Shown here: positions 1-64,000 of the stretch, in pieces
Layout: every line of letters starts with the position of its first letter
How positions within the stretch are numbered: the stretch's first letter is position 1
NCBI RefSeq assembly: GCF_001314605.1
Contig: NZ_LIHP01000018.1
Location: 124,001 to 188,000 of the forward strand
Source: Marinobacter sp. HL-58
GTDB lineage: Bacteria; Pseudomonadota; Gammaproteobacteria; Pseudomonadales; Oleiphilaceae
Length of the DNA: 64,000 bases
Direction: 5' to 3'
Made by a program: the position numbers and the translations under genes
Notes under the pieces: model-generated
Seen by the model: only the letters and a program-made list of their open reading frames with translations
The model's database searches: none
What the model was told of the DNA's origin: nothing

Positions 1-391
1 TTTCCTCGCTCTGGGCACGGAAACGGCCGGCGATGGCGGCTTCCGGCCACTCCACTTCCGCCAGGCTTTCACTGCCCAGGGGCAGGGCCAGGTACACCAC
101 CTGGTTGGCCACGGAGGCGTCGGTGATTTCCAGGGGCTCCGGCATTACGTCATCCTGGGGCAGGCAGAAACGGGTGCCATCCGGGAACAGGCCGGTGGCC
201 CGCACCAGGCCGACGCGGCCAAAGCTCAGGTACTCCGCATTGAGCTCCAGGTCACTGAAACCGTAGAGGTAATCAGAAACCGCCAGGGCCCGCTCGTTGA
301 TCTGGTTTTCCAGGTATCTTTGCTGCTGCTGGAAGTGCTGGGGCTTGATGAACAGCCCATCACTCCAGACGACTCGATTGGTTGCAGGCAT
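1..391 (-). CDS. tssK: Type VI secretion baseplate protein TssK (partial, N-terminal part)
   Basis: TssK connects the T6SS baseplate to the inner-membrane complex. Only about the first 130 residues are present; the gene runs off the left edge. The N-terminus contains VVWSDGLFIKPQHFQQQ followed by RYLENQ, the hallmark opening of the TssK/ImpJ/VasE family, and later a conserved FGRVGL..GLFPDGTRF stretch. The ATG at 391 overlaps the tssJ stop codon by one base (TGATG), so translation is probably coupled. It is the last visible gene of an eight-gene minus-strand T6SS operon. Identity is sure; the C-terminal receptor-like domain cannot be seen. Confidence 0.93.
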   Translation of the reverse strand, partial: MPATNRVVWSDGLFIKPQHFQQQQRYLENQINERALAVSDYLYGFSDLELNAEYLSFGRVGLVRATGLFPDGTRFCLPQDDVMPEPLEITDASVANQVVYLALPLGSESLAEVEWPEAAIAGRFRAQSEE

Positions 392-924
392 CAGGTATCG
401 TCCGACCTTCTGAGTTTGACTTCACGCTCGCGCAGGTTGACCAGCAAGTGGTAACGACCGCCCACCGGGTCCACCTTCACCACCTTCTTCCACTGGGACA
501 TGTTCGGGTAGGCGTAGAAGGCAATCACACCGATAAAACGGGTGTCTTCGTCGATATCGAATGGCTCGATGAATTTGAACTGCCCCGGCACCAGGGTGTA
601 ATCACTGTGGTCGATGTAGTTGCGGCCCAGTGAGGGCTCCAACTCACCCAGCAGTTGGTCAAAGTCCGCCGCCATCAGCCGCGAACTGTCGCGCATCTCG
701 ATGATCTGGAACGCGATGGGCGTAGGCGCCAGGGATTCGTTGGGATTCACATCCGGTTCCGCCAGCATGGTGAGGTCCACCCGGCTGGGCAGGTCCTCGG
801 CGTGGCCCACGGGGATGTCCGGATCCCACATCACCTTGGCGGTTTTGGTAACGGCGTTATAGGGGGTGCTACACCCCACCAAAACGAGAATGGCGACCAG
901 CAAACTCCATTTGCAGTACTTCAC
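391..924 (-). CDS. tssJ: Type VI secretion lipoprotein TssJ
   Basis: Outer-membrane lipoprotein (VasD/Lip family) that anchors TssM in the T6SS membrane complex. The 177-residue product starts with a short lipoprotein signal peptide ending in LVGC (lipobox, Cys18), followed by the family's beta-sandwich pattern, including a QFKFIEPFDIDEDTRFIGV stretch and a C-terminal YHLLVNLREREVKL strand. The start is GTG at 924; it overlaps the FHA gene stop (GTGA) and has a GGAG Shine-Dalgarno about nine bases upstream. It is coupled to tssK downstream. Length is normal for the family. Confidence 0.9.
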   Translation of the reverse strand: MKYCKWSLLVAILVLVGCSTPYNAVTKTAKVMWDPDIPVGHAEDLPSRVDLTMLAEPDVNPNESLAPTPIAFQIIEMRDSSRLMAADFDQLLGELEPSLGRNYIDHSDYTLVPGQFKFIEPFDIDEDTRFIGVIAFYAYPNMSQWKKVVKVDPVGGRYHLLVNLREREVKLRRSDDT

Positions 925-2249
925 GACAGGTTCTCCCTCTGTAATTGACGCAGTTGTTGATCGTAAGCCTGTTCAAACACCTCCTGGAAAAGGCGCTCGA
1001 ACCCCTGCTGACGACTGGAACTCAGTTCCCGGTAATAATGTTCGTACATCTCCCATGCCCAGTTGCTTTCGTCTTCGTCAGTCTTCAGCCCACGGCGATA
1101 ACCGTGGAACCGGCGCAGCAGCGCCTCCGGCGAGAAGGCGTGAAGAATGGCGTCCAGCCCCTCGCGAATGGCGGTCTGGGTGGCAAGCTGGTGGTGGTGA
1201 AGGCTCTGCAGGCTTTCACTGACGGCGGCAGGCGCCGACAGGTGAACCGGGCTGCGCTGGCTGGCAAACAGGGTCTGGACGGTTTCGTTGTAATCCTCAC
1301 CCAGGCGCAGCGGGTTGTCCTCAATGGGTTGAAGACGAGTCCGCAACGCCTGATGACGGCTGTCTTCGCCCTGGTGCAGGGCCAGCAGTCCTTCCACCGT
1401 GGCTTTCAGGGTCTGGCCGGCCTCTTCCAGGAACAGGCGCATTTCATCGCTGTCGGCAAAGCCCAGGTCGGTGTCCATGCCGCGCAACAGCGGCGCACCG
1501 CTGATGTGCTGGCGGCTCTGGTCATTTGGCTCGCGGCGGCGGGCCGGCTTGGTGGTTGCAGACATCCTGTCACGCTCTCCTCTTCCTATGGGCAGGCCAA
1601 TGGCCACATCACGGTTTTCCCGGTACTCGTCGGTGACCGCGCCATCGCGGGCATACCACTCTGGCTTGTCCGCCAGCAGGGCGTTCCGCTCACCTTGGGC
1701 CTCCCGGTCACCACGATTTCCCGAACTATCCGACCACGCCTGCAACGGGTCGTCGCTGCAAGTTTCCCCTGGCGCCGGCGGCAAACCGTGCAGTGGTTCA
1801 TCACCTACGGTTTCCAGTTCCCGCTCGTCGGCCCGCATCAGTTCGCCCTCGTCCATATCCACCAGCGAGGTGTCTTCGGCTTCCTCGGGCATGGCTCCGT
1901 TCTGGCGTTGGCCACTGAGCACCTCTGCCTTGAGCTGGTAACGCCCGATGGTGATGGTGTCGCCGCTCTTCAGGCGGGCCCGGCGGCCACGACCCACCGG
2001 CTGGGTGCCACTGTTGATGTAGGTGCGGCCGCTGCGGTCGATCAGGCAGAACACGCCATCCATAAACCGTACTTCCGCGTGGCCAGGCACGGCACCGGTG
2101 CGATGGGAGGACAACTGCCAGGTATCGCTGCCGGCGCTGCCGATGGAGCCGCCCCTGATGCCGAACACATGTTCACGGGCCAGGCCGCTGGCAACCTGGG
2201 TGGGGTTGCTGACCACCAGTTTCAGGCTGCGTGTCTGTTGATGTTCCAT
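921..2249 (-). CDS. tagH: T6SS-associated FHA-domain protein (TagH/Fha/ImpI-type)
   Basis: Forkhead-associated (phosphothreonine-binding) protein found in T6SS clusters, where such proteins act in post-translational control or assembly. The 442-residue product has an N-terminal FHA domain (about residues 8-110; strands around FGIRGGSIGS and GHAEVRF, then GDTITIGRYQL), an acidic low-complexity middle, and a C-terminal helical region (from about FLEEAGQTL) typical of type VI FHA proteins. An in-frame TTG lies at 2270, but ATG 2249 is preferred because TAAAAGGAAACCGGAT precedes it (AAAGGA at good spacing). No Hanks-type kinase or phosphatase (PpkA/PppA) is visible in the window. Confidence 0.85.
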   Translation of the reverse strand: MEHQQTRSLKLVVSNPTQVASGLAREHVFGIRGGSIGSAGSDTWQLSSHRTGAVPGHAEVRFMDGVFCLIDRSGRTYINSGTQPVGRGRRARLKSGDTITIGRYQLKAEVLSGQRQNGAMPEEAEDTSLVDMDEGELMRADERELETVGDEPLHGLPPAPGETCSDDPLQAWSDSSGNRGDREAQGERNALLADKPEWYARDGAVTDEYRENRDVAIGLPIGRGERDRMSATTKPARRREPNDQSRQHISGAPLLRGMDTDLGFADSDEMRLFLEEAGQTLKATVEGLLALHQGEDSRHQALRTRLQPIEDNPLRLGEDYNETVQTLFASQRSPVHLSAPAAVSESLQSLHHHQLATQTAIREGLDAILHAFSPEALLRRFHGYRRGLKTDEDESNWAWEMYEHYYRELSSSRQQGFERLFQEVFEQAYDQQLRQLQRENLS

Positions 2250-2280
2250 ATCCGGTTTCCTTTTACTCAATCCATTGAGG

Positions 2281-3297
2281 TCAGCGACGTATCTGCAGTC
2301 GTACCGCCGGCAGCTTTCTGGCCTTCTCCGGCGTTACAAACGAATTCCAGCCCAGCCGTACATCCGCTCCCATCTGCATGGGCTTCACGTCCCTGGGGCG
2401 CATTTGCAGTTCCAGGTCGTACGCCAGCTGTTCCCGGGTGACGAACTCCACCAGCTTCACCAGCCTGCCGTGGTCCTGGCCGTTGGGCAGAAAATCAGCA
2501 AACCGCTGCCGGTCCAGGTTGCGTATGCGCAGAATGAACTTGCCACTGCGGTCACGAATGCCCGAGCCCACCAGCGTGTCTTCTCCGAGGGCGGCGTTGG
2601 CCTGCCCCAGGCGGGTCTGCTGATCTTCCGGGATGGCGACCCGGCGCAATACCCACTGCTCGATTTCCACGCTGTCCAGATCAAAACAGTGCCCGATGAT
2701 GCCGCTGACCACGTCCGGTGATCGGCTGCGTCCCGCCATCATTCCGGCGTAGGCCAGCATTTTCGACCAGTTGACGGGCGTTGCCGCCCTGACCTGAGGA
2801 TCGCCCAGCCCCACCAGGGAAAAAATATGCTCGGAAAACCCGTCCGATGCTTCCGGCTGGAACCGCACGTAGTAGCGATACTTGCGCCACGCCCGGTGGA
2901 ACAGGGTCACCAGCCGGTGATTAAAGAAATCCAGGAAGTGGCGGCGGATACCGAGGTTCTGCCCGGCCTCCCAGGCCAGATCTTCCAGGTAATAACCCGG
3001 CAGCGGCGACTGGGAACCGTGCAGGCCCAGAAAACTGACTTCAAGCTGATAGGGCGCGTGCTCATGCTCCGGCGAGGCCGCCGACACCACATCGCTGCCC
3101 GGAAAACCCAGCCCGGCCGACGCCGAGAAGCGGATACGCTCCCGCTGGGGCTGTTCGTCCTGGGACCGTTCCAGATCATCACCGTGGTGACGATGGATCA
3201 GGTCCACCAGTTGGAAAAAACTGTAGCGTCGTGCATTGCCCAGAACGGGCTGCAGCTCGGCTACATCAGAGGCTGCTGCCCTTGCTGTAACGTCCAT
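2281..3297 (-). CDS. tssG: Type VI secretion baseplate protein TssG
   Basis: TssG (ImpH/VasB) is a wedge component of the T6SS baseplate with TssE, TssF and TssK. The 338-residue protein shows the family opening (YSFFQLVDLIHR, then RIRFSASAGLGFPGSDV), a central YLEDLAWEAGQNLGIRRHF-like stretch, FNHRLVTLFHRAWRKYRY, and a C-terminal region ending in LGWNSFV. The ATG at 3297 lies inside the 3' end of tssF, overlapping it by 37 bp, which is common for this gene pair. The FHA gene follows after about 30 bp. Length is normal for the family. Confidence 0.93.
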   Translation of the reverse strand: MDVTARAAASDVAELQPVLGNARRYSFFQLVDLIHRHHGDDLERSQDEQPQRERIRFSASAGLGFPGSDVVSAASPEHEHAPYQLEVSFLGLHGSQSPLPGYYLEDLAWEAGQNLGIRRHFLDFFNHRLVTLFHRAWRKYRYYVRFQPEASDGFSEHIFSLVGLGDPQVRAATPVNWSKMLAYAGMMAGRSRSPDVVSGIIGHCFDLDSVEIEQWVLRRVAIPEDQQTRLGQANAALGEDTLVGSGIRDRSGKFILRIRNLDRQRFADFLPNGQDHGRLVKLVEFVTREQLAYDLELQMRPRDVKPMQMGADVRLGWNSFVTPEKARKLPAVRLQIRR

Positions 3298-5033
3298 GTG
3301 TACCGTTCCTGGTTGTCTGTATTCACCACTTCCAGTTGGTGAAATGCGTTAATACTGGCGTAAAGCGCGAAAAACTGGCTCAGCACCGTGCCGAACAGGT
3401 AAAGATCCCCTTCCGAGGCAAACGACTGCTGATCCAGCCGCATCACCGAGCGAATCCCCCGCACCGGCAACCCTCTTACCATCCGGTCCACCGGCGTGGT
3501 TTCGATGTCCAGAATGCCGGCGAGGCGCTTCTGGGACACCCGTTCCGCCTGCCGGTCCACCAGCGCGCGGAAATCGTAAACCCGCAGCACCGTGCGCAGG
3601 GCGTCCACATCCAGCAGCGACAGGTAGTTCAGCGACAGGTTGGAGATCAGCGTCCACAACAGGCTGCCATCCAGTGTCGGCCGCAGGGTGTGGGTGGGCC
3701 GGGTGATGTTGCTGAACGAGGCAAACGCCGGCGTGGTCTCCGTCGCCATGCAGATTTCCCCCACCGCCAGCTGATGGGGCAGCTGCCGGTTGGTGCAGGT
3801 AAGGGTCAGTGACACCGCTTCCTGGCGATTCATGCACTCGGACTCATCCCCCCGCACAAAGGAAATGTAGTGATCAAACCCGTCTCCCCGCACACTTTCC
3901 CGGGCCTTTACCCGGTAATACAGCGCGGTGCGGCCACGATCCCGCTCCACTTCGTGCTGGAAACTCTCAAACGCCGTGTACAGCCGCGGCTCACCCCGCA
4001 CGGAGCGGCCTTCCAGCCAGCCCTCAACCTGCTCAATGCTGAACACTTCGTAGTGCTCCGGTGAGCGGCTGGACGGTGCAATGCGGTATTCCGTCTGGCG
4101 ACCGTTCAGATCCACCGGGTCAGCCTCATGGCCGAACAGGTTGATGGCCGGCGTACAGTAAAGCTGAAAATTCTCCGCCCGGATCTTCGCATCCGGCGGC
4201 AGAATGCGACTGAAGTGGAAACGCAGGCTGATTTCTTCCGCCTGCACCGCCGGCAACCGCGCCTTCAATCCCTGGATATCCACAAACCGGAAGGCCTCGG
4301 GAAAGCTCAGGTATTCCTGCAGAATCCGGTAGCCGGGATAGGCGTTCTTGGGATAAGGCAGCAGCGCCTCATCGGTCGCAAAACCCACCGGCTTCAGCTG
4401 GCTTGCAGGAATGGAAAACACCGAATCCCCCACCACAAGTTCCATCCGCTTGAGGTAATGGTTCAGCCACAGGTACAGCGTCTCGGAAATGTGGCTGTCA
4501 CCGCCCAGGTAAAACCGCAGGTTATCCAGGCCCAGGGATGACAGTGGCTGGTCGGTGTGCAATGCCAGGTCTACGGTCACGGAAGACACTTCCCGGGAAT
4601 GCTCGGCGTGGGCATCTGCCACACTCACCGGAAACACATCCACGGCCCGGCAGGTCCGGAACCGGCACTGGGTCTGACGCGTGGCGTCGCCCAGCGGACG
4701 GCTCTTGATCTCGGTATGCCGGGCCACCCGCTGGCGCTCGCTAATGGCGTGCAGCTGCGGATCAAACCGCATGATGGTGCAACTGGGCACGGGCCTGAGA
4801 TAGTTTGGCCACAGCATGTTCAGCAGCGAATGCGTCAGCTCGGGAAACTCGTCCTCGACTTTCTCACGGAGCTTCCCGGTCAGAAAGGCAAAGCCCTCCA
4901 GCAGCCGTTCGACATCCGGGTCTGTGCTCTGCTCCGACAGAAACCGGGTCAGCTGCGGATGTGCATCCGCAAATTCCCGTCCCTGCAATCGCAGAAAGCT
5001 CAACTCATCCCTGTAAAATCGGTTTAACTTCAT
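3261..5033 (-). CDS. tssF: Type VI secretion baseplate protein TssF
   Basis: TssF (ImpG/VasA) is the large wedge protein of the T6SS baseplate. The 590-residue product begins MKLNRFYRDELSFLRLQG, a classic TssF start, followed by DPDVERLLEGFAFLTGKLREKVEDEFPELTHSLL, given here in parts: ERLLEGFAFL and EFPELTHSLL. An open frame extends about 68 codons upstream, but that part translates the two hairpin repeats and is not TssF-like, so ATG 5033 is chosen. No strong Shine-Dalgarno is visible before it. The upstream repeats separate it from tssE by 267 bp, an unusual break inside a T6SS operon. Confidence 0.95.
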   Translation of the reverse strand: MKLNRFYRDELSFLRLQGREFADAHPQLTRFLSEQSTDPDVERLLEGFAFLTGKLREKVEDEFPELTHSLLNMLWPNYLRPVPSCTIMRFDPQLHAISERQRVARHTEIKSRPLGDATRQTQCRFRTCRAVDVFPVSVADAHAEHSREVSSVTVDLALHTDQPLSSLGLDNLRFYLGGDSHISETLYLWLNHYLKRMELVVGDSVFSIPASQLKPVGFATDEALLPYPKNAYPGYRILQEYLSFPEAFRFVDIQGLKARLPAVQAEEISLRFHFSRILPPDAKIRAENFQLYCTPAINLFGHEADPVDLNGRQTEYRIAPSSRSPEHYEVFSIEQVEGWLEGRSVRGEPRLYTAFESFQHEVERDRGRTALYYRVKARESVRGDGFDHYISFVRGDESECMNRQEAVSLTLTCTNRQLPHQLAVGEICMATETTPAFASFSNITRPTHTLRPTLDGSLLWTLISNLSLNYLSLLDVDALRTVLRVYDFRALVDRQAERVSQKRLAGILDIETTPVDRMVRGLPVRGIRSVMRLDQQSFASEGDLYLFGTVLSQFFALYASINAFHQLEVVNTDNQERYTWTLQQGQQPLM

Positions 5034-5060
5034 AAAGACTACTGCACCAAAGTTCGGCCG

Positions 5061-5149
5061 AGGGGATGGGGATGCTTTTCTGGCGGGAAAAAAGGTGTCT
5101 GAGCGTAGCGAGTTCTTTTTTCCCAGAAGAAAAGTATCCCCATTCCCTC
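5061..5149 (+). repeat. Hairpin repeat, family B, copy 1
   Basis: Long imperfect inverted repeat: left arm 5061-5093, loop 5094-5115, right arm 5116-5149. The arms pair through most of their length, with two G-U type pairs and a three-base internal loop. The loop carries gtgtctgagcg[a/t]agcgag, shared with copy 2 at 19539-19625, and both copies share the loop-proximal arm halves (cttttctg.cgggaaaa and ttttcccagaagaaaag). The loop-distal parts differ between copies while still pairing. It lies between tssE and tssF, 16 bp from family A copy 1. Function is unknown. Confidence 0.7.
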
Positions 5150-5165
5150 TGACTCCGAGCAGGCA

Positions 5166-5259
5166 ATGCGGGTGGCTGCCCAAAAGACGCTCAAGCCCTC
5201 CATGGGCGCTTGGGCTCCGCCATCCATGGCTCCGCACACTTTTGGGCAGCCACCCGCAT
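5166..5259 (-). repeat. Hairpin repeat, family A, copy 1
   Basis: Perfect 21-bp inverted repeat (arms 5166-5186 and 5239-5259) around a 52-nt loop. On the minus strand the loop contains gcggagccatggatggcgga, the core shared with copies at 14491-14599 and 62299-62403. The rest of this loop diverges from the other two copies, and the stem sequence is different from theirs. It sits between tssE and tssF. No U-run follows the stem, so it is not a normal intrinsic terminator. Function is unknown. Confidence 0.75.
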
Positions 5260-5300
5260 CACCTGCTCTCATCCGTGTCTGCTTGCTACTGCCAGTGACG

Positions 5301-5741
5301 TTAAATCACTCTGTAGTAGCGCTTGTCATCCAGTAACAAATCAATGGTCGTTTTATCGTCCTCCGAACCCACCTTAAGGTAGACCGTCACCTGGAACCGC
5401 AACTGCAATGGATCCGGCCCCTGGGGCATCGCCATTACATCTACCCGGTTCACCCTGGGTTCGAACTTTTCAATACACTGCCGAATGGCGCCACGAATAC
5501 GGATGCTCAGGTCATGGGTGCCGAGGGTGGCGTCGTTGAAATCCACCAGCCCCAGGTCCGGCACGCTCTCGCTGTTGCCCGGATGGGCGTTCAGCAGGCG
5601 CACCAGATGGCGCTTGATGGAATCCACCACATGGGACACTTCCCCCATGCTTTGCCCGGCGGGTTCGGCAGCCTGTTCCAGTCGTTCGAACAGGCTGCCG
5701 CCCGAAGCCTGAACACCGTCAGTGCCGGCGTTCCTGAACAC
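5301..5741 (-). CDS. tssE: Type VI secretion baseplate protein TssE (gp25-like)
   Basis: TssE is the T4 gp25/lysozyme-like baseplate wedge protein that helps start sheath polymerisation. The 146-residue product contains SLFERLE near the start, VVDSIKRHLVRLLNAHPG, then FEPRVNRVDV, the conserved gp25 core region, and ends with a strand-rich segment. The start is GTG at 5741, three bases after the tssC stop, with AAGGA inside the tssC 3' end at correct spacing; the later ATG would remove the family-conserved SLFERL region. No hcp gene lies between tssC and tssE here, unlike many clusters. Confidence 0.92.
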   Translation of the reverse strand: MFRNAGTDGVQASGGSLFERLEQAAEPAGQSMGEVSHVVDSIKRHLVRLLNAHPGNSESVPDLGLVDFNDATLGTHDLSIRIRGAIRQCIEKFEPRVNRVDVMAMPQGPDPLQLRFQVTVYLKVGSEDDKTTIDLLLDDKRYYRVI

Positions 5742-5744
5742 GGA

Positions 5745-7247
5745 TCAGTCCTTGTCCAGACGGCCGACGAGTGACAGTTCGAAGTTCGCACCCATGTACT
5801 TGAAGTGCGGTCGAACCGCCAGTGACACCTGGTACCAGCCCGGATCGCCTTCCACGTCGGAGACGGTGACCTGGGCGGCGCGCAGCGGACGGCGGCTGCG
5901 TACGTCTGCCGGCGGGTTTTCCTGGTCGGCCACGTACTGGCGAATCCAGGTGTTCAGCTCGCGCTCCAGGTCCTGACGCTCTTTCCAGGAACCGATCTGC
6001 TCGCGCTGCAGTACCTTGATGTAGTGCGCCAGGCGGTTGACGATCATCATGTAAGGCAGTTGCGTACCCAGCTTGTAGTTGGTTTCCGCTTCCTTGCCTT
6101 CCTTGGTGTTCGGGAACTGCTTGGGTTTCTGCACCGAGTTGGCGGAGAAGAACGCCGCGTTGTCGCTGCCCTTGCGCATGGTCAGCGCGATGAAGCCTTC
6201 GTCGGCCATTTCGTATTCGCGACGGTCGGTGATCAGCACCTCGGTCGGGATCTTGGCTTCGAGCTGGCCGAAGGATTCAAAGGTATGAACCGGCAGGTCT
6301 TCCACCGCACCACCGCTTTGGGGCCCGATGATGTTCGGGCACCAGCGGTACTTGGCGAAGCTTTCGGTCAGGCGCGTGGCCAGCAGGTACGCCGTGTTGC
6401 CCCACAGGTAATGCTCGTGGTCACCTGAGACGTCTTCCTTGTAGTTGAAGCTGCGCACCGGGTTTTCGGTGGGATCGTAGGGCACACGCAGCAGGAAGCG
6501 CGGGGACGCCAGGCCCAGATAGCGGGCATCTTCGGACTCACGCAGGGAACGCCACTTGGCGTATTTCGGGCCTTCGAAAACGGCTTTCAGTTCCTTGATG
6601 GCCGGCAGTTCCTGGTAGCTGTCGACGCCGAAGAAACTCGGGGCCACAGAGGAGAGGAAGGGCGCGTGGGCCATCGCTCCGACAGACGACACATACTGCA
6701 GCAGCTTCATGTCCGGGGTGGACGGTGTGAACGCGTAGTTGCCGACAACAGCACCCACGGGCTCGCCGCCAAACTGGCCGTATTCGGTGGAGTAGATGTG
6801 CTTGTAGAAACCGGTCTGGGTGACATCGGGTGCAAACTCGAAATCTTCCAGCAGTTCGGTCTTGGTGGCGTGGAGGATATCCACCTTGATGTTCTCGCGG
6901 AAGTCGGTGCGATCAACCATCAGTTTCAGGCCGCGCCAGGAGGATTCCAGTTCCTGCAATTTCGGTGCGTGCAGGATTTCATCCATCTGGGCGCTGATCT
7001 TGCGGTCCAGCTCCACCACCATCTGGTCGACCAGCGCCTTGTTGACGGGCTGGCCTTTCTCGTCGCTTTTCAGCAGGTTGGAAATAAACGTTGCCACGCC
7101 ACGGCGCGCCACATCGTATCCTTCATCAGCGGGCGCCATGCGACTGTTGGCCATTACCTGGTCCAGCAGAGAGCCTTCAGCTCCTGATTGACGGTCATCC
7201 GCAACGGATTCGGAGGCAGCAGATTGCTGCTCAGCAGTATCAGACAT
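5745..7247 (-). CDS. tssC: Type VI secretion contractile sheath large subunit TssC
   Basis: TssC (VipB/ImpC) forms the contractile T6SS sheath with TssB. The 500-residue protein is full length for the family and contains family landmarks: LESSWRGLKLMVDRTDF, EYGQFGGEPVGAVVGNY, FLSSVAPSFFG, ASPRFLLRVPY, and a C-terminal RPHFKYMGANFELSLVGRL. The ATG at 7247 has an AAGGGATG Shine-Dalgarno region. It lies 76 bp downstream of tssB and is followed directly by tssE with a 3-bp gap. No frameshift or missing region is seen. Confidence 0.97.
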   Translation of the reverse strand: MSDTAEQQSAASESVADDRQSGAEGSLLDQVMANSRMAPADEGYDVARRGVATFISNLLKSDEKGQPVNKALVDQMVVELDRKISAQMDEILHAPKLQELESSWRGLKLMVDRTDFRENIKVDILHATKTELLEDFEFAPDVTQTGFYKHIYSTEYGQFGGEPVGAVVGNYAFTPSTPDMKLLQYVSSVGAMAHAPFLSSVAPSFFGVDSYQELPAIKELKAVFEGPKYAKWRSLRESEDARYLGLASPRFLLRVPYDPTENPVRSFNYKEDVSGDHEHYLWGNTAYLLATRLTESFAKYRWCPNIIGPQSGGAVEDLPVHTFESFGQLEAKIPTEVLITDRREYEMADEGFIALTMRKGSDNAAFFSANSVQKPKQFPNTKEGKEAETNYKLGTQLPYMMIVNRLAHYIKVLQREQIGSWKERQDLERELNTWIRQYVADQENPPADVRSRRPLRAAQVTVSDVEGDPGWYQVSLAVRPHFKYMGANFELSLVGRLDKD

Positions 7248-7323
7248 ACCACATCCCTTCAGTACGTTTTAATAGAAAAGTGAAACCTGCCAGCACTGGC
7301 AGAATTCGGATCAAGCGTCCGGA

Positions 7324-7824
7324 TTACTTGTCGCTTTCGTCCGTGGCCAGCTCAAGCTCCTGGAGGAGTTTGTCACGGGCGTCATCGTTGTCCAGCAGTT
7401 CCTGCAGCTTGGACCGGAACGATGGCACGTTACCCAGCGGGCCTTTCAGGGCGACCAGTGCTTCGCGAAGCTCGATCAGCTTCTTCAGCTCGGGCACCTG
7501 GCGGGAAATGCTGTCCGGCGAGAAGTCGTCCAGGGTCTGGAATTCGAGGTTGACCGGGAGTTCTTCGGCTTCTTCGTCCAGCTTGTTGGTGACCGTGGTA
7601 GACAGGGTGAGACCGGCTTCCGACATGACAGAACGGAAGTTGTTCTTGTCCACGGAAATGGCCTTGCGGTCTTCGATCGGGGTTTCTTCGGCGTGGCCCT
7701 TGAAATCACCAACGACAAACATCTTCAGCGGCAGTTCTGTTTCAGCCTGCTGATCACCGGTGGCGGGGACATACTTGATATTGATGCGCTCTTTAGGCGC
7801 GACGGAACCGTCTTTAGATGACAT
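7324..7824 (-). CDS. tssB: Type VI secretion contractile sheath small subunit TssB
   Basis: TssB (VipA/ImpB) is the small sheath subunit that co-polymerises with TssC. The 166-residue product shows the family signature: RINIKYVPATGDQQAETELP, then LPLKMFVVGDF and NLEFQTLDDFSPDSI, followed by an acidic helical C-terminus ending in LLDNDDARDKLLQ. The ATG at 7824 has GGAG eight bases upstream. It is the first gene of the T6SS operon; the promoter should lie in the 305-bp gap before the divergent acyl-CoA-binding protein gene. Confidence 0.96.
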   Translation of the reverse strand: MSSKDGSVAPKERINIKYVPATGDQQAETELPLKMFVVGDFKGHAEETPIEDRKAISVDKNNFRSVMSEAGLTLSTTVTNKLDEEAEELPVNLEFQTLDDFSPDSISRQVPELKKLIELREALVALKGPLGNVPSFRSKLQELLDNDDARDKLLQELELATDESDK

Positions 7825-7900
7825 GCTCTTGCTCCCTGTGCAAACTCAGTTGCAGTGTTTCAGTCCATTGAGCCTACCGTCCTGGTACGCTACAGGCAGA

Positions 7901-7929
7901 ACTCTACACAGGATAATTCGGGCACTCAA
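7901..7929 (-). promoter_or_regulatory. Candidate sigma-70-like promoter for the tss operon
   Basis: On the minus strand, TTGAGT (7929-7924) and TAGAGT (7906-7901) are separated by exactly 17 bp and lie about 77 bp upstream of tssB. This is a pattern match only. The rest of the 7825-8129 gap holds the divergent acyl-CoA-binding protein promoter and no gene that I can support. Confidence 0.35.
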
Positions 7930-8052
7930 GCAAAAAATGGCCAGCACATGGCAATTTTTTAACCTCGGGCAAGGAATTGCCAAGTCGTCGATGTTTTGGG
8001 CCAAAGCCAGCCCTTGCTGCCATCGCGCCCCGGGCATCTGAACGATCGGTCA

Positions 8053-8081
8053 ATGACGGCCACAGTGTGTCTGGCTATACT
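8053..8081 (+). promoter_or_regulatory. Candidate promoter for the acyl-CoA-binding protein gene
   Basis: ATGACG (8053-8058) and TATACT (8076-8081) are spaced by 17 bp. The second hexamer lies about 49 bp before the start codon at 8130. The -10 is good and the -35 is partial. Confidence 0.45.
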
Positions 8082-8129
8082 CTGCCCCACCGTGACTAAC
8101 GGATTTACACCAGAAAAAAGGACCCCGAC

Positions 8130-8390
8130 ATGAGTGACCTGAAAACCCGTTTCGACGAAGCCGTCAAATACATCCAGAACGCCGAAGGCGACTTCAAGCC
8201 ATCCAACGAACTGAAGCTGGAATTTTATGCCCTGTACAAGCAGGCCACCGAAGGTGATGTCAGCGGCAAGCGCCCGGGCATGATGGATTTTGTGGGCCGC
8301 GCCAAGTACGACGCCTGGGAAAAGCTCAAGGGCACTTCCCCAGAGCAGGCCATGCAGCAGTACATCGACAAGCTGGAAGCCCTCAAGTAA
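8130..8390 (+). CDS. Acyl-CoA-binding protein (ACBP family)
   Basis: Small cytosolic four-helix protein that binds long-chain acyl-CoA esters and buffers or carries them. The 86-residue sequence covers a complete ACBP domain, with the signature [19 protein letters not shown], then [20 protein letters not shown] and a C-terminal [12 protein letters not shown] helix. The tyrosine and lysine residues of the ligand-binding YKQAT and KYDAW segments are present. ATG 8130 has AAAAAAGGA eight bases upstream. It appears monocistronic, with its own promoter and a hairpin terminator downstream. ACBP genes are common in eukaryotes and patchy in bacteria. Confidence 0.95.
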
Positions 8391-8406
8391 CTCCGTTCTC
8401 TGCCTT

Positions 8407-8451
8407 GACCAGGAGCAACAATCATGACGACGGTTGCTCCCGGTCAATTTT
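8407..8451 (+). terminator. Intrinsic terminator after the ACBP gene
   Basis: Arms gaccaggagcaac (8407-8419) and gttgctcccggtc (8433-8445) pair over 13 bp with one G-U pair and are followed by aatttt. It starts 16 bp after the ACBP stop codon. Confidence 0.7.
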
Positions 8452-8535
8452 CCCCGTGAAAATTTTTGCGACGGTCAAACGATTGTCATAAGATGCGCGC
8501 AAGATAAGAACAACAATTCACAGGGAAGACGTACC

Positions 8536-8847
8536 ATGGATATCACCGAGGCGCTGGAACAATCCCAGCCCGGCCTTGTCAACCGAGTAACTGGCGCCAT
8601 CAGCAAACACCAACTGAACCAACGCGCCGAACAGACCTACCTTCACTGGATTTCCCGATTCGTGCTTTTCCACGACCTCAAGAATCCGGAAACACTGCAG
8701 CCCGGCGATCGACAGCTTTTCCTGGCCTATCTGAGTGACCGACTGGAAGTATCCCGGGCACGCCTGAACCAGGCAAAGCAGGCACTGGCGTTCTTTTACG
8801 AAGACGTGCTGGGCAGAACGGAACCGGAAGGCATTGCGGCTGCCTGA
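8536..8847 (+). CDS. Stand-alone integrase N-terminal SAM-like domain protein
   Basis: The 103-residue product resembles only the N-terminal core-binding (SAM-like) domain of integron or phage tyrosine recombinases: RAEQTYLHWISRFVLFH, then FLAYLSDRLEVSRARLNQA and ALAFFYEDVLGR. The catalytic domain (R..HxxR..Y) is absent, and the next gene on the opposite strand starts its 3' end 18 bp later, so nothing follows in frame. The ATG at 8536 is preceded by a weak GGGAAG; an upstream in-frame extension lacks family similarity. It could be a DNA-binding regulator derived from an integrase or a relic. DNA binding is inferred from the fold. Confidence 0.75.
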   Translation: MDITEALEQSQPGLVNRVTGAISKHQLNQRAEQTYLHWISRFVLFHDLKNPETLQPGDRQLFLAYLSDRLEVSRARLNQAKQALAFFYEDVLGRTEPEGIAAA

Positions 8848-8865
8848 AATCCCCCCGCGCGGTGC

Positions 8866-9324
8866 TTAACGTTCCGTGGTGTTGGTATTGAACGCACCGT
8901 AATTCCGGTTGGTGGGCGGCCTGATGATATAGTTGTTGCCGTGAACCTGCCCGGGAATAGACTTCGGGTTGCTGAAACGGAACTCCACCGGAATCTCACT
9001 ACGCCCAAGATCCGTGCGGCTGTCCCTGGGCTGAAGCGCGAGCGGGTCGAGATAGAAATCCTCATCCGTTCGCGGTTGCACCGGTACACCAGCGGCAGGC
9101 GCTTCCAGCCCGCCTTCGATCACGGTATTGGCCAGGGACTCCTCCTCCATGGAACTGAAGGGTATGGTATCCAGGGTTGAACGCTCCTCGTAGCTGAACG
9201 CACCGCCCTCTACCGTCTCTGTATCTTTATTATCGCCACCGGTTTGCGCCCACACCAATGGGGACAACGCTACTATCAACGTGGTCAAACCGATCGCTGC
9301 CCTGATTGAATCAAATCCGCCCAT
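8866..9324 (-). CDS. Predicted secreted protein of unknown function
   Basis: I do not recognise this 152-residue protein. It starts with a good Sec signal peptide (hydrophobic stretch AAIGLTTLIVALSPLVWA with likely cleavage before QTGG), so the mature part is periplasmic or exported. The rest is polar, rich in acidic residues, Pro and Asn, with no Cys and no membrane segment, and ends NYGAFNTNTTER. ATG 9324 is preferred over an upstream start because it directly precedes the signal peptide and has an AAGG sequence upstream. It lies convergent with the integrase-domain gene and upstream of greB's 3' end on the same strand, probably transcribed separately. Confidence 0.6.
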   Translation of the reverse strand: MGGFDSIRAAIGLTTLIVALSPLVWAQTGGDNKDTETVEGGAFSYEERSTLDTIPFSSMEEESLANTVIEGGLEAPAAGVPVQPRTDEDFYLDPLALQPRDSRTDLGRSEIPVEFRFSNPKSIPGQVHGNNYIIRPPTNRNYGAFNTNTTER

Positions 9325-9456
9325 AACGACTGCCTTGTTATTCCATGTCCTGCCTGACGGCTGTTTTAGCAAACACAAGTCAGGCTGACAATTTTTGATC
9401 AGTCTATCGTCATACGCGACAAAAAACCCGGGCGTTCGTCAGTTTTGTGACACTCC

Positions 9457-9948
9457 TCACTTGTCGGATGTGAGCGGCTCATAACGGATACCTGTGATCA
9501 CCACGTGGCTCCAGCCATCGGGTGTACGCACGCCTGCTTCATCATCAACGCGCTTGCCCAGCAGGGCCCGGGCCATTGGAGAGTCGATGCTCAGGTAACC
9601 ACGGGACAGGTCAAATTCATCCGGGCCGACCAGGCGGTAGGTGGATTCGTCACCCTCTTCGTTCTCGATGGTCACCCAGGCGCCAAAAAAGACTTTCTCC
9701 CGATCATCAGGCAGCCGGTCCACCACGGTCAGTTCATCAAGCCGCCTGGTCAGGAAGCGGACACGACGATCAATCTCCCGTAGCTGCTTCTTGCCGTATA
9801 TGTATTCGGCATTCTCCGAACGGTCGCCCTGGGCGGCAGCTTCACGTACAGCCTGGGTTACCTCCGGACGCTTCTCCTTCCACAGATAGCGCAATTCCTC
9901 ACGAAGGGCCTTTTCGCCCTCCGCTGTTATGTAGCGGGTTCTGGCCAT
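9457..9948 (-). CDS. greB: Transcript cleavage factor GreB
   Basis: GreB enters the secondary channel of RNA polymerase and rescues backtracked complexes by stimulating cleavage of the nascent RNA. The 163-residue protein has the N-terminal coiled coil with the acidic tip (AAAQGDRSENAEYIYGKK; the D and E of GDRSENAEY are the catalytic acidic pair) and the C-terminal FKBP-like domain (SIDSPMARALLGKRVDDEAGV). The spelling YLWKEKRPEVTQAV and KKQLREIDRRVRFL points to GreB rather than GreA. ATG 9948 has only a weak Shine-Dalgarno. A strong minus-strand terminator lies just 20 bp upstream of the start. Confidence 0.95.
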   Translation of the reverse strand: MARTRYITAEGEKALREELRYLWKEKRPEVTQAVREAAAQGDRSENAEYIYGKKQLREIDRRVRFLTRRLDELTVVDRLPDDREKVFFGAWVTIENEEGDESTYRLVGPDEFDLSRGYLSIDSPMARALLGKRVDDEAGVRTPDGWSHVVITGIRYEPLTSDK

Positions 9949-9967
9949 ACAAGCATCATCTTATAGA

Positions 9968-9994
9968 AATAAAAAAACCCCGTGAAAACGGGGT
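9968..9994 (-). terminator. Minus-strand intrinsic terminator just upstream of greB
   Basis: On the minus strand, ACCCCGT-TTTC-ACGGGGT (9994-9977) is followed by a T-rich run (9976-9968). No minus-strand protein gene ends here: the next gene upstream on that strand is the histidine kinase whose stop is at 10516, with a plus-strand gene in between. It therefore likely ends a non-coding transcript. Confidence 0.75.
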
Positions 9995-10115
9995 AAGGCT
10001 AGCGCTGTGCTGGAGGGAGAAGCAAGCGGAGTTTCCGCTGGCTTCCATAACTACAGTTTCCATTCTGCACAGTCGAGGTTACACAGTGGTGGCTGCAGAA
10101 TTACGTTTTATTCAG
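9968..10115 (-). ncRNA. Candidate small RNA upstream of greB
   Basis: The stretch 9949-10227 has no supported gene, yet it ends (minus strand) in a textbook terminator at 9994-9968. A second hairpin lies at 10045-10019 (GAAGC and AGCGGA arms around an AAC loop, with one mismatch), and a TAATAT hexamer lies near 10119-10124 on the minus strand. The layout of hairpin plus U-run with no reading frame suits a small RNA of roughly 100-150 nt. The 5' end is a guess. No known RNA family was recognised by eye. Confidence 0.3.
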
Positions 10116-10227
10116 GGCAGATATTAGGTTGTTCACTCTAGAGAGTAGCGCTAATGTCCGGATCAAATAACTGCATCACCGATTGAAGCTTTGGCTTATC
10201 GAAACTTTCCGAAAACGGGGCATGAAC

Positions 10228-10515
10228 ATGGACACCAAAAAGCTTATCAATACCGCGCTGAACGGACTGGACATCATCGGCTACCAGCTGGATCAGTATG
10301 GTATTACCGGAAAACTGAACCGCCACAACCTGGCCGCTTACATCATGCTGGAACAGAAACATCTGGAAGGTGAGTGGGACAGCATTCAGGCGAAATTTGA
10401 TCGCCGCCGCTCCCAGATCGACGGACTGCTGACCGCCATAGAAACCCGCACCGATCCGCTGGTCAAACCGCTGCTCAGCCGCCTGAACCAGTTCCGAGGT
10501 ATTTCCGGCAACTGA
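10228..10515 (+). CDS. Small conserved-looking protein of unknown function
   Basis: A 95-residue, mostly helical, soluble protein: MDTKKLINTALNGLDIIGYQ, a glycine/asparagine turn (YGITGKLNRHNLAAY), and a charged helical part EGEWDSIQAKFDRRRSQIDG. No signal peptide or membrane segment is present. ATG 10228 is chosen over ATG 10222 because the GGGG upstream is then about seven bases away. It ends back to back with the histidine kinase gene (stop codons at 10513-10515 and 10516-10518). I do not recognise a family and propose no function. Confidence 0.6.
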   Translation: MDTKKLINTALNGLDIIGYQLDQYGITGKLNRHNLAAYIMLEQKHLEGEWDSIQAKFDRRRSQIDGLLTAIETRTDPLVKPLLSRLNQFRGISGN

Positions 10516-11991
10516 TCAGGCGCCCCTGAGCTCGCCCGGAGAGGTTTGCTCTCCAGCTTCCGAGGCCGGAATTGTCTGGGTATCCTTCAGGCGTTTCCGG
10601 TTCGGTGAATATGCGGGCATACGAACCGTCACCATCAGCCCCGGGTACTCCTCCCCAGGGTGGTGGTCGCTCAGGGTAATGATGCCCTGGTGGATTTCTG
10701 CCACGGCACTGACCAGACTGAGCCCCAGGCCGTTACCCGGTAATGACCGGCTCTTGCCAACCCGGTAAAAACGCTGGAACACCTGGTCCTTCTCGTCGTC
10801 GGGAATGCCAATACCGCTATCCCCCACCTCAAAAATTGCGTCGTTCCCTTCCTTGCGGACATTGACCCGGATCTTGCCTTTTTCAGGGGTGTACTTGATG
10901 GCATTGTCGATCAGGTTGCTGACCATCTGGAACAGTAAATCCCGGTCCCCTTCGATGATCACCTTGTCCTCAAGCGCTTGTTCGAAATCCTGATCCTTAT
11001 CTTCCGCCAGGGCCTCGTATAGCTCACAGGCATCGCTGACCAACTCGCCCAGAGACACCTGTTTCATATCCGCAGCATTGCCGCGGGTTTCCAGACGGGC
11101 GATCCGCAACAGGGCGTTGAACGTGGCAAGAAGCTGGTCCGCCTCCGCCACTGCCTTGCCCGCCTGCTCCCGTGCTTCTTCGTTGTCCACGGACATCAGG
11201 GTGTTCTCCAGCTGGTTGCGCAGCCGGGTCAGGGGGGTTCTCAGGTCATGAGCAATGCTGTCAGAGACATGGCGGATGCCTTCCATCAGATAGACAATCC
11301 GGTCCAGCATCTGGTTGAGGTTCTCCGCCAGTTGGTCGAAATCGTCGTCGGTGCCCCTGGTGGGAATCCGTAATGACAGATGCCCGTTCATGATTCGTCG
11401 GGAGGTGTTGTTGATCACTTCAATGCGCCGGGTGGTGCTCCGGCTCATGAGAAAACCGCCAAGCAAGGCCAGCGCCAGGGTAATACCCATACCCCAGTTG
11501 ATGGCTGTTTCGATCACTTTTTTCAGGTTGGTAAGTTCGTCCACATCGCGACCGACCAACAGGCGCAAACCTCCCTGCACCTCAAAAATTCGGGCACGAG
11601 CCAGGCGCTCGGGGCCATCCCAGCCTATGGATTCATCCAGGGTAAAGTTGATCCACCCACTCTCGGAACGGGAGCCCTTGGGCCAGGTCTCGATATTACC
11701 GGCCAGCTTGAGAAAATCGTCGGTGGTGAGCAGATAAAGGGACTTGGCGTTGGGGTCACGGGCAACACGCTCACGGATAATGGAAATCAGGCCATTGATT
11801 CCACTGCCGCGATACTGCTCTGCCAGGCCGGCAATCTCGGCCTCGATGGTTTCATCGGTCTGGGCAGTCATGAATCCTGCTGTTCGCCAGTAGATGAACG
11901 CCAACAGCAGAAAAACCGAGGTGGCGAACACCACCATATACAGCAGGGCTAACTGGAACGATGAGGTTCTGAGCTGGCTAAGCAGTTTCAC
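10516..11991 (-). CDS. Sensor histidine kinase (HAMP-HisKA-HATPase)
   Basis: Membrane sensor kinase paired with the response regulator encoded upstream. The 491-residue protein has TM1 (about residues 14-34), a periplasmic sensor region of about 130 residues, TM2 (about 167-183), a HAMP linker, an H-box DSIAHDLRTPLTRLRNQLE (phospho-His about 248), an N-box NLIDNAIKYTPEKG, a G1 box DSGIGIPDDE, and a GNGLGLSLV G2 box. The start is taken as GTG 11991, overlapping the regulator gene by 14 bp; an earlier GTG at 12009 is possible. The ligand is not predictable from the sequence. Confidence 0.9.
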   Translation of the reverse strand: MKLLSQLRTSSFQLALLYMVVFATSVFLLLAFIYWRTAGFMTAQTDETIEAEIAGLAEQYRGSGINGLISIIRERVARDPNAKSLYLLTTDDFLKLAGNIETWPKGSRSESGWINFTLDESIGWDGPERLARARIFEVQGGLRLLVGRDVDELTNLKKVIETAINWGMGITLALALLGGFLMSRSTTRRIEVINNTSRRIMNGHLSLRIPTRGTDDDFDQLAENLNQMLDRIVYLMEGIRHVSDSIAHDLRTPLTRLRNQLENTLMSVDNEEAREQAGKAVAEADQLLATFNALLRIARLETRGNAADMKQVSLGELVSDACELYEALAEDKDQDFEQALEDKVIIEGDRDLLFQMVSNLIDNAIKYTPEKGKIRVNVRKEGNDAIFEVGDSGIGIPDDEKDQVFQRFYRVGKSRSLPGNGLGLSLVSAVAEIHQGIITLSDHHPGEEYPGLMVTVRMPAYSPNRKRLKDTQTIPASEAGEQTSPGELRGA

Positions 11992-12658
11992 GCAACATAT
12001 ACCCTGCACCCCGGATGGTCTGCAGCAAGGGGGTATCGAATTCCTTGTCGATCTTGGCCCTCAGGCGGCTGATGTGCACATCTATCACATTGGTCTGGGG
12101 ATCGAAATGGTAGTCCCATACCTTCTCCAGCAGCATGGTGCGGGTCACTACCTGCCCGGCATTACGCATCAGGTACTCCAGCAGGCGGAACTCGCGGGGC
12201 TGGACATCAATGTTATGACCGGCCCTTTTTACGGTCCGCGCCAGAAGATCCATCTCCAGGTCGGCTACCCGCAGAACGGTCTCTGTTTCCGCGGACTGAC
12301 GGTTGCGGCGTACCAGGGATTCAATCCGGGCCAGCAGCTCGGTGAAGGAAAAGGGCTTGGTCAGGTAGTCGTCACCCCCGCCACGCAGGCCTTCCACCCG
12401 GTCGTCCACATCGCCGAGGGCACTGAGAATCAATACAGGCACCTGATTACCAGTGGCACGCACCGTTTTGATAATCGACAGACCATCCATACCCGGCAGC
12501 ATTCGGTCGACAATCATGATGTCGTAATCCTCGCTGGCGGCCATCATCATTCCGTCCTTGCCATCCGCCGCATGATCCACGACAAAATCAGACTCTTTCA
12601 GCCCTTTAACAAGGTAGTTTGCCACGTCCTGATCGTCTTCAATTACCAGTGCTTTCAC
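11978..12658 (-). CDS. OmpR/PhoB-family response regulator
   Basis: DNA-binding response regulator of the two-component pair. The 226-residue protein has a receiver domain (acidic pocket EDDQD at 7-11, phospho-acceptor D51 in MIVDRMLPG, conserved K in LTKPFS) and a C-terminal winged helix (REFRLLEYLMRNAGQVVTR, then NVIDVHISRLRAKID and IRGAGYML). ATG 12658 has a strong GGGAGGA seven bases upstream. A TATAAT hexamer lies on the minus strand at about 12685-12680, a plausible -10, without a clear -35. The kinase gene overlaps its 3' end. Confidence 0.93.
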   Translation of the reverse strand: MKALVIEDDQDVANYLVKGLKESDFVVDHAADGKDGMMMAASEDYDIMIVDRMLPGMDGLSIIKTVRATGNQVPVLILSALGDVDDRVEGLRGGGDDYLTKPFSFTELLARIESLVRRNRQSAETETVLRVADLEMDLLARTVKRAGHNIDVQPREFRLLEYLMRNAGQVVTRTMLLEKVWDYHFDPQTNVIDVHISRLRAKIDKEFDTPLLQTIRGAGYMLRETA

Positions 12659-12761
12659 CGGTTATCCTCCCGATAGCGGATTATATTAACGGCTAGGGTA
12701 CGAAGAACATCGGTTGCCGGCCAGTTACGATCTTGTAAGAGGGTGTCGCCAATGGCGACGG

Positions 12762-13541
12762 TCACGCCCCCTGCCGAAACCAGTCCAGGCTGGCCACCGT
12801 ATCGCCCGAGGGGCGATATTCCGCACTCACCCAGCCACCATACCCCATGCGGTCGAGAGCCGCGAAAACATTCCGAAAGTTAATCTCCCCCGTGCCGGGC
12901 TCGTGACGGCCCGGGTTATCAGCAAACTGTATGTGACCAATCCACGGCAACAGACACTCCAGGGAGCGAATCAGGTCCCCTTCCATAACCTGCATATGGT
13001 AAAGGTCATACTGCAGTTTTACGTTGCCACCATCCACCGCCTCGATCAACTGAAGCACCCTGGCGGAGGTATCCAGGAGGAAGCCGGGCATATCCACCCG
13101 GGAATTGATGGCCTCCAGGCACAGCGTAATACCCTCACCTTCAAGACGGCCAGCGGCATAGCTGACATTATCCACCAGCGTTTGCCAGGCCTCTGATTCA
13201 TCCAGGGATTCTGGCGGGATGCCGGCAAGGCAATTGACCTGCTTGCATTGCAGTACCCGGGCGTAATCAATGGCCTGATCCACCCCGGCTCTGAACTCCT
13301 CCGTGCGGTCGGGCAGACAGGCGATTCCCCGCTCACCGGCATCCCAGTCACCGGGCGGCAGGTTGAACAGCACCTGGGTCAGCCCGTTGTTTTCAAGTTC
13401 GCGTTTCAAATCCTCTTTCGGCCAGGCGTAAGGAAAAAGATATTCCACACCGGTAAACCCCGCTTCCCGCGCCAGGCGGAAGCGGTCCATAAAATCCGCC
13501 TCAGTAAACAGCATGGACAGATTGGCAGCGAATACAGGCAT
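12762..13541 (-). CDS. hyi: Hydroxypyruvate isomerase
   Basis: Interconverts hydroxypyruvate and tartronate semialdehyde in glyoxylate metabolism. The 259-residue protein has the AP-endonuclease-2-like TIM-barrel of the Hyi family: FAANLSMLFTEADFMDRF, GVEYLFPYAW, FNLPPGDWDAGERGIA, LCLEAINSRVDMPGF (active-site Glu region), QYDLYHMQVMEGDL, and HIQFADNPGRHEPGTGE. The ATG at 13541 lies three bases after the garR stop, so the two genes form an operon and act in sequence. Glyoxylate carboligase (gcl) is not in this window. Confidence 0.93.
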   Translation of the reverse strand: MPVFAANLSMLFTEADFMDRFRLAREAGFTGVEYLFPYAWPKEDLKRELENNGLTQVLFNLPPGDWDAGERGIACLPDRTEEFRAGVDQAIDYARVLQCKQVNCLAGIPPESLDESEAWQTLVDNVSYAAGRLEGEGITLCLEAINSRVDMPGFLLDTSARVLQLIEAVDGGNVKLQYDLYHMQVMEGDLIRSLECLLPWIGHIQFADNPGRHEPGTGEINFRNVFAALDRMGYGGWVSAEYRPSGDTVASLDWFRQGA

Positions 13542-13544
13542 GAG

Positions 13545-14459
13545 TTACCCCTTACGTTTTATCACCGGCGACGATCCCAGCAGGGCGCCATTCAGATGCT
13601 CCAGCTCAAGCAACAGGCCACTGTGGTCCACATCACTGTGCCCATTGGCCACCAGGCTCTGGTACTCATTATGCACCTGCTGCGCCAGCGGCAGGGTCAG
13701 CCCCTCGGATCGGGCTTCATCCAGAATCATGCGCAGATCCTTGAGCTGGATCCGCGCCGGGGCACCTGGGGCAAAATCCCGGTCAATCATCCGCTGGCCA
13801 TGCAGCTCGAGAATCCGGCTGCCGGCAAAACCACCCATCAGCGCCTCCCGAACAGCGGAAGGGTCTGCACCACCCTTGGCAGCCAGCAACAACGCCTCCG
13901 AAACCGCGCCAATGGTAATCCCCACAATTGCCTGATTCGCCAGCTTCGCCAACTGCCCTGCTCCAACCGGCCCGATTGGCGTGCATTTCCCCAGCACCTC
14001 AAACACCGGCCGAACCCGGTCGATATCCGCCTCCGCGCCCCCGGCCATAATACTCAACGTCGCCTGCTCCGCCCCAACGGTACCTCCGGAAACCGGCGCA
14101 TCCACATACCCTGCACCCTGCTCCCGGGCCAACCCAGCATGACGACGGGCCAGCGACGGCTGGACCGAGCTCATATCCACATACACCGCCCCGGCCTTCA
14201 GCGTCCCGATACCACCCTGGGCTACCATCACATCTTCCACCACATCCCCGTTCTCCAACATGGTAATCACCACATCGGCATGACGGACTGCGCCCTCCGG
14301 AGAGTCAGCAATGGTTGCCTCACCCTTGAAGGGCTCGCACTTGCTGGCAGTGCGGTTCCAAAGCGTCAGCGCAAATCCTGCGTCCAGCAGATTGCGAACC
14401 ATGGGTGCGCCCATCAGTCCGATACCGAGAAAGGCCAAATGAAGACTTCTTGTAGTCAT
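13545..14459 (-). CDS. garR: 2-hydroxy-3-oxopropionate (tartronate semialdehyde) reductase
   Basis: NAD(P)H-dependent reduction of tartronate semialdehyde to glycerate. The 304-residue protein belongs to the beta-hydroxyacid dehydrogenase family: dinucleotide fold LGIGLMGAPMVRNLLDAGF, substrate-binding DAPVSGGTVGAEQATLSIMA, and catalytic lysine segment GAGQLAKLANQAIVG. ATG 14459 is chosen; the frame is open upstream but that part translates the family A hairpin repeat. The partner downstream is hyi, which supports this substrate over 3-hydroxyisobutyrate. The symbol could equally be glxR. Confidence 0.85.
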   Translation of the reverse strand: MTTRSLHLAFLGIGLMGAPMVRNLLDAGFALTLWNRTASKCEPFKGEATIADSPEGAVRHADVVITMLENGDVVEDVMVAQGGIGTLKAGAVYVDMSSVQPSLARRHAGLAREQGAGYVDAPVSGGTVGAEQATLSIMAGGAEADIDRVRPVFEVLGKCTPIGPVGAGQLAKLANQAIVGITIGAVSEALLLAAKGGADPSAVREALMGGFAGSRILELHGQRMIDRDFAPGAPARIQLKDLRMILDEARSEGLTLPLAQQVHNEYQSLVANGHSDVDHSGLLLELEHLNGALLGSSPVIKRKG

Positions 14460-14490
14460 ATTGTTCGAGTCCCTATTCCAAAAGCTGGAA

Positions 14491-14599
14491 GACGTGAGTG
14501 GGCAGGCTCTTCCAAAACCGTGCGGAGCCATGGATGGCGGAGCCGAGCGTACAGGGACGTATTCACAGCGTGTTTTGGAAGAGCCTGCCCACTCGCGTC
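14491..14599 (+). repeat. Hairpin repeat, family A, copy 2
   Basis: Arms 14491-14518 and 14572-14599 pair over 28 bp with one G-U type pair. The 53-nt loop (14519-14571) starts with the family core gcggagccatggatggcgga and continues almost identically to copy 3 (gagcgtacaggga then gtattcacagcgt). The stem sequence is unrelated to copies 1 and 3. It lies between rpoH (3' side) and garR (5' side), both on the minus strand. Confidence 0.78.
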
Positions 14600-14641
14600 C
14601 ACCCCAAAATTTGAGTTAACGAATTAAAGGCAGAGTATACA

Positions 14642-14678
14642 AACAAAAACGCCACCAACCCCGCAAAGGGTGGTGGCG
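14642..14678 (-). terminator. rpoH intrinsic terminator
   Basis: On the minus strand, CGCCACCA pairs with TGGTGGCG around a short G/C-containing loop and is followed by TTTTTGTTT. It begins 30 bp after the rpoH stop codon. Confidence 0.85.
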
Positions 14679-14707
14679 CTCTATCAAAGCCCGATATCAG
14701 GCCGGAC

Positions 14708-15580
14708 TTATGCGGCTTCTTCTTCCGTTGTCGTCATCTGCACACGAATCTTCTTCATGGCATTCTTCTCCAACTGACGAATCCGCTCAGCCGAAACACC
14801 GTACCGGTCTGCCAACTCATGCAACGTAGACTTGCTGTCAGACAGCCAGCGCTCCCGAAGGATATCCTGGCTGCGCTCATCCAGCTGCTCCAGCGCCGCC
14901 ATCAGGCGACCATTGGAATCGTCTGTCCAGTCTGACTGCTCCAGCTGAGTGGCCGGATTGCTGCGATGGTCCTCCAGGTAATACGCCGGCGCCTGATAGG
15001 CGTTGTCGTCGTCATCATCCTGAGGTCCATCGAACGCAGTATCATGGGAGGCCAGACGCCCCTCCATTTCCCGTACAACCCTGGGCTCGACACCAAGATC
15101 ACTGGCCACGGCGTTGACCTCGTCATGGCTCAGCCAGGCCAGGCGCTTCTTCTGACTGCGCAGATTAAAGAACAGCTTGCGCTGGGCCTTGGTGGTAGCG
15201 ACCTTGACGATGCGCCAGTTACGCAGAATGAACTCGTGAATCTCGGCCTTGATCCAGTGCACCGCAAAAGACACCAGGCGCACGCCATATTCCGGGTTGA
15301 AGCGCTTGACCGCTTTCATCAGACCGACGTTGCCTTCCTGGATCAGATCGGCCTGAGACAGGCCATAACCAGCGTAACTGCGGGCAATGTGGATCACGAA
15401 GCGCAGATGCGAAAGAACCAGCTCACGTGCAGCCTCTACATCACCCTCGTAATGCAACCGCTCCGAAAGCCTGCGCTCTTCCTCGACAGAGAGCACCGGA
15501 ATACGACTTGCTGCCTGAATATAGGACTCAAGATTCGCACCCGGAACCAGCCTGTCGATTACCTGTAAGTTCGTACCCAT
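14708..15580 (-). CDS. rpoH: RNA polymerase heat-shock sigma factor RpoH (sigma-32)
   Basis: Directs transcription of heat-shock genes. The 290-residue protein has region 2 ([19 protein letters not shown]), the RpoH-diagnostic box [15 protein letters not shown], and region 4 ending with a helix-turn-helix ([20 protein letters not shown]). An acidic run DDDDD lies between regions 2 and 4. ATG 15580 has a strong GGAGGG Shine-Dalgarno. It follows ftsY-ftsE-ftsX, the usual order in gammaproteobacteria, with a 261-bp gap that probably carries its own promoters. The window's heat-shock-type genes hslR and hslO are likely targets (inference). Confidence 0.97.
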
Positions 15581-15627
15581 GCTTTACCCTCCAAAACATG
15601 ACGGCCAATAAATATACCAACTGAAAC

Positions 15628-15655
15628 TTGGACCGCCAAGTACCTTAAAAGTTCC
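15628..15655 (-). promoter_or_regulatory. Possible sigma-E-type promoter for rpoH
   Basis: On the minus strand, GGAACTT (15655-15649) is followed after 16 bp by TCCAA (15632-15628), close to the extracytoplasmic sigma-E pattern that drives one rpoH promoter in E. coli. An exact inverted repeat ACTTGG-ACCG-CCAAGT (15627-15642) overlaps the -10 part. Pattern match only. Confidence 0.3.
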
Positions 15656-15841
15656 CCGAATCTCCAACTAAAACGTTTGAAATCAACAAACTGGAAAAAG
15701 GAGCCTCTGTACTTTTAACCTAATGTAACCTGATGAATGCCTGATTCACCTGACTCCTGCATTAAATCTTTCACCAGATTCCACTTTCAACCTACGCCAG
15801 TTGAAGACACACATTCAATACGGTATTGCCGAGACCGAAGA

Positions 15842-16840
15842 TCACCCGCCAGCGATCTCTCCGGGCTCGATATCGTCAAGATGCCGCTTAACCGCCACCC
15901 ATGCGCCCAACCAGCCTAACAGCATGGCGACAATTATCAACGCCAGCGCACCGTCGATGGTCAGGCCATTGAGGGAAAACTCACTCCGGTACAGTCCCGC
16001 CAGGCGCTCCACCGGCCCGCTGAGCCACCAGAGCGACAGCTGCAGCAGTGTCCACGCCACTACGCCACCACCCAGGCCAAACCAGGCCCCGGTATACAAA
16101 AATGGCCTGCGCACGAAGGCATCGGTTCCGCCTACCAGCTTGGCCACCAGGATTTCATCCCGCCGGTTCTCAATGGCAAGGCGCACGGTATTACCGATAA
16201 CCAGCACCACCGCTGCTGCCAGCAGCAGCGCCAGCGCCCAGACTGCCCGCCCCAGAAGGTCCGTCATCGCGTTCAGGCGCTGCAACCACCCCAGATCCAC
16301 CTGCACTCGCTCGACGCCATCCAGCCCTTCAATGACCGTCAACAGCATCTCCACCCCATCGGCAGTACGGGAGCTTTCGCTCGGTGTTACCAGCAGGGTA
16401 TGGGGCAACGGGTTTTCGTTCAGGTAATCCAGGGCATCCTCAAGCCCGGAAGAGGCACGAAATTCCTCCAGCGCGGTTTCCCGGTCGATCAGTTCAACGT
16501 CGGCAACCCGGCTGTCGTCGGCCACCTCGGCCTTCAGCTCGCGGGCCTCTTCTATGGATACTGAATCATTCAGGTAGGCGGTAACCCGCGCAGAGCTTTC
16601 CCAGCCGGCACTGACCCCTTCCAGGCTGGCCAGCAAAAGCATCAACGCCACAGGCAATGCCAGGGCCACGCCCATAACTGCCCAGGTCATCATGCTTGCC
16701 ACCGGCGACTGCCACATGCGCCGGGCACTGTCACGGGCCACCTTGCGGTGATGGTTCAGGTAGCTCTCAGCCTGTTCGCGCCAGGGCGCACGGGCACTTT
16801 TCGCGCCGCGGCTCTGCTGTTTGCGGGGTTCATTAGCCAT
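15842..16840 (-). CDS. ftsX: Cell division protein FtsX
   Basis: Membrane subunit of the FtsEX complex, which controls septal peptidoglycan hydrolysis. The 332-residue protein has a charged cytoplasmic N-terminus, TM1 (MMTWAVMGVALALPVALMLL), a periplasmic loop of about 100 residues, and three C-terminal TMs (LLLAAAVVLVIGNTVRL, FGLGGGVVAWTLLQLSL, LIIVAMLLGWLGAWVAV) with IENRRDEILVAKLVGGTDAF, the FtsX/MacB-like core. The start ATG 16840 overlaps the ftsE stop by eight bases; further upstream open frame is ftsE shadow. Confidence 0.95.
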   Translation of the reverse strand: MANEPRKQQSRGAKSARAPWREQAESYLNHHRKVARDSARRMWQSPVASMMTWAVMGVALALPVALMLLLASLEGVSAGWESSARVTAYLNDSVSIEEARELKAEVADDSRVADVELIDRETALEEFRASSGLEDALDYLNENPLPHTLLVTPSESSRTADGVEMLLTVIEGLDGVERVQVDLGWLQRLNAMTDLLGRAVWALALLLAAAVVLVIGNTVRLAIENRRDEILVAKLVGGTDAFVRRPFLYTGAWFGLGGGVVAWTLLQLSLWWLSGPVERLAGLYRSEFSLNGLTIDGALALIIVAMLLGWLGAWVAVKRHLDDIEPGEIAGG

Positions 16841-17516
16841 GCCGGCCTCCCGCTGCGCCAGCCCCGGGCACCAGGCGGCCATGATCAAGCGTGAGAGTGC
16901 GCCGGCCGAGCTCGTTGATAAGGGCAATGTCGTGGGTAGCAATCAGCACTGTGACACCAACCTGGCTGAAATCCGCAAACAGCCGCATGATGTCGGCGGA
17001 AAGCTCCGGGTCAAGGTTACCCGTGGGCTCATCCGCCAGCAGCACCGGAGGCTTGTTCACCACCGCCCGGGCTATGCCCACACGCTGCTGCTCACCGCCG
17101 GAAAGCTGCATCGGGTTCATCTTTTCCTTGCTGAGCAACCCTACCTTGTCCAGGGCGGCACGAACCCGGCGGCCGATATCACGGGCAGGTGTACCCATGA
17201 CTTCCAGCGGCATGGCGACGTTATCGAACACGGTGCGATCAAACAGTAGCTGGTGATTCTGGAAAACCACGCCAATGTGTCGGCGGATATAAGGTACCTG
17301 CCGACGCGGCAGGGTATTGAGCACCTGCCCACCTACGATCACTTCGCCGGCACTGGGGCGCTCCATCACCATGATCAGTTTCAGCAGGGTGCTTTTCCCG
17401 GCCCCTGAGTGACCGGTAAGAAATGCCAGCTCGCCCCGCTGCAGGCCGAAATTGACCTGACGCAGCGCGGTATGGTCGCTGTCGTAACGTTTGGTGACCT
17501 GTCGAAACTCGATCAT
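16833..17516 (-). CDS. ftsE: Cell division ATP-binding protein FtsE
   Basis: ABC-type ATPase partner of FtsX. The 227-residue protein carries Walker A (TGHSGAGKSTLLKL), Q-loop (VFQNHQLLFDRTVFDNVA), signature LSGGEQQRVGIARA, Walker B (PVLLADEPTGNLDPE) and switch His (LIATHD). It lies 25 bp downstream of ftsY and overlaps ftsX, matching the conserved ftsYEX operon. Sequence is complete, and the C-terminal Gly/Ala-rich tail GAGAAGGRHG is a minor variation. Confidence 0.97.
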   Translation of the reverse strand: MIEFRQVTKRYDSDHTALRQVNFGLQRGELAFLTGHSGAGKSTLLKLIMVMERPSAGEVIVGGQVLNTLPRRQVPYIRRHIGVVFQNHQLLFDRTVFDNVAMPLEVMGTPARDIGRRVRAALDKVGLLSKEKMNPMQLSGGEQQRVGIARAVVNKPPVLLADEPTGNLDPELSADIMRLFADFSQVGVTVLIATHDIALINELGRRTLTLDHGRLVPGAGAAGGRHG

Positions 17517-17541
17517 TCAGGGATACTTCTCTGGGATGTTG

Positions 17542-18720
17542 TCAGGTGTTTTCGTCAAACAGCGCGTCCACAAAGGTGCGGGCATCAAAACTGCGCAGAT
17601 CATCCACCTGCTCCCCGACACCGATGTAGCGAATGGGCAGCTGCAACTGCCGGGCGATGGCAAACACAATACCACCCTTGGCCGTGCCGTCCAGCTTGGT
17701 CAGGGTAATACCGCTGACACCCACCGCCTGCTGGAAAACCTGGGCCTGACTCAGGGCGTTCTGGCCGGTACCGGCGTCCAGCACCAGCATCACTTCGTGG
17801 GGCGCAGTATCATCCAGTTTCTTCATCACCCGGACCACCTTCTCCAGCTCGCTCATCAGGTTGTCCTTGTTCTGCAGGCGGCCGGCGGTGTCAGCAATCA
17901 CCACATCCACACCCCGGGACTGGGCCGACTGGACGGCATCGAAGATCACCGATGCGCTGTCTGCGCCGGTATGCTGGGCAACGACCGGCACATTGTTACG
18001 CTCGCCCCATACCTGCAACTGCTCAACCGCGGCCGCACGGAAGGTATCCCCCGCCGCCAGCATGACGGACTTGCCATCACGCTGGAACAGCTTGGTGAGC
18101 TTGCCAATGGTGGTGGTCTTGCCAACACCATTCACGCCCACCATCAGGATGACGTAGGGCTTCCTGCTGGCGTCGATTTCCAGGGGTCTGGTGACATCCG
18201 CCAGCAGGCCGTGGAGCTCATCCCGCAGGGCCTTGCGCAGGGCTTCGCCGTCCTTGAGCTGGTTGCGCTGCAGCTTTTCAGTAAGGGAGTCGATGATTTC
18301 CGAGGTCGCGGTAACACCCACATCCGCCATCAGCAGCGTGGTTTCGATCTCCTCCAGAAGGTCTTCGTCCACCTTCTTGCCGATCGAGAACAGATCAGCA
18401 AGACCACCGGTCAGATTGGCCCGGGTTTTTCCCAGGCCACTGCGGATACGCTCAAAAACGCTGACCTGTGTTTCTTGCGGCTCCGGGGCCGGCTCTGCTG
18501 CCGGTTCCGGCACTCGCTCCGGAGCAGCCTCGGCTTCGGTAGGCGCTTCTTCTGCCTCTGGCTCTGACTTCGGTGTAGCACCTTCGGTGGGTTCCGGTTT
18601 CTTCTGGGGAACCGGCTTTGGTCGCGGAACCCGCTGGCGATTGGCCGCCACATCCAGAACAAACACCAGGACAAGAAGGGCCAGAAGGCCGATAGCAATC
18701 CACTCTGCCGACATAGTCAT
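17542..18720 (-). CDS. ftsY: Signal recognition particle receptor FtsY
   Basis: Docks SRP-ribosome complexes at the inner membrane for co-translational insertion. The 392-residue protein begins with a hydrophobic segment (WIAIGLLALLVLVFVLDVAA), then a Pro/Glu/Ala-rich acidic linker of about 75 residues, the N domain (from about VFERIRSGL) and the G domain with GVNGVGKTTTIGKL, DTAGR and TKLDGTAKGG. A predicted N-terminal membrane segment is stronger than the amphipathic targeting region of E. coli FtsY. The start could be ATG 18720 or ATG 18714; the Shine-Dalgarno does not decide. The gene diverges from rsmD. Confidence 0.95.
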   Translation of the reverse strand: MTMSAEWIAIGLLALLVLVFVLDVAANRQRVPRPKPVPQKKPEPTEGATPKSEPEAEEAPTEAEAAPERVPEPAAEPAPEPQETQVSVFERIRSGLGKTRANLTGGLADLFSIGKKVDEDLLEEIETTLLMADVGVTATSEIIDSLTEKLQRNQLKDGEALRKALRDELHGLLADVTRPLEIDASRKPYVILMVGVNGVGKTTTIGKLTKLFQRDGKSVMLAAGDTFRAAAVEQLQVWGERNNVPVVAQHTGADSASVIFDAVQSAQSRGVDVVIADTAGRLQNKDNLMSELEKVVRVMKKLDDTAPHEVMLVLDAGTGQNALSQAQVFQQAVGVSGITLTKLDGTAKGGIVFAIARQLQLPIRYIGVGEQVDDLRSFDARTFVDALFDENT

Positions 18721-18880
18721 ACCATTGGTTGTGATTCGCGGGACACAAGAAAGCCGGTATTCTAGCAGACTGCTTGGCCTAAGTGAGGGCCACAGATGAC
18801 TCGCGGGATAAACCTTCGTAACATGGCGCAACCCAAACCCGCGAACAACCAGACACTGCGAGAAAGAGGCCCACTCCACC

Positions 18881-19477
18881 ATGGCGCGCAACCAGAAACC
18901 CAGGCCAGCCAGCGGCGGTGAACTGCGCATCATCGGCGGCGACTGGCGTAGCCGAAAACTCCGATTCCCCGAAGCCGGCGGCGTGCGCCCGACCCCCGCG
19001 CGCACCCGCGAAACCCTGTTCAACTGGCTGTCGTTTCACCTCGCCGGCAGCCACTGCCTCGACCTCTTCGCCGGCTCCGGCGCCCTCGGCCTCGAAGCCC
19101 TTTCTCGAGGCGCCGGCACCGCCGTCTTCGTCGACCACACCCCGGAGCTGGCCCAGGCCCTGCTCAGCAACCTGAGATTATTGAAATCGGAAAACGGCGA
19201 AGTCGTCTGCCAGAACATAGAAACCTACCTGACCCAGACCACGGCCAGCCCCTTCGACATCCTCTTCATGGACCCCCCGTTCCGACAGGGCTGGCTGGAA
19301 AAACTCTTCCCACTGATCGCGGCCAACCACTGGGTAAAAACCGGCGGCTGGATCTACGTGGAACATGAAAGTGAATTACCGACGCCCACGGCACCGGCCA
19401 ACTGGACCCTGCACAGACAAAAATCCGCAGGCCAGGTCACATACTGTTTATTTAAAGTGGGGGAACAACAGAACTGA
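18881..19477 (+). CDS. rsmD: 16S rRNA (guanine966-N2)-methyltransferase RsmD
   Basis: Methylates G966 of 16S rRNA in the assembled small subunit. The 198-residue protein has the opening LRIIGGDWRSRKLRFP with RPTPARTRETLFNWL, the SAM-binding motif CLDLFAGSGALGLEALSRGA, and the catalytic motif FMDPPF. ATG 18881 has AGAGG upstream. Divergent orientation from ftsY is the usual arrangement in this group. Family B hairpin copy 2 lies 60 bp after its stop, between rsmD and the convergent desaturase gene. Confidence 0.95.
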   Translation: MARNQKPRPASGGELRIIGGDWRSRKLRFPEAGGVRPTPARTRETLFNWLSFHLAGSHCLDLFAGSGALGLEALSRGAGTAVFVDHTPELAQALLSNLRLLKSENGEVVCQNIETYLTQTTASPFDILFMDPPFRQGWLEKLFPLIAANHWVKTGGWIYVEHESELPTPTAPANWTLHRQKSAGQVTYCLFKVGEQQN

Positions 19478-19538
19478 AAAACAAACGCAGCAAAGCCCTC
19501 GACTTGGCTTCACTGCGCTATCACAACGGTGGGATCAG

Positions 19539-19625
19539 TCTCGGGGTGGGGTGCCTTTTCTGCCGGGAAAAGGTGTCTGAGCGAAGCGAGTTCTTTTCCC
19601 AGAAGAAAAGGCACCCCACCTCGGG
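19539..19625 (+). repeat. Hairpin repeat, family B, copy 2
   Basis: Left arm 19539-19571, loop 19572-19593, right arm 19594-19625. The loop carries gtgtctgagcg[a/t]agcgag as in copy 1 at 5061-5149. The arms pair along nearly the whole length, with the same small internal loop near the loop end as copy 1. It lies between the convergent rsmD and desaturase genes, where a bidirectional transcription stop would be useful, but no clear U-run is present. Confidence 0.7.
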
Positions 19626-19651
19626 ACCAGACACCCTAACCCGCAGGCTAC

Positions 19652-20830
19652 TCAGGCAGCAGGCCGCAAAGAATAAGCCCGAAGGTGCGCCGCAAAATCC
19701 TCAAGGTAGCGAATACCACTGGCCTCAGCCTCCCGGCACCACTCCATCAACGCGTGCAACTTCTCCTGAGGCTTCAACCCACGGCGACGCCACAGCTGCT
19801 GCAACTCATTGCTCTTCTCATAAATCTGCCGCAGCACCGCATTGCGCTCAAGCACCGTCTCCAGATGCTCCTTGTCCTTCGGCTGAATCAGCGTCACCTC
19901 ACGGGACAACAGCTGCTTCAGCTTGCGATAACGCGGGCGAATCTCATCGTCCATCAGCGACTTCTGCTGCCTCAACACCGGCTCCATCACCCGCTTGCGG
20001 TACTGGCGCATGATATCGAACCGGCTGTTGGTAATCGCCTGCACGGTTTCAACATCCATTTCCTGCTTGCCCGGCACATAGTGCGCAATTGGCTTGAAAC
20101 CCTTGGGCTTGGCCAGACCGAAGAACTGGAACAGACGGATATAGCCCCAACCGATATCCACTTCGTACCACCGGCGGGACAGCTTGGACGAGTTGGGATA
20201 GGTGTGGTGGTTGTTATGCAGCTCTTCACCGCCGATGAGGATGCCCCAGGGGGAAATATTGCGGGCATTGTCGGCACATTCAAAATTGCGGTAACCCATG
20301 AAGTGGCCGATACCATTGACCACACCAGCTGCCCAGACCGGAATCCACATCATCTGCAGCGCCCAGATCCAGATACCGTTGACACCAAACAGCATCAGGT
20401 CAATCACCGCCATCAACTGGATGCCCAGCATCCGGTAGCGGCTGTAGACATTGTTCTCTACCCAGTCCTCCGGGGTGCGCTGGCCGTAGCGATCCAGGGT
20501 TTCCTGGGTGCCGGCCTGGTCGTACAATTCCGCGCCTTCGAACAGCACCTTGCGGATGCCCAGAACCACCGGGCTGTGAGGGTCTTCCTCGGTTTCGCAC
20601 TTGGCATGGTGTTTACGGTGGATAGCCGTCCATTGCTTGGTGTTCTGGGCCGTGGTCAGCCACAACCAGAAACGGAAAAAATGCGCCAGCACCGGATTCA
20701 GATCCAGCGAGTTATGGGCAGAATGACGATGCAGGTAAAGCGTAACGCTGATAATCGTGATGTGGGTAAGACCCAGCGCAACCAGAACCAGCTGCATCAC
20801 CGAAAGGTCCAGAAGACCGTTGTACCACAT
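19652..20830 (-). CDS. desA: Membrane fatty-acid (delta-9) desaturase, DesA-like
   Basis: Di-iron membrane desaturase that introduces a double bond in fatty acyl chains. The 392-residue protein starts MWYNGLLDLSVMQLVLVALG and has the three His boxes: HRHSAH, HRKHH (in TAIHRKHHAKCETEEDPHSP) and HNNHH (GEELHNNHHTYPNS). The sequence opening resembles Pseudomonas DesA as I remember it. ATG 20830 has GAGGA eight bases upstream; the upstream open frame has no similarity. The C-terminus is long, charged and helical (from about RYRKLKQLL). Exact substrate (phospholipid versus acyl-CoA) is inferred. Confidence 0.85.
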   Translation of the reverse strand: MWYNGLLDLSVMQLVLVALGLTHITIISVTLYLHRHSAHNSLDLNPVLAHFFRFWLWLTTAQNTKQWTAIHRKHHAKCETEEDPHSPVVLGIRKVLFEGAELYDQAGTQETLDRYGQRTPEDWVENNVYSRYRMLGIQLMAVIDLMLFGVNGIWIWALQMMWIPVWAAGVVNGIGHFMGYRNFECADNARNISPWGILIGGEELHNNHHTYPNSSKLSRRWYEVDIGWGYIRLFQFFGLAKPKGFKPIAHYVPGKQEMDVETVQAITNSRFDIMRQYRKRVMEPVLRQQKSLMDDEIRPRYRKLKQLLSREVTLIQPKDKEHLETVLERNAVLRQIYEKSNELQQLWRRRGLKPQEKLHALMEWCREAEASGIRYLEDFAAHLRAYSLRPAA

Positions 20831-21036
20831 ATAGTTTTCCTCGTTCGTAATCATAGGGTTGCAAGGTGCATGGCAGACCCGCCAGCCAGTTCTCTGCCTG
20901 GTGGATCCGGTACTGCCCGACAACCGTATCCTTGCACTTTAGCGTACACTTGTTAGCCGGGACAACCGCATTTGGCCGGGAATTTGTTACTGATTACACT
21001 GATCCGTTACCGCCCGTGCCTCTGGAGTAGAACGCC

Positions 21037-21861
21037 TTGCCCGAATTACCTGAAGTAGAAACCACCCGCCGAGGTATAGCACCCCACTGCGAGAACCGGA
21101 CCATTACAGGGGTAACCGTGCGCGACGGCCGCCTGCGCTGGCCGGTGCCGGGCAATCTGGCGGAATTACTGGAAGGCGCCGTGATCCACACCGTGGACCG
21201 CCGGGCCAAATACCTGCTGATCGGTGTAACCTCGGCCACTGCATCGGGCACGCTGATCGTACATCTGGGCATGTCCGGCAGCCTTCGGGTCATTACCGAC
21301 CAGAGTGAACCCATGCTCCATGACCACGTGGAACTGGCACTGGACAGTGGCACCCGCCTGCGCTTCAACGACCCACGCCGGTTCGGCTGCTGGCTATGGT
21401 CGGAAACCCCCGACCAGCACCCGCTGATTGCCAGCCTGGGGCCGGAACCCCTGGCGCCGGAGTTCAACGGGCCCATGCTCTACCGCCTGTCCCGTGGCAG
21501 GAAAACGCCGGTGAAGTCCTTCATCATGGATAACCATGTGGTGGTTGGCGTGGGCAACATCTACGCCAACGAAGCCCTGTTCAAGGCTGGCATTCATCCG
21601 CGCCGCGCCGCCGGCCGGATCAGCCTGGACCGCTACAAACGCCTGGCTGAAGCGATTCGCGAAACCCTCAGTGCCGCCATCCTCATGGGTGGCACCACCC
21701 TGCGGGACTTCGTGAACAGCGACGGCAAACCCGGTTACTTTGCCCAGTCGCTGCTGGTTTATGGCCGTACCGGGGAGCTTTGCCACGAATGCGGGCAAAC
21801 ATTGAAGGAAATCAGGATGAACGGGCGTTCCACGGTTTACTGCAGCAGATGCCAGCGTTAG
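21037..21861 (+). CDS. mutM: Formamidopyrimidine-DNA glycosylase (Fpg/MutM)
   Basis: Removes oxidised purines such as 8-oxoguanine and nicks the abasic site. The 274-residue protein begins with (M)[12 protein letters not shown] (catalytic Pro2 and Glu3), has [20 protein letters not shown] and the conserved [12 protein letters not shown] region, and ends with a zinc finger C-x2-C...C-x2-C (CHECGQ and YCSRC). The start is TTG, which is rare but required because PELPEVE must be N-terminal; GGAG lies nine bases upstream. It diverges from the desaturase gene with a 206-bp gap. Confidence 0.97.
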
Positions 21862-22067
21862 GCAGTAGCCAGACAACTATTGAAACAGAAAATTCGTTTG
21901 AAAATACGCAAATATGATTCATAGTTAACAGAGTATCCATATTCTTAAGCTACAATAAGTGAACTATGTATCGTCAGCCACCCAAGGCGGGGCGACCATC
22001 GGCCAGTTAACCCGGTAACACTGAACCAGTTGATAGAAAGCGCCGACAAGCTCAGGAGAAACAAGAA

Positions 22068-22400
22068 ATGACCGGTAAGATTTCCCATATCGTTATTACA
22101 GCCTTAGCGGTTTGCCTGCTGGCTTTTTCCTCCGTCGGCCATGCCCAGGCTATTGACGAAGAACCCTCCGCGCTGGCAATGACCGGAGATGCGCTCTTTG
22201 TTCGTCCCGCCCTGTTTGCCACCACCGTTGTGGGAAGTGTGGTTTACCTGGTTTCCCTGCCCTTTTCCGCACTTGGCGGTAACGCAGGTGAAGCCGGTGA
22301 AGTGCTGGTGGTCAATCCGGCCAAAGCGACCTTTGTGCGCTGCCTGGGTTGCACCCGCATCGGCAAGAAGCCGGAAACCGTCGAGCAAAGCGACGACTGA
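22068..22400 (+). CDS. Small exported membrane protein of unknown function
   Basis: A 110-residue protein with an N-terminal signal peptide (about residues 8-27, likely cleavage after GHAQA), then a second hydrophobic segment (LFATTVVGSVVYLVSLPFSAL) and a polar C-terminus with CLGCT and many charged residues. Similar short proteins of Pseudomonas and relatives are annotated as hypothetical or, loosely, as multidrug transporter; no transport function is supported. ATG 22068 has AGGAG nine bases upstream. A strong terminator follows at 22440-22477. Confidence 0.65.
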   Translation: MTGKISHIVITALAVCLLAFSSVGHAQAIDEEPSALAMTGDALFVRPALFATTVVGSVVYLVSLPFSALGGNAGEAGEVLVVNPAKATFVRCLGCTRIGKKPETVEQSDD

Positions 22401-22439
22401 TCCGTAGAATCCCGTCTTGCCAATTTGAGCAGACTTCGG

Positions 22440-22477
22440 CAGCCTGAAGGTCAATCAACCTCAGGCTGTTTTTGTTT
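22440..22477 (+). terminator. Intrinsic terminator directly abutting the yrfG start
   Basis: CAGCCTGA and TCAGGCTG arms (with further AGGT/ACCT pairing and one bulge) are followed by TTTTTGTTT. The U-run ends at 22477, and the likely yrfG start codon is the next base, so read-through or a leaderless start must be used to express yrfG. Confidence 0.8.
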
Positions 22478-23167
22478 ATGGTGGACTGGCACTCCCTCGA
22501 CACTGTGTTCCTGGATATGGACGGAACTCTGCTCGATCTGCACTTTGACAACCACTTCTGGCTTGAACACCTGCCCAGGCGTTATGCCGAGCACAATAAC
22601 CTCAGCCCTGACGAAGCCCGCAACACCATCATCCCCATGATCATGGCTGAACGGGGCTCGCTGAACTGGTACTGCACCGATTACTGGAGCAACCGTCTGG
22701 AGCTGGACATTACCGGCCTGAAAGCCGAAGTGGGCGAGCGCATTGGTTACCGCCCCCATGTCACGGATTTCCTTGATGCCGTGCGCGGTGCCGGCCTGCG
22801 CTCAGTCATCGTCACCAACTGCCACCCGGACCCATTGAGCCTGAAACTGCAACGCACCGGGCTGGACAGCAAAGTGGACAATATTGTCTCCAGCCACCAG
22901 CTGGGCAAGCCCAAGGAAGACCCGGCCTTCTGGCAGGATCTTACACAGCTTGAGCCCTACCGGCCTGCTGCCACCCTGATGGTGGACGACAGCTTCCCGG
23001 TACTGGAAAGCGCCCGCACCGCCGGCATTGCGCAATGCCTGGCCATTCTGGCGCCCGACAGCAAACAGGCCGCCCGGGACAGGCACCCGGACATCCCCTC
23101 GATTCATCATTTTGATGAAATCCTGCCGGCCCTGCGTCAACGCCAGCCCCTGCCATCCGGCCAGTGA
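22478..23167 (+). CDS. yrfG: HAD-superfamily nucleotidase YrfG (GMP/IMP-type)
   Basis: HAD phosphatase; the E. coli homologue hydrolyses purine mononucleotides. The 229-residue protein shows motif I DMDGTLLDL preceded by VDWHSLDTVFL, motif II VTNCHPDPLS, motif III lysine SSHQLGKPKEDPAFW, and motif IV MVDDSFPVLE. ATG 22478 sits directly against the U-run of the upstream terminator; the GTG at 22481 is also possible. Its position just before hslR and hslO is the same as in other gammaproteobacteria. Confidence 0.9.
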   Translation: MVDWHSLDTVFLDMDGTLLDLHFDNHFWLEHLPRRYAEHNNLSPDEARNTIIPMIMAERGSLNWYCTDYWSNRLELDITGLKAEVGERIGYRPHVTDFLDAVRGAGLRSVIVTNCHPDPLSLKLQRTGLDSKVDNIVSSHQLGKPKEDPAFWQDLTQLEPYRPAATLMVDDSFPVLESARTAGIAQCLAILAPDSKQAARDRHPDIPSIHHFDEILPALRQRQPLPSGQ

Positions 23168-23208
23168 GCCAGCTATACTATGGCTATACGCTCATCAGGT
23201 GAGGAGAC

Positions 23209-23616
23209 ATGACGGCGACCACCACTGACGACAACCGCGTAAGACTCGACAAATGGCTGTGGGCAGCACGTTTCTACAAAACCCGCAACCTCGCCAAGCA
23301 GGCCATCGAAGGGGGCAAGGTTCACTACAACAGCCAGCGAACCAAGCCCGGAAAACTGGTGGAGACGGGCGCAAAAGTGACCCTGCGGCAGGGATGGCAG
23401 GAGCGCATTGTTGTGGTCGACGACATCAGTGATCGGCGCCGGGGCGCACCCGAAGCCCAGAAGCTCTACCACGAGACCGAAGACAGCGTAAAACGCCGGG
23501 AAGAACTCTCCTGGCAGCGCAAGACCATGCAGGCGGCACAACTGCCTCCGGCACGAAGGCCCTCGAAGAAAGACCGCCGGGATATCCAGCGCTTCCGCGA
23601 GCAGAACGGGCTCTAG
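23209..23616 (+). CDS. hslR: Ribosome-associated heat-shock protein Hsp15
   Basis: Binds free 50S subunits carrying nascent chains and helps recycle stalled complexes. The 135-residue protein has an S4 RNA-binding domain (RVRLDKWLWAARFYKTRNLA, then QAIEGGKVHYNSQRTKPGK) and a basic, Lys/Arg-rich C-terminus (RRPSKKDRRDIQRF). The ATG follows a GAGGAG Shine-Dalgarno. It lies between yrfG and hslO, the usual heat-shock operon order, so control by RpoH is likely (inference). Confidence 0.95.
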   Translation: MTATTTDDNRVRLDKWLWAARFYKTRNLAKQAIEGGKVHYNSQRTKPGKLVETGAKVTLRQGWQERIVVVDDISDRRRGAPEAQKLYHETEDSVKRREELSWQRKTMQAAQLPPARRPSKKDRRDIQRFREQNGL

Positions 23617-23670
23617 CGCCCCGCCTCGATGACTAACCGATTCCCAATTTAACGCTCAGGAGAAAACACC

Positions 23671-24525
23671 ATGGCATCCCGGGACCAGTTCCAGCGATTT
23701 ATCTTTGAAGACAGCCAGGTCCGGGGCGCCTGGGTGAAGCTTAACGACAGCTACAGCGAAATCGGCAACCAGGCGCCTTATCCCGCATCCGTGCGACGTA
23801 TGCTGGGGGAATCCCTGGTAGCCAGTGTGCTCATGAGCAGCACTCTCAAATTTGAAGGCACCCTTTCCCTGCAGGCCCAGGGCGAAGGCCCCCTGCGCAC
23901 GCTGATGGCTGAATGCAGCCATGACCGATTCATTCGCGGCCTGGCCCGATACGACGAACACGCGGTGACGGAGGAATCCCTGGATGCCCTGCTGGGTCAG
24001 GGCCGCATGGCCATTACCATCTCTCCCGACAAGGGCCAGCGCTACCAGGGCGTGGTGCCGAGGGAAGAGGAAAACCTGGCTGGCTGCCTGAAGGAATATT
24101 TCGAACGGTCCGAACAGATCCCCACCAGCTTCTTCCTGTTTGCCGACGAAAACTGCAGCGCCGGCCTGATGCTGCAGAAGTTGCCCGGCGATACCGAACA
24201 GGACTCCGACCTGTGGGACCGTCTCAACCACCTGGCCAGCACCCTAGAAGCCGAAGAGCTGCTGACTCTGGACAGCGAAACAGTACTCCACCGCCTGTTT
24301 CACGAGGAAACGGTGCGACTGTTTGACGCCGAGCCGGTCGCTTTCCGTTGCAGCTGTTCACGGGAACGGACCCTCGGCGCGCTCGAGGCCATCGGCAAGG
24401 AAGAGTGCTACAGCATCCTTGACGAACAGGGCTCCATCGAAATGGATTGCCAGTTCTGTCACGCTCACTATCGCTTCGATAGAAATGATATTGATCACCT
24501 TTTCACCGGTCATACGTTACACTGA
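23671..24525 (+). CDS. hslO: Redox-regulated chaperone Hsp33
   Basis: Holdase chaperone switched on by oxidation. The 284-residue protein has the N-terminal Hsp33 fold (DSQVRGAWVKLNDSYSEI) and the C-terminal zinc-redox switch with four cysteines: CSC in FRCSCSRERT and C-x2-C in MDCQFCHAHY. ATG 23671 has AGGAG upstream. It ends the yrfG-hslR-hslO set and is followed by a strong terminator. Length and motifs are normal. Confidence 0.96.
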   Translation: MASRDQFQRFIFEDSQVRGAWVKLNDSYSEIGNQAPYPASVRRMLGESLVASVLMSSTLKFEGTLSLQAQGEGPLRTLMAECSHDRFIRGLARYDEHAVTEESLDALLGQGRMAITISPDKGQRYQGVVPREEENLAGCLKEYFERSEQIPTSFFLFADENCSAGLMLQKLPGDTEQDSDLWDRLNHLASTLEAEELLTLDSETVLHRLFHEETVRLFDAEPVAFRCSCSRERTLGALEAIGKEECYSILDEQGSIEMDCQFCHAHYRFDRNDIDHLFTGHTLH

Positions 24526-24541
24526 ATTCCTGGCTGGATGG

Positions 24542-24586
24542 CCCGGAAGCCAGTCGCAGTGCGGCTTCCGGGGCAGTCGTTTTTTA
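24542..24586 (+). terminator. Terminator after hslO
   Basis: cccggaagcc (24542-24551) and ggcttccggg (24563-24572) pair perfectly over 10 bp; TTTTTT follows seven bases later (24580-24585). The offset of the U-run lowers confidence slightly. Confidence 0.65.
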
Positions 24587-24702
24587 CCGGCGTCTCTGGC
24601 ATAATAGCGCGCCTGAATTGACCCGATTGCTCAGATTTCCGTCAATTTTTTCAGGGGGGACGGCCTGGGTAATCACGATCACATCCCGAGGGCGAGGTCG
24701 AA

Positions 24703-26235
24703 GTGAGTAACACTTATAATGATCTGTGTGCAGCGCAACTGGTTGAGCTGGCACTGGAAAGACGCGAAGGCCAACTGGCCGCAAACGGTTCACTGGTGGT
24801 AAAGACCGGCGAGCGCACAGGCCGGTCCCCGATGGACCGTTACATCGTCGAGGAGCCGAGCACCTCCGACGACATCCACTGGGGCCCCATCAACCGCCCG
24901 TTTGACGCGGAAAAGTTTGATGCCCTGTGGGACCGTGTCGAAGCCTACATCGCCGAGAAAGACAGCTTTGTAAGCCACGTACACGTCGGCTCTGACCCGG
25001 AACACTACCTGCCGGTACGCATGACCACCGAAACCGCCTGGCAGAACCTGTTCGGCCAGAACCTGTTCATTCGCCCGGACAGCTTCAACCCGGCCGACAA
25101 GCAGGAATGGCAGATCCTCAATGCCGCCAACTTCGAATGTGTGCCCGAGCGTGACGGCACCAACAGCAACGGCTGCGTGATCATCAACTTTGCCAAGCGC
25201 AAGGTACTGCTGGCAGGCATGCACTACGCCGGCGAGATGAAAAAGGCCATGTTCTCCGTGCAGAACTTCCTGCTGCCGGAAAAAGACGTGCTGCCCATGC
25301 ACTGCTCCGCCAACGTGGGCGAAGATGGCGAAACCTGCCTGTTCTTCGGCCTCTCCGGCACTGGCAAGACTACCCTCTCCGCCGACCCCGATCGCTTCCT
25401 GATCGGCGACGACGAGCACGGCTGGGGTCCGGGCACCGTTTTCAACATCGAGGGCGGCTGCTACGCCAAGTGCATCGACCTGAGCCAGAAGAACGAGCCC
25501 ATCATCTGGAACGCCATCCGCTTCGGTGCCATCGTTGAAAACGTCACCATCGACCCGGAAACCCGCGAGCCGGACTACACCGACGTCTCCCTTACTGAAA
25601 ACTCCCGCTGCGCCTATCCGCTGGAGCACGTTGAGAAGCGCGTCATCGAAAACCGTGCCGGCGAGCCGTCGCATATTGTATTCCTGACCTGTGACATGAC
25701 CGGCGTACTGCCGCCCGTGTCCATCCTCAGCAAGGAAGCCGCGGCCTACCACTTCCTCAGTGGCTACACCGCACTGGTGGGCTCCACCGAAATGGGCTCC
25801 TCTTCCAAGCTGAAAGCCACCTTCTCCACCTGCTTTGGCGCGCCCTTCTTCCCGCGCCCGGCCGGCGTTTACGCCGAGCTGCTGATGAAGCGCATGGACG
25901 AGTTTGGCAGCAAGGTTTTCCTGGTCAATACCGGCTGGACCGGCGGCCCCCACGGCGTGGGTGAGCGCTTCAGCATCCCCACCACCCGTGGCATCATCGC
26001 CGCCATCCAGAATGGCGACCTGGACGACGCCGAAACCGAGCACCTGCCCACCCTCAACCTGAGCGTGCCCGTAGACGTGCCCGGCGTAGATAACAAGCTG
26101 CTGAACCCGCGCAATACCTGGGCCAGCAAGGAAGACTACGACGCCAAGGCCGCCGAACTGATCGGCCAGTTTGTTGAAAACTTCAAGAAGTTTGATGTTT
26201 CCGACGCCATCGTAGAGGCTGGCCCGAAAGCCTGA
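24703..26235 (+). CDS. pckA: Phosphoenolpyruvate carboxykinase (ATP)
   Basis: Gluconeogenic enzyme converting oxaloacetate and ATP to PEP, CO2 and ADP. The 510-residue protein has [10 protein letters not shown] near the start (with E-R-T-G preceding), the kinase P-loop [14 protein letters not shown], the metal-binding GDDEHGW, and a C-terminal [15 protein letters not shown]. The start is GTG 24703 with GAGG six bases upstream. An imperfect hairpin lies in the leader (arms at 24612-24622 and 24641-24655). It is a single gene with its own strong terminator. Confidence 0.97.
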
Positions 26236-26254
26236 AGCCCGCCTTTACCGATAA

Positions 26255-26287
26255 AAGCGCCCTGCTCTTTGAGCAGGGCGCTTTTTT
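26255..26287 (+). terminator. pckA intrinsic terminator
   Basis: aagcgccctgctc-ttt-gagcagggcgctt forms a perfect 13-bp stem with a 3-nt loop, followed by T residues. It begins 19 bp after the pckA stop. Confidence 0.93.
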
Positions 26288-26401
26288 ATGGCTGCGAAAA
26301 ACATCCACGCCTTCGGTACGCCGTGGCAGGATACAGGGGTGTGGGCTAGGCTGCGGTTTGGACTGGTGCCTGGGCCCAGGCCCTCAACACTTCAGACGGA
26401 G

Positions 26402-27073
26402 ATGACATTGACTAAAACTTTCTTGCTGGATACCTGGTCTTTTTTCCGGGCAAACTTTGTTGCGATCTGCCTGATCATGGTACCGTTCACTATACCCCTC
26501 GAAATCTTCTCCTTTGTCTACTATCAGAACCTGGCTGACGATGAGGCCGGCTTGGTGTCATTCATTCCAGTGATTGCCTATGCCCTTGTGTATCCGGTAT
26601 TTGGTGCTGCAATCGTATTTTATATCGCCTCCGTCATTAACGACCGGGATTTAACCGCCAGCCAGGCCTGGGCCCTGGGCCTAAAGCACTGGCCGTCCTA
26701 TTTTGTATTAACCGTGTTGCTGATTCTCACCATTGGTTTCGGCTTTGCACTCTTTATATTGCCCGGGCTCTTCCTGGCGGCGAGGTTTGCCTTTTCCGAG
26801 TTCGATCTGTTGCTCAAGAAACAAGCCCCCTTGCAGAGCCTGAAGTCGAGCTGGGAGTCCACCAGAGAGCATTTCTGGATTCTGCTGAACGGCGGGCTGA
26901 TCATAACGCTCGTGGTCTACGCGCCCTACTTTCTGCTGGCCTCAGTTCTGAATGAGGCGGGCCTGTATGCAGACATATTGGATCCAATCGTAGGCATTAT
27001 CGAGTCGGTGTTAATGGTTTTGTATACCATCTATGCCTTCCGTGTTTATGACTATGCGCTCAGGCAATCATAA
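26402..27073 (+). CDS. YciC-family multi-pass membrane protein
   Basis: A 223-residue inner-membrane protein with about five hydrophobic segments (ANFVAICLIMVPFTIPLEIF, VIAYALVYPVFGAAIVFYIA, YFVLTVLLILTIGFGFALFI, GGLIITLVVYAPYFLLASVL, ESVLMVLYTIYAF). The arrangement and segments such as FSEFDLLLKKQAPLQSLKSS fit the YciC/UPF0259 group, whose role is unknown. ATG 26402 directly follows GGAG; TTG 26408 would have better spacing, so the true start may be two codons later. The CPBP protease gene starts one base after its stop, suggesting a two-gene unit. Confidence 0.65.
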   Translation: MTLTKTFLLDTWSFFRANFVAICLIMVPFTIPLEIFSFVYYQNLADDEAGLVSFIPVIAYALVYPVFGAAIVFYIASVINDRDLTASQAWALGLKHWPSYFVLTVLLILTIGFGFALFILPGLFLAARFAFSEFDLLLKKQAPLQSLKSSWESTREHFWILLNGGLIITLVVYAPYFLLASVLNEAGLYADILDPIVGIIESVLMVLYTIYAFRVYDYALRQS

Positions 27074-27074
27074 G

Positions 27075-27599
27075 ATGGCAGGATACCTTCGAAACAACCT
27101 TGGTCAGGGTTTATTGACCTCACCTTTCAAGGCCCCACTGAAGGCCTGGGCACTGGTGCCGGTGCTGGCAATTGTATCGGTGTCTGTTGGCTTTGAGGCG
27201 GGGTTATTGAAGGTCGGATGGCTGGATTCGAAAATTGCGCCCGTGTTACCCCTTATATTGTTTGTGTTCCCCTCGTTGCTTGAGGAAGCCTTCTTCAGGG
27301 GCATTCTCATACCGCGGGACATATTGGAGTCCGGTGTCCACGCGGCTGCCCGGGCTATCGGAACCAGTACGGTAGCGTTCGTGGTATGGCATCCGGTCAA
27401 CGCGCTGGCGTTTAATCCTACTGCTATTTCTCTGTTCCTGGACCCCTGGTTTCTGGTTATCGTGTGCGCTCTGGGAGCCACCTGTGGCTATAGTTACGTC
27501 ATTTCCCGGTCCATCTGGGTTCCCGTGATCATTCATTGGGTTACGGTGATGGTTTGGGTGCTTTTTCTTGGCGGCAGAAACCTTGCCCTGGAGTTCTAA
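27075..27599 (+). CDS. CPBP-family intramembrane glutamic endopeptidase
   Basis: Membrane protease of the CAAX-like/Abi (CPBP) family. The 174-residue protein has several TM segments and the three CPBP motifs: EEAFFRG ([18 protein letters not shown]), a histidine in [11 protein letters not shown], and a C-terminal IIHWVTV. ATG 27075 starts one base after the YciC-like stop; ATG 27054 inside that gene is also possible. The substrate is unknown. The 3' end overlaps the open frame of the truncated acetyltransferase that follows. Confidence 0.8.
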
Positions 27600-27936
27600 C
27601 CATCTGGCGAGTGCAGGGTTGGCGGCCTTGGAAGACGGGCAGGTTGTCGGCGGGCTCGCAGCCTATGCACTCAGGAAATTCGAACAGGAGCGCAGCGAGA
27701 TCTATATTTACGATCTCGCTGTGTCTGTAGAACACCGGCGAAAGGGTATTGCGACATCTCTGATACAGGAACTACAGACTATAGGGGCGGATTGCGGTGC
27801 TTATGTCATCTTTGTTCAGGCCGATACCGGGCCTGAAGATGAGGCAGCAATTGCCTTATATTCAAAGCTCGGAATCAGGGAGAATGTGCTGCATTTTGAT
27901 ATTCCCGTACGCGGCCGTGACGGGTGCGGGCAATAA
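27568..27936 (+). CDS. GNAT acetyltransferase related to AAC(3)-I, N-terminally truncated
   Basis: The 122-residue frame matches from memory the middle and C-terminal part of AAC(3)-I-type aminoglycoside acetyltransferases: [39 protein letters not shown] (acetyl-CoA-binding R/Q-x-x-G-x-A loop as RRKGIA) and [14 protein letters not shown]. Full-length members have roughly 50 more N-terminal residues, which are absent; the upstream DNA encodes the intact end of the CPBP gene in another frame. There is no ATG, only TTG starts, and no Shine-Dalgarno. Likely a relic or a shortened protein; resistance activity should not be assumed. Confidence 0.55.
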
Positions 27937-27938
27937 TA

Positions 27939-28499
27939 ATGAATCAGTTGATTGAATTTGAAACCCGACGCCTCCGCCTGCGCCAGTGGCGAGAGGCGGA
28001 CAAGGAGCCGTTTGCCGCGCTTAACGCGGACCCCGAGGTGATGGAATATTTTCCTGCAACGCTGGGTCGAAGCGAGAGCAACGCAATGGCGGAAAAGTGC
28101 AGGGCATTGATTGCCGAGCGCGGCTGGGGCTTCTGGGCAACGGAGTTACTGGCCACTGGTGAATTTATCGGCTTTGTGGGCCTGCACCGGCCTGCCCACC
28201 ATTTCCCCTTTGCCCCCTGCGTGGAGATTGGCTGGCGGCTGGCAAGACCCTATTGGGGCCTGGGCTATGCAACGGAAGCCGCCCTGGGTGCGCTTGCGGT
28301 CGGGTTCGAGCAACTCGGGCTGGCAGAAATTGTGTCCTTCACTTATGTTGGCAATGGCCGGTCGCGGGCGGTGATGGAGCGTCTGGGCATGAAGCCCGAT
28401 AACAATACCTTTGACCATCCGGGTTTGGCGGAGGGACATCGGCTGCGTGAACATTGCCTTTACCGTTTGCCCCGGGAGCTATGGTGCCCATCTCATTAA
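27939..28499 (+). CDS. RimJ/RimL-type GNAT N-acetyltransferase
   Basis: A 186-residue acetyltransferase of the acetyltransf_3 group: opening ETRRLRLRQWREADKEPFA, central EIGWRLARPYWGLGYATEA (acetyl-CoA-binding R-x-x-G-x-A region as YWGLGYATEA), and SFTYVGNGRSRAVMERLGM. The substrate cannot be assigned; RimJ/RimL relatives modify ribosomal proteins, but many acetylate small molecules. ATG 27939 lies two bases after the stop of the truncated acetyltransferase and has only a weak Shine-Dalgarno; an upstream GTG/TTG extension is unlikely. Confidence 0.85.
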   Translation: MNQLIEFETRRLRLRQWREADKEPFAALNADPEVMEYFPATLGRSESNAMAEKCRALIAERGWGFWATELLATGEFIGFVGLHRPAHHFPFAPCVEIGWRLARPYWGLGYATEAALGALAVGFEQLGLAEIVSFTYVGNGRSRAVMERLGMKPDNNTFDHPGLAEGHRLREHCLYRLPRELWCPSH

Positions 28500-28519
28500 T
28501 CTGTTTTAAATGCCAAGGC

Positions 28520-28696
28520 TCACCACTGCTCCCTGTCCTCGGCGCTTTCCTCGGCTTCAACTTCCGCCTTCCTGGCCTGGATTTTCTTCATTTTTTCCTT
28601 TGAAATTGGCATTTTGCCGCTGTCGCGAAGCATGAAAAGCCCGCCAAGCACCAGGGCGATGGCCCCGAGCAGAAATACCCATCCTATCGTTGGCAT
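28520..28696 (-). CDS. Small single-pass membrane protein (DUF2897-like)
   Basis: A 58-residue reading frame too short for most ORF cut-offs. It starts MPTIGWVFLLGAIALVLGGL, giving one TM segment, followed by FMLRDSGKMPISKEKMKKIQ and a charged coiled-coil-like tail ending EESAEDREQW. ATG 28696 has a clear GGGAG eight bases upstream. Layout resembles the small DUF2897 membrane proteins; function unknown. It lies alone on the minus strand between two plus-strand genes. Confidence 0.7.
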   Translation of the reverse strand: MPTIGWVFLLGAIALVLGGLFMLRDSGKMPISKEKMKKIQARKAEVEAEESAEDREQW

Positions 28697-28724
28697 AACC
28701 GTGACTCCCTGACTGGATTGGTTT

Positions 28725-28763
28725 CCTTTATAGTGGACCAGACACCTTGAGCCCTACAACCAG
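28725..28763 (+). repeat. Short dispersed repeat, copy 1
   Basis: Shares tagtggacc and ctacaacca blocks, at nearly the same spacing, with a sequence at 30921-30958. The middle part differs. It lies just upstream of the DNA glycosylase gene. Confidence 0.4.
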
Positions 28764-28780
28764 ATTTCGGATATTACGGT

Positions 28781-29449
28781 ATGTCCTTTTCCCGGATTTA
28801 CAATCAGGCGGCCGCCCGCAAGGGTGGAGATGTTGCTTTGCGCTCACTTCTGCCCCGGGTTGCAGAACCCGGGGAACTGGAGGCCATGGGCGACGACCGT
28901 TACCTCTCCGAGGTTACCCGCTGCGTGTTCAAGGCCGGCTTTGTATGGCGGGTGATCGAGAACAAATGGCCGGGGTTTGAAGAAGCGTTCAAGGGCTTCG
29001 TGCCGCTGTACTGGCAGCAGGTACCGCCGGAAGTGCTGGAGGAACTGGCCGGGGACGAGCGCATTGTGCGGAATATGCAGAAAATCCGCACGGTACCGGA
29101 GAATGCCCGCATGATCGTGGATGGTGCCCGGGAACACGGCGGTTTCGGGGCGTTTCTGGCCCAGTGGCCGTCGGAGGATCAGGTGGGGCTGCTGATGTGG
29201 CTCAAGCGCAATGGCGCGCGTCTGGGCGGCAACACGGCCCAGTATTTCCTTCGCCGGGTAGGCTGGGACGGGTTTATCCTGTCTTCGGATGTGGCCGCCG
29301 GGTTGCACCGGGAAGAGCGGCTGGATGCCTCACCGGGCAGCAAGAAAGCCCTGGTTCAGGCCCAGGCGGCCTTTAACGACTGGCACCGGGAAACCGGCCT
29401 GCCCTACAGCCACCTGTCACGGATTCTGTCCTATTCAGTGGGGGACTGA
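28781..29449 (+). CDS. DNA-3-methyladenine glycosylase I (Tag family)
   Basis: Predicted to excise 3-methyladenine. The 222-residue protein matches the adenine-glycosylase (Tag) family core: RCVFKAGFVWRVIENKWPGF with EEAFKGF, and the helix-hairpin-helix-like middle (RNMQKIRTVPENARMIV). The later LGGNTAQYFLRRVGWDGFIL corresponds to the family's C-terminal region. The zinc-binding Cys/His ends of E. coli Tag (Cys near the N-terminus, His-x3-Cys near the C-terminus) are not evident, so this is a divergent branch. ATG 28781 has no strong Shine-Dalgarno; it appears to be a single gene. Confidence 0.8.
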   Translation: MSFSRIYNQAAARKGGDVALRSLLPRVAEPGELEAMGDDRYLSEVTRCVFKAGFVWRVIENKWPGFEEAFKGFVPLYWQQVPPEVLEELAGDERIVRNMQKIRTVPENARMIVDGAREHGGFGAFLAQWPSEDQVGLLMWLKRNGARLGGNTAQYFLRRVGWDGFILSSDVAAGLHREERLDASPGSKKALVQAQAAFNDWHRETGLPYSHLSRILSYSVGD

Positions 29450-29451
29450 CA

Positions 29452-30183
29452 TCATTCGCCAAGGAGCAGTTCCTTGGCTTCGTTGATGCGGGCGGCAAAG
29501 TAGTTGCTGCCACCCCGGTCCGGGTGCAGTTTCTGCATCATGCGGCGGTGGGCCTGGATGATGTCGTGGCGGGTGGCATCGGGCTCCACCCCCAGGATAT
29601 CCCGAGCTTCGTTTTCCGAGAGCGCACCGCCACGGTAACTCGCCTGGCTTTCCCCGCTGCTGCCGTCACCTGTGCCGGGGTCATCCGCGCGCCAGGAGTC
29701 GCCAAATCGTCGATCCAGATAGGTTTCCAGCAGCCGGGCAGAATCGTCGTCATTCTGTCTGCAATATTGCAGCAGCTCGATAAACTCGTCCTCGCCCAGA
29801 TCCGCCAGCGCCCGCCCCGCCATGGGCCCTTTCAGGATCTCGCCGGTCATGTCGCCGGAGTCGTGGTCCAATGTCATGTCGAGAATTTCGCTGGTCACAT
29901 GGGACTGGCTGCCGGTTCGAGCCTGGGCACCGTCCCCTCCCGCACCACCTCTCATGGCTCCGCCCAGCAGGGCCGGCAAAAAGCGACGTAACAGGGGAAA
30001 CAGGAACCCCAGCAGGGCAAACAGGAAGTGCAGACGGCCTGTCAGTGCCATGACCACCACCATCAGGATGGCGGAAAACACCACCAGTTTGATAATGGCC
30101 GGTTTGCGCTGGCTGGCCGGTTGGCTGCGTAGCCAGAACCACGCAACAACCGCGAGAATAATGACAAGAAACGTTAATGGCAC
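29452..30183 (-). CDS. Membrane-anchored J-domain (DnaJ-like) protein
   Basis: A 243-residue protein with one or two N-terminal TM segments (PLTFLVIILAVVAWFWL and IIKLVVFSAILMVVVMAL), a hydrophobic stretch rich in Leu/Phe, an acidic middle (YCRQNDDDSARLLETYLDRR), and a C-terminal J-domain (ARDILGVEPDATRHDIIQA, then MMQKLHPDRGGSNYFAARIN) with the HPD motif that stimulates DnaK. The start is GTG 30183, nine bases after the upstream gene's stop. Its role is probably recruitment of DnaK to the membrane (inference). Confidence 0.85.
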   Translation of the reverse strand: MPLTFLVIILAVVAWFWLRSQPASQRKPAIIKLVVFSAILMVVVMALTGRLHFLFALLGFLFPLLRRFLPALLGGAMRGGAGGDGAQARTGSQSHVTSEILDMTLDHDSGDMTGEILKGPMAGRALADLGEDEFIELLQYCRQNDDDSARLLETYLDRRFGDSWRADDPGTGDGSSGESQASYRGGALSENEARDILGVEPDATRHDIIQAHRRMMQKLHPDRGGSNYFAARINEAKELLLGE

Positions 30184-30191
30184 AGTGGCGT

Positions 30192-30893
30192 TTACCTGAT
30201 TTGCTGGGTCAGTCGCTTTACTTCCGGGGAGCTGCGGCTGGAAAAATCCTGCAAGGCCTTGGCACCCCCGGATGCATAGACCGCAACGGCCGCCATAAGA
30301 TCCTTCAGTATTTTAGGACTGTTGCGGTCAAACGGTGCATAGGCGCCACCAGAGAGTTTGCTGACCTGCTGAAACACTGCCCTGGCATGGGCATCACCGC
30401 CTTCATGAAACATGAACACCGGGGTTCTGAGCATGCCCAGTTCGCCGGCGGTATGGCAGAGTTCGTCCACCGGCTCTTCACAACAATCGCCAATAAACAC
30501 CACCGCCTTCACCGGCTGGGCACGGGTTTCCCTGACGGCATGGGCCAGCACCCGGCTGATCTGTGTGCGTCCGCCCAGGCAGGAAACTCCGTTCATCAGG
30601 TTCAGCAGTTGCCCGGTTTCAGTGACAAACGCCGTGGATTTGAACTCGCGAAAGCCCCGGTAGTAACAAAGCTGTATGGCCAGGCCACCGAGATCCCGGG
30701 TGGCCAGAAACAGCTCACTTTGCAGGTCACAGGCCTGGTTCCAGGTGGCTTCCCGGCTGGCGGTGGCGTCCAGGGCAAAGATCAGCCGCCCCTGCCCGCC
30801 CCCTTTCTGCGGCATCTTCTGCACCTGGTGAATAAACTGGTCGATCGACTGTTTATCCGAGCGGGTGCTGACTGGTTTGTCACTCTTTGGCAT
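30192..30893 (-). CDS. VWA-like domain protein
   Basis: A 233-residue soluble protein. The core resembles a von Willebrand factor A fold: LIFALDATASREATW carries a D-x-T-x-S MIDAS-like motif, followed by Rossmann-like strands (KAVVFIGDCCEEPVDEL and TPVFMFHEGGDA) and GGRTQISRVLAHA. ATG 30893 is preferred; an upstream TTG is in frame. The membrane J-domain gene starts nine bases after the stop, so the two probably function together. The function is unknown. Confidence 0.7.
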   Translation of the reverse strand: MPKSDKPVSTRSDKQSIDQFIHQVQKMPQKGGGQGRLIFALDATASREATWNQACDLQSELFLATRDLGGLAIQLCYYRGFREFKSTAFVTETGQLLNLMNGVSCLGGRTQISRVLAHAVRETRAQPVKAVVFIGDCCEEPVDELCHTAGELGMLRTPVFMFHEGGDAHARAVFQQVSKLSGGAYAPFDRNSPKILKDLMAAVAVYASGGAKALQDFSSRSSPEVKRLTQQIR

Positions 30894-30920
30894 AGGTTCT
30901 GATACCCCGAACAAAGGTAC

Positions 30921-30958
30921 CTTTAATAGTGGACCGGCGGCTTCGCTCCTACAACCAC
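30921..30958 (+). repeat. Short dispersed repeat, copy 2 (REP-like)
   Basis: Carries tagtggacc and ctacaacca in common with 28725-28763. The centre ggcggcttcgctcctaca resembles the REP sequences of Pseudomonas by eye. It lies in the 235-bp gap before the PEP-CTERM gene, which is otherwise AT-rich and holds no gene. Confidence 0.4.
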
Positions 30959-31128
30959 TCGTACTGCGATATGCGCGGTCTTCGTGTGTCAGAATAATTT
31001 ACACGTAACCTTAGGCTTTGGATTCCAATTAAACCCATGTATTTGTTTTCCATAAATATTTGCGGTCATGGCCCGCAACCTGCTGATTGTTATATAACGT
31101 TTAATCTAAAGGGGTAAGGAAAAACAAT

Positions 31129-31746
31129 ATGATGACCATTAATCGCCTCGCCGCTCTGGGTATTCTTGGCGCCAGCCTTGCAATTGTCACCCCCGCAAGC
31201 GCTAATTTGATCGAAAACGGAAGCTTCGAAGATCCTAACGTTACTACTGGTACATGGGAATTCTTCAATGCAGATGATGTGGATGGCTGGAACGGCAGCA
31301 ACATCGAAATCTGGGAGAGCGGTTTCAATGGCGTAAATGCCTATGAAGGCAGCCAGTTTGCCGAGCTAAACGCCCACCCGGATATGGATGGCCCATTTGG
31401 CATTTACCAGGAAATTAACACCGTCGTGGGGCAGAACTACAATCTGAGTTTTGCTTACCGCGCCCGTCAGAACAATTCCGAGAGTTTTATGCTGTCATTA
31501 ATTTCCGACAGCATCAGCACAGACTGGACGCTGACGGACCACGTGACGGGCGAGTGGAGCTTGTTCAACGGCATGTTTGAGGCCACATCTACGACAACCA
31601 CCGTTAAGTTCACCTCGGTAAGCCCTGATGGCACCATCGGCAACTTCCTGGATGACGTTAAAGTGACCGCTCAAGTCCCTGAACCTGGCACGCTGGCTCT
31701 GATGGGGCTTGGGTTGCTGGGTCTGACTTTCCGTCGCCGCCAGTAA
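31129..31746 (+). CDS. PEP-CTERM sorting-domain exported protein
   Basis: A 205-residue extracellular protein with a signal peptide (about residues 8-25, cleavage after ASA), a beta-sandwich-like body starting NLIENGSFEDPNVTTGTWEF (DUF642/carbohydrate-binding-like opening), and the C-terminal PEP-CTERM tag: VPEPGTLALMGLGLLGL followed by RRRQ. Such proteins are processed by an exosortase and are associated with exopolysaccharide or biofilm matrix. ATG 31129 has AAGGA eight bases upstream. No exosortase gene is in the window. It is monocistronic with its own terminator. Confidence 0.93.
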   Translation: MMTINRLAALGILGASLAIVTPASANLIENGSFEDPNVTTGTWEFFNADDVDGWNGSNIEIWESGFNGVNAYEGSQFAELNAHPDMDGPFGIYQEINTVVGQNYNLSFAYRARQNNSESFMLSLISDSISTDWTLTDHVTGEWSLFNGMFEATSTTTTVKFTSVSPDGTIGNFLDDVKVTAQVPEPGTLALMGLGLLGLTFRRRQ

Positions 31747-31779
31747 TCATTGCCTGGAAACCTGTGCATATCTAAAGGA

Positions 31780-31810
31780 GCCTCGCGATGCATATCGCGG
31801 GGCTTTTTTT
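31780..31810 (+). terminator. Terminator after the PEP-CTERM gene
   Basis: gcctcgcgat-gcat-atcgcggggc forms a 10-bp stem with a G-U pair and is followed by TTTTTTT. It begins 33 bp after the stop codon. Confidence 0.9.
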
Positions 31811-31869
31811 GCTAAAGACGTTGGCCAATGGCACGATAAGCACTCCCTCAGGATGCACTGGAATGCACC

Positions 31870-32607
31870 ATGAATCCGACGATTGAACTTCTCAAGTCAC
31901 ACCGCTCGATCCGCAAGTTCCAGGACTGGAAAATTCGTCGCGATCTTTTTGAGGATCTGATTCGAGCAGGCCAGAGCGCCGCTACATCCAGTCATGTTCA
32001 GGCTTATTCCATTATCCATGTTGTCAGCTCGAAAAATCGGAAAGCTCTGGTAGAGCTGAGCGGCGGCCAGCATTATGTAGCAAAGTGCTCGGATTTTCTG
32101 GTGTTCTGTGCGGATATGAAGCGGGCAATGGATGCCGCCGAACGAGCCGGTACCGAGGTGGTTCGGGGTATGACCGAGCAATTACTGGTTGCCAGTATCG
32201 ATACGGCACTGGTTGCCCAAAATATTGCTACAGCGGCGGAATCCGAGGGATTGGGCGTGTGTTACATTGGTGGCATACGCAACAATCCTGCTGAAGTGAG
32301 CGAGCTGCTGCGCCTGCCGGACCACGTCTACCCGGTGTTCGGCATGTGCCTGGGCTATCCGGATCAGAACCCCGAGATAAAACCCCGTCTGCCCCTGGCG
32401 TCGATTCTCAAGGAAGATTACTACCAGGATGAGCAGGATGCGGAGCTGGTGGCGGAGTTCGATGCCACCATGCACACCTATTATCAGGCCCGCACTGGTG
32501 GCAACAAGGACACCAACTGGTCGGAACAACTCAAGCCGCTGTTCACCTCCAAACTGCGCCCGCACATGCGGGATTTCCTGCGCGGCAAGGGCTTCGAGAT
32601 GAAGTAA
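31870..32607 (+). CDS. nfsA: Oxygen-insensitive NADPH nitroreductase NfsA-like
   Basis: FMN-dependent enzyme reducing nitroaromatics, quinones and similar compounds by two-electron steps. The 245-residue protein carries the NfsA-type opening LLKSHRSIRKFQDW, TSSHVQAYSIIHV, the long conserved segment EQLLVASIDTALVAQNIATA, EGLGVCYIGGIRNNP, and GMCLGYPDQNPEIKPRLPL. Length matches NfsA. ATG 31870 has a GGAA-type sequence upstream. It is convergent with the TRAP permease gene. Confidence 0.88.
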   Translation: MNPTIELLKSHRSIRKFQDWKIRRDLFEDLIRAGQSAATSSHVQAYSIIHVVSSKNRKALVELSGGQHYVAKCSDFLVFCADMKRAMDAAERAGTEVVRGMTEQLLVASIDTALVAQNIATAAESEGLGVCYIGGIRNNPAEVSELLRLPDHVYPVFGMCLGYPDQNPEIKPRLPLASILKEDYYQDEQDAELVAEFDATMHTYYQARTGGNKDTNWSEQLKPLFTSKLRPHMRDFLRGKGFEMK

Positions 32608-32631
32608 TGCCTTCGCTTACACGCGTCAGGC

Positions 32632-34692
32632 TCAGGCGTAGAACAGCAACGGCACAAACGCCACCAGCACCAGCGAGATGCCCATGGCAATCAGAGGCAT
32701 GATGATCCGCTCGTGGCGCTGGTAGAAGGTGCCCTCTTCCTGCTGTGCTGCCAGCACTTCCGCTTCACCCACCACCTGCCGGGTCAGCAGGTGGTTCAGC
32801 GCCACCGGCGGGCTCAGGTAGCCCAGCTCGAAAGCCACCAGGGTCACCATCCAGAAGTGGATCGGGTGGATACCGCTGCTGTAGGCGATGCCGGCGACAG
32901 TGGCGGTCACCAGGATGACGGCGCCGAAGGCGTCCATGATCATCCCCAGAACCACCAGGATAACGACCATCAGCAACATGGCGGACCAGGCACTATCGAA
33001 TGACTGGGGAAAGGTTTCCATCAGGTGGGAACGTTCGATAACACCGCCGATGCTGACCGACAAACCGAGTAACAACAGCAGGGCACCGATCTCTGCCGTG
33101 GTGTCATTGGTGGCGGAGCGCAGGCTGCGCTCCAGGCCCTGATGGTTGATTTCACCGCTGGCCCGCCCCTTGCGGTTTTTCAGGCTGATTTGCTCGTACA
33201 ACAGTATGGCCAGCATGATCACCGGCAGCAGCCGGGGCGCCGAGAACTCGTCCATCTTCACATCCAGGGCGAAACGGTACAGCAACACCACTGCAGCAAT
33301 GACCAGGGCATAGGGAACCAGATGTTTAAGCGCGCCCATCATGGGCGGAAAGGCAGTGGATGCGGGTGCCAGTTCAAACCTGTTCTGGCGATTGACCGTC
33401 AGGGCCACCGCCGTAAACATCACCGCCGTCAGCACGAACACCCAGATCCCCCATCCGAACAGTTCGTCAGTGGTTACTTCCCGGTTCAGATAGGCAATGA
33501 CCACCACCAACAGGCAGGGCCGCAAAACCACGCCCATTGAGCCGGACATGGCGGTTGCGGCCAGGGCAAGCTGGCGGCGAGCGCCGGCAGCCCGCAGTTC
33601 GCTGTAGATGACCGCACCGGCGGCAATAACAAAGATACCGGACGCACCGGTATAGGCCGTGGGCACCGCGGCAACCAGCACCGCCACCACTGCCAGCAGT
33701 TCCGGCGGCATGCGCCAGGGCCGGAACACATTGAACACAAGGGTGGCAAGGCGGGTCTGTTTCAGCATCATGCCTACCCACACGTACAGGCCCACGTTAA
33801 GGAACATGTCCGACAGCTCCATCATCTTGCCCAGGTAGATACCAATGCCGGAGGCGTGGCCTATGAGGGCGAAGTAGGTGCCGGATATCAGGCACATAAC
33901 CGTGTACAGCGGCACCGCCAGGAAGGCCCTGTTCACTTCACCGCCTTCCTGCAAATCGTCCGGCACACGAATCAGCCGGTAAAGGCTGGCCAGGGTGAGC
34001 GCGGCAAAACCGATGATCCACAGGTTATGGAGTAGCAGTTCTTCGGAAGACATGGAATTGTCGGAACCAAAACTGGACTGGCGGAAAATCACGCTGGAGC
34101 CCAGCAGCATGGCGTTGGCCACCGTCTGCAGGGTATGGGAAACGGTGTAGTCCAGGCGGGTTTCCATGGCCCGCATGGCGATATGGTGTCGCGTGAGAGT
34201 GGCGGTTACCGCGCACAGCATCACCAGGATCACCAGAATGTAACGCTGGGACTCCAGGCCGAACGCGATCAGGTCGGCCACGAACAACTCCACCGTGCGA
34301 TAGGCCTTGACGCCCGGTGTCAGTTTGTCCTTCAGCTCTTCATAGCTGGCGTAGCTCTTGCGGCAGTCCTCCACGGAGCGTTCGATGGAAAGGCGGATCT
34401 TGTCCGGGTCTTTATCGGATTCACCCAGCAGCGCTGCCATCGGGTCATCACCACCGTCATCTGCCATTTTCTCCTGAACAGCGGCTTCAATGTCCCGGTC
34501 CGGGTCACAACTGGGTGCCACCGGGTCGGCCCTCAGCTTGTAATACCCGCTCCACAGTTGCTCGCCTCCGCGAAGCATCTGGTTGTGGATATCACTACTT
34601 GTCGAAAACAGCACCACAGCCAGCAGAAGCAGGCACGCAGGCAGGGAGGAAAACCACTCCCGGCCACTACGGTGAAAACCACCCTGGGACAT
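32632..34692 (-). CDS. TRAP-type transporter permease with fused small and large membrane domains
   Basis: A 686-residue inner-membrane protein. TM1 (LPACLLLLAVVLF) is followed by a periplasmic insert of about 110 residues rich in Asp, Glu and Lys, then a DctQ-like TM region (from about VELFVADLIAFG) and a DctM-like body with many TMs (AVPTAYTGASGIFVIAAGAV, SGSMGVVLRPCLLVVVIAYL, LGMIMDAFGAVILVTATVAG, FELGYLSPPVALNHLL). The last block is typical of TRAP large permeases. ATG 34692 lies 25 bp after the lipoprotein stop. Substrate unknown; organic-acid type is the family norm. Confidence 0.8.
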   Translation of the reverse strand: MSQGGFHRSGREWFSSLPACLLLLAVVLFSTSSDIHNQMLRGGEQLWSGYYKLRADPVAPSCDPDRDIEAAVQEKMADDGGDDPMAALLGESDKDPDKIRLSIERSVEDCRKSYASYEELKDKLTPGVKAYRTVELFVADLIAFGLESQRYILVILVMLCAVTATLTRHHIAMRAMETRLDYTVSHTLQTVANAMLLGSSVIFRQSSFGSDNSMSSEELLLHNLWIIGFAALTLASLYRLIRVPDDLQEGGEVNRAFLAVPLYTVMCLISGTYFALIGHASGIGIYLGKMMELSDMFLNVGLYVWVGMMLKQTRLATLVFNVFRPWRMPPELLAVVAVLVAAVPTAYTGASGIFVIAAGAVIYSELRAAGARRQLALAATAMSGSMGVVLRPCLLVVVIAYLNREVTTDELFGWGIWVFVLTAVMFTAVALTVNRQNRFELAPASTAFPPMMGALKHLVPYALVIAAVVLLYRFALDVKMDEFSAPRLLPVIMLAILLYEQISLKNRKGRASGEINHQGLERSLRSATNDTTAEIGALLLLLGLSVSIGGVIERSHLMETFPQSFDSAWSAMLLMVVILVVLGMIMDAFGAVILVTATVAGIAYSSGIHPIHFWMVTLVAFELGYLSPPVALNHLLTRQVVGEAEVLAAQQEEGTFYQRHERIIMPLIAMGISLVLVAFVPLLFYA

Positions 34693-34717
34693 AACAACTC
34701 ACTCTGGGAACATTGAT

Positions 34718-35782
34718 TTACAACAGATCGTCCAGATCCATGGTTTCGACGGCTTCCTTCTCGTCATCCCAGAAGGTTCCAAGCTTGCCGGTAGGCGTGC
34801 GGTGCCCGGTGTTCTCCATCCACATGCGGTCGGAGATGGCGACGATCATCTGGGTGGCCATGGCATCCACAAAGCGCCAGTCCTGATTGGCCGGTGTTTC
34901 GTCGATGGCCTCCGCATGGTCACGGATAACAGAACGCAGGCGTTCTTCGTCTCCCTTGTTCTGGGCGGCAATGGCGTGGAAGACGTGACTGATTCGGACG
35001 CCGGCAACCTTGCCCTGCTCGTCCGCTATCTCAAGGCGATCGAAGGGGTCCTCACCGTCCGGAAGGGCCCCGGGAATCATGGCCCAGACGGTGGCCCGCA
35101 GCGCCATGGGCGCACCCCACCATTTTTCGTTTTCCAGGCAGCTGGTGGCGCGGGCAACAGTGGAACCGATGTTCTTGGGAACACCGATGGACGAGGTGGA
35201 CTGGATCTCAGCGTTCAGGGCCTGCAGGCCCGACAGCAGGCCGGCCATATAGATAAATTCGCCAAGATCGTCATCGAATCCCGGGCACTCGCTCTCATCC
35301 GGCTTGCCGTAGAAGGCATTGTGGTGATTCCAGCCCCGCTGGTAACGCTTGGCCGCCAGTGAAAGTGCACGCTTCTGGCGAATGGTGGCATCTTCGGCTT
35401 CCTCGGCGTTTCTGGCATGCAATGCCCCCAGGCTGGCGAGCTCATGTTCGCGGGCCTGCTCTTCGGCACAGCCACCGGCGGACAGATAAAGCATGACTGC
35501 AAGCTGATCCGGCTCGTTGGTGACCCGCCCGAAAGACATCAGCAGGGGCGCGGTCGCTTCGCTCATGGCACAGCCCATGGCGAGGTCCTCATTTTCCAGC
35601 AGGTAAGGCACGGTGTGATTGCGGGAGAACCCCTGCATCACATCACCGGTGGTCTTGTAGATCATGTTGTTGACGACACCACAACCACTGAGAACCATAC
35701 CCGCCAGCACAGCCGTTACGGCACCGCGAAACCGGAAAAGCCCCTGGGAAGTCCGGCTGGCAGGATTCTGAACATGTGACAT
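34718..35782 (-). CDS. TRAP transporter-associated lipoprotein (T-component/TAtT-like)
   Basis: A 354-residue lipoprotein: signal segment GAVTAVLAGMVLSGC with lipobox LSGC, then a helical repeat-like body including PYLLENEDLAMGCAMSEATA and AGGCAEEQAREHELASLGA, features resembling TAtT (T-component) proteins of TRAP systems. The C-terminus is acidic (ETMDLDDLL). ATG 35782 is chosen; the frame stays open upstream to 36043 but has no signal-peptide character and runs across the HU promoter. Located between the HU gene and the permease. Role in substrate delivery is inferred from context. Confidence 0.75.
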   Translation of the reverse strand: MSHVQNPASRTSQGLFRFRGAVTAVLAGMVLSGCGVVNNMIYKTTGDVMQGFSRNHTVPYLLENEDLAMGCAMSEATAPLLMSFGRVTNEPDQLAVMLYLSAGGCAEEQAREHELASLGALHARNAEEAEDATIRQKRALSLAAKRYQRGWNHHNAFYGKPDESECPGFDDDLGEFIYMAGLLSGLQALNAEIQSTSSIGVPKNIGSTVARATSCLENEKWWGAPMALRATVWAMIPGALPDGEDPFDRLEIADEQGKVAGVRISHVFHAIAAQNKGDEERLRSVIRDHAEAIDETPANQDWRFVDAMATQMIVAISDRMWMENTGHRTPTGKLGTFWDDEKEAVETMDLDDLL

Positions 35783-35942
35783 AACTTCGCACCTTCTGGT
35801 TTTTAGTGTTATCAGGCGGGGGTCATTCCCTTTATCTGTTACAGTTTGTAACCAAAGCAGCATTATCCCCGACAACTCCCTGTTTTTATGAGACTCCGCC
35901 CGCAAATGAGAGCGGAGAATCAAATGCATTCTGATTGCCGGT

Positions 35943-35971
35943 TTGCACATTGGCCCACAAACCGCTATAGA
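35943..35971 (+). promoter_or_regulatory. Candidate promoter for the HU gene
   Basis: TTGCAC (35943-35948) and TATAGA (35966-35971) are spaced by exactly 17 bp, 65 bp upstream of the HU start codon. A good sigma-70 match. Confidence 0.6.
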
Positions 35972-36035
35972 TTTGTTCAGCCGGCGGTTTCGCACCCGCC
36001 GGCCTTTGACCAAAAATGACAACAAGGAGTACCCG

Positions 36036-36308
36036 ATGCGCAAACCTGAACTTGCCGCCGCTGTTGCAGATCAGACCGGACTCACCCGGGAGAAGGCCAG
36101 CGAAGTGATCACTGCATTCACCGACCAGATCTCCGCCGCCGCAGCCCGGGGCGAAGACACAACCCTGATCGGTTTCGGTACCTTCAACATCCGCAGCCGT
36201 GAGGCTCGCGATGGCCGCAACCCCCAGACCGGTGCAACCATCCGCATTCCCGCCAGCAAGACTGTCGGCTTCAAGGCAGGCAAGGCGCTGAAAGACTCCA
36301 TCCGCTAG
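36036..36308 (+). CDS. HU-family DNA-binding protein
   Basis: Nucleoid protein that bends DNA as a dimer. The 90-residue protein covers the whole HU fold: MRKPELAAAVADQTGLTREK, then TTLIGFGTFNIRSREARDGR (the FGTF and GRNP-type signature), NPQTGATIRIPASKTVGF with the Pro of the DNA-intercalating arm, and KALKDSI. ATG 36036 has AAGGAG six bases upstream. It lies alone on the plus strand between two minus-strand genes of the TRAP cluster, and ends in a hairpin shared with the convergent solute-binding protein gene. Confidence 0.93.
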   Translation: MRKPELAAAVADQTGLTREKASEVITAFTDQISAAAARGEDTTLIGFGTFNIRSREARDGRNPQTGATIRIPASKTVGFKAGKALKDSIR

Positions 36309-36316
36309 TGCGGCAA

Positions 36317-36338
36317 CCGGGAGCCGCCAGGCTCCCGG
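36317..36338. terminator. Hairpin between convergent HU and solute-binding genes
   Basis: ccgggagcc-gcca-ggctcccgg is a perfect 9-bp stem. It lies 8 bp after the HU stop and 12 bp before the stop of the minus-strand gene. Neither side has a U-run, so its efficiency as a terminator is uncertain. Confidence 0.45.
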
Positions 36339-36349
36339 GTATCATCCGG

Positions 36350-37369
36350 TCAGGACGCGCACTCGGAACGGGAACCGTCCACCCGGCAGCGAATCGCTTT
36401 CATCAGGTTGATGGCACGTTCGTCGTAAACACCGTCCTCCAGCAGCGACAGGCGCACCTTGCGCAGCATTTTGTCGTACTCCGCTATGTCTTCCTGTGGC
36501 GGATGCATCCAGACATCTTCCGGAATGCCGGCTTCAGCCTCGGCGATGATTTCGTACGCCTCATCAATGCGTTGGATGGCCTGATCCCGCACCATCTGGC
36601 CGGCATCGTCCGGAAAACGGTCACGATGGATAATCACCTGGAAGTTCATGTAAGCCAGCGCATACTTGAAGACACCGCCGTCAGGAGTCACACCCTTGTA
36701 GAGCTCCAGGGGTGAATAGGCCACGGCCGGTGCGTATGCCAGGTCCACGCTGCCATTGTTGAACTTGCCGGCAAAATTGGCGGAGTTGGAACCCACTACC
36801 GACGCGCCAACGTGGCGGACCATACGTACCGATGCGGAGTCGAAGTCCAGGGTGGCAATGCGCTTGCCCTGCAGCTTCTCGACCGAATCAATAGACCGGT
36901 CACGGGTGTGCAGATAGACCGCGCCACCAGGGAACACGCCTGCCACTTCGTAGTCGCCGTCAATCAGGAAGGAACGCGCCTTCTCCTGGCTGAGGGTGTT
37001 GTACAGCAGCCGCATTTCCTCTTCGCCGGGTACGGCACCCATGGCTTCCAGAGTGCCGGTGAACTTGTTGAACTCGCGGGCACGGGTGCCGGTCAGCAGC
37101 ACCGCATCACACTGGCCCGCCTTGAAGTCTTCAGCGGCGACTTTCTCGTCGGTGTAGGCACGCAGGTCCAGCTTGATGCCTTCCTTGAGGGCCACCGGCT
37201 TGAAGGTTTTGGTAATGGCAAACAGGGGACCGTTGGCCCCGACCGGATCAAACACACAGAAGCTTCGCTCCATGAGGTCCGATTCCGCCTGAGCGAACGG
37301 AGACAACGCAAGACTGGCACACAGGGCGGCAACCGCTGTGGCCTTTCGCGGGAGGTTGACTAGTTTCAC
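36350..37369 (-). CDS. TRAP-type putative solute-binding protein (DUF6091-like)
   Basis: A 339-residue periplasmic protein with a signal peptide (TAVAALCASLALSPFAQA, cleavage before ESD). The body shows a solute-binding fold: CVFDPVGANGPLFAITKTFK, DFKAGQCDAVLLTGTRAREF, VFPGGAVYLHTRD, LQGKRIATLDFDSASVRMV, and VDLAYAPAVAYSPLELYKG. The start is GTG 37369 with AGGAG nine bases upstream; ATG does not occur near the signal peptide. Placement upstream of the lipoprotein and permease genes suggests one transport system split by the HU gene. The substrate is unknown. Confidence 0.8.
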   Translation of the reverse strand: MKLVNLPRKATAVAALCASLALSPFAQAESDLMERSFCVFDPVGANGPLFAITKTFKPVALKEGIKLDLRAYTDEKVAAEDFKAGQCDAVLLTGTRAREFNKFTGTLEAMGAVPGEEEMRLLYNTLSQEKARSFLIDGDYEVAGVFPGGAVYLHTRDRSIDSVEKLQGKRIATLDFDSASVRMVRHVGASVVGSNSANFAGKFNNGSVDLAYAPAVAYSPLELYKGVTPDGGVFKYALAYMNFQVIIHRDRFPDDAGQMVRDQAIQRIDEAYEIIAEAEAGIPEDVWMHPPQEDIAEYDKMLRKVRLSLLEDGVYDERAINLMKAIRCRVDGSRSECAS

Positions 37370-37537
37370 GGGGATGACTCCTGAATTATTATTGTCGGGC
37401 GACCGCACATCCGTTTGTGCGTGTTTCACCGCATTTCCCTGGCCGAGATTAGGCCGGCCATGACAAGAATACGTTGGCACAGGTGCCTGTCATCAAGGGC
37501 TCTGAAGCAAAAAGGTGAGGAACTGTGACGGGCTCGA

Positions 37538-37557
37538 CAGAGGTTCCGCAACCTCTG
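37538..37557. terminator. Hairpin after pyrC' without a U-run
   Basis: cagaggtt-ccgc-aacctctg is a perfect 8-bp stem 29 bp past the pyrC' stop. No U-run follows, so Rho-dependent or processing roles are possible. The rest of the gap 37370-37585 shows no gene. Confidence 0.35.
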
Positions 37558-37585
37558 CCACATTTCTACGACATGCTGGAGTGAG

Positions 37586-38857
37586 CTACAGGTGACTGGG
37601 GGGCCAGGCCTGCTGACCATTACACAGGGTGAGGCGAACCACGCCCGGCAGATCTTTCCCGGGCAGTGGCACGTGATGCCCCATTGAGCGGAGAGTGTGT
37701 TCGTTCGCCACCCAGGTTGCCTTCGGGTCGAATACACAGAGGTCTGCCTCTGCACCTTCCTGAAGCCCGGCGGAACGGCCAACCACCCCGGCCGGGCCAG
37801 CAGTGAGTGCCCGGACCAGGCTCTTCATGTCCAGTTCGCCACGCTGTACCAGCAACAACCCCATGGGCAGTGCCGATTCAACAGTGGAAAGACCCGGTTC
37901 GGTGGCTGCCATCGGCGCCTGCTTGGCGGCGGAATCATGGGGCTGATGCTGGCTGGTGATAGCGTCGATCACGCCGTCACGAACACCGGCCAACAGGGCC
38001 CGCCGGTCTGCTTCCGAGCGCAGCGGTGGCCGCACATGGTAGCGGCTGTCGAAACCGGAGAGGGCCTCTTCGGTGAACATCAGCTGGTGCATGGCCACAT
38101 CCGCTGTCACGGCTATGCCACGCTTGCGGGCGTCCGCCAGCATTTCCACGCTACGGGCACAGGACAACTGGCTCAGATGCAGACGGACACCGGTTTCCTC
38201 CGCCAGCAGCAGCATTTCCATCATCGCCGCGGTTTCCGCCACTTCCGGAATGCCCAGCAGACCCAGCCGGGATGCCACAAGGCCGTCGTGGGCATAGCCA
38301 TCTGCGGCCAGTGCCTGGTTCTCGGGGCTGAACATCACGGTCAGCCCGAAGGTCTGGGCGTAGGCCATGCAGCGGCGCAGTACCCGGGCATTTTTCACCG
38401 GGCGGGAACCGTTGCCCATGGCAATACAGCCAGCTCCCGCCAGGCCTGCCATATCACTGAGCAGGTCGCCTTCCAGGCCACGGGTGATGGCGCCCACCGG
38501 CAGAATACGCACCGCCGAGCGCTTGGCGGCAACGTCCAGAATAAGATTGGTGACCGCCCCGGAATCGTTCACCGGGGAGGTGTCCGGCGAGGCACAGAGA
38601 GTGGTGAAGCCGCCATGGGCCGCAGCCAGGCTTTCCGAGGCGATGTTACCTTTCTGGCCGTTGCCCGGTTCCCGAAGGTTGCAGCACAGATCCACAAAAC
38701 CCGGCGATACAATGCAGCCGGAAGCATCGAAAGTGTTGTCTGCCGGCTGTTGTTCTGCCGCTTTACCCAGCGCCGCAATGCGCCCGTCCCGCACAAGAAT
38801 CGTGGTTAGCTCATCGGTAATCGCCAGGCGGCCACCGGTAATTTTCAGGCTGCTCAT
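37586..38857 (-). CDS. pyrC': Dihydroorotase-like protein PyrC', catalytically inactive
   Basis: A 423-residue amidohydrolase-fold protein. Active dihydroorotases have HxH in the motif FVDLHCHLREPG; here the motif reads [12 protein letters not shown], so both metal-binding histidines are replaced. Other barrel landmarks remain ([40 protein letters not shown]). Pseudomonas and relatives have such inactive PyrC' proteins that pair with PyrB to form the ATCase holoenzyme. The ATG at 38857 overlaps the pyrB stop (ATGA), so translational coupling fits this structural role. A working dihydroorotase must be elsewhere. Confidence 0.92.
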
Positions 38858-39867
38858 CCGTGGGCTCCCTCTGCCAGCTTGCGGTTGCGATCGGCCACCT
38901 GCCCGCCCATGGCCATGGACATGACTGCCATGCGAATGGCAATGCCGTTGGTGACCTGGTTAAGGATCACCGACTGCGGGCCATCGGCCACCGCTGATTC
39001 TATCTCCACGCCGCGATTGATGGGGCCCGGGTGCATCACGATACAGCCGGGATCGGCCAGGGCCAGCTTTTCCTGGTTCAGCCCGTAGAGGCGATAGAAC
39101 TCCCGTTCACTGGGCAGCAGCGCCCCCTCCATCCGCTCTTTCTGCAGCCGCAGCATGATCACCACATCCAGGTCTTTCATGCCCCGGGCCATGTCATATT
39201 CCACCCTGCAGCCCAGGCTTTCCACATCCCTTGGCAGCAACGTGGCGGGTGCGATCACGCGTACTTCGGCGGCGCCCAGTTCGTTCAGGGCGCGGATCTG
39301 GGAACGGGCCACCCGCGAGTGCAGTACATCCCCCACAATGGCGACTTTCAGACCCTCGAACCGGCCCTTGTGCTGGCGAATGGTGAGCATGTCCAGCATG
39401 GCCTGGGTGGGATGGGCGTGGCGGCCATCACCGGCGTTGATAATGGCCACACCAGGGGTGACGCTTTCGGCAATAAAGTGGGGTGCACCGCTCTGGGAAT
39501 GGCGTACCACAAACATGTCGCTGGCCATGGCTTCCAGGTTCAGCAGGGTGTCGGAGAGCGACTCGCCCTTGGAGGTGGCCGAGGTGCTGATGTCCAGGTT
39601 CAGCACATCCGCGGACAGGCGCTTGGCGGCCAGTTCAAAGGTACTGCGGGTGCGGGTGCTGGATTCGAAAAACAGGTTCACAACAGTGCGCCCGCGCAGC
39701 AACGGCACCTTCTTGATACTGCGCTCCCCCACTTCAATAAAGGAATCGGCGGTGTCGAGAATTTCGGTCAGCAGCGTCCTGTCCAGCCCGTCCAGGGTCA
39801 GGAAGTGGCGCAACTGGCCGTCCGCGGTAAGCTGCAGGGAGGTCGAGGAAGGGTCATTTACCGTCAT
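38854..39867 (-). CDS. pyrB: Aspartate carbamoyltransferase catalytic subunit
   Basis: Second step of pyrimidine synthesis: carbamoyl phosphate plus aspartate to carbamoyl aspartate. The 337-residue protein has the carbamoyl-phosphate motif [19 protein letters not shown], the [18 protein letters not shown] region, [20 protein letters not shown], and the C-terminal [23 protein letters not shown] 39867 is good. N-terminus is longer than in E. coli by about 20 residues, as in Pseudomonas-type ATCases that bind PyrC'. Coupled to pyrC' and 31 bp after pyrR. Confidence 0.97.
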
Positions 39868-39898
39868 GGGTCGCCTGTTGGTGTTATGCGTTCGCTGA

Positions 39899-40408
39899 TT
39901 ACTTGCCCGTTTCCTGTAATTCGATGTGCAGCGGGTCCGGCCCCCGCAGTTTGACGCGCTGATGGGACTGAAGTGACAGCAGCTTCCCGGTCACGTCCGG
40001 CTGGATTGGCAGTTCCCGCGCACCCAGGTCCACCAGGGTGGCAAGGATGATACTCGCCGGCCGGCCATAATCGAAGATTTCGTTCATCGCCGCGCGAATG
40101 GTGCGGCCACTCATGATGACGTCGTCGATCAGGATAATGTCCCGGTCTTCCGTGCTGAACGGCAGGCTGGAGGGCTTCACTTTCGGGTTCAGGCCAATGC
40201 GGCTGAAGTCGTCCCGGTAAAAGGAGATATCCAGTTCGCCCCAGGGCTCCTGCAGGCCGAGGCGTTTGCTCATCACGTCCGCAAGCCAGACACCGCCGGT
40301 ACGGATGCCGATCAGCGCCGGATCGACGACGCCCCGGTCTTCCAGTACTTTGCGCAGGCCCGCTTCCAGATCATCCAGCAGCTGGTCCATATCAAGCAGT
40401 GCAGTCAT
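39899..40408 (-). CDS. pyrR: Bifunctional pyr operon regulator/uracil phosphoribosyltransferase PyrR
   Basis: Regulates pyrimidine genes and may have uracil phosphoribosyltransferase activity. The 169-residue protein has the PyrR layout: [37 protein letters not shown], and the PRPP-binding motif [23 protein letters not shown] 40408 is clear. It sits directly upstream of pyrB in the same operon. In Gram-negatives the mechanism is less certain than attenuation in Bacillus; no attenuator structure was identified here. Confidence 0.95.
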
Positions 40409-40440
40409 TTCAGTCCTCTTATACAGCAGCCAGACCAGGG

Positions 40441-40881
40441 TCAGGCAGAACGGGTTTCCTGCTCGTTAAACCAGGTTTCCAGTATCAATACGGCGGCACG
40501 GTCGTCAATGCCGTCACGGCCAAAATCACGGCTGCCGCCAGCGGCCATCACATCGCCTTTGGCCTCGTAGCTGGTGAGCCGTTCGTCCACCATTTCCACC
40601 TCAATGTGAAAGCGGCCGTGTAACCGTTTGCCGAATTTGCGGGCCCGGGCACACATGTCGTTCTCGGTATCGTCCATGTTCAACGGCAGGCCTACCAGCA
40701 CCAGATCCGGCTTCCATTCCGCCAGCAGGCTGCCGATGCGGTCCCAGTCCGGAATGCCATCCCGGGCCGGCAGCATGGCCAGGGGCTTGCCGGTTCCCAG
40801 CATTTCCTGGCCGCTGGCAACACCGATGCGGCGGGTACCAAAATCAAAGGCCATGACCCGACGGTTTCCTGCCTCAGGCAT
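40441..40881 (-). CDS. ruvX: Putative pre-16S rRNA nuclease / Holliday junction resolvase-like YqgF
   Basis: RNase H-fold protein implicated in 16S rRNA 5' maturation. The 146-residue product has VMAFDFGTRRIGVASG with the first catalytic Asp, LVLVGLPLNMDD, VEMVDERLTSYEA and GIDDRAAVLIL. ATG 40881 is chosen because it overlaps the yqgE stop by eight bases and matches the family length; a GTG at 40917 would add a 12-residue Ser-rich tail. Gene order yqgE-ruvX-pyrR is as in Pseudomonas. Confidence 0.93.
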   Translation of the reverse strand: MPEAGNRRVMAFDFGTRRIGVASGQEMLGTGKPLAMLPARDGIPDWDRIGSLLAEWKPDLVLVGLPLNMDDTENDMCARARKFGKRLHGRFHIEVEMVDERLTSYEAKGDVMAAGGSRDFGRDGIDDRAAVLILETWFNEQETRSA

Positions 40882-41440
40882 GGCCGACAAACTCACTGAG
40901 CTGCTTGAGGTCGACACCGATCAGTTTCAGCACGGCCTGGTAGCGGTCTTCCCAGGGCGTGCGGAACAGAATGTCAGGGGTAGCCGGGCAGGTCAGCCAG
41001 GCGTTGCTGGCCAGTTCGTCTTCAAGCTGCCTCTCGCTCCAGCCAGCGTAACCCAGGCACACCAGATAGTGCTCAGGCCCCTTGCCGGCCCCGATATCAG
41101 ACAGGACATCCCGGGAGGTGGTCAACAGCACGTCGTCGGACACCCGGGCCGTATTCTGCCAGCCTGCGTCGGGGGAATGCAGCACGAAGCCCCGTTCCGG
41201 CTGAACCGGACCGCCGCCGTATACCGGCACGTCCAGCTCGCCACCGTCCATATCCAGTTGCTCAAGAATCTCGCCCAGATGGATATCCAGGGGGTGATTC
41301 ACCGTCAGCCCCAGGGCCCCCTCATCGGAATGTTCGCAAAGATAAATCACCGCGCCGTGGAAGCGTGGGTCCTGCAGATAGGGAGAGGCCACCAGAAACT
41401 GGTGTCGCAGGCTGTGTGGAGAGTGTTTTGATGCGGTCAT
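40874..41440 (-). CDS. yqgE: YqgE/AlgH family protein
   Basis: A 188-residue member of the UPF0301/AlgH family: LRHQFLVASPYLQDPRFHGA, VIYLCEHSDEGALGLTVNHP, VPVYGGGPVQPERGFVLHS, and a C-terminal LVCLGYAGWSERQLEDELAS. The biochemical role is unresolved; the Pseudomonas homologue was linked to alginate regulation. ATG 41440 overlaps the tonB stop (ATGA). It is part of the gshB-to-pyrC' operon. Confidence 0.95.
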   Translation of the reverse strand: MTASKHSPHSLRHQFLVASPYLQDPRFHGAVIYLCEHSDEGALGLTVNHPLDIHLGEILEQLDMDGGELDVPVYGGGPVQPERGFVLHSPDAGWQNTARVSDDVLLTTSRDVLSDIGAGKGPEHYLVCLGYAGWSERQLEDELASNAWLTCPATPDILFRTPWEDRYQAVLKLIGVDLKQLSEFVGHA

Positions 41441-42303
41441 CCTGAAGTCAGCCCCCGCCGTTCGAATACCCAGGTGCGGATAATTTCCAGTTCGTCGACA
41501 TTCTCTCGCATACCCTCCGGGAAAGGTGCAAACGGTGCAGCCATTCTTACGATACGAATGGCAGCGTCATCAAGCACCGTGCTTCCCGACGACTCGAGTA
41601 TGGCCAGTTCCTTGATGGACCCATCCTTCTTGAGGGAAACCAGCATGCGCAGAGTGCCATAGATGCCTTGCTGTCGTGCCTCTTTAGGGTAGTTGATATT
41701 GCCTACCCGGGTCACCTTGCTGACCCAGTTCTGCACGTACCAGGCGTTGGTCGACTTCAGGGTAGAAGCGGCCGTCACACGCATGACCCTCGGCTTCTTG
41801 GCGTATGCCTGCCGCTGTTGGTCGAGCCGGGCCTCCAGGCTGGCAATTTCCAGGCTGCGCTCCATCAGACTTTTCTTTTCTTTCACCGGCAGCGGCTCTT
41901 CCTGATCCGGTTCGGCGGTTTCAGGCCTGGACACCTGATGCTCGCTACTCGCTTCGGTCTGGACCACCGGCTGCTCCTGCTGGCGCACCGGCTCGACCTG
42001 CGAGGGTGGTTCGGGCTGAACCTCGGCAATCTCCTGCTGGCTCATCTCCGTGGGCTGCGGCGAGGTCATTTCCACCGGTTCTTCCTCGGAGCCGCTGCCT
42101 TTCTGGCTGGTCTGGGCCAGGAAGTCGGCTTCTTCCGGGTCCGTTTCATCATCGTGCTGGGACAGCGTGATTTCCATGGTCTGCGCCGACGAACGGGGTT
42201 CTTCCGGTGCGAAGGTAATCCCCAGCACGATGATGGCATGGAGCGCCAGCGCCATAAAAAGCGTAAAAGAAAACCGATCGAAATCGCTGACCTGAACTGC
42301 CAT
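41437..42303 (-). CDS. TonB-family energy-transduction protein (TonB3-like)
   Basis: Inner-membrane protein that transmits proton-motive force to the outer membrane. The 288-residue protein has one N-terminal TM (FTLFMALALHAIIVLGITFA, starting near residue 13), a long Glu/Gln/Pro-rich periplasmic linker, a coiled-coil segment (LEIASLEARLDQQRQAY), and the C-terminal TonB domain (NINYPKEARQQGIYGTLRML, then IKELAILESSGSTVLDDAA). Its position between gshB and yqgE, beside pilG, matches Pseudomonas tonB3, which is needed for twitching motility. The function here is inferred from that context. Confidence 0.88.
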   Translation of the reverse strand: MAVQVSDFDRFSFTLFMALALHAIIVLGITFAPEEPRSSAQTMEITLSQHDDETDPEEADFLAQTSQKGSGSEEEPVEMTSPQPTEMSQQEIAEVQPEPPSQVEPVRQQEQPVVQTEASSEHQVSRPETAEPDQEEPLPVKEKKSLMERSLEIASLEARLDQQRQAYAKKPRVMRVTAASTLKSTNAWYVQNWVSKVTRVGNINYPKEARQQGIYGTLRMLVSLKKDGSIKELAILESSGSTVLDDAAIRIVRMAAPFAPFPEGMRENVDELEIIRTWVFERRGLTSG

Positions 42304-42362
42304 TCCTGCTGCTTACCTCGTTTGAGCCGGCTGCTACTCTGGTTGGGCCCGGCTGGGGGTCA

Positions 42363-43310
42363 TTATTTCAGACGATGCTCGATGGCATCCATCAGCTGAC
42401 TGGAAATATCGATTCCAAACGCGGCATCAAGTTCCCGGATGCAGGTGGGGCTGGTGACGTTGATCTCGGTCAGGTAATCGCCGATGACATCAATACCCAC
42501 AAATATCAGCCCCTTCTCCTTGATCACCGGTGCCACACGATCACAGATCTCCCGGTCACGGGCGGTCAGTTCACGGCCTTCGCCCCGACCACCGGCGGCG
42601 AGGTTACCGCGATTCTCGCCATGGGAAGGGATGCGTGCAAGTGCGTAGGGAACCGGCTCGCCGTCAATCAGCAGGATGCGCTTGTCACCCTGCTTGATCT
42701 CGGGAATGTATTTCTGCGCCATCGCCTGGTGCGCGCCGTGGTTGGTCAGGGTTTCAATGATCACCCCGAGATTGTCGTCATTTTCCTTGACCCGGAAAAT
42801 GGAACGCCCGCCCATGCCATCCACCGGTTTCATGATGACATCGCCATGCTCGGCGTAAAATTCCTTCAACCGTTGGGCGGAACGGGTCACGATCAGCGGC
42901 GGTGTGCAGTCTTCGAACTGGGCGGCAAACAGTTTCTCGTTACAGTCCCGAAGCGTGGCCGCCGGGTTGACTACCAGAGCACCCTGCTGTTCGGCAATCT
43001 CCAGAATATAGGTCGCCATGATGAATTCACGGTCCACCGGCGGGTCCTGGCGCATCAGGATGACATCCAGATCACCCAGTGCCCGGTCCTGGCTGCCGGC
43101 AAAGCTGAACCAGTCTTCCGGGTCCAGGTGCACTGTCAGGTCACGGGTTCGCGCCCTCGCCTGTCCGCCTTTCAGGTAAAGGTCCGGCAGCTCCATGTAT
43201 TCGATCTGCCAGCCCCGTTTCTGGGCCGCCAGCAACATCGCCAGGGAGCTGTCTTTCTTGAAATGGATCTTCTCGATGGGGTCCATCACAATGCCGAGTC
43301 GGACTGTCAT
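42363..43310 (-). CDS. gshB: Glutathione synthetase
   Basis: ATP-dependent joining of gamma-glutamylcysteine and glycine. The 315-residue ATP-grasp protein begins RLGIVMDPIEKIHFKKDSSL and has DLDVILMRQDPPVDREFIMA, NPAATLRDCNEKLFAAQF, MKPVDGMGGRSIFRVKEND and a C-terminal GIDVIGDYLTEINVTSPTCI. ATG 43310 is clear. It is the first gene of the operon that runs to pyrC' and diverges from pilG, as in Pseudomonas. Confidence 0.97.
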   Translation of the reverse strand: MTVRLGIVMDPIEKIHFKKDSSLAMLLAAQKRGWQIEYMELPDLYLKGGQARARTRDLTVHLDPEDWFSFAGSQDRALGDLDVILMRQDPPVDREFIMATYILEIAEQQGALVVNPAATLRDCNEKLFAAQFEDCTPPLIVTRSAQRLKEFYAEHGDVIMKPVDGMGGRSIFRVKENDDNLGVIIETLTNHGAHQAMAQKYIPEIKQGDKRILLIDGEPVPYALARIPSHGENRGNLAAGGRGEGRELTARDREICDRVAPVIKEKGLIFVGIDVIGDYLTEINVTSPTCIRELDAAFGIDISSQLMDAIEHRLK

Positions 43311-43606
43311 AATGCCTCGTCAGGTAAAAGGTTGAAAACACGAACCGGTCTGCAGAGCGCTCTGGTCAATAAGTGCTATGCTGTGTTCACAGATGGTATT
43401 GTACCCGAGCCGCGAATGCATCCGGAGAAATCCCCTACCCATTACGTGATTTCCCGGGCAAAAGTACATTTGGTCACAAAGTTATACTTTTTATCCGGCC
43501 ACCAATACTCTATAAATGAGCGGGATTTATAGAACAACGCTAACGTTTGTGTTAAAACCCCCGGTTGAAAAATAACGACAGTCGCAGAGCGCAAGGCAGT
43601 TGGACA
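43311..43606. other. Divergent intergenic region between gshB and pilG
   Basis: A 296-bp AT-richer gap that must hold the promoters of the gshB and pil-chp operons. I see TATACT at about 43483-43488 and several partial hexamers but no convincing -35/-10 pair. No gene or repeat was recognised. Confidence 0.4.
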
Positions 43607-43999
43607 ATGGATGACAACTTCGAGAATCTGAAGATTATGGTGATCGACGACAGCAAGACCATTCGTCGCACCGCTGAGACCCTTCTCAAAAAAGTCGGTT
43701 GCGAGGTCATTACCGCAACAGACGGCTTTGACGCTCTGGCAAAAATTGCCGACTCCCAGCCCGATATCATTTTCGTGGATATCATGATGCCCCGGCTGGA
43801 CGGCTATCAGACCTGCGCACTCATCAAGAACAATTCCTCTTTCAAAAAGACGCCGGTTATCATGCTCTCCAGCAAGGACGGACTGTTTGACAAGGCCAAA
43901 GGCCGAATTGTCGGATCAGATCAGTACCTGACCAAACCGTTCAGCAAGGACGAGCTTCTAAACACGATTCGCCAGTACGTTCCCCAGGCGGAACAATAA
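43607..43999 (+). CDS. pilG: Twitching motility response regulator PilG
   Basis: Single-domain CheY-like regulator of the Pil-Chp system controlling type IV pilus extension and cAMP signalling. The 130-residue protein has VMVIDDSKTIRRTAETLL, phospho-acceptor D58 in FVDIMMPRLDGYQTCAL, and LTKPFSKDELL. The sequence VIMLSSKDGLFDKAKGRIVG is characteristic of PilG. ATG 43607 is chosen by alignment with PilG length; no good Shine-Dalgarno lies at normal distance. First gene of pilGHIJK-chpABC. Confidence 0.95.
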   Translation: MDDNFENLKIMVIDDSKTIRRTAETLLKKVGCEVITATDGFDALAKIADSQPDIIFVDIMMPRLDGYQTCALIKNNSSFKKTPVIMLSSKDGLFDKAKGRIVGSDQYLTKPFSKDELLNTIRQYVPQAEQ

Positions 44000-44031
44000 A
44001 CCTGCTGAAGCAAAGAACTATTGAGGACACC

Positions 44032-44394
44032 ATGGCCCGCATTCTGATTGTTGATGATTCCCCGACCGAGGTTAAGAAAATTTCCACCATTCTGGAGAAG
44101 CACAAGCACGAAGTGCTGACTGCTGACAACGGAGCCGACGGCGTTGCCAAGGCCCGTGCGGAAACTCCGGACCTGGTTCTGATGGACGTCGTCATGCCGG
44201 GCCTGAATGGATTTCAGGCAACCCGTCAGCTGACTCGCGCCCCTGAAACCGCTTCCATCCCGGTTGTGATTGTAACCACCAAGGACCAGGAGACCGATCG
44301 CGTCTGGGGCACCCGTCAGGGTGCAAAAGGTTACCTTGTAAAACCCGTCGTTGAAGACGACCTGATCAAAACAATCAACAGCCTGATTGCCTGA
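44032..44394 (+). CDS. pilH: Twitching motility response regulator PilH
   Basis: Second CheY-like regulator of the Pil-Chp pathway, mainly linked to pilus retraction or acting as a phosphate sink. The 120-residue protein has ILIVDDSPTEVKKISTILEK, phospho-acceptor D52 in LVLMDVVMPGLNGFQATR and TRQGAKGYLVKPVVEDDL. ATG 44032 follows pilG by 32 bp with GAGGA upstream. It is complete. Confidence 0.95.
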   Translation: MARILIVDDSPTEVKKISTILEKHKHEVLTADNGADGVAKARAETPDLVLMDVVMPGLNGFQATRQLTRAPETASIPVVIVTTKDQETDRVWGTRQGAKGYLVKPVVEDDLIKTINSLIA

Positions 44395-44414
44395 TCCCCA
44401 ACCGTGGAGTAAGC

Positions 44415-44960
44415 ATGTCCGCCCAGGCCGCCCCCTTTGCAGTACTGACGGATATCGCCCGACGCAGCCGCGCCATGGCTGCCGGCCTGCCGGAACAACA
44501 GGAAGCCGTCGAACTCTGGAACGGTATCGGCTTCGTTCTGGCCGGTGAGCGCTACGTGGCGCCCATGGGCGAAGTCTCTGAAATTCTCCATGTCCCTCGC
44601 TATACCCATATACCGGGGGTTCATCAGTTCATGATGGGCGCCGCCAATGTACGGGGCCGCCTCCTGCCACTGGTTGATCTTGCCGGCTTTTTTGAAATTC
44701 CCCGCTCTTCCAAAAGCCCCCGCGAACGCCGGGTACTGGTTGTTGAACAGGGTGATGTGTTCAGCGGGCTGGTGGTGGACGGTGTCTCAGGCATGCAGTA
44801 TTTCGCAGTGGACAGCTTCGTGGCATCGCCACAGGATGTGCCTGCAAGCGTTCAGCCGTTTGTAAATGGCGGTTACGAGCGTAACGAGGAAGTCTGGAAA
44901 GTGTTTTCCGCCGCCGAGCTTCTTGGCGACGAACGCTTCCTGGATGTAGCGCAATGGTAA
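44415..44960 (+). CDS. pilI: CheW-like scaffold protein PilI
   Basis: Adaptor linking the chemoreceptor PilJ to the kinase ChpA. The 181-residue protein has the CheW fold: GIGFVLAGERYVAPMGEVSE, MMGAANVRGRLLPLVDLAGF (the conserved NVRG and LP..DL blocks), and VLVVEQGDVFSGLVVDGVSG. ATG 44415 has GGAG eight bases upstream. It lies between pilH and pilJ as in Pseudomonas. Confidence 0.94.
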   Translation: MSAQAAPFAVLTDIARRSRAMAAGLPEQQEAVELWNGIGFVLAGERYVAPMGEVSEILHVPRYTHIPGVHQFMMGAANVRGRLLPLVDLAGFFEIPRSSKSPRERRVLVVEQGDVFSGLVVDGVSGMQYFAVDSFVASPQDVPASVQPFVNGGYERNEEVWKVFSAAELLGDERFLDVAQW

Positions 44961-45051
44961 GGGTGGTGACGTCGGCAGGAACACCTTCCCGCCTGCCCAA
45001 CGCCCGCAGAAATAAACTTGCCAATATTAAGAAGAGGCCGGGAGCCAGAAA

Positions 45052-47125
45052 ATGAAGAATAGAGCCGGAAGACTCAGTATGGGACAGGGAGGCAACAAAC
45101 TGGTTGCCGGCCTGATCGCCGCACTGATCGCATTGACCGTCCTGCTCGTTGCAGTGCTGTTTATTATCAACAAGGACAGCCAGAACGATCAGGCCTACAT
45201 CGCCCACGCTTCGGAGCTGAGGGTACTGTCACAGGAAATTGCAAAAAACGCGACGGAAGCAGCGGGCGGTACCGCCTCGGCCTTCGACGCCCTGCGACGT
45301 TCCCGTGACGAATTCGAGCGCCTCTGGGGCTATGTGGTTGATGGCAACCCCGATACCGGCCTGCCCCCGAGCGAGATCGCCCAGGACAGCGATGTCCAGG
45401 CAACCTGGGAAGAAGTCCGTGACAACGCCGACAGCATTCTCTCCACCCAGGATGCAGTACTTGGCCTGCACGAAGTTGCCCGCACCCTGAACGAAACCAT
45501 CCCGCAGTTGCAGGTGGAATACGACGACATCGTTCAGATTCTGCTGGATAACGACGCCCCCGCGGAACAGATCGCCCTGGCCCAGCGCCAGTCGTTGCTG
45601 GCGGAACGGATTGTTCGCTCCGTCAACAACGTACTGTCCGGTGACGAAGACGCGGTTATTGCCGCAGACCGTTTCGGCCGCGACGCCAACCTGTTCGGCC
45701 GGGTTCTCGATGGCCAGGTGAACGGCAATTCCGCCATGGGCATCTCCCAGGTTGACGATGAAGACGCCATCTACGGCCTCGAAGCCGTGGGTGAGCTGTT
45801 CGAGTTCGTATCCCAGAACGTAGACGCGATCCTTGAAGCCTCTCCCGACCTCTTCAAGGTGCGTACTGCCGCCAGCGATATCTTCTCCAACTCCCAGGTT
45901 CTGCTTGATGAGATTTCGGTACTTGCTGAAGGATTTACCGGCCAGGCCGGTTCACGCCTGATCAGCCCGACCCTCGCCTTCATTATCCTGGCGGCCATGG
46001 TAGGTATCGTTGTGATGATCGGCGTGGTTCTCTACCGCGAAGCCCAGGCCCGCCTGGCGACGACCCAGGAACAGAACGAACAGAACCAGAACGCGATCCT
46101 GCGACTGCTGGACGAACTGGCTGACCTGGCCGATGGTGACCTGACAACTGAGGCCACGGTTACCGAGGACTTCACCGGTGCCATCGCCGACTCCATCAAC
46201 TACGCGATCGACCAGATGCGCGGGCTGGTACAGGCGATTCGTGGCACCGCGGTACGGGTAGCGTCAGCGGCCCAGGAAACCCAGGCCACGGCCATGCACC
46301 TGGCCGACGCTTCCGAGCACCAGGCCCAGGAAATTGCCGGCGCCTCCGCCGCTGTTAACGAGATGGCGGTATCCATCGACCAGGTATCTTCCAACGCTGC
46401 TGAATCCTCCGCGGTTGCGGAGCGGTCGGTTGCGATCGCCAAGAAAGGCGCGGAAGTGGTACAGAACACCATCCGCGGCATGGACAACATCCGTGAGCAG
46501 CCAGGAAACCTCCAAACGGATCAAGCGCCTGGGTGAATCGTCCCAGGAAATCGGTGACATCGTATCCCTGATCAACGACATTGCCGACCAGACCAACATC
46601 CTGTCCCTGAACGCAGCGATCCAGGCCTCCATGGCCGGTGATGCAGGTCGGGGCTTCGCGGTGGTTGCGGACGAAGTGCAGCGTCTGGCGGAACGTTCCT
46701 CTGCGGCAACCAAGCAGATTGAAGCGCTGGTCAAGACGATCCAGTCTGACACCAACGAAGCGGTAATCTCCATGGAACACACCACCGCCGAGGTGGTCCG
46801 TGGTGCCCGTCTGGCCCAGGACGCGGGTATCGCCCTCGAGGAAATCGAGAACGTATCCATGTCCCTGGCGGAACTGATCCAGAACATCTCCAACGCCGCG
46901 CGTCAGCAGTCGTCTTCTGCGGCTCACATTTCCAACACCATGAACGTCATCCAGGAAATCACCTCGCAGACCTCCTCCGGTACCAACGCGACTGCGAAGT
47001 CCATCGGTAACCTGGCAGAGATGGCGTCCGAGCTGCGGTCCTCTGTTGCGGGCTTCACACTGCCCGAGGAAGAGTCGGCCGATCAGGAAGAAGAGGAAGA
47101 CAGCGACGTCCCGGTGGTGAGCTGA
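45052..47125 (+). pseudogene. pilJ: Chemoreceptor PilJ, frameshifted (2-nt deletion near 46500)
   Basis: Methyl-accepting receptor of the Pil-Chp system. The first frame (from ATG 45052) has TM1 (LVAGLIAALIALTVLLVAVL), a periplasmic sensor, TM2 (IILAAMVGIVVMIGVVLYRE), HAMP and half of the signalling domain, then stops at 46536. From 46502 the next frame continues with QETSKRIKRLGESSQEIGD, AGRGFAVVADEVQRLAERSS and the C-terminus, ending at 47125. Intact PilJ has NIREQ-I-QETSKR here; the DNA reads gagcagccaggaaacc, so two bases appear missing between 46500 and 46501. Restored length would be about 691 residues. Either a real mutation or a sequencing error. Confidence 0.9.
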
Positions 47126-47152
47126 TCGTCGCTCCGAGGCTGCTGACAGTTT

Positions 47153-48052
47153 ATGGCTGAAACACGCAACCATCTGTCACCTGCCGAAGGCATCTGGTCC
47201 CTGCGCCGGCTTCCGGATATGGATGAGGCGCAGTTCAGTCAGTGGCAGACACTGCTGGAACACCGCACCGGTATTACCCTGTCTTCCGGCCGCAAGTCGT
47301 TTCTCGAAACCAACCTCGGGATCCGGATGCGGGAAATCGGATGCAGCAGCTACCAGGCCTATTACGAGAAAATCGTATCCGGCCCGGACGCGGTGGTTGA
47401 ATGGTCCACGCTGGTGGATCGGCTGACGGTTCAGGAAACCCGGTTCTTCCGGGATCCGGACGCCTTCCGGCTGGTGTCTGACTATGTGCTTACCCGGCCC
47501 CGAGAGGCGCTGAAAAAGCGCCCCCTGGAGGCCTGGAGTGTGGGTTGCTCTACCGGCGAAGAGCCCTACACGCTGGCCATGCTGCTGAATGAATGCATGG
47601 AAGGCTTGTCACTGCAGCCACTGTTCGGGGTAACCGGCTCCGACATCAGCAAGCCTGCCATCGACAAGGCCCAGTCCGGCCTGTTCAGCGCGCGCAAGCT
47701 GGTGGGTATGGACGAAGCGCTGAAGGCCAGGTACTTCCGGCCGGCAGAACGGAATAACGTCGAGATCGTACAAGGCATCCGGGAGCGGGTGTGTTTCACC
47801 AGGCTGAATGTGCTGGATCTGAAACAGGCTCCCATGCACGGAATGAACATTATCTTCTGCCAGAATCTGCTGATTTATTTCCGGCGCTGGCGCCGGCGGG
47901 AAATCGTAAAACGGCTTGCAGAGCGGCTGGCGCCCGGGGGGTTGCTGGTCCTGGGCCAGGGGGAACTGACCGACTGGCAGCCTCCTGGCTTACAGAGGGT
48001 ACCCTCGGAACATGTGCTGGCGTGGATCAAACGCCAGACTGACGAAGAATAA
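47153..48052 (+). CDS. pilK: CheR-type methyltransferase PilK
   Basis: Methylates glutamates of the receptor PilJ using S-adenosylmethionine. The 299-residue protein has the CheR N-terminal helical part (FSQWQTLLEHRTGITLSSGR) and the catalytic domain: LTVQETRFFRDPDAF, WSVGCSTGEEPYTLAMLLNE (SAM-binding), GVTGSDISKPAIDKAQSG, IIFCQNLLIYF. ATG 47153 lies 27 bp after the end of the pilJ frame. It is complete, which suggests that the pilJ defect is recent or an artefact. Confidence 0.93.
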   Translation: MAETRNHLSPAEGIWSLRRLPDMDEAQFSQWQTLLEHRTGITLSSGRKSFLETNLGIRMREIGCSSYQAYYEKIVSGPDAVVEWSTLVDRLTVQETRFFRDPDAFRLVSDYVLTRPREALKKRPLEAWSVGCSTGEEPYTLAMLLNECMEGLSLQPLFGVTGSDISKPAIDKAQSGLFSARKLVGMDEALKARYFRPAERNNVEIVQGIRERVCFTRLNVLDLKQAPMHGMNIIFCQNLLIYFRRWRRREIVKRLAERLAPGGLLVLGQGELTDWQPPGLQRVPSEHVLAWIKRQTDEE

Positions 48053-48063
48053 CCGGAGTGGTT

Positions 48064-51000
48064 ATGGGCAATCACCATGACAGCATCGCCCTGGATTGGG
48101 TTAGGGGCGAAATACAGGACACGCTGACCCAGGGTCAGCAAGCACTGGAAGCGTATGTCGAGAATCGCGACGACACCGCACGCCTGCGCTTCTGCCTGAA
48201 CTATCTCCACCAGGTTCACGGTACCCTGCAGATGGTTGAGCTTTACGGCGCAGCCCTGCTGACCGAGGAGATGGAGAAGCTCACCCAGGCTGTCCTGAAT
48301 GAGACCGTCGCCAACGTGGACGATGCGGTGGAAGTGTTGATGCAGGCTATCCTGCAACTTCCCCAGTACCTGGAACACCTGGCCAGCAGCAAGGACGATT
48401 TCCCGATGGTGCTGCTGCCACTGCTCAATGACCTGCGGGCGGCAAGGGGCGAACCCCTGCTGTCCGACACGTCACTGTTCAAGCCCGATCTTGCACCGTC
48501 ACGGGTTGCTCCGGCCTCCAACGTGTCCCAGCGCCTGCAGGATCCGAAAGTACTGGGCCATATCCGCAAGCTTCGCCAGATGTATCAGTTCGCACTCGCC
48601 GGCGTGGTTCGCGAGGCCGACCTGGATGCCCACTTTGACTACATGCAGAAGGTTATCCAGCGGCTGATCCGTCTGTGCCAGAAAACCCCCAGGGGTGAAC
48701 TCTGGAAAGCAGCCGGGGCGTTCGTTGAAACCCTTCAGCAACACATCAACCCCGTCAATACGGCAGTAAAGTCACTGTTGCGGGAACTGGATGTGGAAAT
48801 CCGCCGCCTGACCGACGAGCATGTGGATATCCTGCAACAACAGGTACCCGAGGCCCTGCTCAAACACCTGCTCTATTACGTCGCCCGCGCCCGGGAACTG
48901 GAGACACCCCTGGTACGCCAGCTGCGGGATGACTACCGGCTGGAGCATGCCCTGCCGTCCGAGGATGATGTAGACGCCGCCAAAACCCGGGTATCGGGCC
49001 CCGGCCGCGATGCCATCCACTCGGTGGTCAGCGCCCTGAATGAAGAACTTGCCAAGCTCAAGGACCAGCTGGATCTGTTTGTCCGCTCCGAACTGCGGCA
49101 GAACGATGAGCTGGAGGAACTGCTGCCCGGCCTGCGCCAGGTAGCCAATACCCTGGCTGTATTGGGCCTGGGTATTCCCCGCAAGGTGATCACCGAACAG
49201 CTTGAGCTGGTGGAAAAGCTTTCTGCCCAGTCAGAAGTGGTGGATGACGGCACCCTGATGGATATTGCCGGCGCCCTGCTTTATGTCGAGGCCAGCCTGG
49301 CAGGCCTCGACAGTGATCGGCAACCGGAAAACGAGCCGTCCGCCGGCGACGGACAGTCGATCAATATGGGCTCGCGGGAACTGGGTGAAGCCAGTGGCGC
49401 CCTGCTGAGGGAATCCCGCAATACCCTTGAGCAGGTCAAGACCGCCATCGTCAATTTCATCGCATCCCAGTGGGAAACCGGCGAGATCGAGCATGTACCC
49501 GGATTGCTCCACAGCATTCGCGGCGGGCTGAGCCTTATCCCGCTGGACCGCGTTGCCGACATGCTGGCCTCTGCAGAGCGCTATATCACTGATGTGCTGC
49601 TCGGCGGCAAGCAGGTTCCCGACTGGAAGCAGCTGGACACTCTGGCGGATGCCATTACCAGCATCGAGTACTACCTGGAACGGCTGGCGGAAGGTATTGA
49701 GGATAACGACAGCATTCTCAGCGTTGCCGAAAACAGCCTCAACGCCCTTGGCTTCCCGGTGGGTGCCGAGCCCACGTGGCAGCATCCGACCGAAGAAGAT
49801 GTCCCTGTCGTTGATATGGAAGTGCCCACGGACACCGCTTCGAATGAAGCCAAAGGCTCGGACGAGGAACTGCTGGATGACGAGATACTCGGCATCTTTG
49901 TGGAAGAAGCCGAAGAAGTTCTCGACACCATCAACGAGTTCTATCCCCGCCTGCGCCAGAATCATGACGACCGGGAAGCACTGACCGAAGTTCGCCGTGC
50001 GTTCCATACCCTCAAGGGTAGCGGCCGGCTTGTGGGCGCCACCAGTATCGGTGAGCTGGCCTGGTCAGTAGAAAACCTGCTGAACCGGGTGATTGACCAG
50101 ACACTCCGCCCCAACGATGAGATGTTCAGCCTGATCGACGACGTTACCAGTCGCATCCCGGCGCTGATCAACGACTTCCGCACAGGTCAGTCTGATGGCG
50201 ACGTGGCAGCGCTTATCGAACGCGCCGAAGCCATGTCCACCACTCGCAAGACGGACAGTGACAACATTGCTGCCGAGCCCGCCGCAGACGCTGGCACCGA
50301 CGAACCGGAGGTGGCAGCGCAGCCGGACGTCACGGCTGCCGAACAACCATCAGTGGCTGAGGAAAGCGACGAAGACGACCTCATAGACGACGAAATTCTC
50401 GAGATCTTTATCGAGGAAGCCGGCGAGGTCCTGGATACCATCCGGGAATTCCTGCCCATGCTGCTACGGCAGCACGATGATCGTACCGCCCTGTCCGAAG
50501 TGCGACGGGCTTTCCACACCCTCAAGGGCAGCGGCCGCATGGTCAGCGCGCTGGTTGTCGGTGAGCTGGCCTGGTCCGTCGAAAACATGCTGAACCGCGT
50601 GATCGACGGCAGCATTTTCATGAACGATGACATTGCCGGTTTGCTGGAGGAAGTGACCTCTGTTCTGCCTGACCTGGTGGAGGATTTCGAGAAACGGCGT
50701 GCGCCATCCCACGACACCTCGGTCCTGGAAGCCCGCGCGACCGCCCTGGCGAACGGCGAGATTCCCGACGCGAGCACCATGCCGCCATCGGAGCCGGAAG
50801 CGCCGGCTGACGAAACAACGAAGGCCGGAGCCACCGGGGCCGATGATGAAGACAGTGCTGTAGACCCGGTACTGCTGGACATCTTCGAGAGTGAAACCGA
50901 AACCCACCTGCAAACCCTGCAGGATTTCCTCCAGGCCGCTGGCGACAAGGCCAGTGTAGCCTATACCGACGATCTTTCCCGCGCGCTTCATACTCTCAAG

Positions 51001-54000
51001 GGCAGCGCCCATACCGCCGGTATAGCCCCGATCGCAGCAGTCATCACGCCGCTGGAACGGTTTGTGAAGGAAGCCCGTGCCCAGAACAAGCGCGCTGACC
51101 AGGAGGTTGTTGGCCTGATTGGTGATGCCTGCAATTTCCTGACCCAGGGTCTGGGCCAGATCCGGGAAAACCCCCAGGGCGATCTTCCCGGAACAGACGC
51201 CTTCCTGGCACGACTGGAACAGGTCAGCAATGCCACACTGCGCAGCTCCCAGTCCCGTGATGACGAGGCGAAAGAAGACAATCAGCCGCAGTTGGTGCAG
51301 CTGTTCCTGAACGAAGGCCTCGATATCCTGCTGGATGCCGACCGGATTCTGGATGAATGGGCAGAAAACCCCGAACAGACCTCTGCCCTGGATACCCTCC
51401 GCGCTGAGTTGCAGCAATTGACCGACGGCGCGCAGCAGGCTGGCCTGACTGACGTTGCGGAGCTCTCCGGAGCGCTGACAGATGTCTACAAGCGTGCCGC
51501 TTCGCCGGGATTCCGGCCGGACCCTGAAATCTTCGATACCATCCGGGCCGGCCATGAACACCTGATCAACATGATGGACCAGGTAGCTGCAGGCCTTGCC
51601 ACTGAAAGCGGCGAGGAGCTGATTGCCAGTCTCAACGCCCTCGCCCTGGATGCGCCCGAAGACGCAGCAGAGGATGTGCCGGATGCCTTTGAACAGGAAT
51701 TCACCGGTGATCTGGAGGAAATCGACCGCAGTTTTGATCTGGAAAGTGAAGAAACACCAGAAGACAACGACGAGCTGCCACCACTGGCAGAAACCGATGA
51801 AGATATGGATCAGGAGCTGGCGGAAATCTTCCTGGAGGAAGCCCGTGACCTGATCGACAGCACCGCCGATGCCCTGCAGAGCTGGAGTGACAATACCGGC
51901 AATCTGGATCTGCTGCGTCTGCTGCAAAGGGACCTGCATACCCTGAAAGGTGGTGCCCGGCTGGCGGATATCCCGTCGATCGGCGACCTGTCCCATGAAC
52001 TGGAAAACCTCTTCGAAGGCCTGACCGAACAGCGGCTGGCCGTTACCGGTGAACTGTCGGATCTGCTGTTCCGCTGCCACGATCGCCTTGCCGGCATGGT
52101 GGATGCCCTGGAGCAGAACGAACAACCCCGGCCGGCACCGGATCTTATCAGTGAAATCCATGCCTACATGGATAGCGCCGCCGGCTCCCGGCCGGTAACG
52201 GACGTGAACCACGAAGACACCAGAGAGGATGAAGAGCTCCCGCTGGCCGATCTGGACGAGGACGACAGCCCGGAACCGGAAATCCCGGAAGACACTCCGG
52301 AAGAGGAACACGGCACGGATCTTTCCCATCTTGATCCGGAACTGGTTGGTATCTTCCTGGAAGAAGCCTACGACCTGATCAACTCCACCGGTAGTGCCCT
52401 GCATTCCTGGAGTGAGGATACCGCCAACCGTGAGGTTGCAGCGGAATTGCAGCGTGATGTGCATACCCTCAAGGGCGGCGCCCGCATGGCCGGTGTTGAT
52501 GCCATTGGCGACCTGACCCACGTTCTCGAAGACCTGTTCGAGAAAGTGGCTGAAGGGCAGCTCAGCGCCAGCGACGACATGATTGATCTGTTGTTCGCCT
52601 GCCACGACCGGCTGGCGCAGATGGTCGAGCAGGTTGCCACGCAGAAGCCTTGTCCGCCAGCGACAGAACTGGTTGCCCGGGTGGAAGCGATTCTCTCCGG
52701 CAAACCGGCACCTGCTGCGGAACCGGAAGAAGATCTGGACACAGTAACTGGTGACGCTGAGGACCATACGGCGTCAGTCGCAGATGCCATCCCACCGGCA
52801 TCCGACGATGACCTGGTAGGCATATTCCTTGACGAAGGCCTGGAAATCCACGAAGCCATTGGCGAATGCCTGGCCCAGTGGCGTGACGAACCGGAAGAAC
52901 TGGCCGGTGTCACCCAGTTGCAACAGGAACTGCACACCCTCAAGGGGGGTGCGCGGCTTTCCGATGTTGACCCCATTGCCGACCTGGCCCAGGCCTGGTC
53001 GGAGGCTCTCGACCCCCTGATTGCCGGTTCCAACAATCAGTCAATTCTGCTGGAGCTCAGCGAGAAGGCGCACAATAACCTGCGGGACATGCTCACCAGC
53101 CTGGAGGAGGGCAACAAACCGGCCGCTGACGATGTACTGATCAAGGCGCTGAATGATGCCCATGAACTGTCCGGTGACGAACCCTCCGAAACCACGGCTC
53201 AGCCCACCGTCGATTCCAGCGAGGACGATTCCGTTGACGCCGAAGTGCTGGAAATCTTCCTGGAAGAAGCCGGCGAGATTCTGGATCAGCTGGAACATTT
53301 GCTGGACGACTGGCGTAAAGACCCGGGCAACAACCACTTCAATCAGGAAGCCCAGCGCGCGCTGCACACGCTCAAGGGTGGCGCACGACTGTCACAACTG
53401 GGTAATCTGGGCGATAAAGCCCACGCCCTGGAAACCCGGCTGATCGATCTGGGTGGCAACACGCCGGGCGACGAGGCCTGGCAGGCTATTACCAGGGATC
53501 ACGACGCCATTGTGGCGCTGGTCGCTGATATCCGTAACCGGTTTGAAAACACCGGTTCGGTTCCCGAACCCGCCAGGGCGGAACCTGAACAAACGGAAGC
53601 ACCGAAGGCGCCCGAGCCGGCGGCTGAAAAGCCTGCCGAGCCGGAAAAACCGGCAGCGCCGGCAGCCAGGAAGCCCCAAAAAACACCGTCCAAGGCGCCT
53701 GCCAAAACCGCTGCCGCCCAGCGCGCCCCCCAGGAAACCATCCGGGTATCCGCGCCCCTGCTGGATGAGCTGGTTAACCTGGCCGGCGAGACCAGTATTA
53801 CCCGTGGCCGCCTGGAGCAGCAGACCAGTGACTTCAGCCACAACCTGGACGAAATGGCGGCCACCATCGAGCGTCTGCGTGAACAGCTGCGCCGGATGGA
53901 AATTGAAACCGAAACCCAGATCCTGTTCCGCGCCGAAAAAGAACACGGCCCGGACTATGGCGACGACTTCGATCCCCTGGAAATGGACCGTTATTCCGCT

Positions 54001-55563
54001 ATCCAGCAACTGTCGCGGGCACTGACGGAATCCTCCTCGGACCTTGCCGACCTGCGTGAAACCCTGTCTGACAGGGTGCGGGACACCGAGACCCTGCTGG
54101 TACAGCAGTCGCGGATCAACACGGAACTCCAGGAAGGTCTGATGAAGACCCGGATGATTCCGTTTGCCTCCATGGTGCCGAGACTGCGCCGTATTGTTCG
54201 GCAGATCAGCGGTGAGCTGAACAAGAAAGTTGAGTTTGATGTCCGCAACCCGGAAGGGGAAATGGACCGCAACATCCTTGAACGCATGATTGCGCCACTG
54301 GAACACATGCTGCGTAATGCACTGGACCATGGTATCGAAGCGCCAGCCGACCGGAAGAAAGCCGGCAAGCCGGAAACCGGTGAGGTCACCCTGTCGCTGA
54401 CCCGCGAAGGCGGTGACGTGGTACTGCGTATGATCGACGATGGTGCCGGTATTCCTGCCCAGGTCATCCGTGACAAGGCAATCCGCCAGGGCATGATGTC
54501 CGCCGATGAAGACCTGAGCGAGCGGGAAATCCTGCAGTTCATCCTGCAACCCGGTTTCTCCACGGCCCAACAGGTTACCCAGATATCCGGTCGCGGTGTG
54601 GGCATGGACGTGGTCGCCAGCGAAATCAAGCAGCTCGGGGGCAGTCTCGATATCGACTCCGCCGTCGGCAAGGGCACGGTGTTCACCGTCCGCCTGCCGT
54701 TCACGGTATCCGTCAACCGGGCATTGATGGTGTCCACCGGTGAGGACTTCTACGCCATCCCGCTGAACACCATCGAGGGCATTGTGCGGGTCAGCACCTA
54801 CGAGCTTGAGGAATACTACAAGCCCGACGCGCCCCTGTATGAATACGCCGGCCAGCAGTATCGCCTGCAGTATCTGGGCAGCCTGTTGAACAGCGACCAC
54901 CATCCCAAGCTCCAGGGCCAGGCTCTGCCTCTGCCCGTCATCCTGGTACGGGGTGCGGAGCAGCCCATGGCCCTGCAGGTTGACAGTCTGATGGGCAGCC
55001 GGGAAATCGTGGTGAAATCCCTTGGCCCACAGTTCAGTACCGTTCGGGGGGTATCCGGTGCCACCATCCTGGGTGATGGTAACGTGGTCGTGATCCTTGA
55101 CCTGCCGGCGATGATCCGGTCCGACATCCTTTCCGAGCGTCAGCGCATTGCCAACCTGGAAAAGGCCAAGGAGGCATCACGCCGGGAGGAGCAGGCAACC
55201 GTGGTTATGGTGGTGGACGACTCGGTCACCGTACGGAAGGTAACCTCACGCCTGCTGGAACGTAATGGCATGGAAGTGATCACGGCGAAAGACGGCCTGG
55301 ATGCGGTGGCGCAACTGCAGGACCACAAACCGGATATTATCCTGCTGGACATCGAGATGCCCCGCATGGACGGTTTCGAAGTGGCCAGCTTTGTGCGCCA
55401 TGATGACAACCTCAAGGACACGCCGATCTGCATGATCACCTCCCGTACTGGTGAAAAACACCGGGAACGGGCGCTGGCCATTGGTGTCAACGAATACCTC
55501 GGCAAACCTTTCCAGGAAACCGAGCTGCTTGACACCATCACGCGGCTGACCGGGAATCAGTGA
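48064..55563 (+). CDS. chpA: Hybrid chemosensory kinase ChpA with multiple Hpt modules
   Basis: Central CheA-like kinase of the Pil-Chp system. The 2499-residue protein has seven canonical HTLKG Hpt sites (His about 648, 818, 976, 1292, 1467, 1624, 1768), two degenerate Hpt-like modules (HQVHGT near 49-52, LLHSIRGGL near 483) and one lacking the His (about 1080-1150). A Pro/Ala/Lys linker leads to the kinase core (about 1890 on; RNALDHGIEA, DDGAGIP, GRGVGMDVV), a CheW-like domain, and a receiver domain (D2429 in LLDIEMPRMDG). ATG 48064 is preferred over GTG 48058 because GGAG then has proper spacing. Confidence 0.95.
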   Translation: MGNHHDSIALDWVRGEIQDTLTQGQQALEAYVENRDDTARLRFCLNYLHQVHGTLQMVELYGAALLTEEMEKLTQAVLNETVANVDDAVEVLMQAILQLPQYLEHLASSKDDFPMVLLPLLNDLRAARGEPLLSDTSLFKPDLAPSRVAPASNVSQRLQDPKVLGHIRKLRQMYQFALAGVVREADLDAHFDYMQKVIQRLIRLCQKTPRGELWKAAGAFVETLQQHINPVNTAVKSLLRELDVEIRRLTDEHVDILQQQVPEALLKHLLYYVARARELETPLVRQLRDDYRLEHALPSEDDVDAAKTRVSGPGRDAIHSVVSALNEELAKLKDQLDLFVRSELRQNDELEELLPGLRQVANTLAVLGLGIPRKVITEQLELVEKLSAQSEVVDDGTLMDIAGALLYVEASLAGLDSDRQPENEPSAGDGQSINMGSRELGEASGALLRESRNTLEQVKTAIVNFIASQWETGEIEHVPGLLHSIRGGLSLIPLDRVADMLASAERYITDVLLGGKQVPDWKQLDTLADAITSIEYYLERLAEGIEDNDSILSVAENSLNALGFPVGAEPTWQHPTEEDVPVVDMEVPTDTASNEAKGSDEELLDDEILGIFVEEAEEVLDTINEFYPRLRQNHDDREALTEVRRAFHTLKGSGRLVGATSIGELAWSVENLLNRVIDQTLRPNDEMFSLIDDVTSRIPALINDFRTGQSDGDVAALIERAEAMSTTRKTDSDNIAAEPAADAGTDEPEVAAQPDVTAAEQPSVAEESDEDDLIDDEILEIFIEEAGEVLDTIREFLPMLLRQHDDRTALSEVRRAFHTLKGSGRMVSALVVGELAWSVENMLNRVIDGSIFMNDDIAGLLEEVTSVLPDLVEDFEKRRAPSHDTSVLEARATALANGEIPDASTMPPSEPEAPADETTKAGATGADDEDSAVDPVLLDIFESETETHLQTLQDFLQAAGDKASVAYTDDLSRALHTLKGSAHTAGIAPIAAVITPLERFVKEARAQNKRADQEVVGLIGDACNFLTQGLGQIRENPQGDLPGTDAFLARLEQVSNATLRSSQSRDDEAKEDNQPQLVQLFLNEGLDILLDADRILDEWAENPEQTSALDTLRAELQQLTDGAQQAGLTDVAELSGALTDVYKRAASPGFRPDPEIFDTIRAGHEHLINMMDQVAAGLATESGEELIASLNALALDAPEDAAEDVPDAFEQEFTGDLEEIDRSFDLESEETPEDNDELPPLAETDEDMDQELAEIFLEEARDLIDSTADALQSWSDNTGNLDLLRLLQRDLHTLKGGARLADIPSIGDLSHELENLFEGLTEQRLAVTGELSDLLFRCHDRLAGMVDALEQNEQPRPAPDLISEIHAYMDSAAGSRPVTDVNHEDTREDEELPLADLDEDDSPEPEIPEDTPEEEHGTDLSHLDPELVGIFLEEAYDLINSTGSALHSWSEDTANREVAAELQRDVHTLKGGARMAGVDAIGDLTHVLEDLFEKVAEGQLSASDDMIDLLFACHDRLAQMVEQVATQKPCPPATELVARVEAILSGKPAPAAEPEEDLDTVTGDAEDHTASVADAIPPASDDDLVGIFLDEGLEIHEAIGECLAQWRDEPEELAGVTQLQQELHTLKGGARLSDVDPIADLAQAWSEALDPLIAGSNNQSILLELSEKAHNNLRDMLTSLEEGNKPAADDVLIKALNDAHELSGDEPSETTAQPTVDSSEDDSVDAEVLEIFLEEAGEILDQLEHLLDDWRKDPGNNHFNQEAQRALHTLKGGARLSQLGNLGDKAHALETRLIDLGGNTPGDEAWQAITRDHDAIVALVADIRNRFENTGSVPEPARAEPEQTEAPKAPEPAAEKPAEPEKPAAPAARKPQKTPSKAPAKTAAAQRAPQETIRVSAPLLDELVNLAGETSITRGRLEQQTSDFSHNLDEMAATIERLREQLRRMEIETETQILFRAEKEHGPDYGDDFDPLEMDRYSAIQQLSRALTESSSDLADLRETLSDRVRDTETLLVQQSRINTELQEGLMKTRMIPFASMVPRLRRIVRQISGELNKKVEFDVRNPEGEMDRNILERMIAPLEHMLRNALDHGIEAPADRKKAGKPETGEVTLSLTREGGDVVLRMIDDGAGIPAQVIRDKAIRQGMMSADEDLSEREILQFILQPGFSTAQQVTQISGRGVGMDVVASEIKQLGGSLDIDSAVGKGTVFTVRLPFTVSVNRALMVSTGEDFYAIPLNTIEGIVRVSTYELEEYYKPDAPLYEYAGQQYRLQYLGSLLNSDHHPKLQGQALPLPVILVRGAEQPMALQVDSLMGSREIVVKSLGPQFSTVRGVSGATILGDGNVVVILDLPAMIRSDILSERQRIANLEKAKEASRREEQATVVMVVDDSVTVRKVTSRLLERNGMEVITAKDGLDAVAQLQDHKPDIILLDIEMPRMDGFEVASFVRHDDNLKDTPICMITSRTGEKHRERALAIGVNEYLGKPFQETELLDTITRLTGNQ

Positions 55564-56615
55564 TGGCCGGCCAGCCAGGACGGCCAGCGGTCGGCATCGT
55601 CTCGGATATCGTCCTGCAGCGCCACCGGCTGCAGGAAGCCACGTCCAGGTTCGGCTTGGACGTTTGCTTTTCCGGTGACCCTGACCGCCTTCAGGGCTAT
55701 CACGAATTCCCCGATGCCAGCCTGTGGCTGGTTACCCTGGAGGACGACGCGGATCATCCGGTCCTGTTTGATCACCTTCTGGAGAACACCGAGGCCCCGG
55801 TGCTGTTCGGGCTGGATCCGGCCCCGAAATCCGGAACCACCGAATACTTTCGCTGGGAGCGCCGGTTGCTGGACAAACTGGAGCAGTCCCTCGGGCACCT
55901 GGAAAAGCTGGATTCCGCCGCCGCTATCGAAGAGCTGGCCAACGAACAACCGCCGGTAACAACTTCACCCACGCTGCCCCACTGGATTCCGCCGGCTTCA
56001 TCCGATCTGCCGGCGGAAGAAATCTGGATTCTGGGGGCATCACTGGGTGGCCCGGCAGCGGTCAAGACCTTTCTCGATAACCTGCCACCGGGCTTGCCCG
56101 TGGGTTTCGTCTATGCCCAGCACATTGACAACAACTTCACCGAAGTGTTGACCCGGGTACTGGGGCGACACGCTCACTACCAGCTGAAACCGGCCGAGAA
56201 CGGGTATCGGATCCACAATGGTGACGTTATCCTGATGCCGGTGGAACACGAATGGACCCTGGACGACAGCGGAGCGCTCCAGCAGAGGGACACGCCCTGG
56301 CCCGGCCCCTACGGCCCGTCCATTGACCAGGTGCTGCTCAATATCGGTGACCATTACGGTGCCCGCTGCCATGCCATCGTGTTCTCTGGCATGGGCAACG
56401 ACGGCGCCATTGCGGCCCCTCTGCTGAAGGCTTACGGTAGCCGCATCTGGGTTCAGGAAAGTTCCAGTTGCGGTAACAGCTCGATGCCGGACTCGGTTGC
56501 CGCTACCGGCTGTTCCGCGTTCTGTGGTACGCCGGAACAGCTGGCCCGAGAACTCGTCAAAACGATTGAAGAATCCTGCCTGCTCAAGGGCCGGCAAAAA
56601 CGGGATTCCGCCTGA
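55563..56615 (+). CDS. chpB: CheB-type methylesterase ChpB
   Basis: Demethylates or deamidates the receptor PilJ. The 350-residue protein has a degenerate N-terminal region without the usual phospho-acceptor motif, a linker, and the CheB catalytic domain: WILGASLGGPAAVKTFLDNL (catalytic Ser in GASLGG), GFVYAQHIDNNFTEVLTRVL (catalytic His) and VFSGMGNDGAIAAPLLKAYG (Asp). ATG 55563 overlaps the chpA stop (TGATG). Order pilK-chpA-chpB-chpC is as in Pseudomonas. Confidence 0.93.
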   Translation: MAGQPGRPAVGIVSDIVLQRHRLQEATSRFGLDVCFSGDPDRLQGYHEFPDASLWLVTLEDDADHPVLFDHLLENTEAPVLFGLDPAPKSGTTEYFRWERRLLDKLEQSLGHLEKLDSAAAIEELANEQPPVTTSPTLPHWIPPASSDLPAEEIWILGASLGGPAAVKTFLDNLPPGLPVGFVYAQHIDNNFTEVLTRVLGRHAHYQLKPAENGYRIHNGDVILMPVEHEWTLDDSGALQQRDTPWPGPYGPSIDQVLLNIGDHYGARCHAIVFSGMGNDGAIAAPLLKAYGSRIWVQESSSCGNSSMPDSVAATGCSAFCGTPEQLARELVKTIEESCLLKGRQKRDSA

Positions 56616-56626
56616 GGAAATAAGTA

Positions 56627-57097
56627 ATGACAGACACCAGCCAAACCCTGCCCTGCGTAATGATCCCCATGAGCGGAAAACAATTGCTGTTACCCAACGT
56701 TTCCATCGCGGAAGTGGTGGATTTCGCAAGTTCCGACCCGGCCCCCAACACGCCGGAATGGCTGGTGAGTGAACTGGACTGGCGTGGCCTGAATCTGCCG
56801 GTTATTTCCTACGATGCGGCCAACGGCGGCAAACTCACGGTTCCGGGCGGCAATCGTGGGCGCATAGTGGTGCTGAACACCATTGGCGACCATCACAACT
56901 CGGTGCCCTTCATGGCCCTGGTTACCCAGGGTATTCCCAGCCAGACCCGCCTGACTGAAAACCAGATCAAGAAAATCGACGGTAACACCGGGCCCGCTGA
57001 CCTGATGATAGTGGAAGTCGAAGGCGAACAGGCCGTCATTCCTGACCTTGGCTACCTTGAGTCCCTCGCCCTGGAAGCATCCCGCCAGGCAGGATAA
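56627..57097 (+). CDS. chpC: CheW-like protein ChpC
   Basis: Second adaptor of the Pil-Chp system, thought to connect additional receptors. The 156-residue protein has a CheW-like pattern: PMSGKQLLLPNVSIAEVVDF, LDWRGLNLPVISYD, and a C-terminal VVLNTIGDHHNSVPFMALV strand. The ATG at 56627 is 11 bp after the chpB stop with GAGGAAA upstream. Last gene of the operon. Divergence from CheW is expected for this family. Confidence 0.88.
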   Translation: MTDTSQTLPCVMIPMSGKQLLLPNVSIAEVVDFASSDPAPNTPEWLVSELDWRGLNLPVISYDAANGGKLTVPGGNRGRIVVLNTIGDHHNSVPFMALVTQGIPSQTRLTENQIKKIDGNTGPADLMIVEVEGEQAVIPDLGYLESLALEASRQAG

Positions 57098-57120
57098 CCG
57101 CTGCCGGCTGTAACGCAGAC

Positions 57121-57160
57121 GTGGCACTGTTTACTGCTAATGTTATAATGTTGCAAATTT
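57121..57160 (+). promoter_or_regulatory. Candidate zur promoter and Zur-box-like operator
   Basis: GTGGCA (57121-57126) and TATAAT (57144-57149) are spaced by 17 bp. The -10 lies within taatgttataatgttgcaaa (57139-57158), which matches half of the Zur-box pattern TGTTATA...ATAACA; the other half is weak. This suggests zinc-dependent autorepression of zur-znuCB. Confidence 0.5.
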
Positions 57161-57175
57161 CGCAGGACAGTGCCC

Positions 57176-57670
57176 ATGCCAACCAGCGCTCTTCCCTATC
57201 GGCCCCACAATCACGATGCCTGTGTTGCCCAGGCCCTGGCTGAGGCCAGAGATATCTGCCAGCAACATCACGCCCGGCTGACGCCCACCCGTGAACGGGT
57301 ACTCGAGTTGATCTGGCAGTCCCACAAGCCCCTGGGTGCCTACGACGTTCTCGCCGTGCTGGCAGAGGACGGCCACAATGCGGCGCCACCAACCGTCTAT
57401 CGCGCCCTGGACTTCCTGCAGCAGCATGGCCTGGTGCACCGGATTTCCTCCCTGAACGCGTTCATAGGCTGTACCCATGCCGGTAAAAGCCATAACGGCA
57501 TGTTCCTGATTTGTCGTTCCTGCGGCAATGTCCTCGAGTTGACGGCGCCCGGTGTTGCCAGTGCTGTCACCAAGGCGGCTGCCCAGGAATCCTTCCGGCC
57601 GGACGACGTCACCATCGAAGTGGCCGGTTACTGCCCTCGCTGCTCAGCGGAAGCCGCCCATGACGGATGA
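57176..57670 (+). CDS. zur: Zinc uptake regulator Zur (Fur family)
   Basis: Zinc-responsive repressor. The 164-residue protein has the winged-helix part (RLTPTRERVLELIWQSHKP, then APPTVYRALDFLQQHGLVHR, the Fur recognition-helix signature) and the C-terminal zinc region with C-x2-C pairs (FLICRSCGN and YCPRC) and HAGKSHNGMF. ATG 57176 has AGGA nine bases upstream. The gene overlaps znuC by 11 bp, which identifies it as Zur rather than Fur. Confidence 0.95.
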   Translation: MPTSALPYRPHNHDACVAQALAEARDICQQHHARLTPTRERVLELIWQSHKPLGAYDVLAVLAEDGHNAAPPTVYRALDFLQQHGLVHRISSLNAFIGCTHAGKSHNGMFLICRSCGNVLELTAPGVASAVTKAAAQESFRPDDVTIEVAGYCPRCSAEAAHDG

Positions 57671-58442
57671 AGCCCTGGTTGAACTGAAACAGTTAAGCGT
57701 CCGCTTTGACGACCGGCCCGTGGTTGACCACGTGGACCTGCGTGTCCAGCGGGGCGATATCATCACCATCATTGGCCCGAACGGCGCCGGCAAGACCACT
57801 CTGATCAAGGCAGTGCTGGGTATTCAGCCCATATCCGACGGTTCCCTGGCGATGGCCCCGGGGCTCACCATCGGATACGTTCCCCAGCATCTGACCCTGG
57901 AGACCACCCTGCCGATCAACGTGAAGCGCTTCATGCTGCTCAGTGGCCGCCCGCTTCAGGCTTGCGTTGATGCTCTGACAAAGACCGGCGTTGAGCATCT
58001 GCTCAATGCGTCGGTTCATCATCTCTCCGGTGGCGAGAAACAGCGGCTGCTGCTAGCCCGTGCCCTCGCTCGCCGGCCGGACCTTCTGGTGCTGGATGAA
58101 CCCGCGCAAGGCGTTGATATCAACGGCCAGGCGGCGCTCTATGATCTGATCAGAAGCCTGCGTGACGAACTGGATTGTGGTGTCATCATGATCTCCCATG
58201 ACCTGCACCTGGTCATGGCGGCAACCGACAAGGTTATCTGCCTGAACCAGCATATCTGTTGCAGCGGCTACCCTGCCGATATCTCCCACGACCCGGCCTT
58301 TATTGAAACCTTCGGGCGACCGGTGGCGGAAAGCCTGGCGGTTTACCATCACCACCACAATCACAGCCACGATCTGCACGGTGATGTGGTCTCCGGCGAC
58401 CAGGACGATGCCCACAGGGAACACTCACATGCCCATCATTGA
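57660..58442 (+). CDS. znuC: Zinc ABC transporter ATP-binding protein ZnuC
   Basis: ATPase of the high-affinity zinc importer. The 260-residue protein has Walker A (GPNGAGKTTLIKAVLG), signature LSGGEKQRLLLARALARRPD, Walker B (LLVLDEPAQGVD) and the switch (MISHDLHLVMAA). The C-terminus is strikingly His-rich (VYHHHHNHSHDLHG and EHSHAHH), a common zinc-related tail. The ATG at 57660 lies inside the zur 3' end. The periplasmic partner ZnuA is not in the window. Confidence 0.95.
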   Translation: MTDEALVELKQLSVRFDDRPVVDHVDLRVQRGDIITIIGPNGAGKTTLIKAVLGIQPISDGSLAMAPGLTIGYVPQHLTLETTLPINVKRFMLLSGRPLQACVDALTKTGVEHLLNASVHHLSGGEKQRLLLARALARRPDLLVLDEPAQGVDINGQAALYDLIRSLRDELDCGVIMISHDLHLVMAATDKVICLNQHICCSGYPADISHDPAFIETFGRPVAESLAVYHHHHNHSHDLHGDVVSGDQDDAHREHSHAHH

Positions 58443-59241
58443 CGCGATACTCGGGGACTTTTTCTGGCGTGCGTTGATCGGCGGCCTTGGCGTGGCGCTG
58501 GTGGCAGGGCCATTGGGCTGCTTTGTGGTCTGGCGGCGCATGGCCTATTTCGGAGATACCCTGGCCCATTCCGCACTGCTGGGCATCGCCCTGAGCTTTC
58601 TGATCAGTGTGCCCATCAACCTTGGGGTAATCATCACCTGCGTAGTGCTGGCCATTGCCCTGGTGATGTTTTCCCGCAGCAAAACCCTGGCCACCGACAC
58701 ACTGCTGGGGATTCTGGCCCACAGTGCGCTCGCCATTGGCCTGGTAACCCTGAGCTTCATGCCTGATATACGGGTGGATCTGACCGGCCTGCTTTTCGGT
58801 GATCTGCTGGCCATGAGCCGCAATGACCTGCTCTGGATCTATGGCGGGGCTGCGCTGATCCTGGGACTGCTGGCAGTGCTCTGGCGTGGCCTGTTGATGA
58901 GTACGATTCATGAAGAGCTGGCGAGGGTTGAAGGCGTGCCGGTAGAGCGCCTGCGGCTGGCGCTGATGCTGATGTTTTCCATCGTCATCGCCGTGGCCAT
59001 GAAAATTGTCGGCGTATTGCTGATCACCGCACTGCTGATTATTCCGGCGGCCACCGCCCGCCGCCTCGCAAACAATCCGGAGCATATGGTGGGGATGGCC
59101 ATTGTGTTCGGTTTTATTGCTGTTTCCGGCGGCCTGACACTGTCCTGGCACCTGGATACGCCAGCGGGGCCGTCGGTGGTTGTCACTGCCTTTACCGTAT
59201 TTCTGCTGGTTTACGGTTCGGCCCGTCAGTCCCGGGCCTGA
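58429..59241 (+). CDS. znuB: Zinc ABC transporter permease ZnuB
   Basis: Membrane subunit of the zinc importer. The 270-residue protein of the ABC-3 family has about eight TM segments and family landmarks GPLGCFVVWRRMAYFGDTLA with HSALLGIAL, GLLFGDLLAMSRNDLLW, ARVEGVPVERLRLALM, and VGVLLITALLIIPAATARRL. ATG 58429 has AGGGA upstream and overlaps the znuC stop by 14 bp. The protein is complete. Function depends on ZnuA elsewhere. Confidence 0.95.
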   Translation: MPIIDAILGDFFWRALIGGLGVALVAGPLGCFVVWRRMAYFGDTLAHSALLGIALSFLISVPINLGVIITCVVLAIALVMFSRSKTLATDTLLGILAHSALAIGLVTLSFMPDIRVDLTGLLFGDLLAMSRNDLLWIYGGAALILGLLAVLWRGLLMSTIHEELARVEGVPVERLRLALMLMFSIVIAVAMKIVGVLLITALLIIPAATARRLANNPEHMVGMAIVFGFIAVSGGLTLSWHLDTPAGPSVVVTAFTVFLLVYGSARQSRA

Positions 59242-59355
59242 TCAGCGGTTTAACGGGCAGGGTTTCTCCGGGGCTGTGGCTGTGTTCTGAAGTGTGAACT
59301 AAAGTATAGGAGCAGCAGTCCCCCCAAAACATCGCCAACGGTTACGGATCAACCT

Positions 59356-60390
59356 ATGGAAAGCCACGGACTGACAGGGAAAGGCCACATTCTGGCGCTG
59401 CCACATCTCTGGGCGCCGGCAATTATTCTTGCCGCTGGACTGGTGGTTACAGGCGTTACAGCACAGGCTCTGGAGAATCAGTCCCGCAGCCTTGCCGAGG
59501 AGATCTACCACCGGCAGCACAACACGCTTGTTGCGCGGCTGAGCGGCTACGACGAATTTCCAGTCACCGCCAGCGATGGTGCTGCGCCCGATCAGGCCGT
59601 GCAGGATCCGGCTGCGGTAGGGCTATGGCTCGCGACCGTGTTACGGAATTCCGTCCCGGAAACGCTCAACCTGCGAATCGACACCCTCGAACGACACACC
59701 AAGATTCCGCTGTTTCAGACCAGGCACACCGAGAATCCTGATCGCTCCCGCTCCCTGCGTTCGGAAATAGCGATTGGCGACCATCGATGGCTGGTAACCA
59801 CCCTGCCGGACACACGGTTTCTCGAACAACCGGCCCGACAATCGTTTCGGCTCGTATGGCTGGCGGGGCTGGCGATGACTGTCCTTGCGGTGGTGATCGT
59901 CACCCTCCTGTGCCTGCGTATAAGGCGCTGGCGCAACCGCTACCGCGATGCCGACAGGAGCTGCGAGGAATACCGGCAACACCTGAACAGTATGCAGGTG
60001 GAGAAATCCATCCTGCGGCAGGCCCTCAATGACAGCGAACAGCGCAGTCGCGACCTGGTAGAGCTCTCCGGCGCAACCATCTGCGAGCTGGACGAGCAGG
60101 CAATCACCGGCTACGTCTCGCCCCAGGTCGCCGGCCTGCTGCAAAAGGCCCCGGCTGATCTCGCAGGCCAGCCCTTTGAGCAGTTAGTGGACCCGCTGTA
60201 CCGGGACAATTTTCACAGGGCCCTTCAGGCGGCCCGCCAGGAACGGCAGATTCAACGCATTGATCTGCGATTGCTGAGCGCCGAAAACCTGCAGGTACCG
60301 GTCACTCTGCGGGTCCTGGCGTTGCAGGACACCCTGCACGGCTTCTCCGGCTATCGCCTGAGTCTTCATCATAACGGCCGGGCGTCGTGA
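59356..60390 (+). CDS. Membrane PAS-domain protein without an output domain
   Basis: A 344-residue protein with TM1 (APAIILAAGLVVTGVTAQAL), a periplasmic region of about 130 residues, TM2 (LVWLAGLAMTVLAVVIVTLL), a coiled coil of about 45 residues (RDADRSCEEYRQHLNSMQVE), and a PAS domain (about 235-335; ITGYVSPQVAGLLQKAPADL). It ends after the PAS domain; no kinase, GGDEF, EAL or HTH follows. The top half resembles a CHASE4- or LapD-type sensor layout, but no family is sure. ATG 59356 is clear. It may be a truncated sensor or act through a partner. Confidence 0.65.
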   Translation: MESHGLTGKGHILALPHLWAPAIILAAGLVVTGVTAQALENQSRSLAEEIYHRQHNTLVARLSGYDEFPVTASDGAAPDQAVQDPAAVGLWLATVLRNSVPETLNLRIDTLERHTKIPLFQTRHTENPDRSRSLRSEIAIGDHRWLVTTLPDTRFLEQPARQSFRLVWLAGLAMTVLAVVIVTLLCLRIRRWRNRYRDADRSCEEYRQHLNSMQVEKSILRQALNDSEQRSRDLVELSGATICELDEQAITGYVSPQVAGLLQKAPADLAGQPFEQLVDPLYRDNFHRALQAARQERQIQRIDLRLLSAENLQVPVTLRVLALQDTLHGFSGYRLSLHHNGRAS

Positions 60391-60452
60391 CCCAGGGTTT
60401 TGTCTTCAAATTGATATTCATCGCTTGCAGAAGGACATATATTCCCATATTG

Positions 60453-60476
60453 TTATATGCGCGATTCAGCATATAA
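60453..60476 (+). promoter_or_regulatory. ArsR-type palindromic operator of the ars operon
   Basis: TTATATGC-gcgattca-GCATATAA is a perfect 8-bp inverted repeat with an 8-bp spacer. It ends 10 bp before the start codon at 60487 and overlaps the promoter zone (TTGCAG at 60425-60430, TATTGT at 60448-60453). Position and symmetry fit an ArsR repressor site. Confidence 0.65.
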
Positions 60477-60486
60477 GGGGGTAATG

Positions 60487-61257
60487 ATGTCAGACAAGCG
60501 CAAGGTGCTTTACCTCTGCACCGCCAACAGTGCAAGATCGCTGATGGCAGAGGCCATCCTCCGCGATATGGCCGGCGATCAGTTTGAAGTGGCAAGTGCC
60601 GGCACACACCCGGAAAACCCCCACCCACTGGCACTGGCATGCATCCGGGAAGCCGGGCTGGACACACGCTCCCTTCACAGCAAATCCATGAACACCCTGC
60701 TGGATGAGCACTGGGACTACGTCATCACCCTGTGCGACAAGGCGGCCTATGAGTGCCAGTCGGTCTGTGAACCGGCACAGCGGATTGCCTGGGATTTTCC
60801 CGACCCGGTTCCCACCAACCGCCATGCCGCCTTTGCACTGGTCATGAAAGAACTGCGGGAGCGCATCAGCCTGTTCGTCATGGTGCACCAGAAAGCCGTT
60901 GGTCGCGCCGTGCATTATCCGCCGGTTGCCGTTTTCAAGGCCCTGGCTGACGAAAACCGGCTGGCCATCATGCTCCTGGTACAGAAGGAAGAAGAGCTGT
61001 GCGTCTGCGAAATGACAGAAGCCCTGAATGCCTCCCAGCCGAGCATCAGCCGTCAACTGTCGCAGTTGCGGGAACTGGGACTACTGGAGGACGAACGCCG
61101 CGGGCAGTGGGTCTACTATCGCCTCCACCCGATGTTACCCGAGTGGATTCAGCAACTGCTGACAGCCACGGCCAGCAATAATCCGGGGTTCCTCCAGCCC
61201 TTCAGGCAACGACTTGCCGCCATGCCCGACCGGCCGGCAAGAATGGACTGTGCCTGA
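60487..61257 (+). CDS. ArsC-ArsR fusion: arsenate reductase plus arsenic-responsive repressor
   Basis: A 256-residue two-domain protein. Residues 1-135 are a low-molecular-weight phosphatase-type arsenate reductase ([17 protein letters not shown]; nucleophile Cys11 in C-x5-R17; DFPDPVPTN acid loop). Residues 145-256 are a complete ArsR/SmtB winged helix ([29 protein letters not shown] with the As(III)-binding pair C172/C174, then [19 protein letters not shown]). The start is ATG 60487, five bases after GGGGG; ATG 60484 is possible. The fusion is in frame with no repeat or stop. Stop overlaps the ACR3 start (TGATG). Confidence 0.92.
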
Positions 61258-62285
61258 TGGGACTGTTCGAACGTTTCCTCACGGTATGGGTGGCCCTGGC
61301 CATCCTGCTCGGCATCATCAGTGGGCATCTGCTGCCCGGGCTCTATGAGTCCGTCGCGGCATTAACCTACGCCCATGTAAACCTGGTAGTGGCGGTGTTC
61401 ATCTGGGCGATGATATACCCGATGATGGTTCAGGTGGATTTCACCGCCATCAGGAACGTGGGTCGCAAGCCCCGGGGGCTGGTGCTGACACTGGTGATCA
61501 ACTGGCTGATCAAACCCTTCACCATGGCAGCCCTGGGGTGGCTGTTTTTCAAGGTGCTGTTCGCCGATCTGGTGGACCCGGCCACTGCCACGGAATACAT
61601 AGCCGGCATGATTCTTCTGGGTGTGGCCCCCTGCACCGCCATGGTATTCGTCTGGAGCCACCTCACCAGAGGCGACCCCGCCTATACCCTGGTGCAGGTG
61701 TCCATCAACGACATCATCATGATCTTCGCCTTTGCGCCGATAGCCGCTTTCCTGCTGGGCCTCTCTGACATCACCGTGCCCTGGGAGACCCTGCTGCTGT
61801 CGGTGCTGCTTTATGTGGTGGCGCCACTGATTGCCGGCGTGGTTACCCGCCGATGGCTGTTACGCCAGGGCGAACAACGGCTGGAGAACTGGTTGCACCA
61901 TAGCAAGCCAACCACGGTTATGGGCCTGCTGGCCACGGTTACCCTGCTGTTCGGCCTGCAGGCGGACCGGATTCTGGATAATCCCTATGCCATCGGGCTG
62001 ATTGCCATACCGCTGCTGATCCAGAGCTATGGCATCTTTTTTATCGCCTATTTTGCCGCGAAGAAAATGGCCTTGCCCCACAACGTGGCGGCACCAGCCG
62101 GGCTGATCGGCACGTCCAATTTCTTCGAGCTGGCGGTCGCGGTGGCCATCAGTCTGTTCGGGCTCACCTCGGGTGCTGCCCTGGCAACGGTGGTCGGCGT
62201 CCTGGTGGAAGTACCGGTGATGCTGTCGCTGGTTGCGCTGGCCAACCGCACCCGCCACTGGTTTCCCGCCGCTGCGGAGACCTGA
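61257..62285 (+). CDS. acr3: Arsenite efflux transporter ACR3
   Basis: Exports As(III) from the cytoplasm using proton-motive force. The 342-residue protein has ten predicted TM segments and ACR3 landmarks: [37 protein letters not shown], and [20 protein letters not shown] with the conserved Cys126. It differs from the ArsB family. The ATG overlaps the arsC-arsR stop (TGATG). Together with the reductase it gives the classical route: As(V) is reduced to As(III) and pumped out. Confidence 0.95.
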
Positions 62286-62298
62286 ATATATTAGCGGA

Positions 62299-62403
62299 GC
62301 CGGATTGTGAGGCCCGTTCAAAACCCTGCGGAGCCATGGATGGCGGAGCGGAGCGTACAGGGATGTATTCACAGCGTGTTTTGAACGGGCCTCACAATCC
62401 GGC
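62299..62403 (+). repeat. Hairpin repeat, family A, copy 3
   Basis: Perfect 26-bp inverted repeat (arms 62299-62324 and 62378-62403) around a 53-nt loop that begins with the family core gcggagccatggatggcgga after three bases and continues almost as in copy 2. Stem sequence is unrelated to copies 1 and 2. It lies between acr3 and the ars-type GAPDH gene on the same strand, so it could attenuate read-through inside the ars operon. Confidence 0.8.
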
Positions 62404-62442
62404 GCCCTGCACCCAACCAGGACCCATTCAAAGGAGCTCGAC

Positions 62443-63447
62443 ATGAGCAGGATAAAAGTAGGAATCAACGGTTTTGGACGCATTGGCAGGCTGGCACTGC
62501 GCGCTGCTTTCGATTGGCCAGAGGTGGAATTCGTTGCCATCAATGATCCCGGGGCGGATGCCACCACCCTGGCACATTTGCTGACGTTCGACAGTATTCA
62601 CGGCAAATGGCAGCGAGAAGCCACCGCTAGAGAGGGAAACCTGCTCATCGAAGACAGGAAAATTCGGGTCACCGCCAACAAAACCATTGCCGAGACCGAC
62701 TGGTCCGGGTGCGACGTGGTTATTGAGGCCAGCGGAAAGATGAAGAAGGTAGAGGTACTGCAGGCGTACCTGGACCAGGGGGTGAAACGGGTTGTGGTGA
62801 CGGCGCCGGTGAAGGAGAAAGGCGCAAAGAATATTGTGGTGGGCGTAAACGATGACATTTTCGACCCGGCCACGGATCGTATCGTCACTGCGGCCTCCTG
62901 CACCACCAACTGCCTGGCGCCGGTAGTAAAGGTGATCCACGAAAAACTGGGTATCAAACACGGCTCCATCACCACCATCCACAGCCTGACCAACACCCAG
63001 ACCATTATCGACGCGCCCCACAAGGATCTGCGCCGGGCCCGGGCCTGCGGCAGCTCGCTGATTCCCACCAGCACCGGGTCGGCAACCGCCATTATCGAGA
63101 TCTTCCCGGAACTGAAAGGTCGCCTGGACGGACACGCCGTGCGGGTGCCGCTAACCAACGCATCGCTGACAGACTGCGTGTTCGAAGTGGACACTCCCAC
63201 CGATCGGGATTCCGTGAACGCCCTGCTCCGGGAAGCCGCAGACGGTGAACTGAAAGGCATTATGGGGTACGAGGAACGACCGCTGGTGTCCATCGATTAC
63301 AAGACAGACCCGCGATCTTCCATTATCGACGCGCTTTCCACCATGGTGGTCAACGGCACCCAGGTAAAAATTTACGCCTGGTATGACAATGAGTGGGGCT
63401 ACGCCAATCGCACCGCTGAACTGGTGCGCCGGGTGGGGGCCGCCTGA
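62443..63447 (+). CDS. ars-operon glyceraldehyde-3-phosphate dehydrogenase
   Basis: A 334-residue GAPDH with the NAD fold ([19 protein letters not shown]), catalytic [19 protein letters not shown] (nucleophile C153), [20 protein letters not shown] and a C-terminal [18 protein letters not shown] 62443 has AAAGGAG upstream. Its location directly before arsJ indicates the organoarsenical pathway: with arsenate it forms 1-arseno-3-phosphoglycerate, which ArsJ exports. The stop is two bases before the arsJ start codon. A glycolytic role cannot be excluded. Confidence 0.92.
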
Positions 63448-63449
63448 GC

Positions 63450-64000
63450 ATGACTCCGGCCATCCGCCAGTACCTGGTCATCACCGGTAACTACTGGGCA
63501 TTCACCCTGACCGACGGCGCCCTGCGGATGCTGGTGGTGCTGCATTTCCACCAGCTCGGCTACTCGCCGCTGGAGATTGCTCTGCTGTTCATCTTCTATG
63601 AGTTCTTTGGTGTGGTCACCAATCTGGTAGGAGGGTATCTGGGCGCCCGTATGGGCCTGAATCGCACCATGAACCTTGGGCTTCTGCTGCAGATCATTGC
63701 CCTGGGCATGCTTGCGGTGCCTGCGGCCATGCTGACTGTGCCATGGGTGATGGCGGCACAGGCCATGTCCGGCATTGCCAAGGACCTGAACAAGATGTCC
63801 GCCAAGAGCGGCATCAAACTGCTGGTTCCCGATGAGCAACAGGGCCAGCTCTACAAGTGGGTGGCCATCCTCACCGGGTCGAAAAACACCCTCAAGGGTG
63901 TGGGCTTTTTCCTCGGTGGCGTGCTGCTGATGTCCACCGGCTTTACCGGTGCGGTTCTGATCATGGGTGGGGCCCTGTTGCTGGTGTGGCTGAGCAGTCT
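63450..64000 (+). CDS. arsJ: Organoarsenical (1-arseno-3-phosphoglycerate) exporter ArsJ, partial
   Basis: Major-facilitator transporter cut by the right edge; about 183 residues are visible with no stop. The N-terminus reads MTPAIRQYLVITGNYWAFTL, followed by TDGALRMLVVLHFHQLGYSP, FIFYEFFGVVTNLVGGYLGA and IAKDLNKMSAKSGIKLLVPD, the pattern of ArsJ. ATG 63450 follows the GAPDH stop by two bases. Together with the upstream gene it gives a second detoxification route, for As(V), beside ACR3. Confidence 0.93.
   Translation, partial: MTPAIRQYLVITGNYWAFTLTDGALRMLVVLHFHQLGYSPLEIALLFIFYEFFGVVTNLVGGYLGARMGLNRTMNLGLLLQIIALGMLAVPAAMLTVPWVMAAQAMSGIAKDLNKMSAKSGIKLLVPDEQQGQLYKWVAILTGSKNTLKGVGFFLGGVLLMSTGFTGAVLIMGGALLLVWLSS

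Follow-up and report, generated by a model that had tools for sequence, protein, structure and literature searches.

A dispersed family of hairpins with paired ANGGAN loops in Marinobacter: candidate CsrA-binding RNA decoys

Introduction

The free level of the global regulator CsrA is held to depend mostly on a small number of sponge RNAs. These RNAs, CsrB and CsrC or RsmX, RsmY and RsmZ, come from few genes and carry many GGA sites each. According to the available part of a review, CsrB binds about 18 CsrA subunits, the RsmE site is an ANGGAN hexaloop, and the CsrA consensus obtained by SELEX is RUACARGGAUGU; the hairpins selected mostly had four or fewer pairs, and a CsrA dimer bridges sites that lie 10-63 nt apart (PMC7652899). 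Among structured RNAs, the TwoAYGGAY motif (RF01731, clan CL00106) is listed in PMC2864571. In the accessible text of PMC4333381, its external stem is described as not well conserved and its binding of CsrA as a proposal made in silico, the validation of which is called work in progress. Among repeats, REP and BIME sequences are short intergenic palindromes that occur more than 100 times per genome, often in alternating orientation, as summarized in the available portion of PMC2817692.

We analysed a 64,000-nt stretch of Marinobacter DNA (the window), in which an earlier note had singled out three hairpins with a common core. The note gave no named family for them; however, the TwoAYGGAY motif of Rfam has the same architecture. 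With a probability of roughly 60%, we regard these hairpins as dispersed CsrA-binding RNA decoys of the TwoAYGGAY kind, a reading in which their transcription, the binding of CsrA and its titration are predicted from sequence and structure.

Results

Three elements in the window

The three hairpins and their parts are as follows.

5157-5268, minus strand: copy 1, whole element (arms 5239-5268 and 5157-5186, core 5187-5238)
5222-5227, minus strand: copy 1, hexaloop 1, AUGGAU
5198-5203, minus strand: copy 1, hexaloop 2, AUGGAG
Neighbours of copy 1: a tssE-like gene (gp25 family) and a tssF gene (Pfam); element sense to both
14491-14599, plus strand: copy 2, whole element (arms 14491-14518 and 14572-14599, core 14519-14571)
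14530-14535, plus strand: copy 2, hexaloop 1, AUGGAU
14553-14558, plus strand: copy 2, hexaloop 2, AGGGAC
Neighbours of copy 2: a 3-hydroxyisobutyrate-dehydrogenase-like gene and a sigma-70-family gene (Pfam); element antisense to both
62299-62403, plus strand: copy 3, whole element (arms 62299-62324 and 62378-62403, core 62325-62377)
62336-62341, plus strand: copy 3, hexaloop 1, AUGGAU
62359-62364, plus strand: copy 3, hexaloop 2, AGGGAU
Neighbours of copy 3: an SBF-family transporter gene and a gap-like gene (Pfam); element sense to both

All three hairpins of the earlier note were thus present. Its limits held for copies 2 and 3 and had to be revised for copy 1, which is longer and lies on the minus strand. 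The common core, and the direct repeat GCGGAGCC in copies 1 and 2, were as it had described. The stems comprise 30 pairs in copy 1 (two of them G-U), 28 in copy 2 (one G-U) and 26 in copy 3 (all perfect). Over the spans used in that note, RNA folding z-scores were -9.1 for copy 2, -8.8 for copy 3 and -6.5 for copy 1, and for each copy 0 of 200 shuffles folded as well as the native sequence. Below, we take the dehydrogenase-like gene to be mmsB, the sigma-70-family gene to be rpoH and the SBF transporter gene to be acr3.

A large dispersed family in one genome

The window comes from a 4.24-Mb Marinobacter genome, which was searched as 4,243,535 bases on 21 contigs. An initial DNA search yielded 44 matches, a few of which were incomplete or came from arms matching themselves. 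Since this repeat is conserved by structure and not by sequence, a sequence search sees mainly the loop. A covariance model, as the earlier note had suggested, was built from 44 aligned copies (R1) and matched the genome at least 147 times at E ≤ 0.001, 145 of these matches having E below 1e-11; the count is a floor, the best 150 of 1839 candidates having been scored. Stretches were taken around 144 of the 147 matches, leaving out one strong (C8:50032) and two weak ones. Copies were then delimited with a script that requires two ANGGAN motifs plus a stem and scores G-U and A-C alike, so that the presence of two ANGGAN motifs in 143 of the 143 copies recovered holds by construction. One of these copies (L251, minus strand) is absent from the R1 list. 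Conversely, two R1 matches were missed by the script: read by eye, the one in L236 is a base short in loop 2 with the GGA kept, and one in L223 has kept both loops, its outer stem having decayed. The three window copies are members of a large dispersed family, one that is unexpected in its copy number, its spread, its absence of a preferred gene context and the divergence of all of its close pairs (23 of 23).

The outer stem varies in sequence and keeps its pairing

The outer stem is about 28 bp long, and its sequence differs among copies with the pairing kept. Among the first 44 copies, complementarity was 98% between an arm and the arm it pairs with and 56% when the partner came from a different copy, the latter because the inner part of the arm has a loose consensus, CTTTCCAAAAC. 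The variation of the stems noticed earlier was therefore real, but "completely" different, as it had been worded, was too strong. A stem common to most copies, or arms that usually fail to pair, had been named as observations that would speak against the pattern; we found no one common stem, and almost without exception the two arms can pair. In the 44-copy alignment, 27 of 28 outer-stem pairs had two-sided changes, and the whole structure contained 402 cells of this kind, whereas shuffling gave 103 on average and reached the observed number in 0 of 500 runs.

The imperfect pairs were informative as to strand. Across the inner 22 pairs of the 143 copies there were 3088 Watson-Crick, 37 G-U, 3 A-C and 18 other pairs, read on the strand with the GGA loops (GGA strand), and the difference between G-U and A-C was highly significant (binomial p 2e-8). 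In the tssE-tssF orthologs of copy 1 (n=19) the corresponding numbers were 18 and 0, with inherited pairs shared and so not independent; in the rpoH-mmsB orthologs of copy 2 the G-U excess was not significant (5 vs 2). This excess says that the GGA strand is the single strand that folds. Since G-T beats A-C in single-stranded DNA too, the strand bias alone does not prove RNA, and it is the nature of the loops that suggests that the folded strand is RNA.

An all-pairs comparison of the 143 copies gave 38 pairs with similar arms (identity ≥0.75), against 7.8 expected by column shuffle. In the 25 closest-arm pairs listed, the 100-bp flanks were unrelated. Similar arms in unrelated flanks hint at past copying of the element to new sites.

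Two small hairpins with the features of CsrA-type sites

What had been described as the loop consists of two small adjacent hairpins with ANGGAN hexaloops. In 135 of the 143 copies each hexaloop has a closing stem of 3 bp or more, and the remaining eight have one closed loop and a second ANGGAN with weaker pairing. Within the 135, loop 1 is mostly AUGGAU (76) or AGGGAU (44), and loop 2 is AUGGAU (42), AGGGAC (40), AGGGAU (22) or AUGGAC (22); AYGGAY is found in 78 first and 68 second loops, the others being other forms of ANGGAN. The starts of the two loops are 23-25 nt apart in 141 of the 143 copies and 33 nt apart in two. The stem of hairpin 1 varies with compensation as well (GCC/GGC, CAAAAAC/GTTTTTG, GCATTGCC/GGCAATGC and others).

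Most copies (135/143) therefore carry, as expected of CsrA/RsmE sites, two ANGGAN hexaloops closed by short stems, with starts 23-33 nt apart. Some of the small hairpins have 8-11 pairs, more than the four or fewer of most SELEX hairpins. As for the possible partner, this genome has one csrA gene, and csrA was found in 59 of 61 genus genomes with one to three genes each; the two genomes without it are 62% and 82% complete. In the mechanism that we propose, a long outer stem constrained to pair alone would hold the two small hairpins side by side, and the two ANGGAN loops would offer a two-site landing pad to one CsrA dimer. Any transcript that covers the GGA strand would then carry a CsrA trap, and the copies together could act as a distributed CsrA decoy.

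Orthologous loci

At rpoH-mmsB, the locus of copy 2, rpoH was matched in 124 of 124 genus genomes and the best 30 loci were fetched, our own included; loci in which the script detected no element were assigned a state by eye. At 21 of the 30 loci the element is present with both loops, among them L276 with one diverged arm. A single hairpin remains at two (L290, L293), a partial element at one (L284) and an arm alone at three (L294, L299, L300). One locus is without trace of the element (L281), and in another (L289) its place after the rpoH terminator is taken by unrelated DNA, perhaps part of a group II intron; the last, on a short contig (L277), was left unclassified. The three arm-only rows occupy separate places in the rpoH tree, each with intact relatives nearby, which fits loss. 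The element is vertically inherited at this locus, and two-sided changes fill 70 cells in its 21 orthologs, whereas shuffles averaged 15 and none of 500 came as high.

At tssE-tssF, matched in 76 of 120 genomes, 19 of the 30 loci fetched were intact and measured, and seven carry just another hairpin family. L304 is at a contig end, L320 has an insertion and L325 is without the element. In L326 the stem of the element is present as a plain hairpin, with the core missing; because species with similar flanks keep the core, this is probably a deletion. Of the 30 loci fetched for the acr3-gap site, five relatives have acr3 directly before gap, and all five lack the element; in one of them (L051, ~1859-1999) the place of copy 3 is occupied by a different long hairpin, whose loop is another one.

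These states bear on one of three explanations offered in the earlier note, namely an element that inserts into the loops of existing hairpins. The rpoH-mmsB sites without a full element were partial deletions, arm remnants, unrelated DNA or free of any trace, and clear ancestral plain hairpins were found at none of the three loci; insertion into hairpins is thus not supported.

Differences in arms, core and flanks were determined by gapped alignment of 19 sequences per locus, the pairs of which are not independent; on such short stretches this measure levels off near 0.25-0.28. At both loci and in most distance classes, the outer arms differed as much as the 30-bp flank or somewhat less, and the core ~1.5-6 times less than the arms, except in the single closest rpoH pair. 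A hint from ungapped comparison that arms turn over faster than neutral was dropped, since gapped alignment puts them at or somewhat below the flanks. The orthologous elements drift vertically with compensatory changes.

A second explanation was that template switching, or hairpin-templated correction, keeps the arms symmetric without selection on RNA. This would fit the nearly perfect pairing of arms that differ among copies, and also the excess of two-sided over one-sided changes among orthologs: 789 vs 134 for tss at gene distances <0.13, a comparison that is ungapped, not independent and inflated by indels, and 74 vs 47 for rpoH. However, such a process is not needed, because the arms drift at or somewhat below the flanking rate, and it leaves the conserved loops unexplained. 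It also predicts as many G-T as A-C pairs, whereas a strand bias of 37 vs 3 was found, and uncompensated single-arm changes exist (L314, L315). We consider it highly improbable. The best supported of the three explanations is a structured RNA whose stem only needs to pair, in view of the covariation, the G-U excess, the compensation among orthologs and the two ANGGAN hexaloops.

Distribution across the genus and the class

In Marinobacter, 60 of 61 genomes have matches, the highest count being at least 63. When the best 150 candidates per genome were scored, four genomes selected for their low numbers had 3, 3, 4 and 7 copies, a further three had 89, 98 and 104, and G048 had 0. As G048 has csrA and no match to the element, and four genomes have only 3-7 copies, the Csr system does not require the element. 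Across the Gammaproteobacteria, with stricter filters and at most the best 10 matches scored per genome, the element occurs in 72 of 369 genomes (our own included) and 65 of 272 genera. Among the matches listed, a pattern scan drew 69 of 115 stretches from Marinobacter. Again among the matches listed, long stems outside this genus were seen in Halomonas, Saccharospirillum, Haliea, Aquisalimonas and Stenotrophomonas, and shorter or poorer stems in Pectobacterium, Samsonia and Yersinia similis. The short-stem Pectobacterium relative (L120:640-800) is next to a gene whose translation reads like ppsA, and a stretch 82% identical to this relative is present in 5 of 5426 E. coli genomes, four times on a plasmid and once on the chromosome.

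Genomic context

Genes were called with our own codon-usage gene caller. The intergenic placement claimed for the window copies was borne out family-wide, with 142 of the 143 copies free of an overlap of more than 35 bp with any called gene. For the single copies with both neighbours called (n=85), the orientations of the neighbours were ++ in 31, +- in 18, -+ in 16 and -- in 20. The last 20 copies are antisense to both neighbours and would have to be transcribed from their own promoter or by long read-through. Promoter-like sequences were not enriched upstream on the GGA strand: on a two-hexamer scale with a maximum of 12.5, 16 of 143 copies scored at least 9, against 13, 7 and 12 at three control positions, and the idea that the element has its own promoter was rejected. 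An intrinsic terminator consists of a GC stem followed by a T-run. As four or more T follow in just 6 of 143 copies, the elements are not intrinsic terminators.

These data can be held against the alternative that the copies are cis-regulatory modules of mRNAs, in which hairpin-bound CsrA alters the stability, processing or translation of neighbouring genes and no common sink exists. The 31 single copies between two genes on their own strand, compared with the 20 antisense to both, would agree with this, as would the fact that copies 1 and 3 have both neighbours on their own strand. Rfam classes RF01731 as Cis-reg, although the part of PMC2864571 available to us has a table that marks it "n" for cis-regulatory. 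On the other hand, all four neighbour orientations occur, the rarity of T-runs excludes a role as intrinsic terminators, and orthologous copies are present or absent beside the same genes. A cis-regulatory role for the family is, in our judgement, unlikely.

Close pairs of copies numbered 23, all divergent, with gaps of 38-207 bp; in two further pairs, 870 and 884 bp apart, the neighbours are on the same strand. A REP-like palindrome with a GTAG head was found in one orientation at most 80 bp upstream of 28 of the 143 copies, whereas six such heads in either orientation were found downstream; the genome has 105 of these palindromes. The palindrome, GTAGGTCGGATTA...TAATCCGAC, often forms an inverted pair 17-45 bp upstream of many copies and is rarely downstream. 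It lies between divergent pairs at L043, L044, L045, L194, L200, L206 and L222 and also upstream of single copies. Immediately next to the stem, weak conserved motifs were seen in the flanks across the 143 copies (GnctAcTCCgAagTacGg on the left, CannCaCCaAAgccagAa on the right), and the outer ends of the arms are not conserved in sequence. MITEs, by definition, have conserved terminal inverted repeats and a target-site duplication.

Such arrangements are reminiscent of REP/BIME arrays and raise the alternative of a mobile element that folds as single-stranded DNA on the GGA strand and is moved by a Y1/RAYT-like transposase or a recombinase, for which the GGA loops would be recognition sites. 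The strand bias would be expected here too, and the divergence of the close pairs, the upstream REP-like palindromes, the flank motifs on both sides of the stem and the E. coli plasmids with the Pectobacterium-like stretch are all compatible with it. Nevertheless, the loops and their spacing match the CsrA site, and the rpoH-mmsB copy is common to 21 of 30 fetched relatives. Moreover, some of the 105 REPs are away from the R1 matches listed, no REP head was found within the window at up to two mismatches, and copy 2 had no match at E ≤ 1e-5 in plasmid and phage collections. Movement as single-stranded DNA therefore appears to us quite unlikely as the basis of the family.

A second dispersed hairpin family, with the loop GTGTCTGAGCGNAGCGAGTT and variable outer stems, was seen at 5060-5149 and 19538-19627 of the window. 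It has 31 loop matches in the genome and no ANGGAN loops, and seven of seven neighbouring pairs within 250 bp are divergent. Its stems are less perfect (781 Watson-Crick, 37 G-U, 20 A-C and 46 other pairs in 31 copies) and its G-U excess is weaker (37 vs 20, p 0.03).

Discussion

If the family consists of CsrA-binding decoys, as we favour, then a single regulator would face an exceptionally large pool of sites to bind. With some 290 additional consensus-like sites and one csrA gene, titration in such a genome would have to be seen differently. The range of copy numbers within one genus (0; 3-7; 89-104; at least 145) makes titration testable by comparison. A further-reaching version, which we put forward tentatively and which is rather doubtful when taken as a whole, is that of a self-spreading sponge. 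Here, a hairpin RNA element would have multiplied with the CsrA of its host as partner. In several Marinobacter species it would have come to occupy around 100 places per genome or more, and it would have reached many places in other members of the class. Its hundreds of two-site decoys, in place of a few dedicated sponge genes, would set the level of free CsrA, and a copy number ranging from 0 to at least 145 would tune it.

Among the papers listed, no many-copy repeat of CsrA sites was recognised by title or opening of the abstract; PMC9788540 and PMC5864184 are about other RNAs. Matches to miRNA families in cmscan (mir-642, mir-3688 and others) were discarded: all were below the cut-offs, several occurred on both strands, and we take them as scores that any long perfect stem would probably give.

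REP and BIME sequences resemble the element in being intergenic palindromes with more than 100 copies per genome. REPs have a GTAG-type head and a conserved short palindrome. The element differs in its length of ~109 nt and its unconserved stem sequence, and the copies aligned and listed have neither such a head nor a conserved short palindrome.

The closest likeness is to TwoAYGGAY, which shares with the element a long, poorly conserved outer stem around two adjacent hairpins with ANGGAN/AYGGAY loops. By cmscan, copies align over the full RF01731 model on the same strand. At E ≤ 0.001, at least eight places in the genome match it (best 150 of 263 candidates), all eight being R1 places on the same strand. 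One of them, at 44.2 bits, is over the gathering cut-off (43 bits), which was reached by no match in the window and none in 18 non-Marinobacter loci; 14 control genomes gave no RF01731 match. In contrast to TwoAYGGAY, the loops of the element are often AGGGAY, and its copies number at least 145 in one genome, a multiplicity that does not appear in the portions of the TwoAYGGAY literature available to us. Formal membership thus fails for the window copies, but the element most likely works like TwoAYGGAY and belongs to the same family by structure.

With CsrB/CsrC and RsmX/Y/Z the element has GGA hairpin loops in common. Neither CsrB nor Rsm RNAs were among the matches listed when 13 and 20 loci of the element were scanned with Rfam. 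The sponge sRNAs sequester CsrA-family proteins, and for the element such binding is predicted; where they gather many sites in each of a few RNAs, the element would distribute them over many copies with two sites each.
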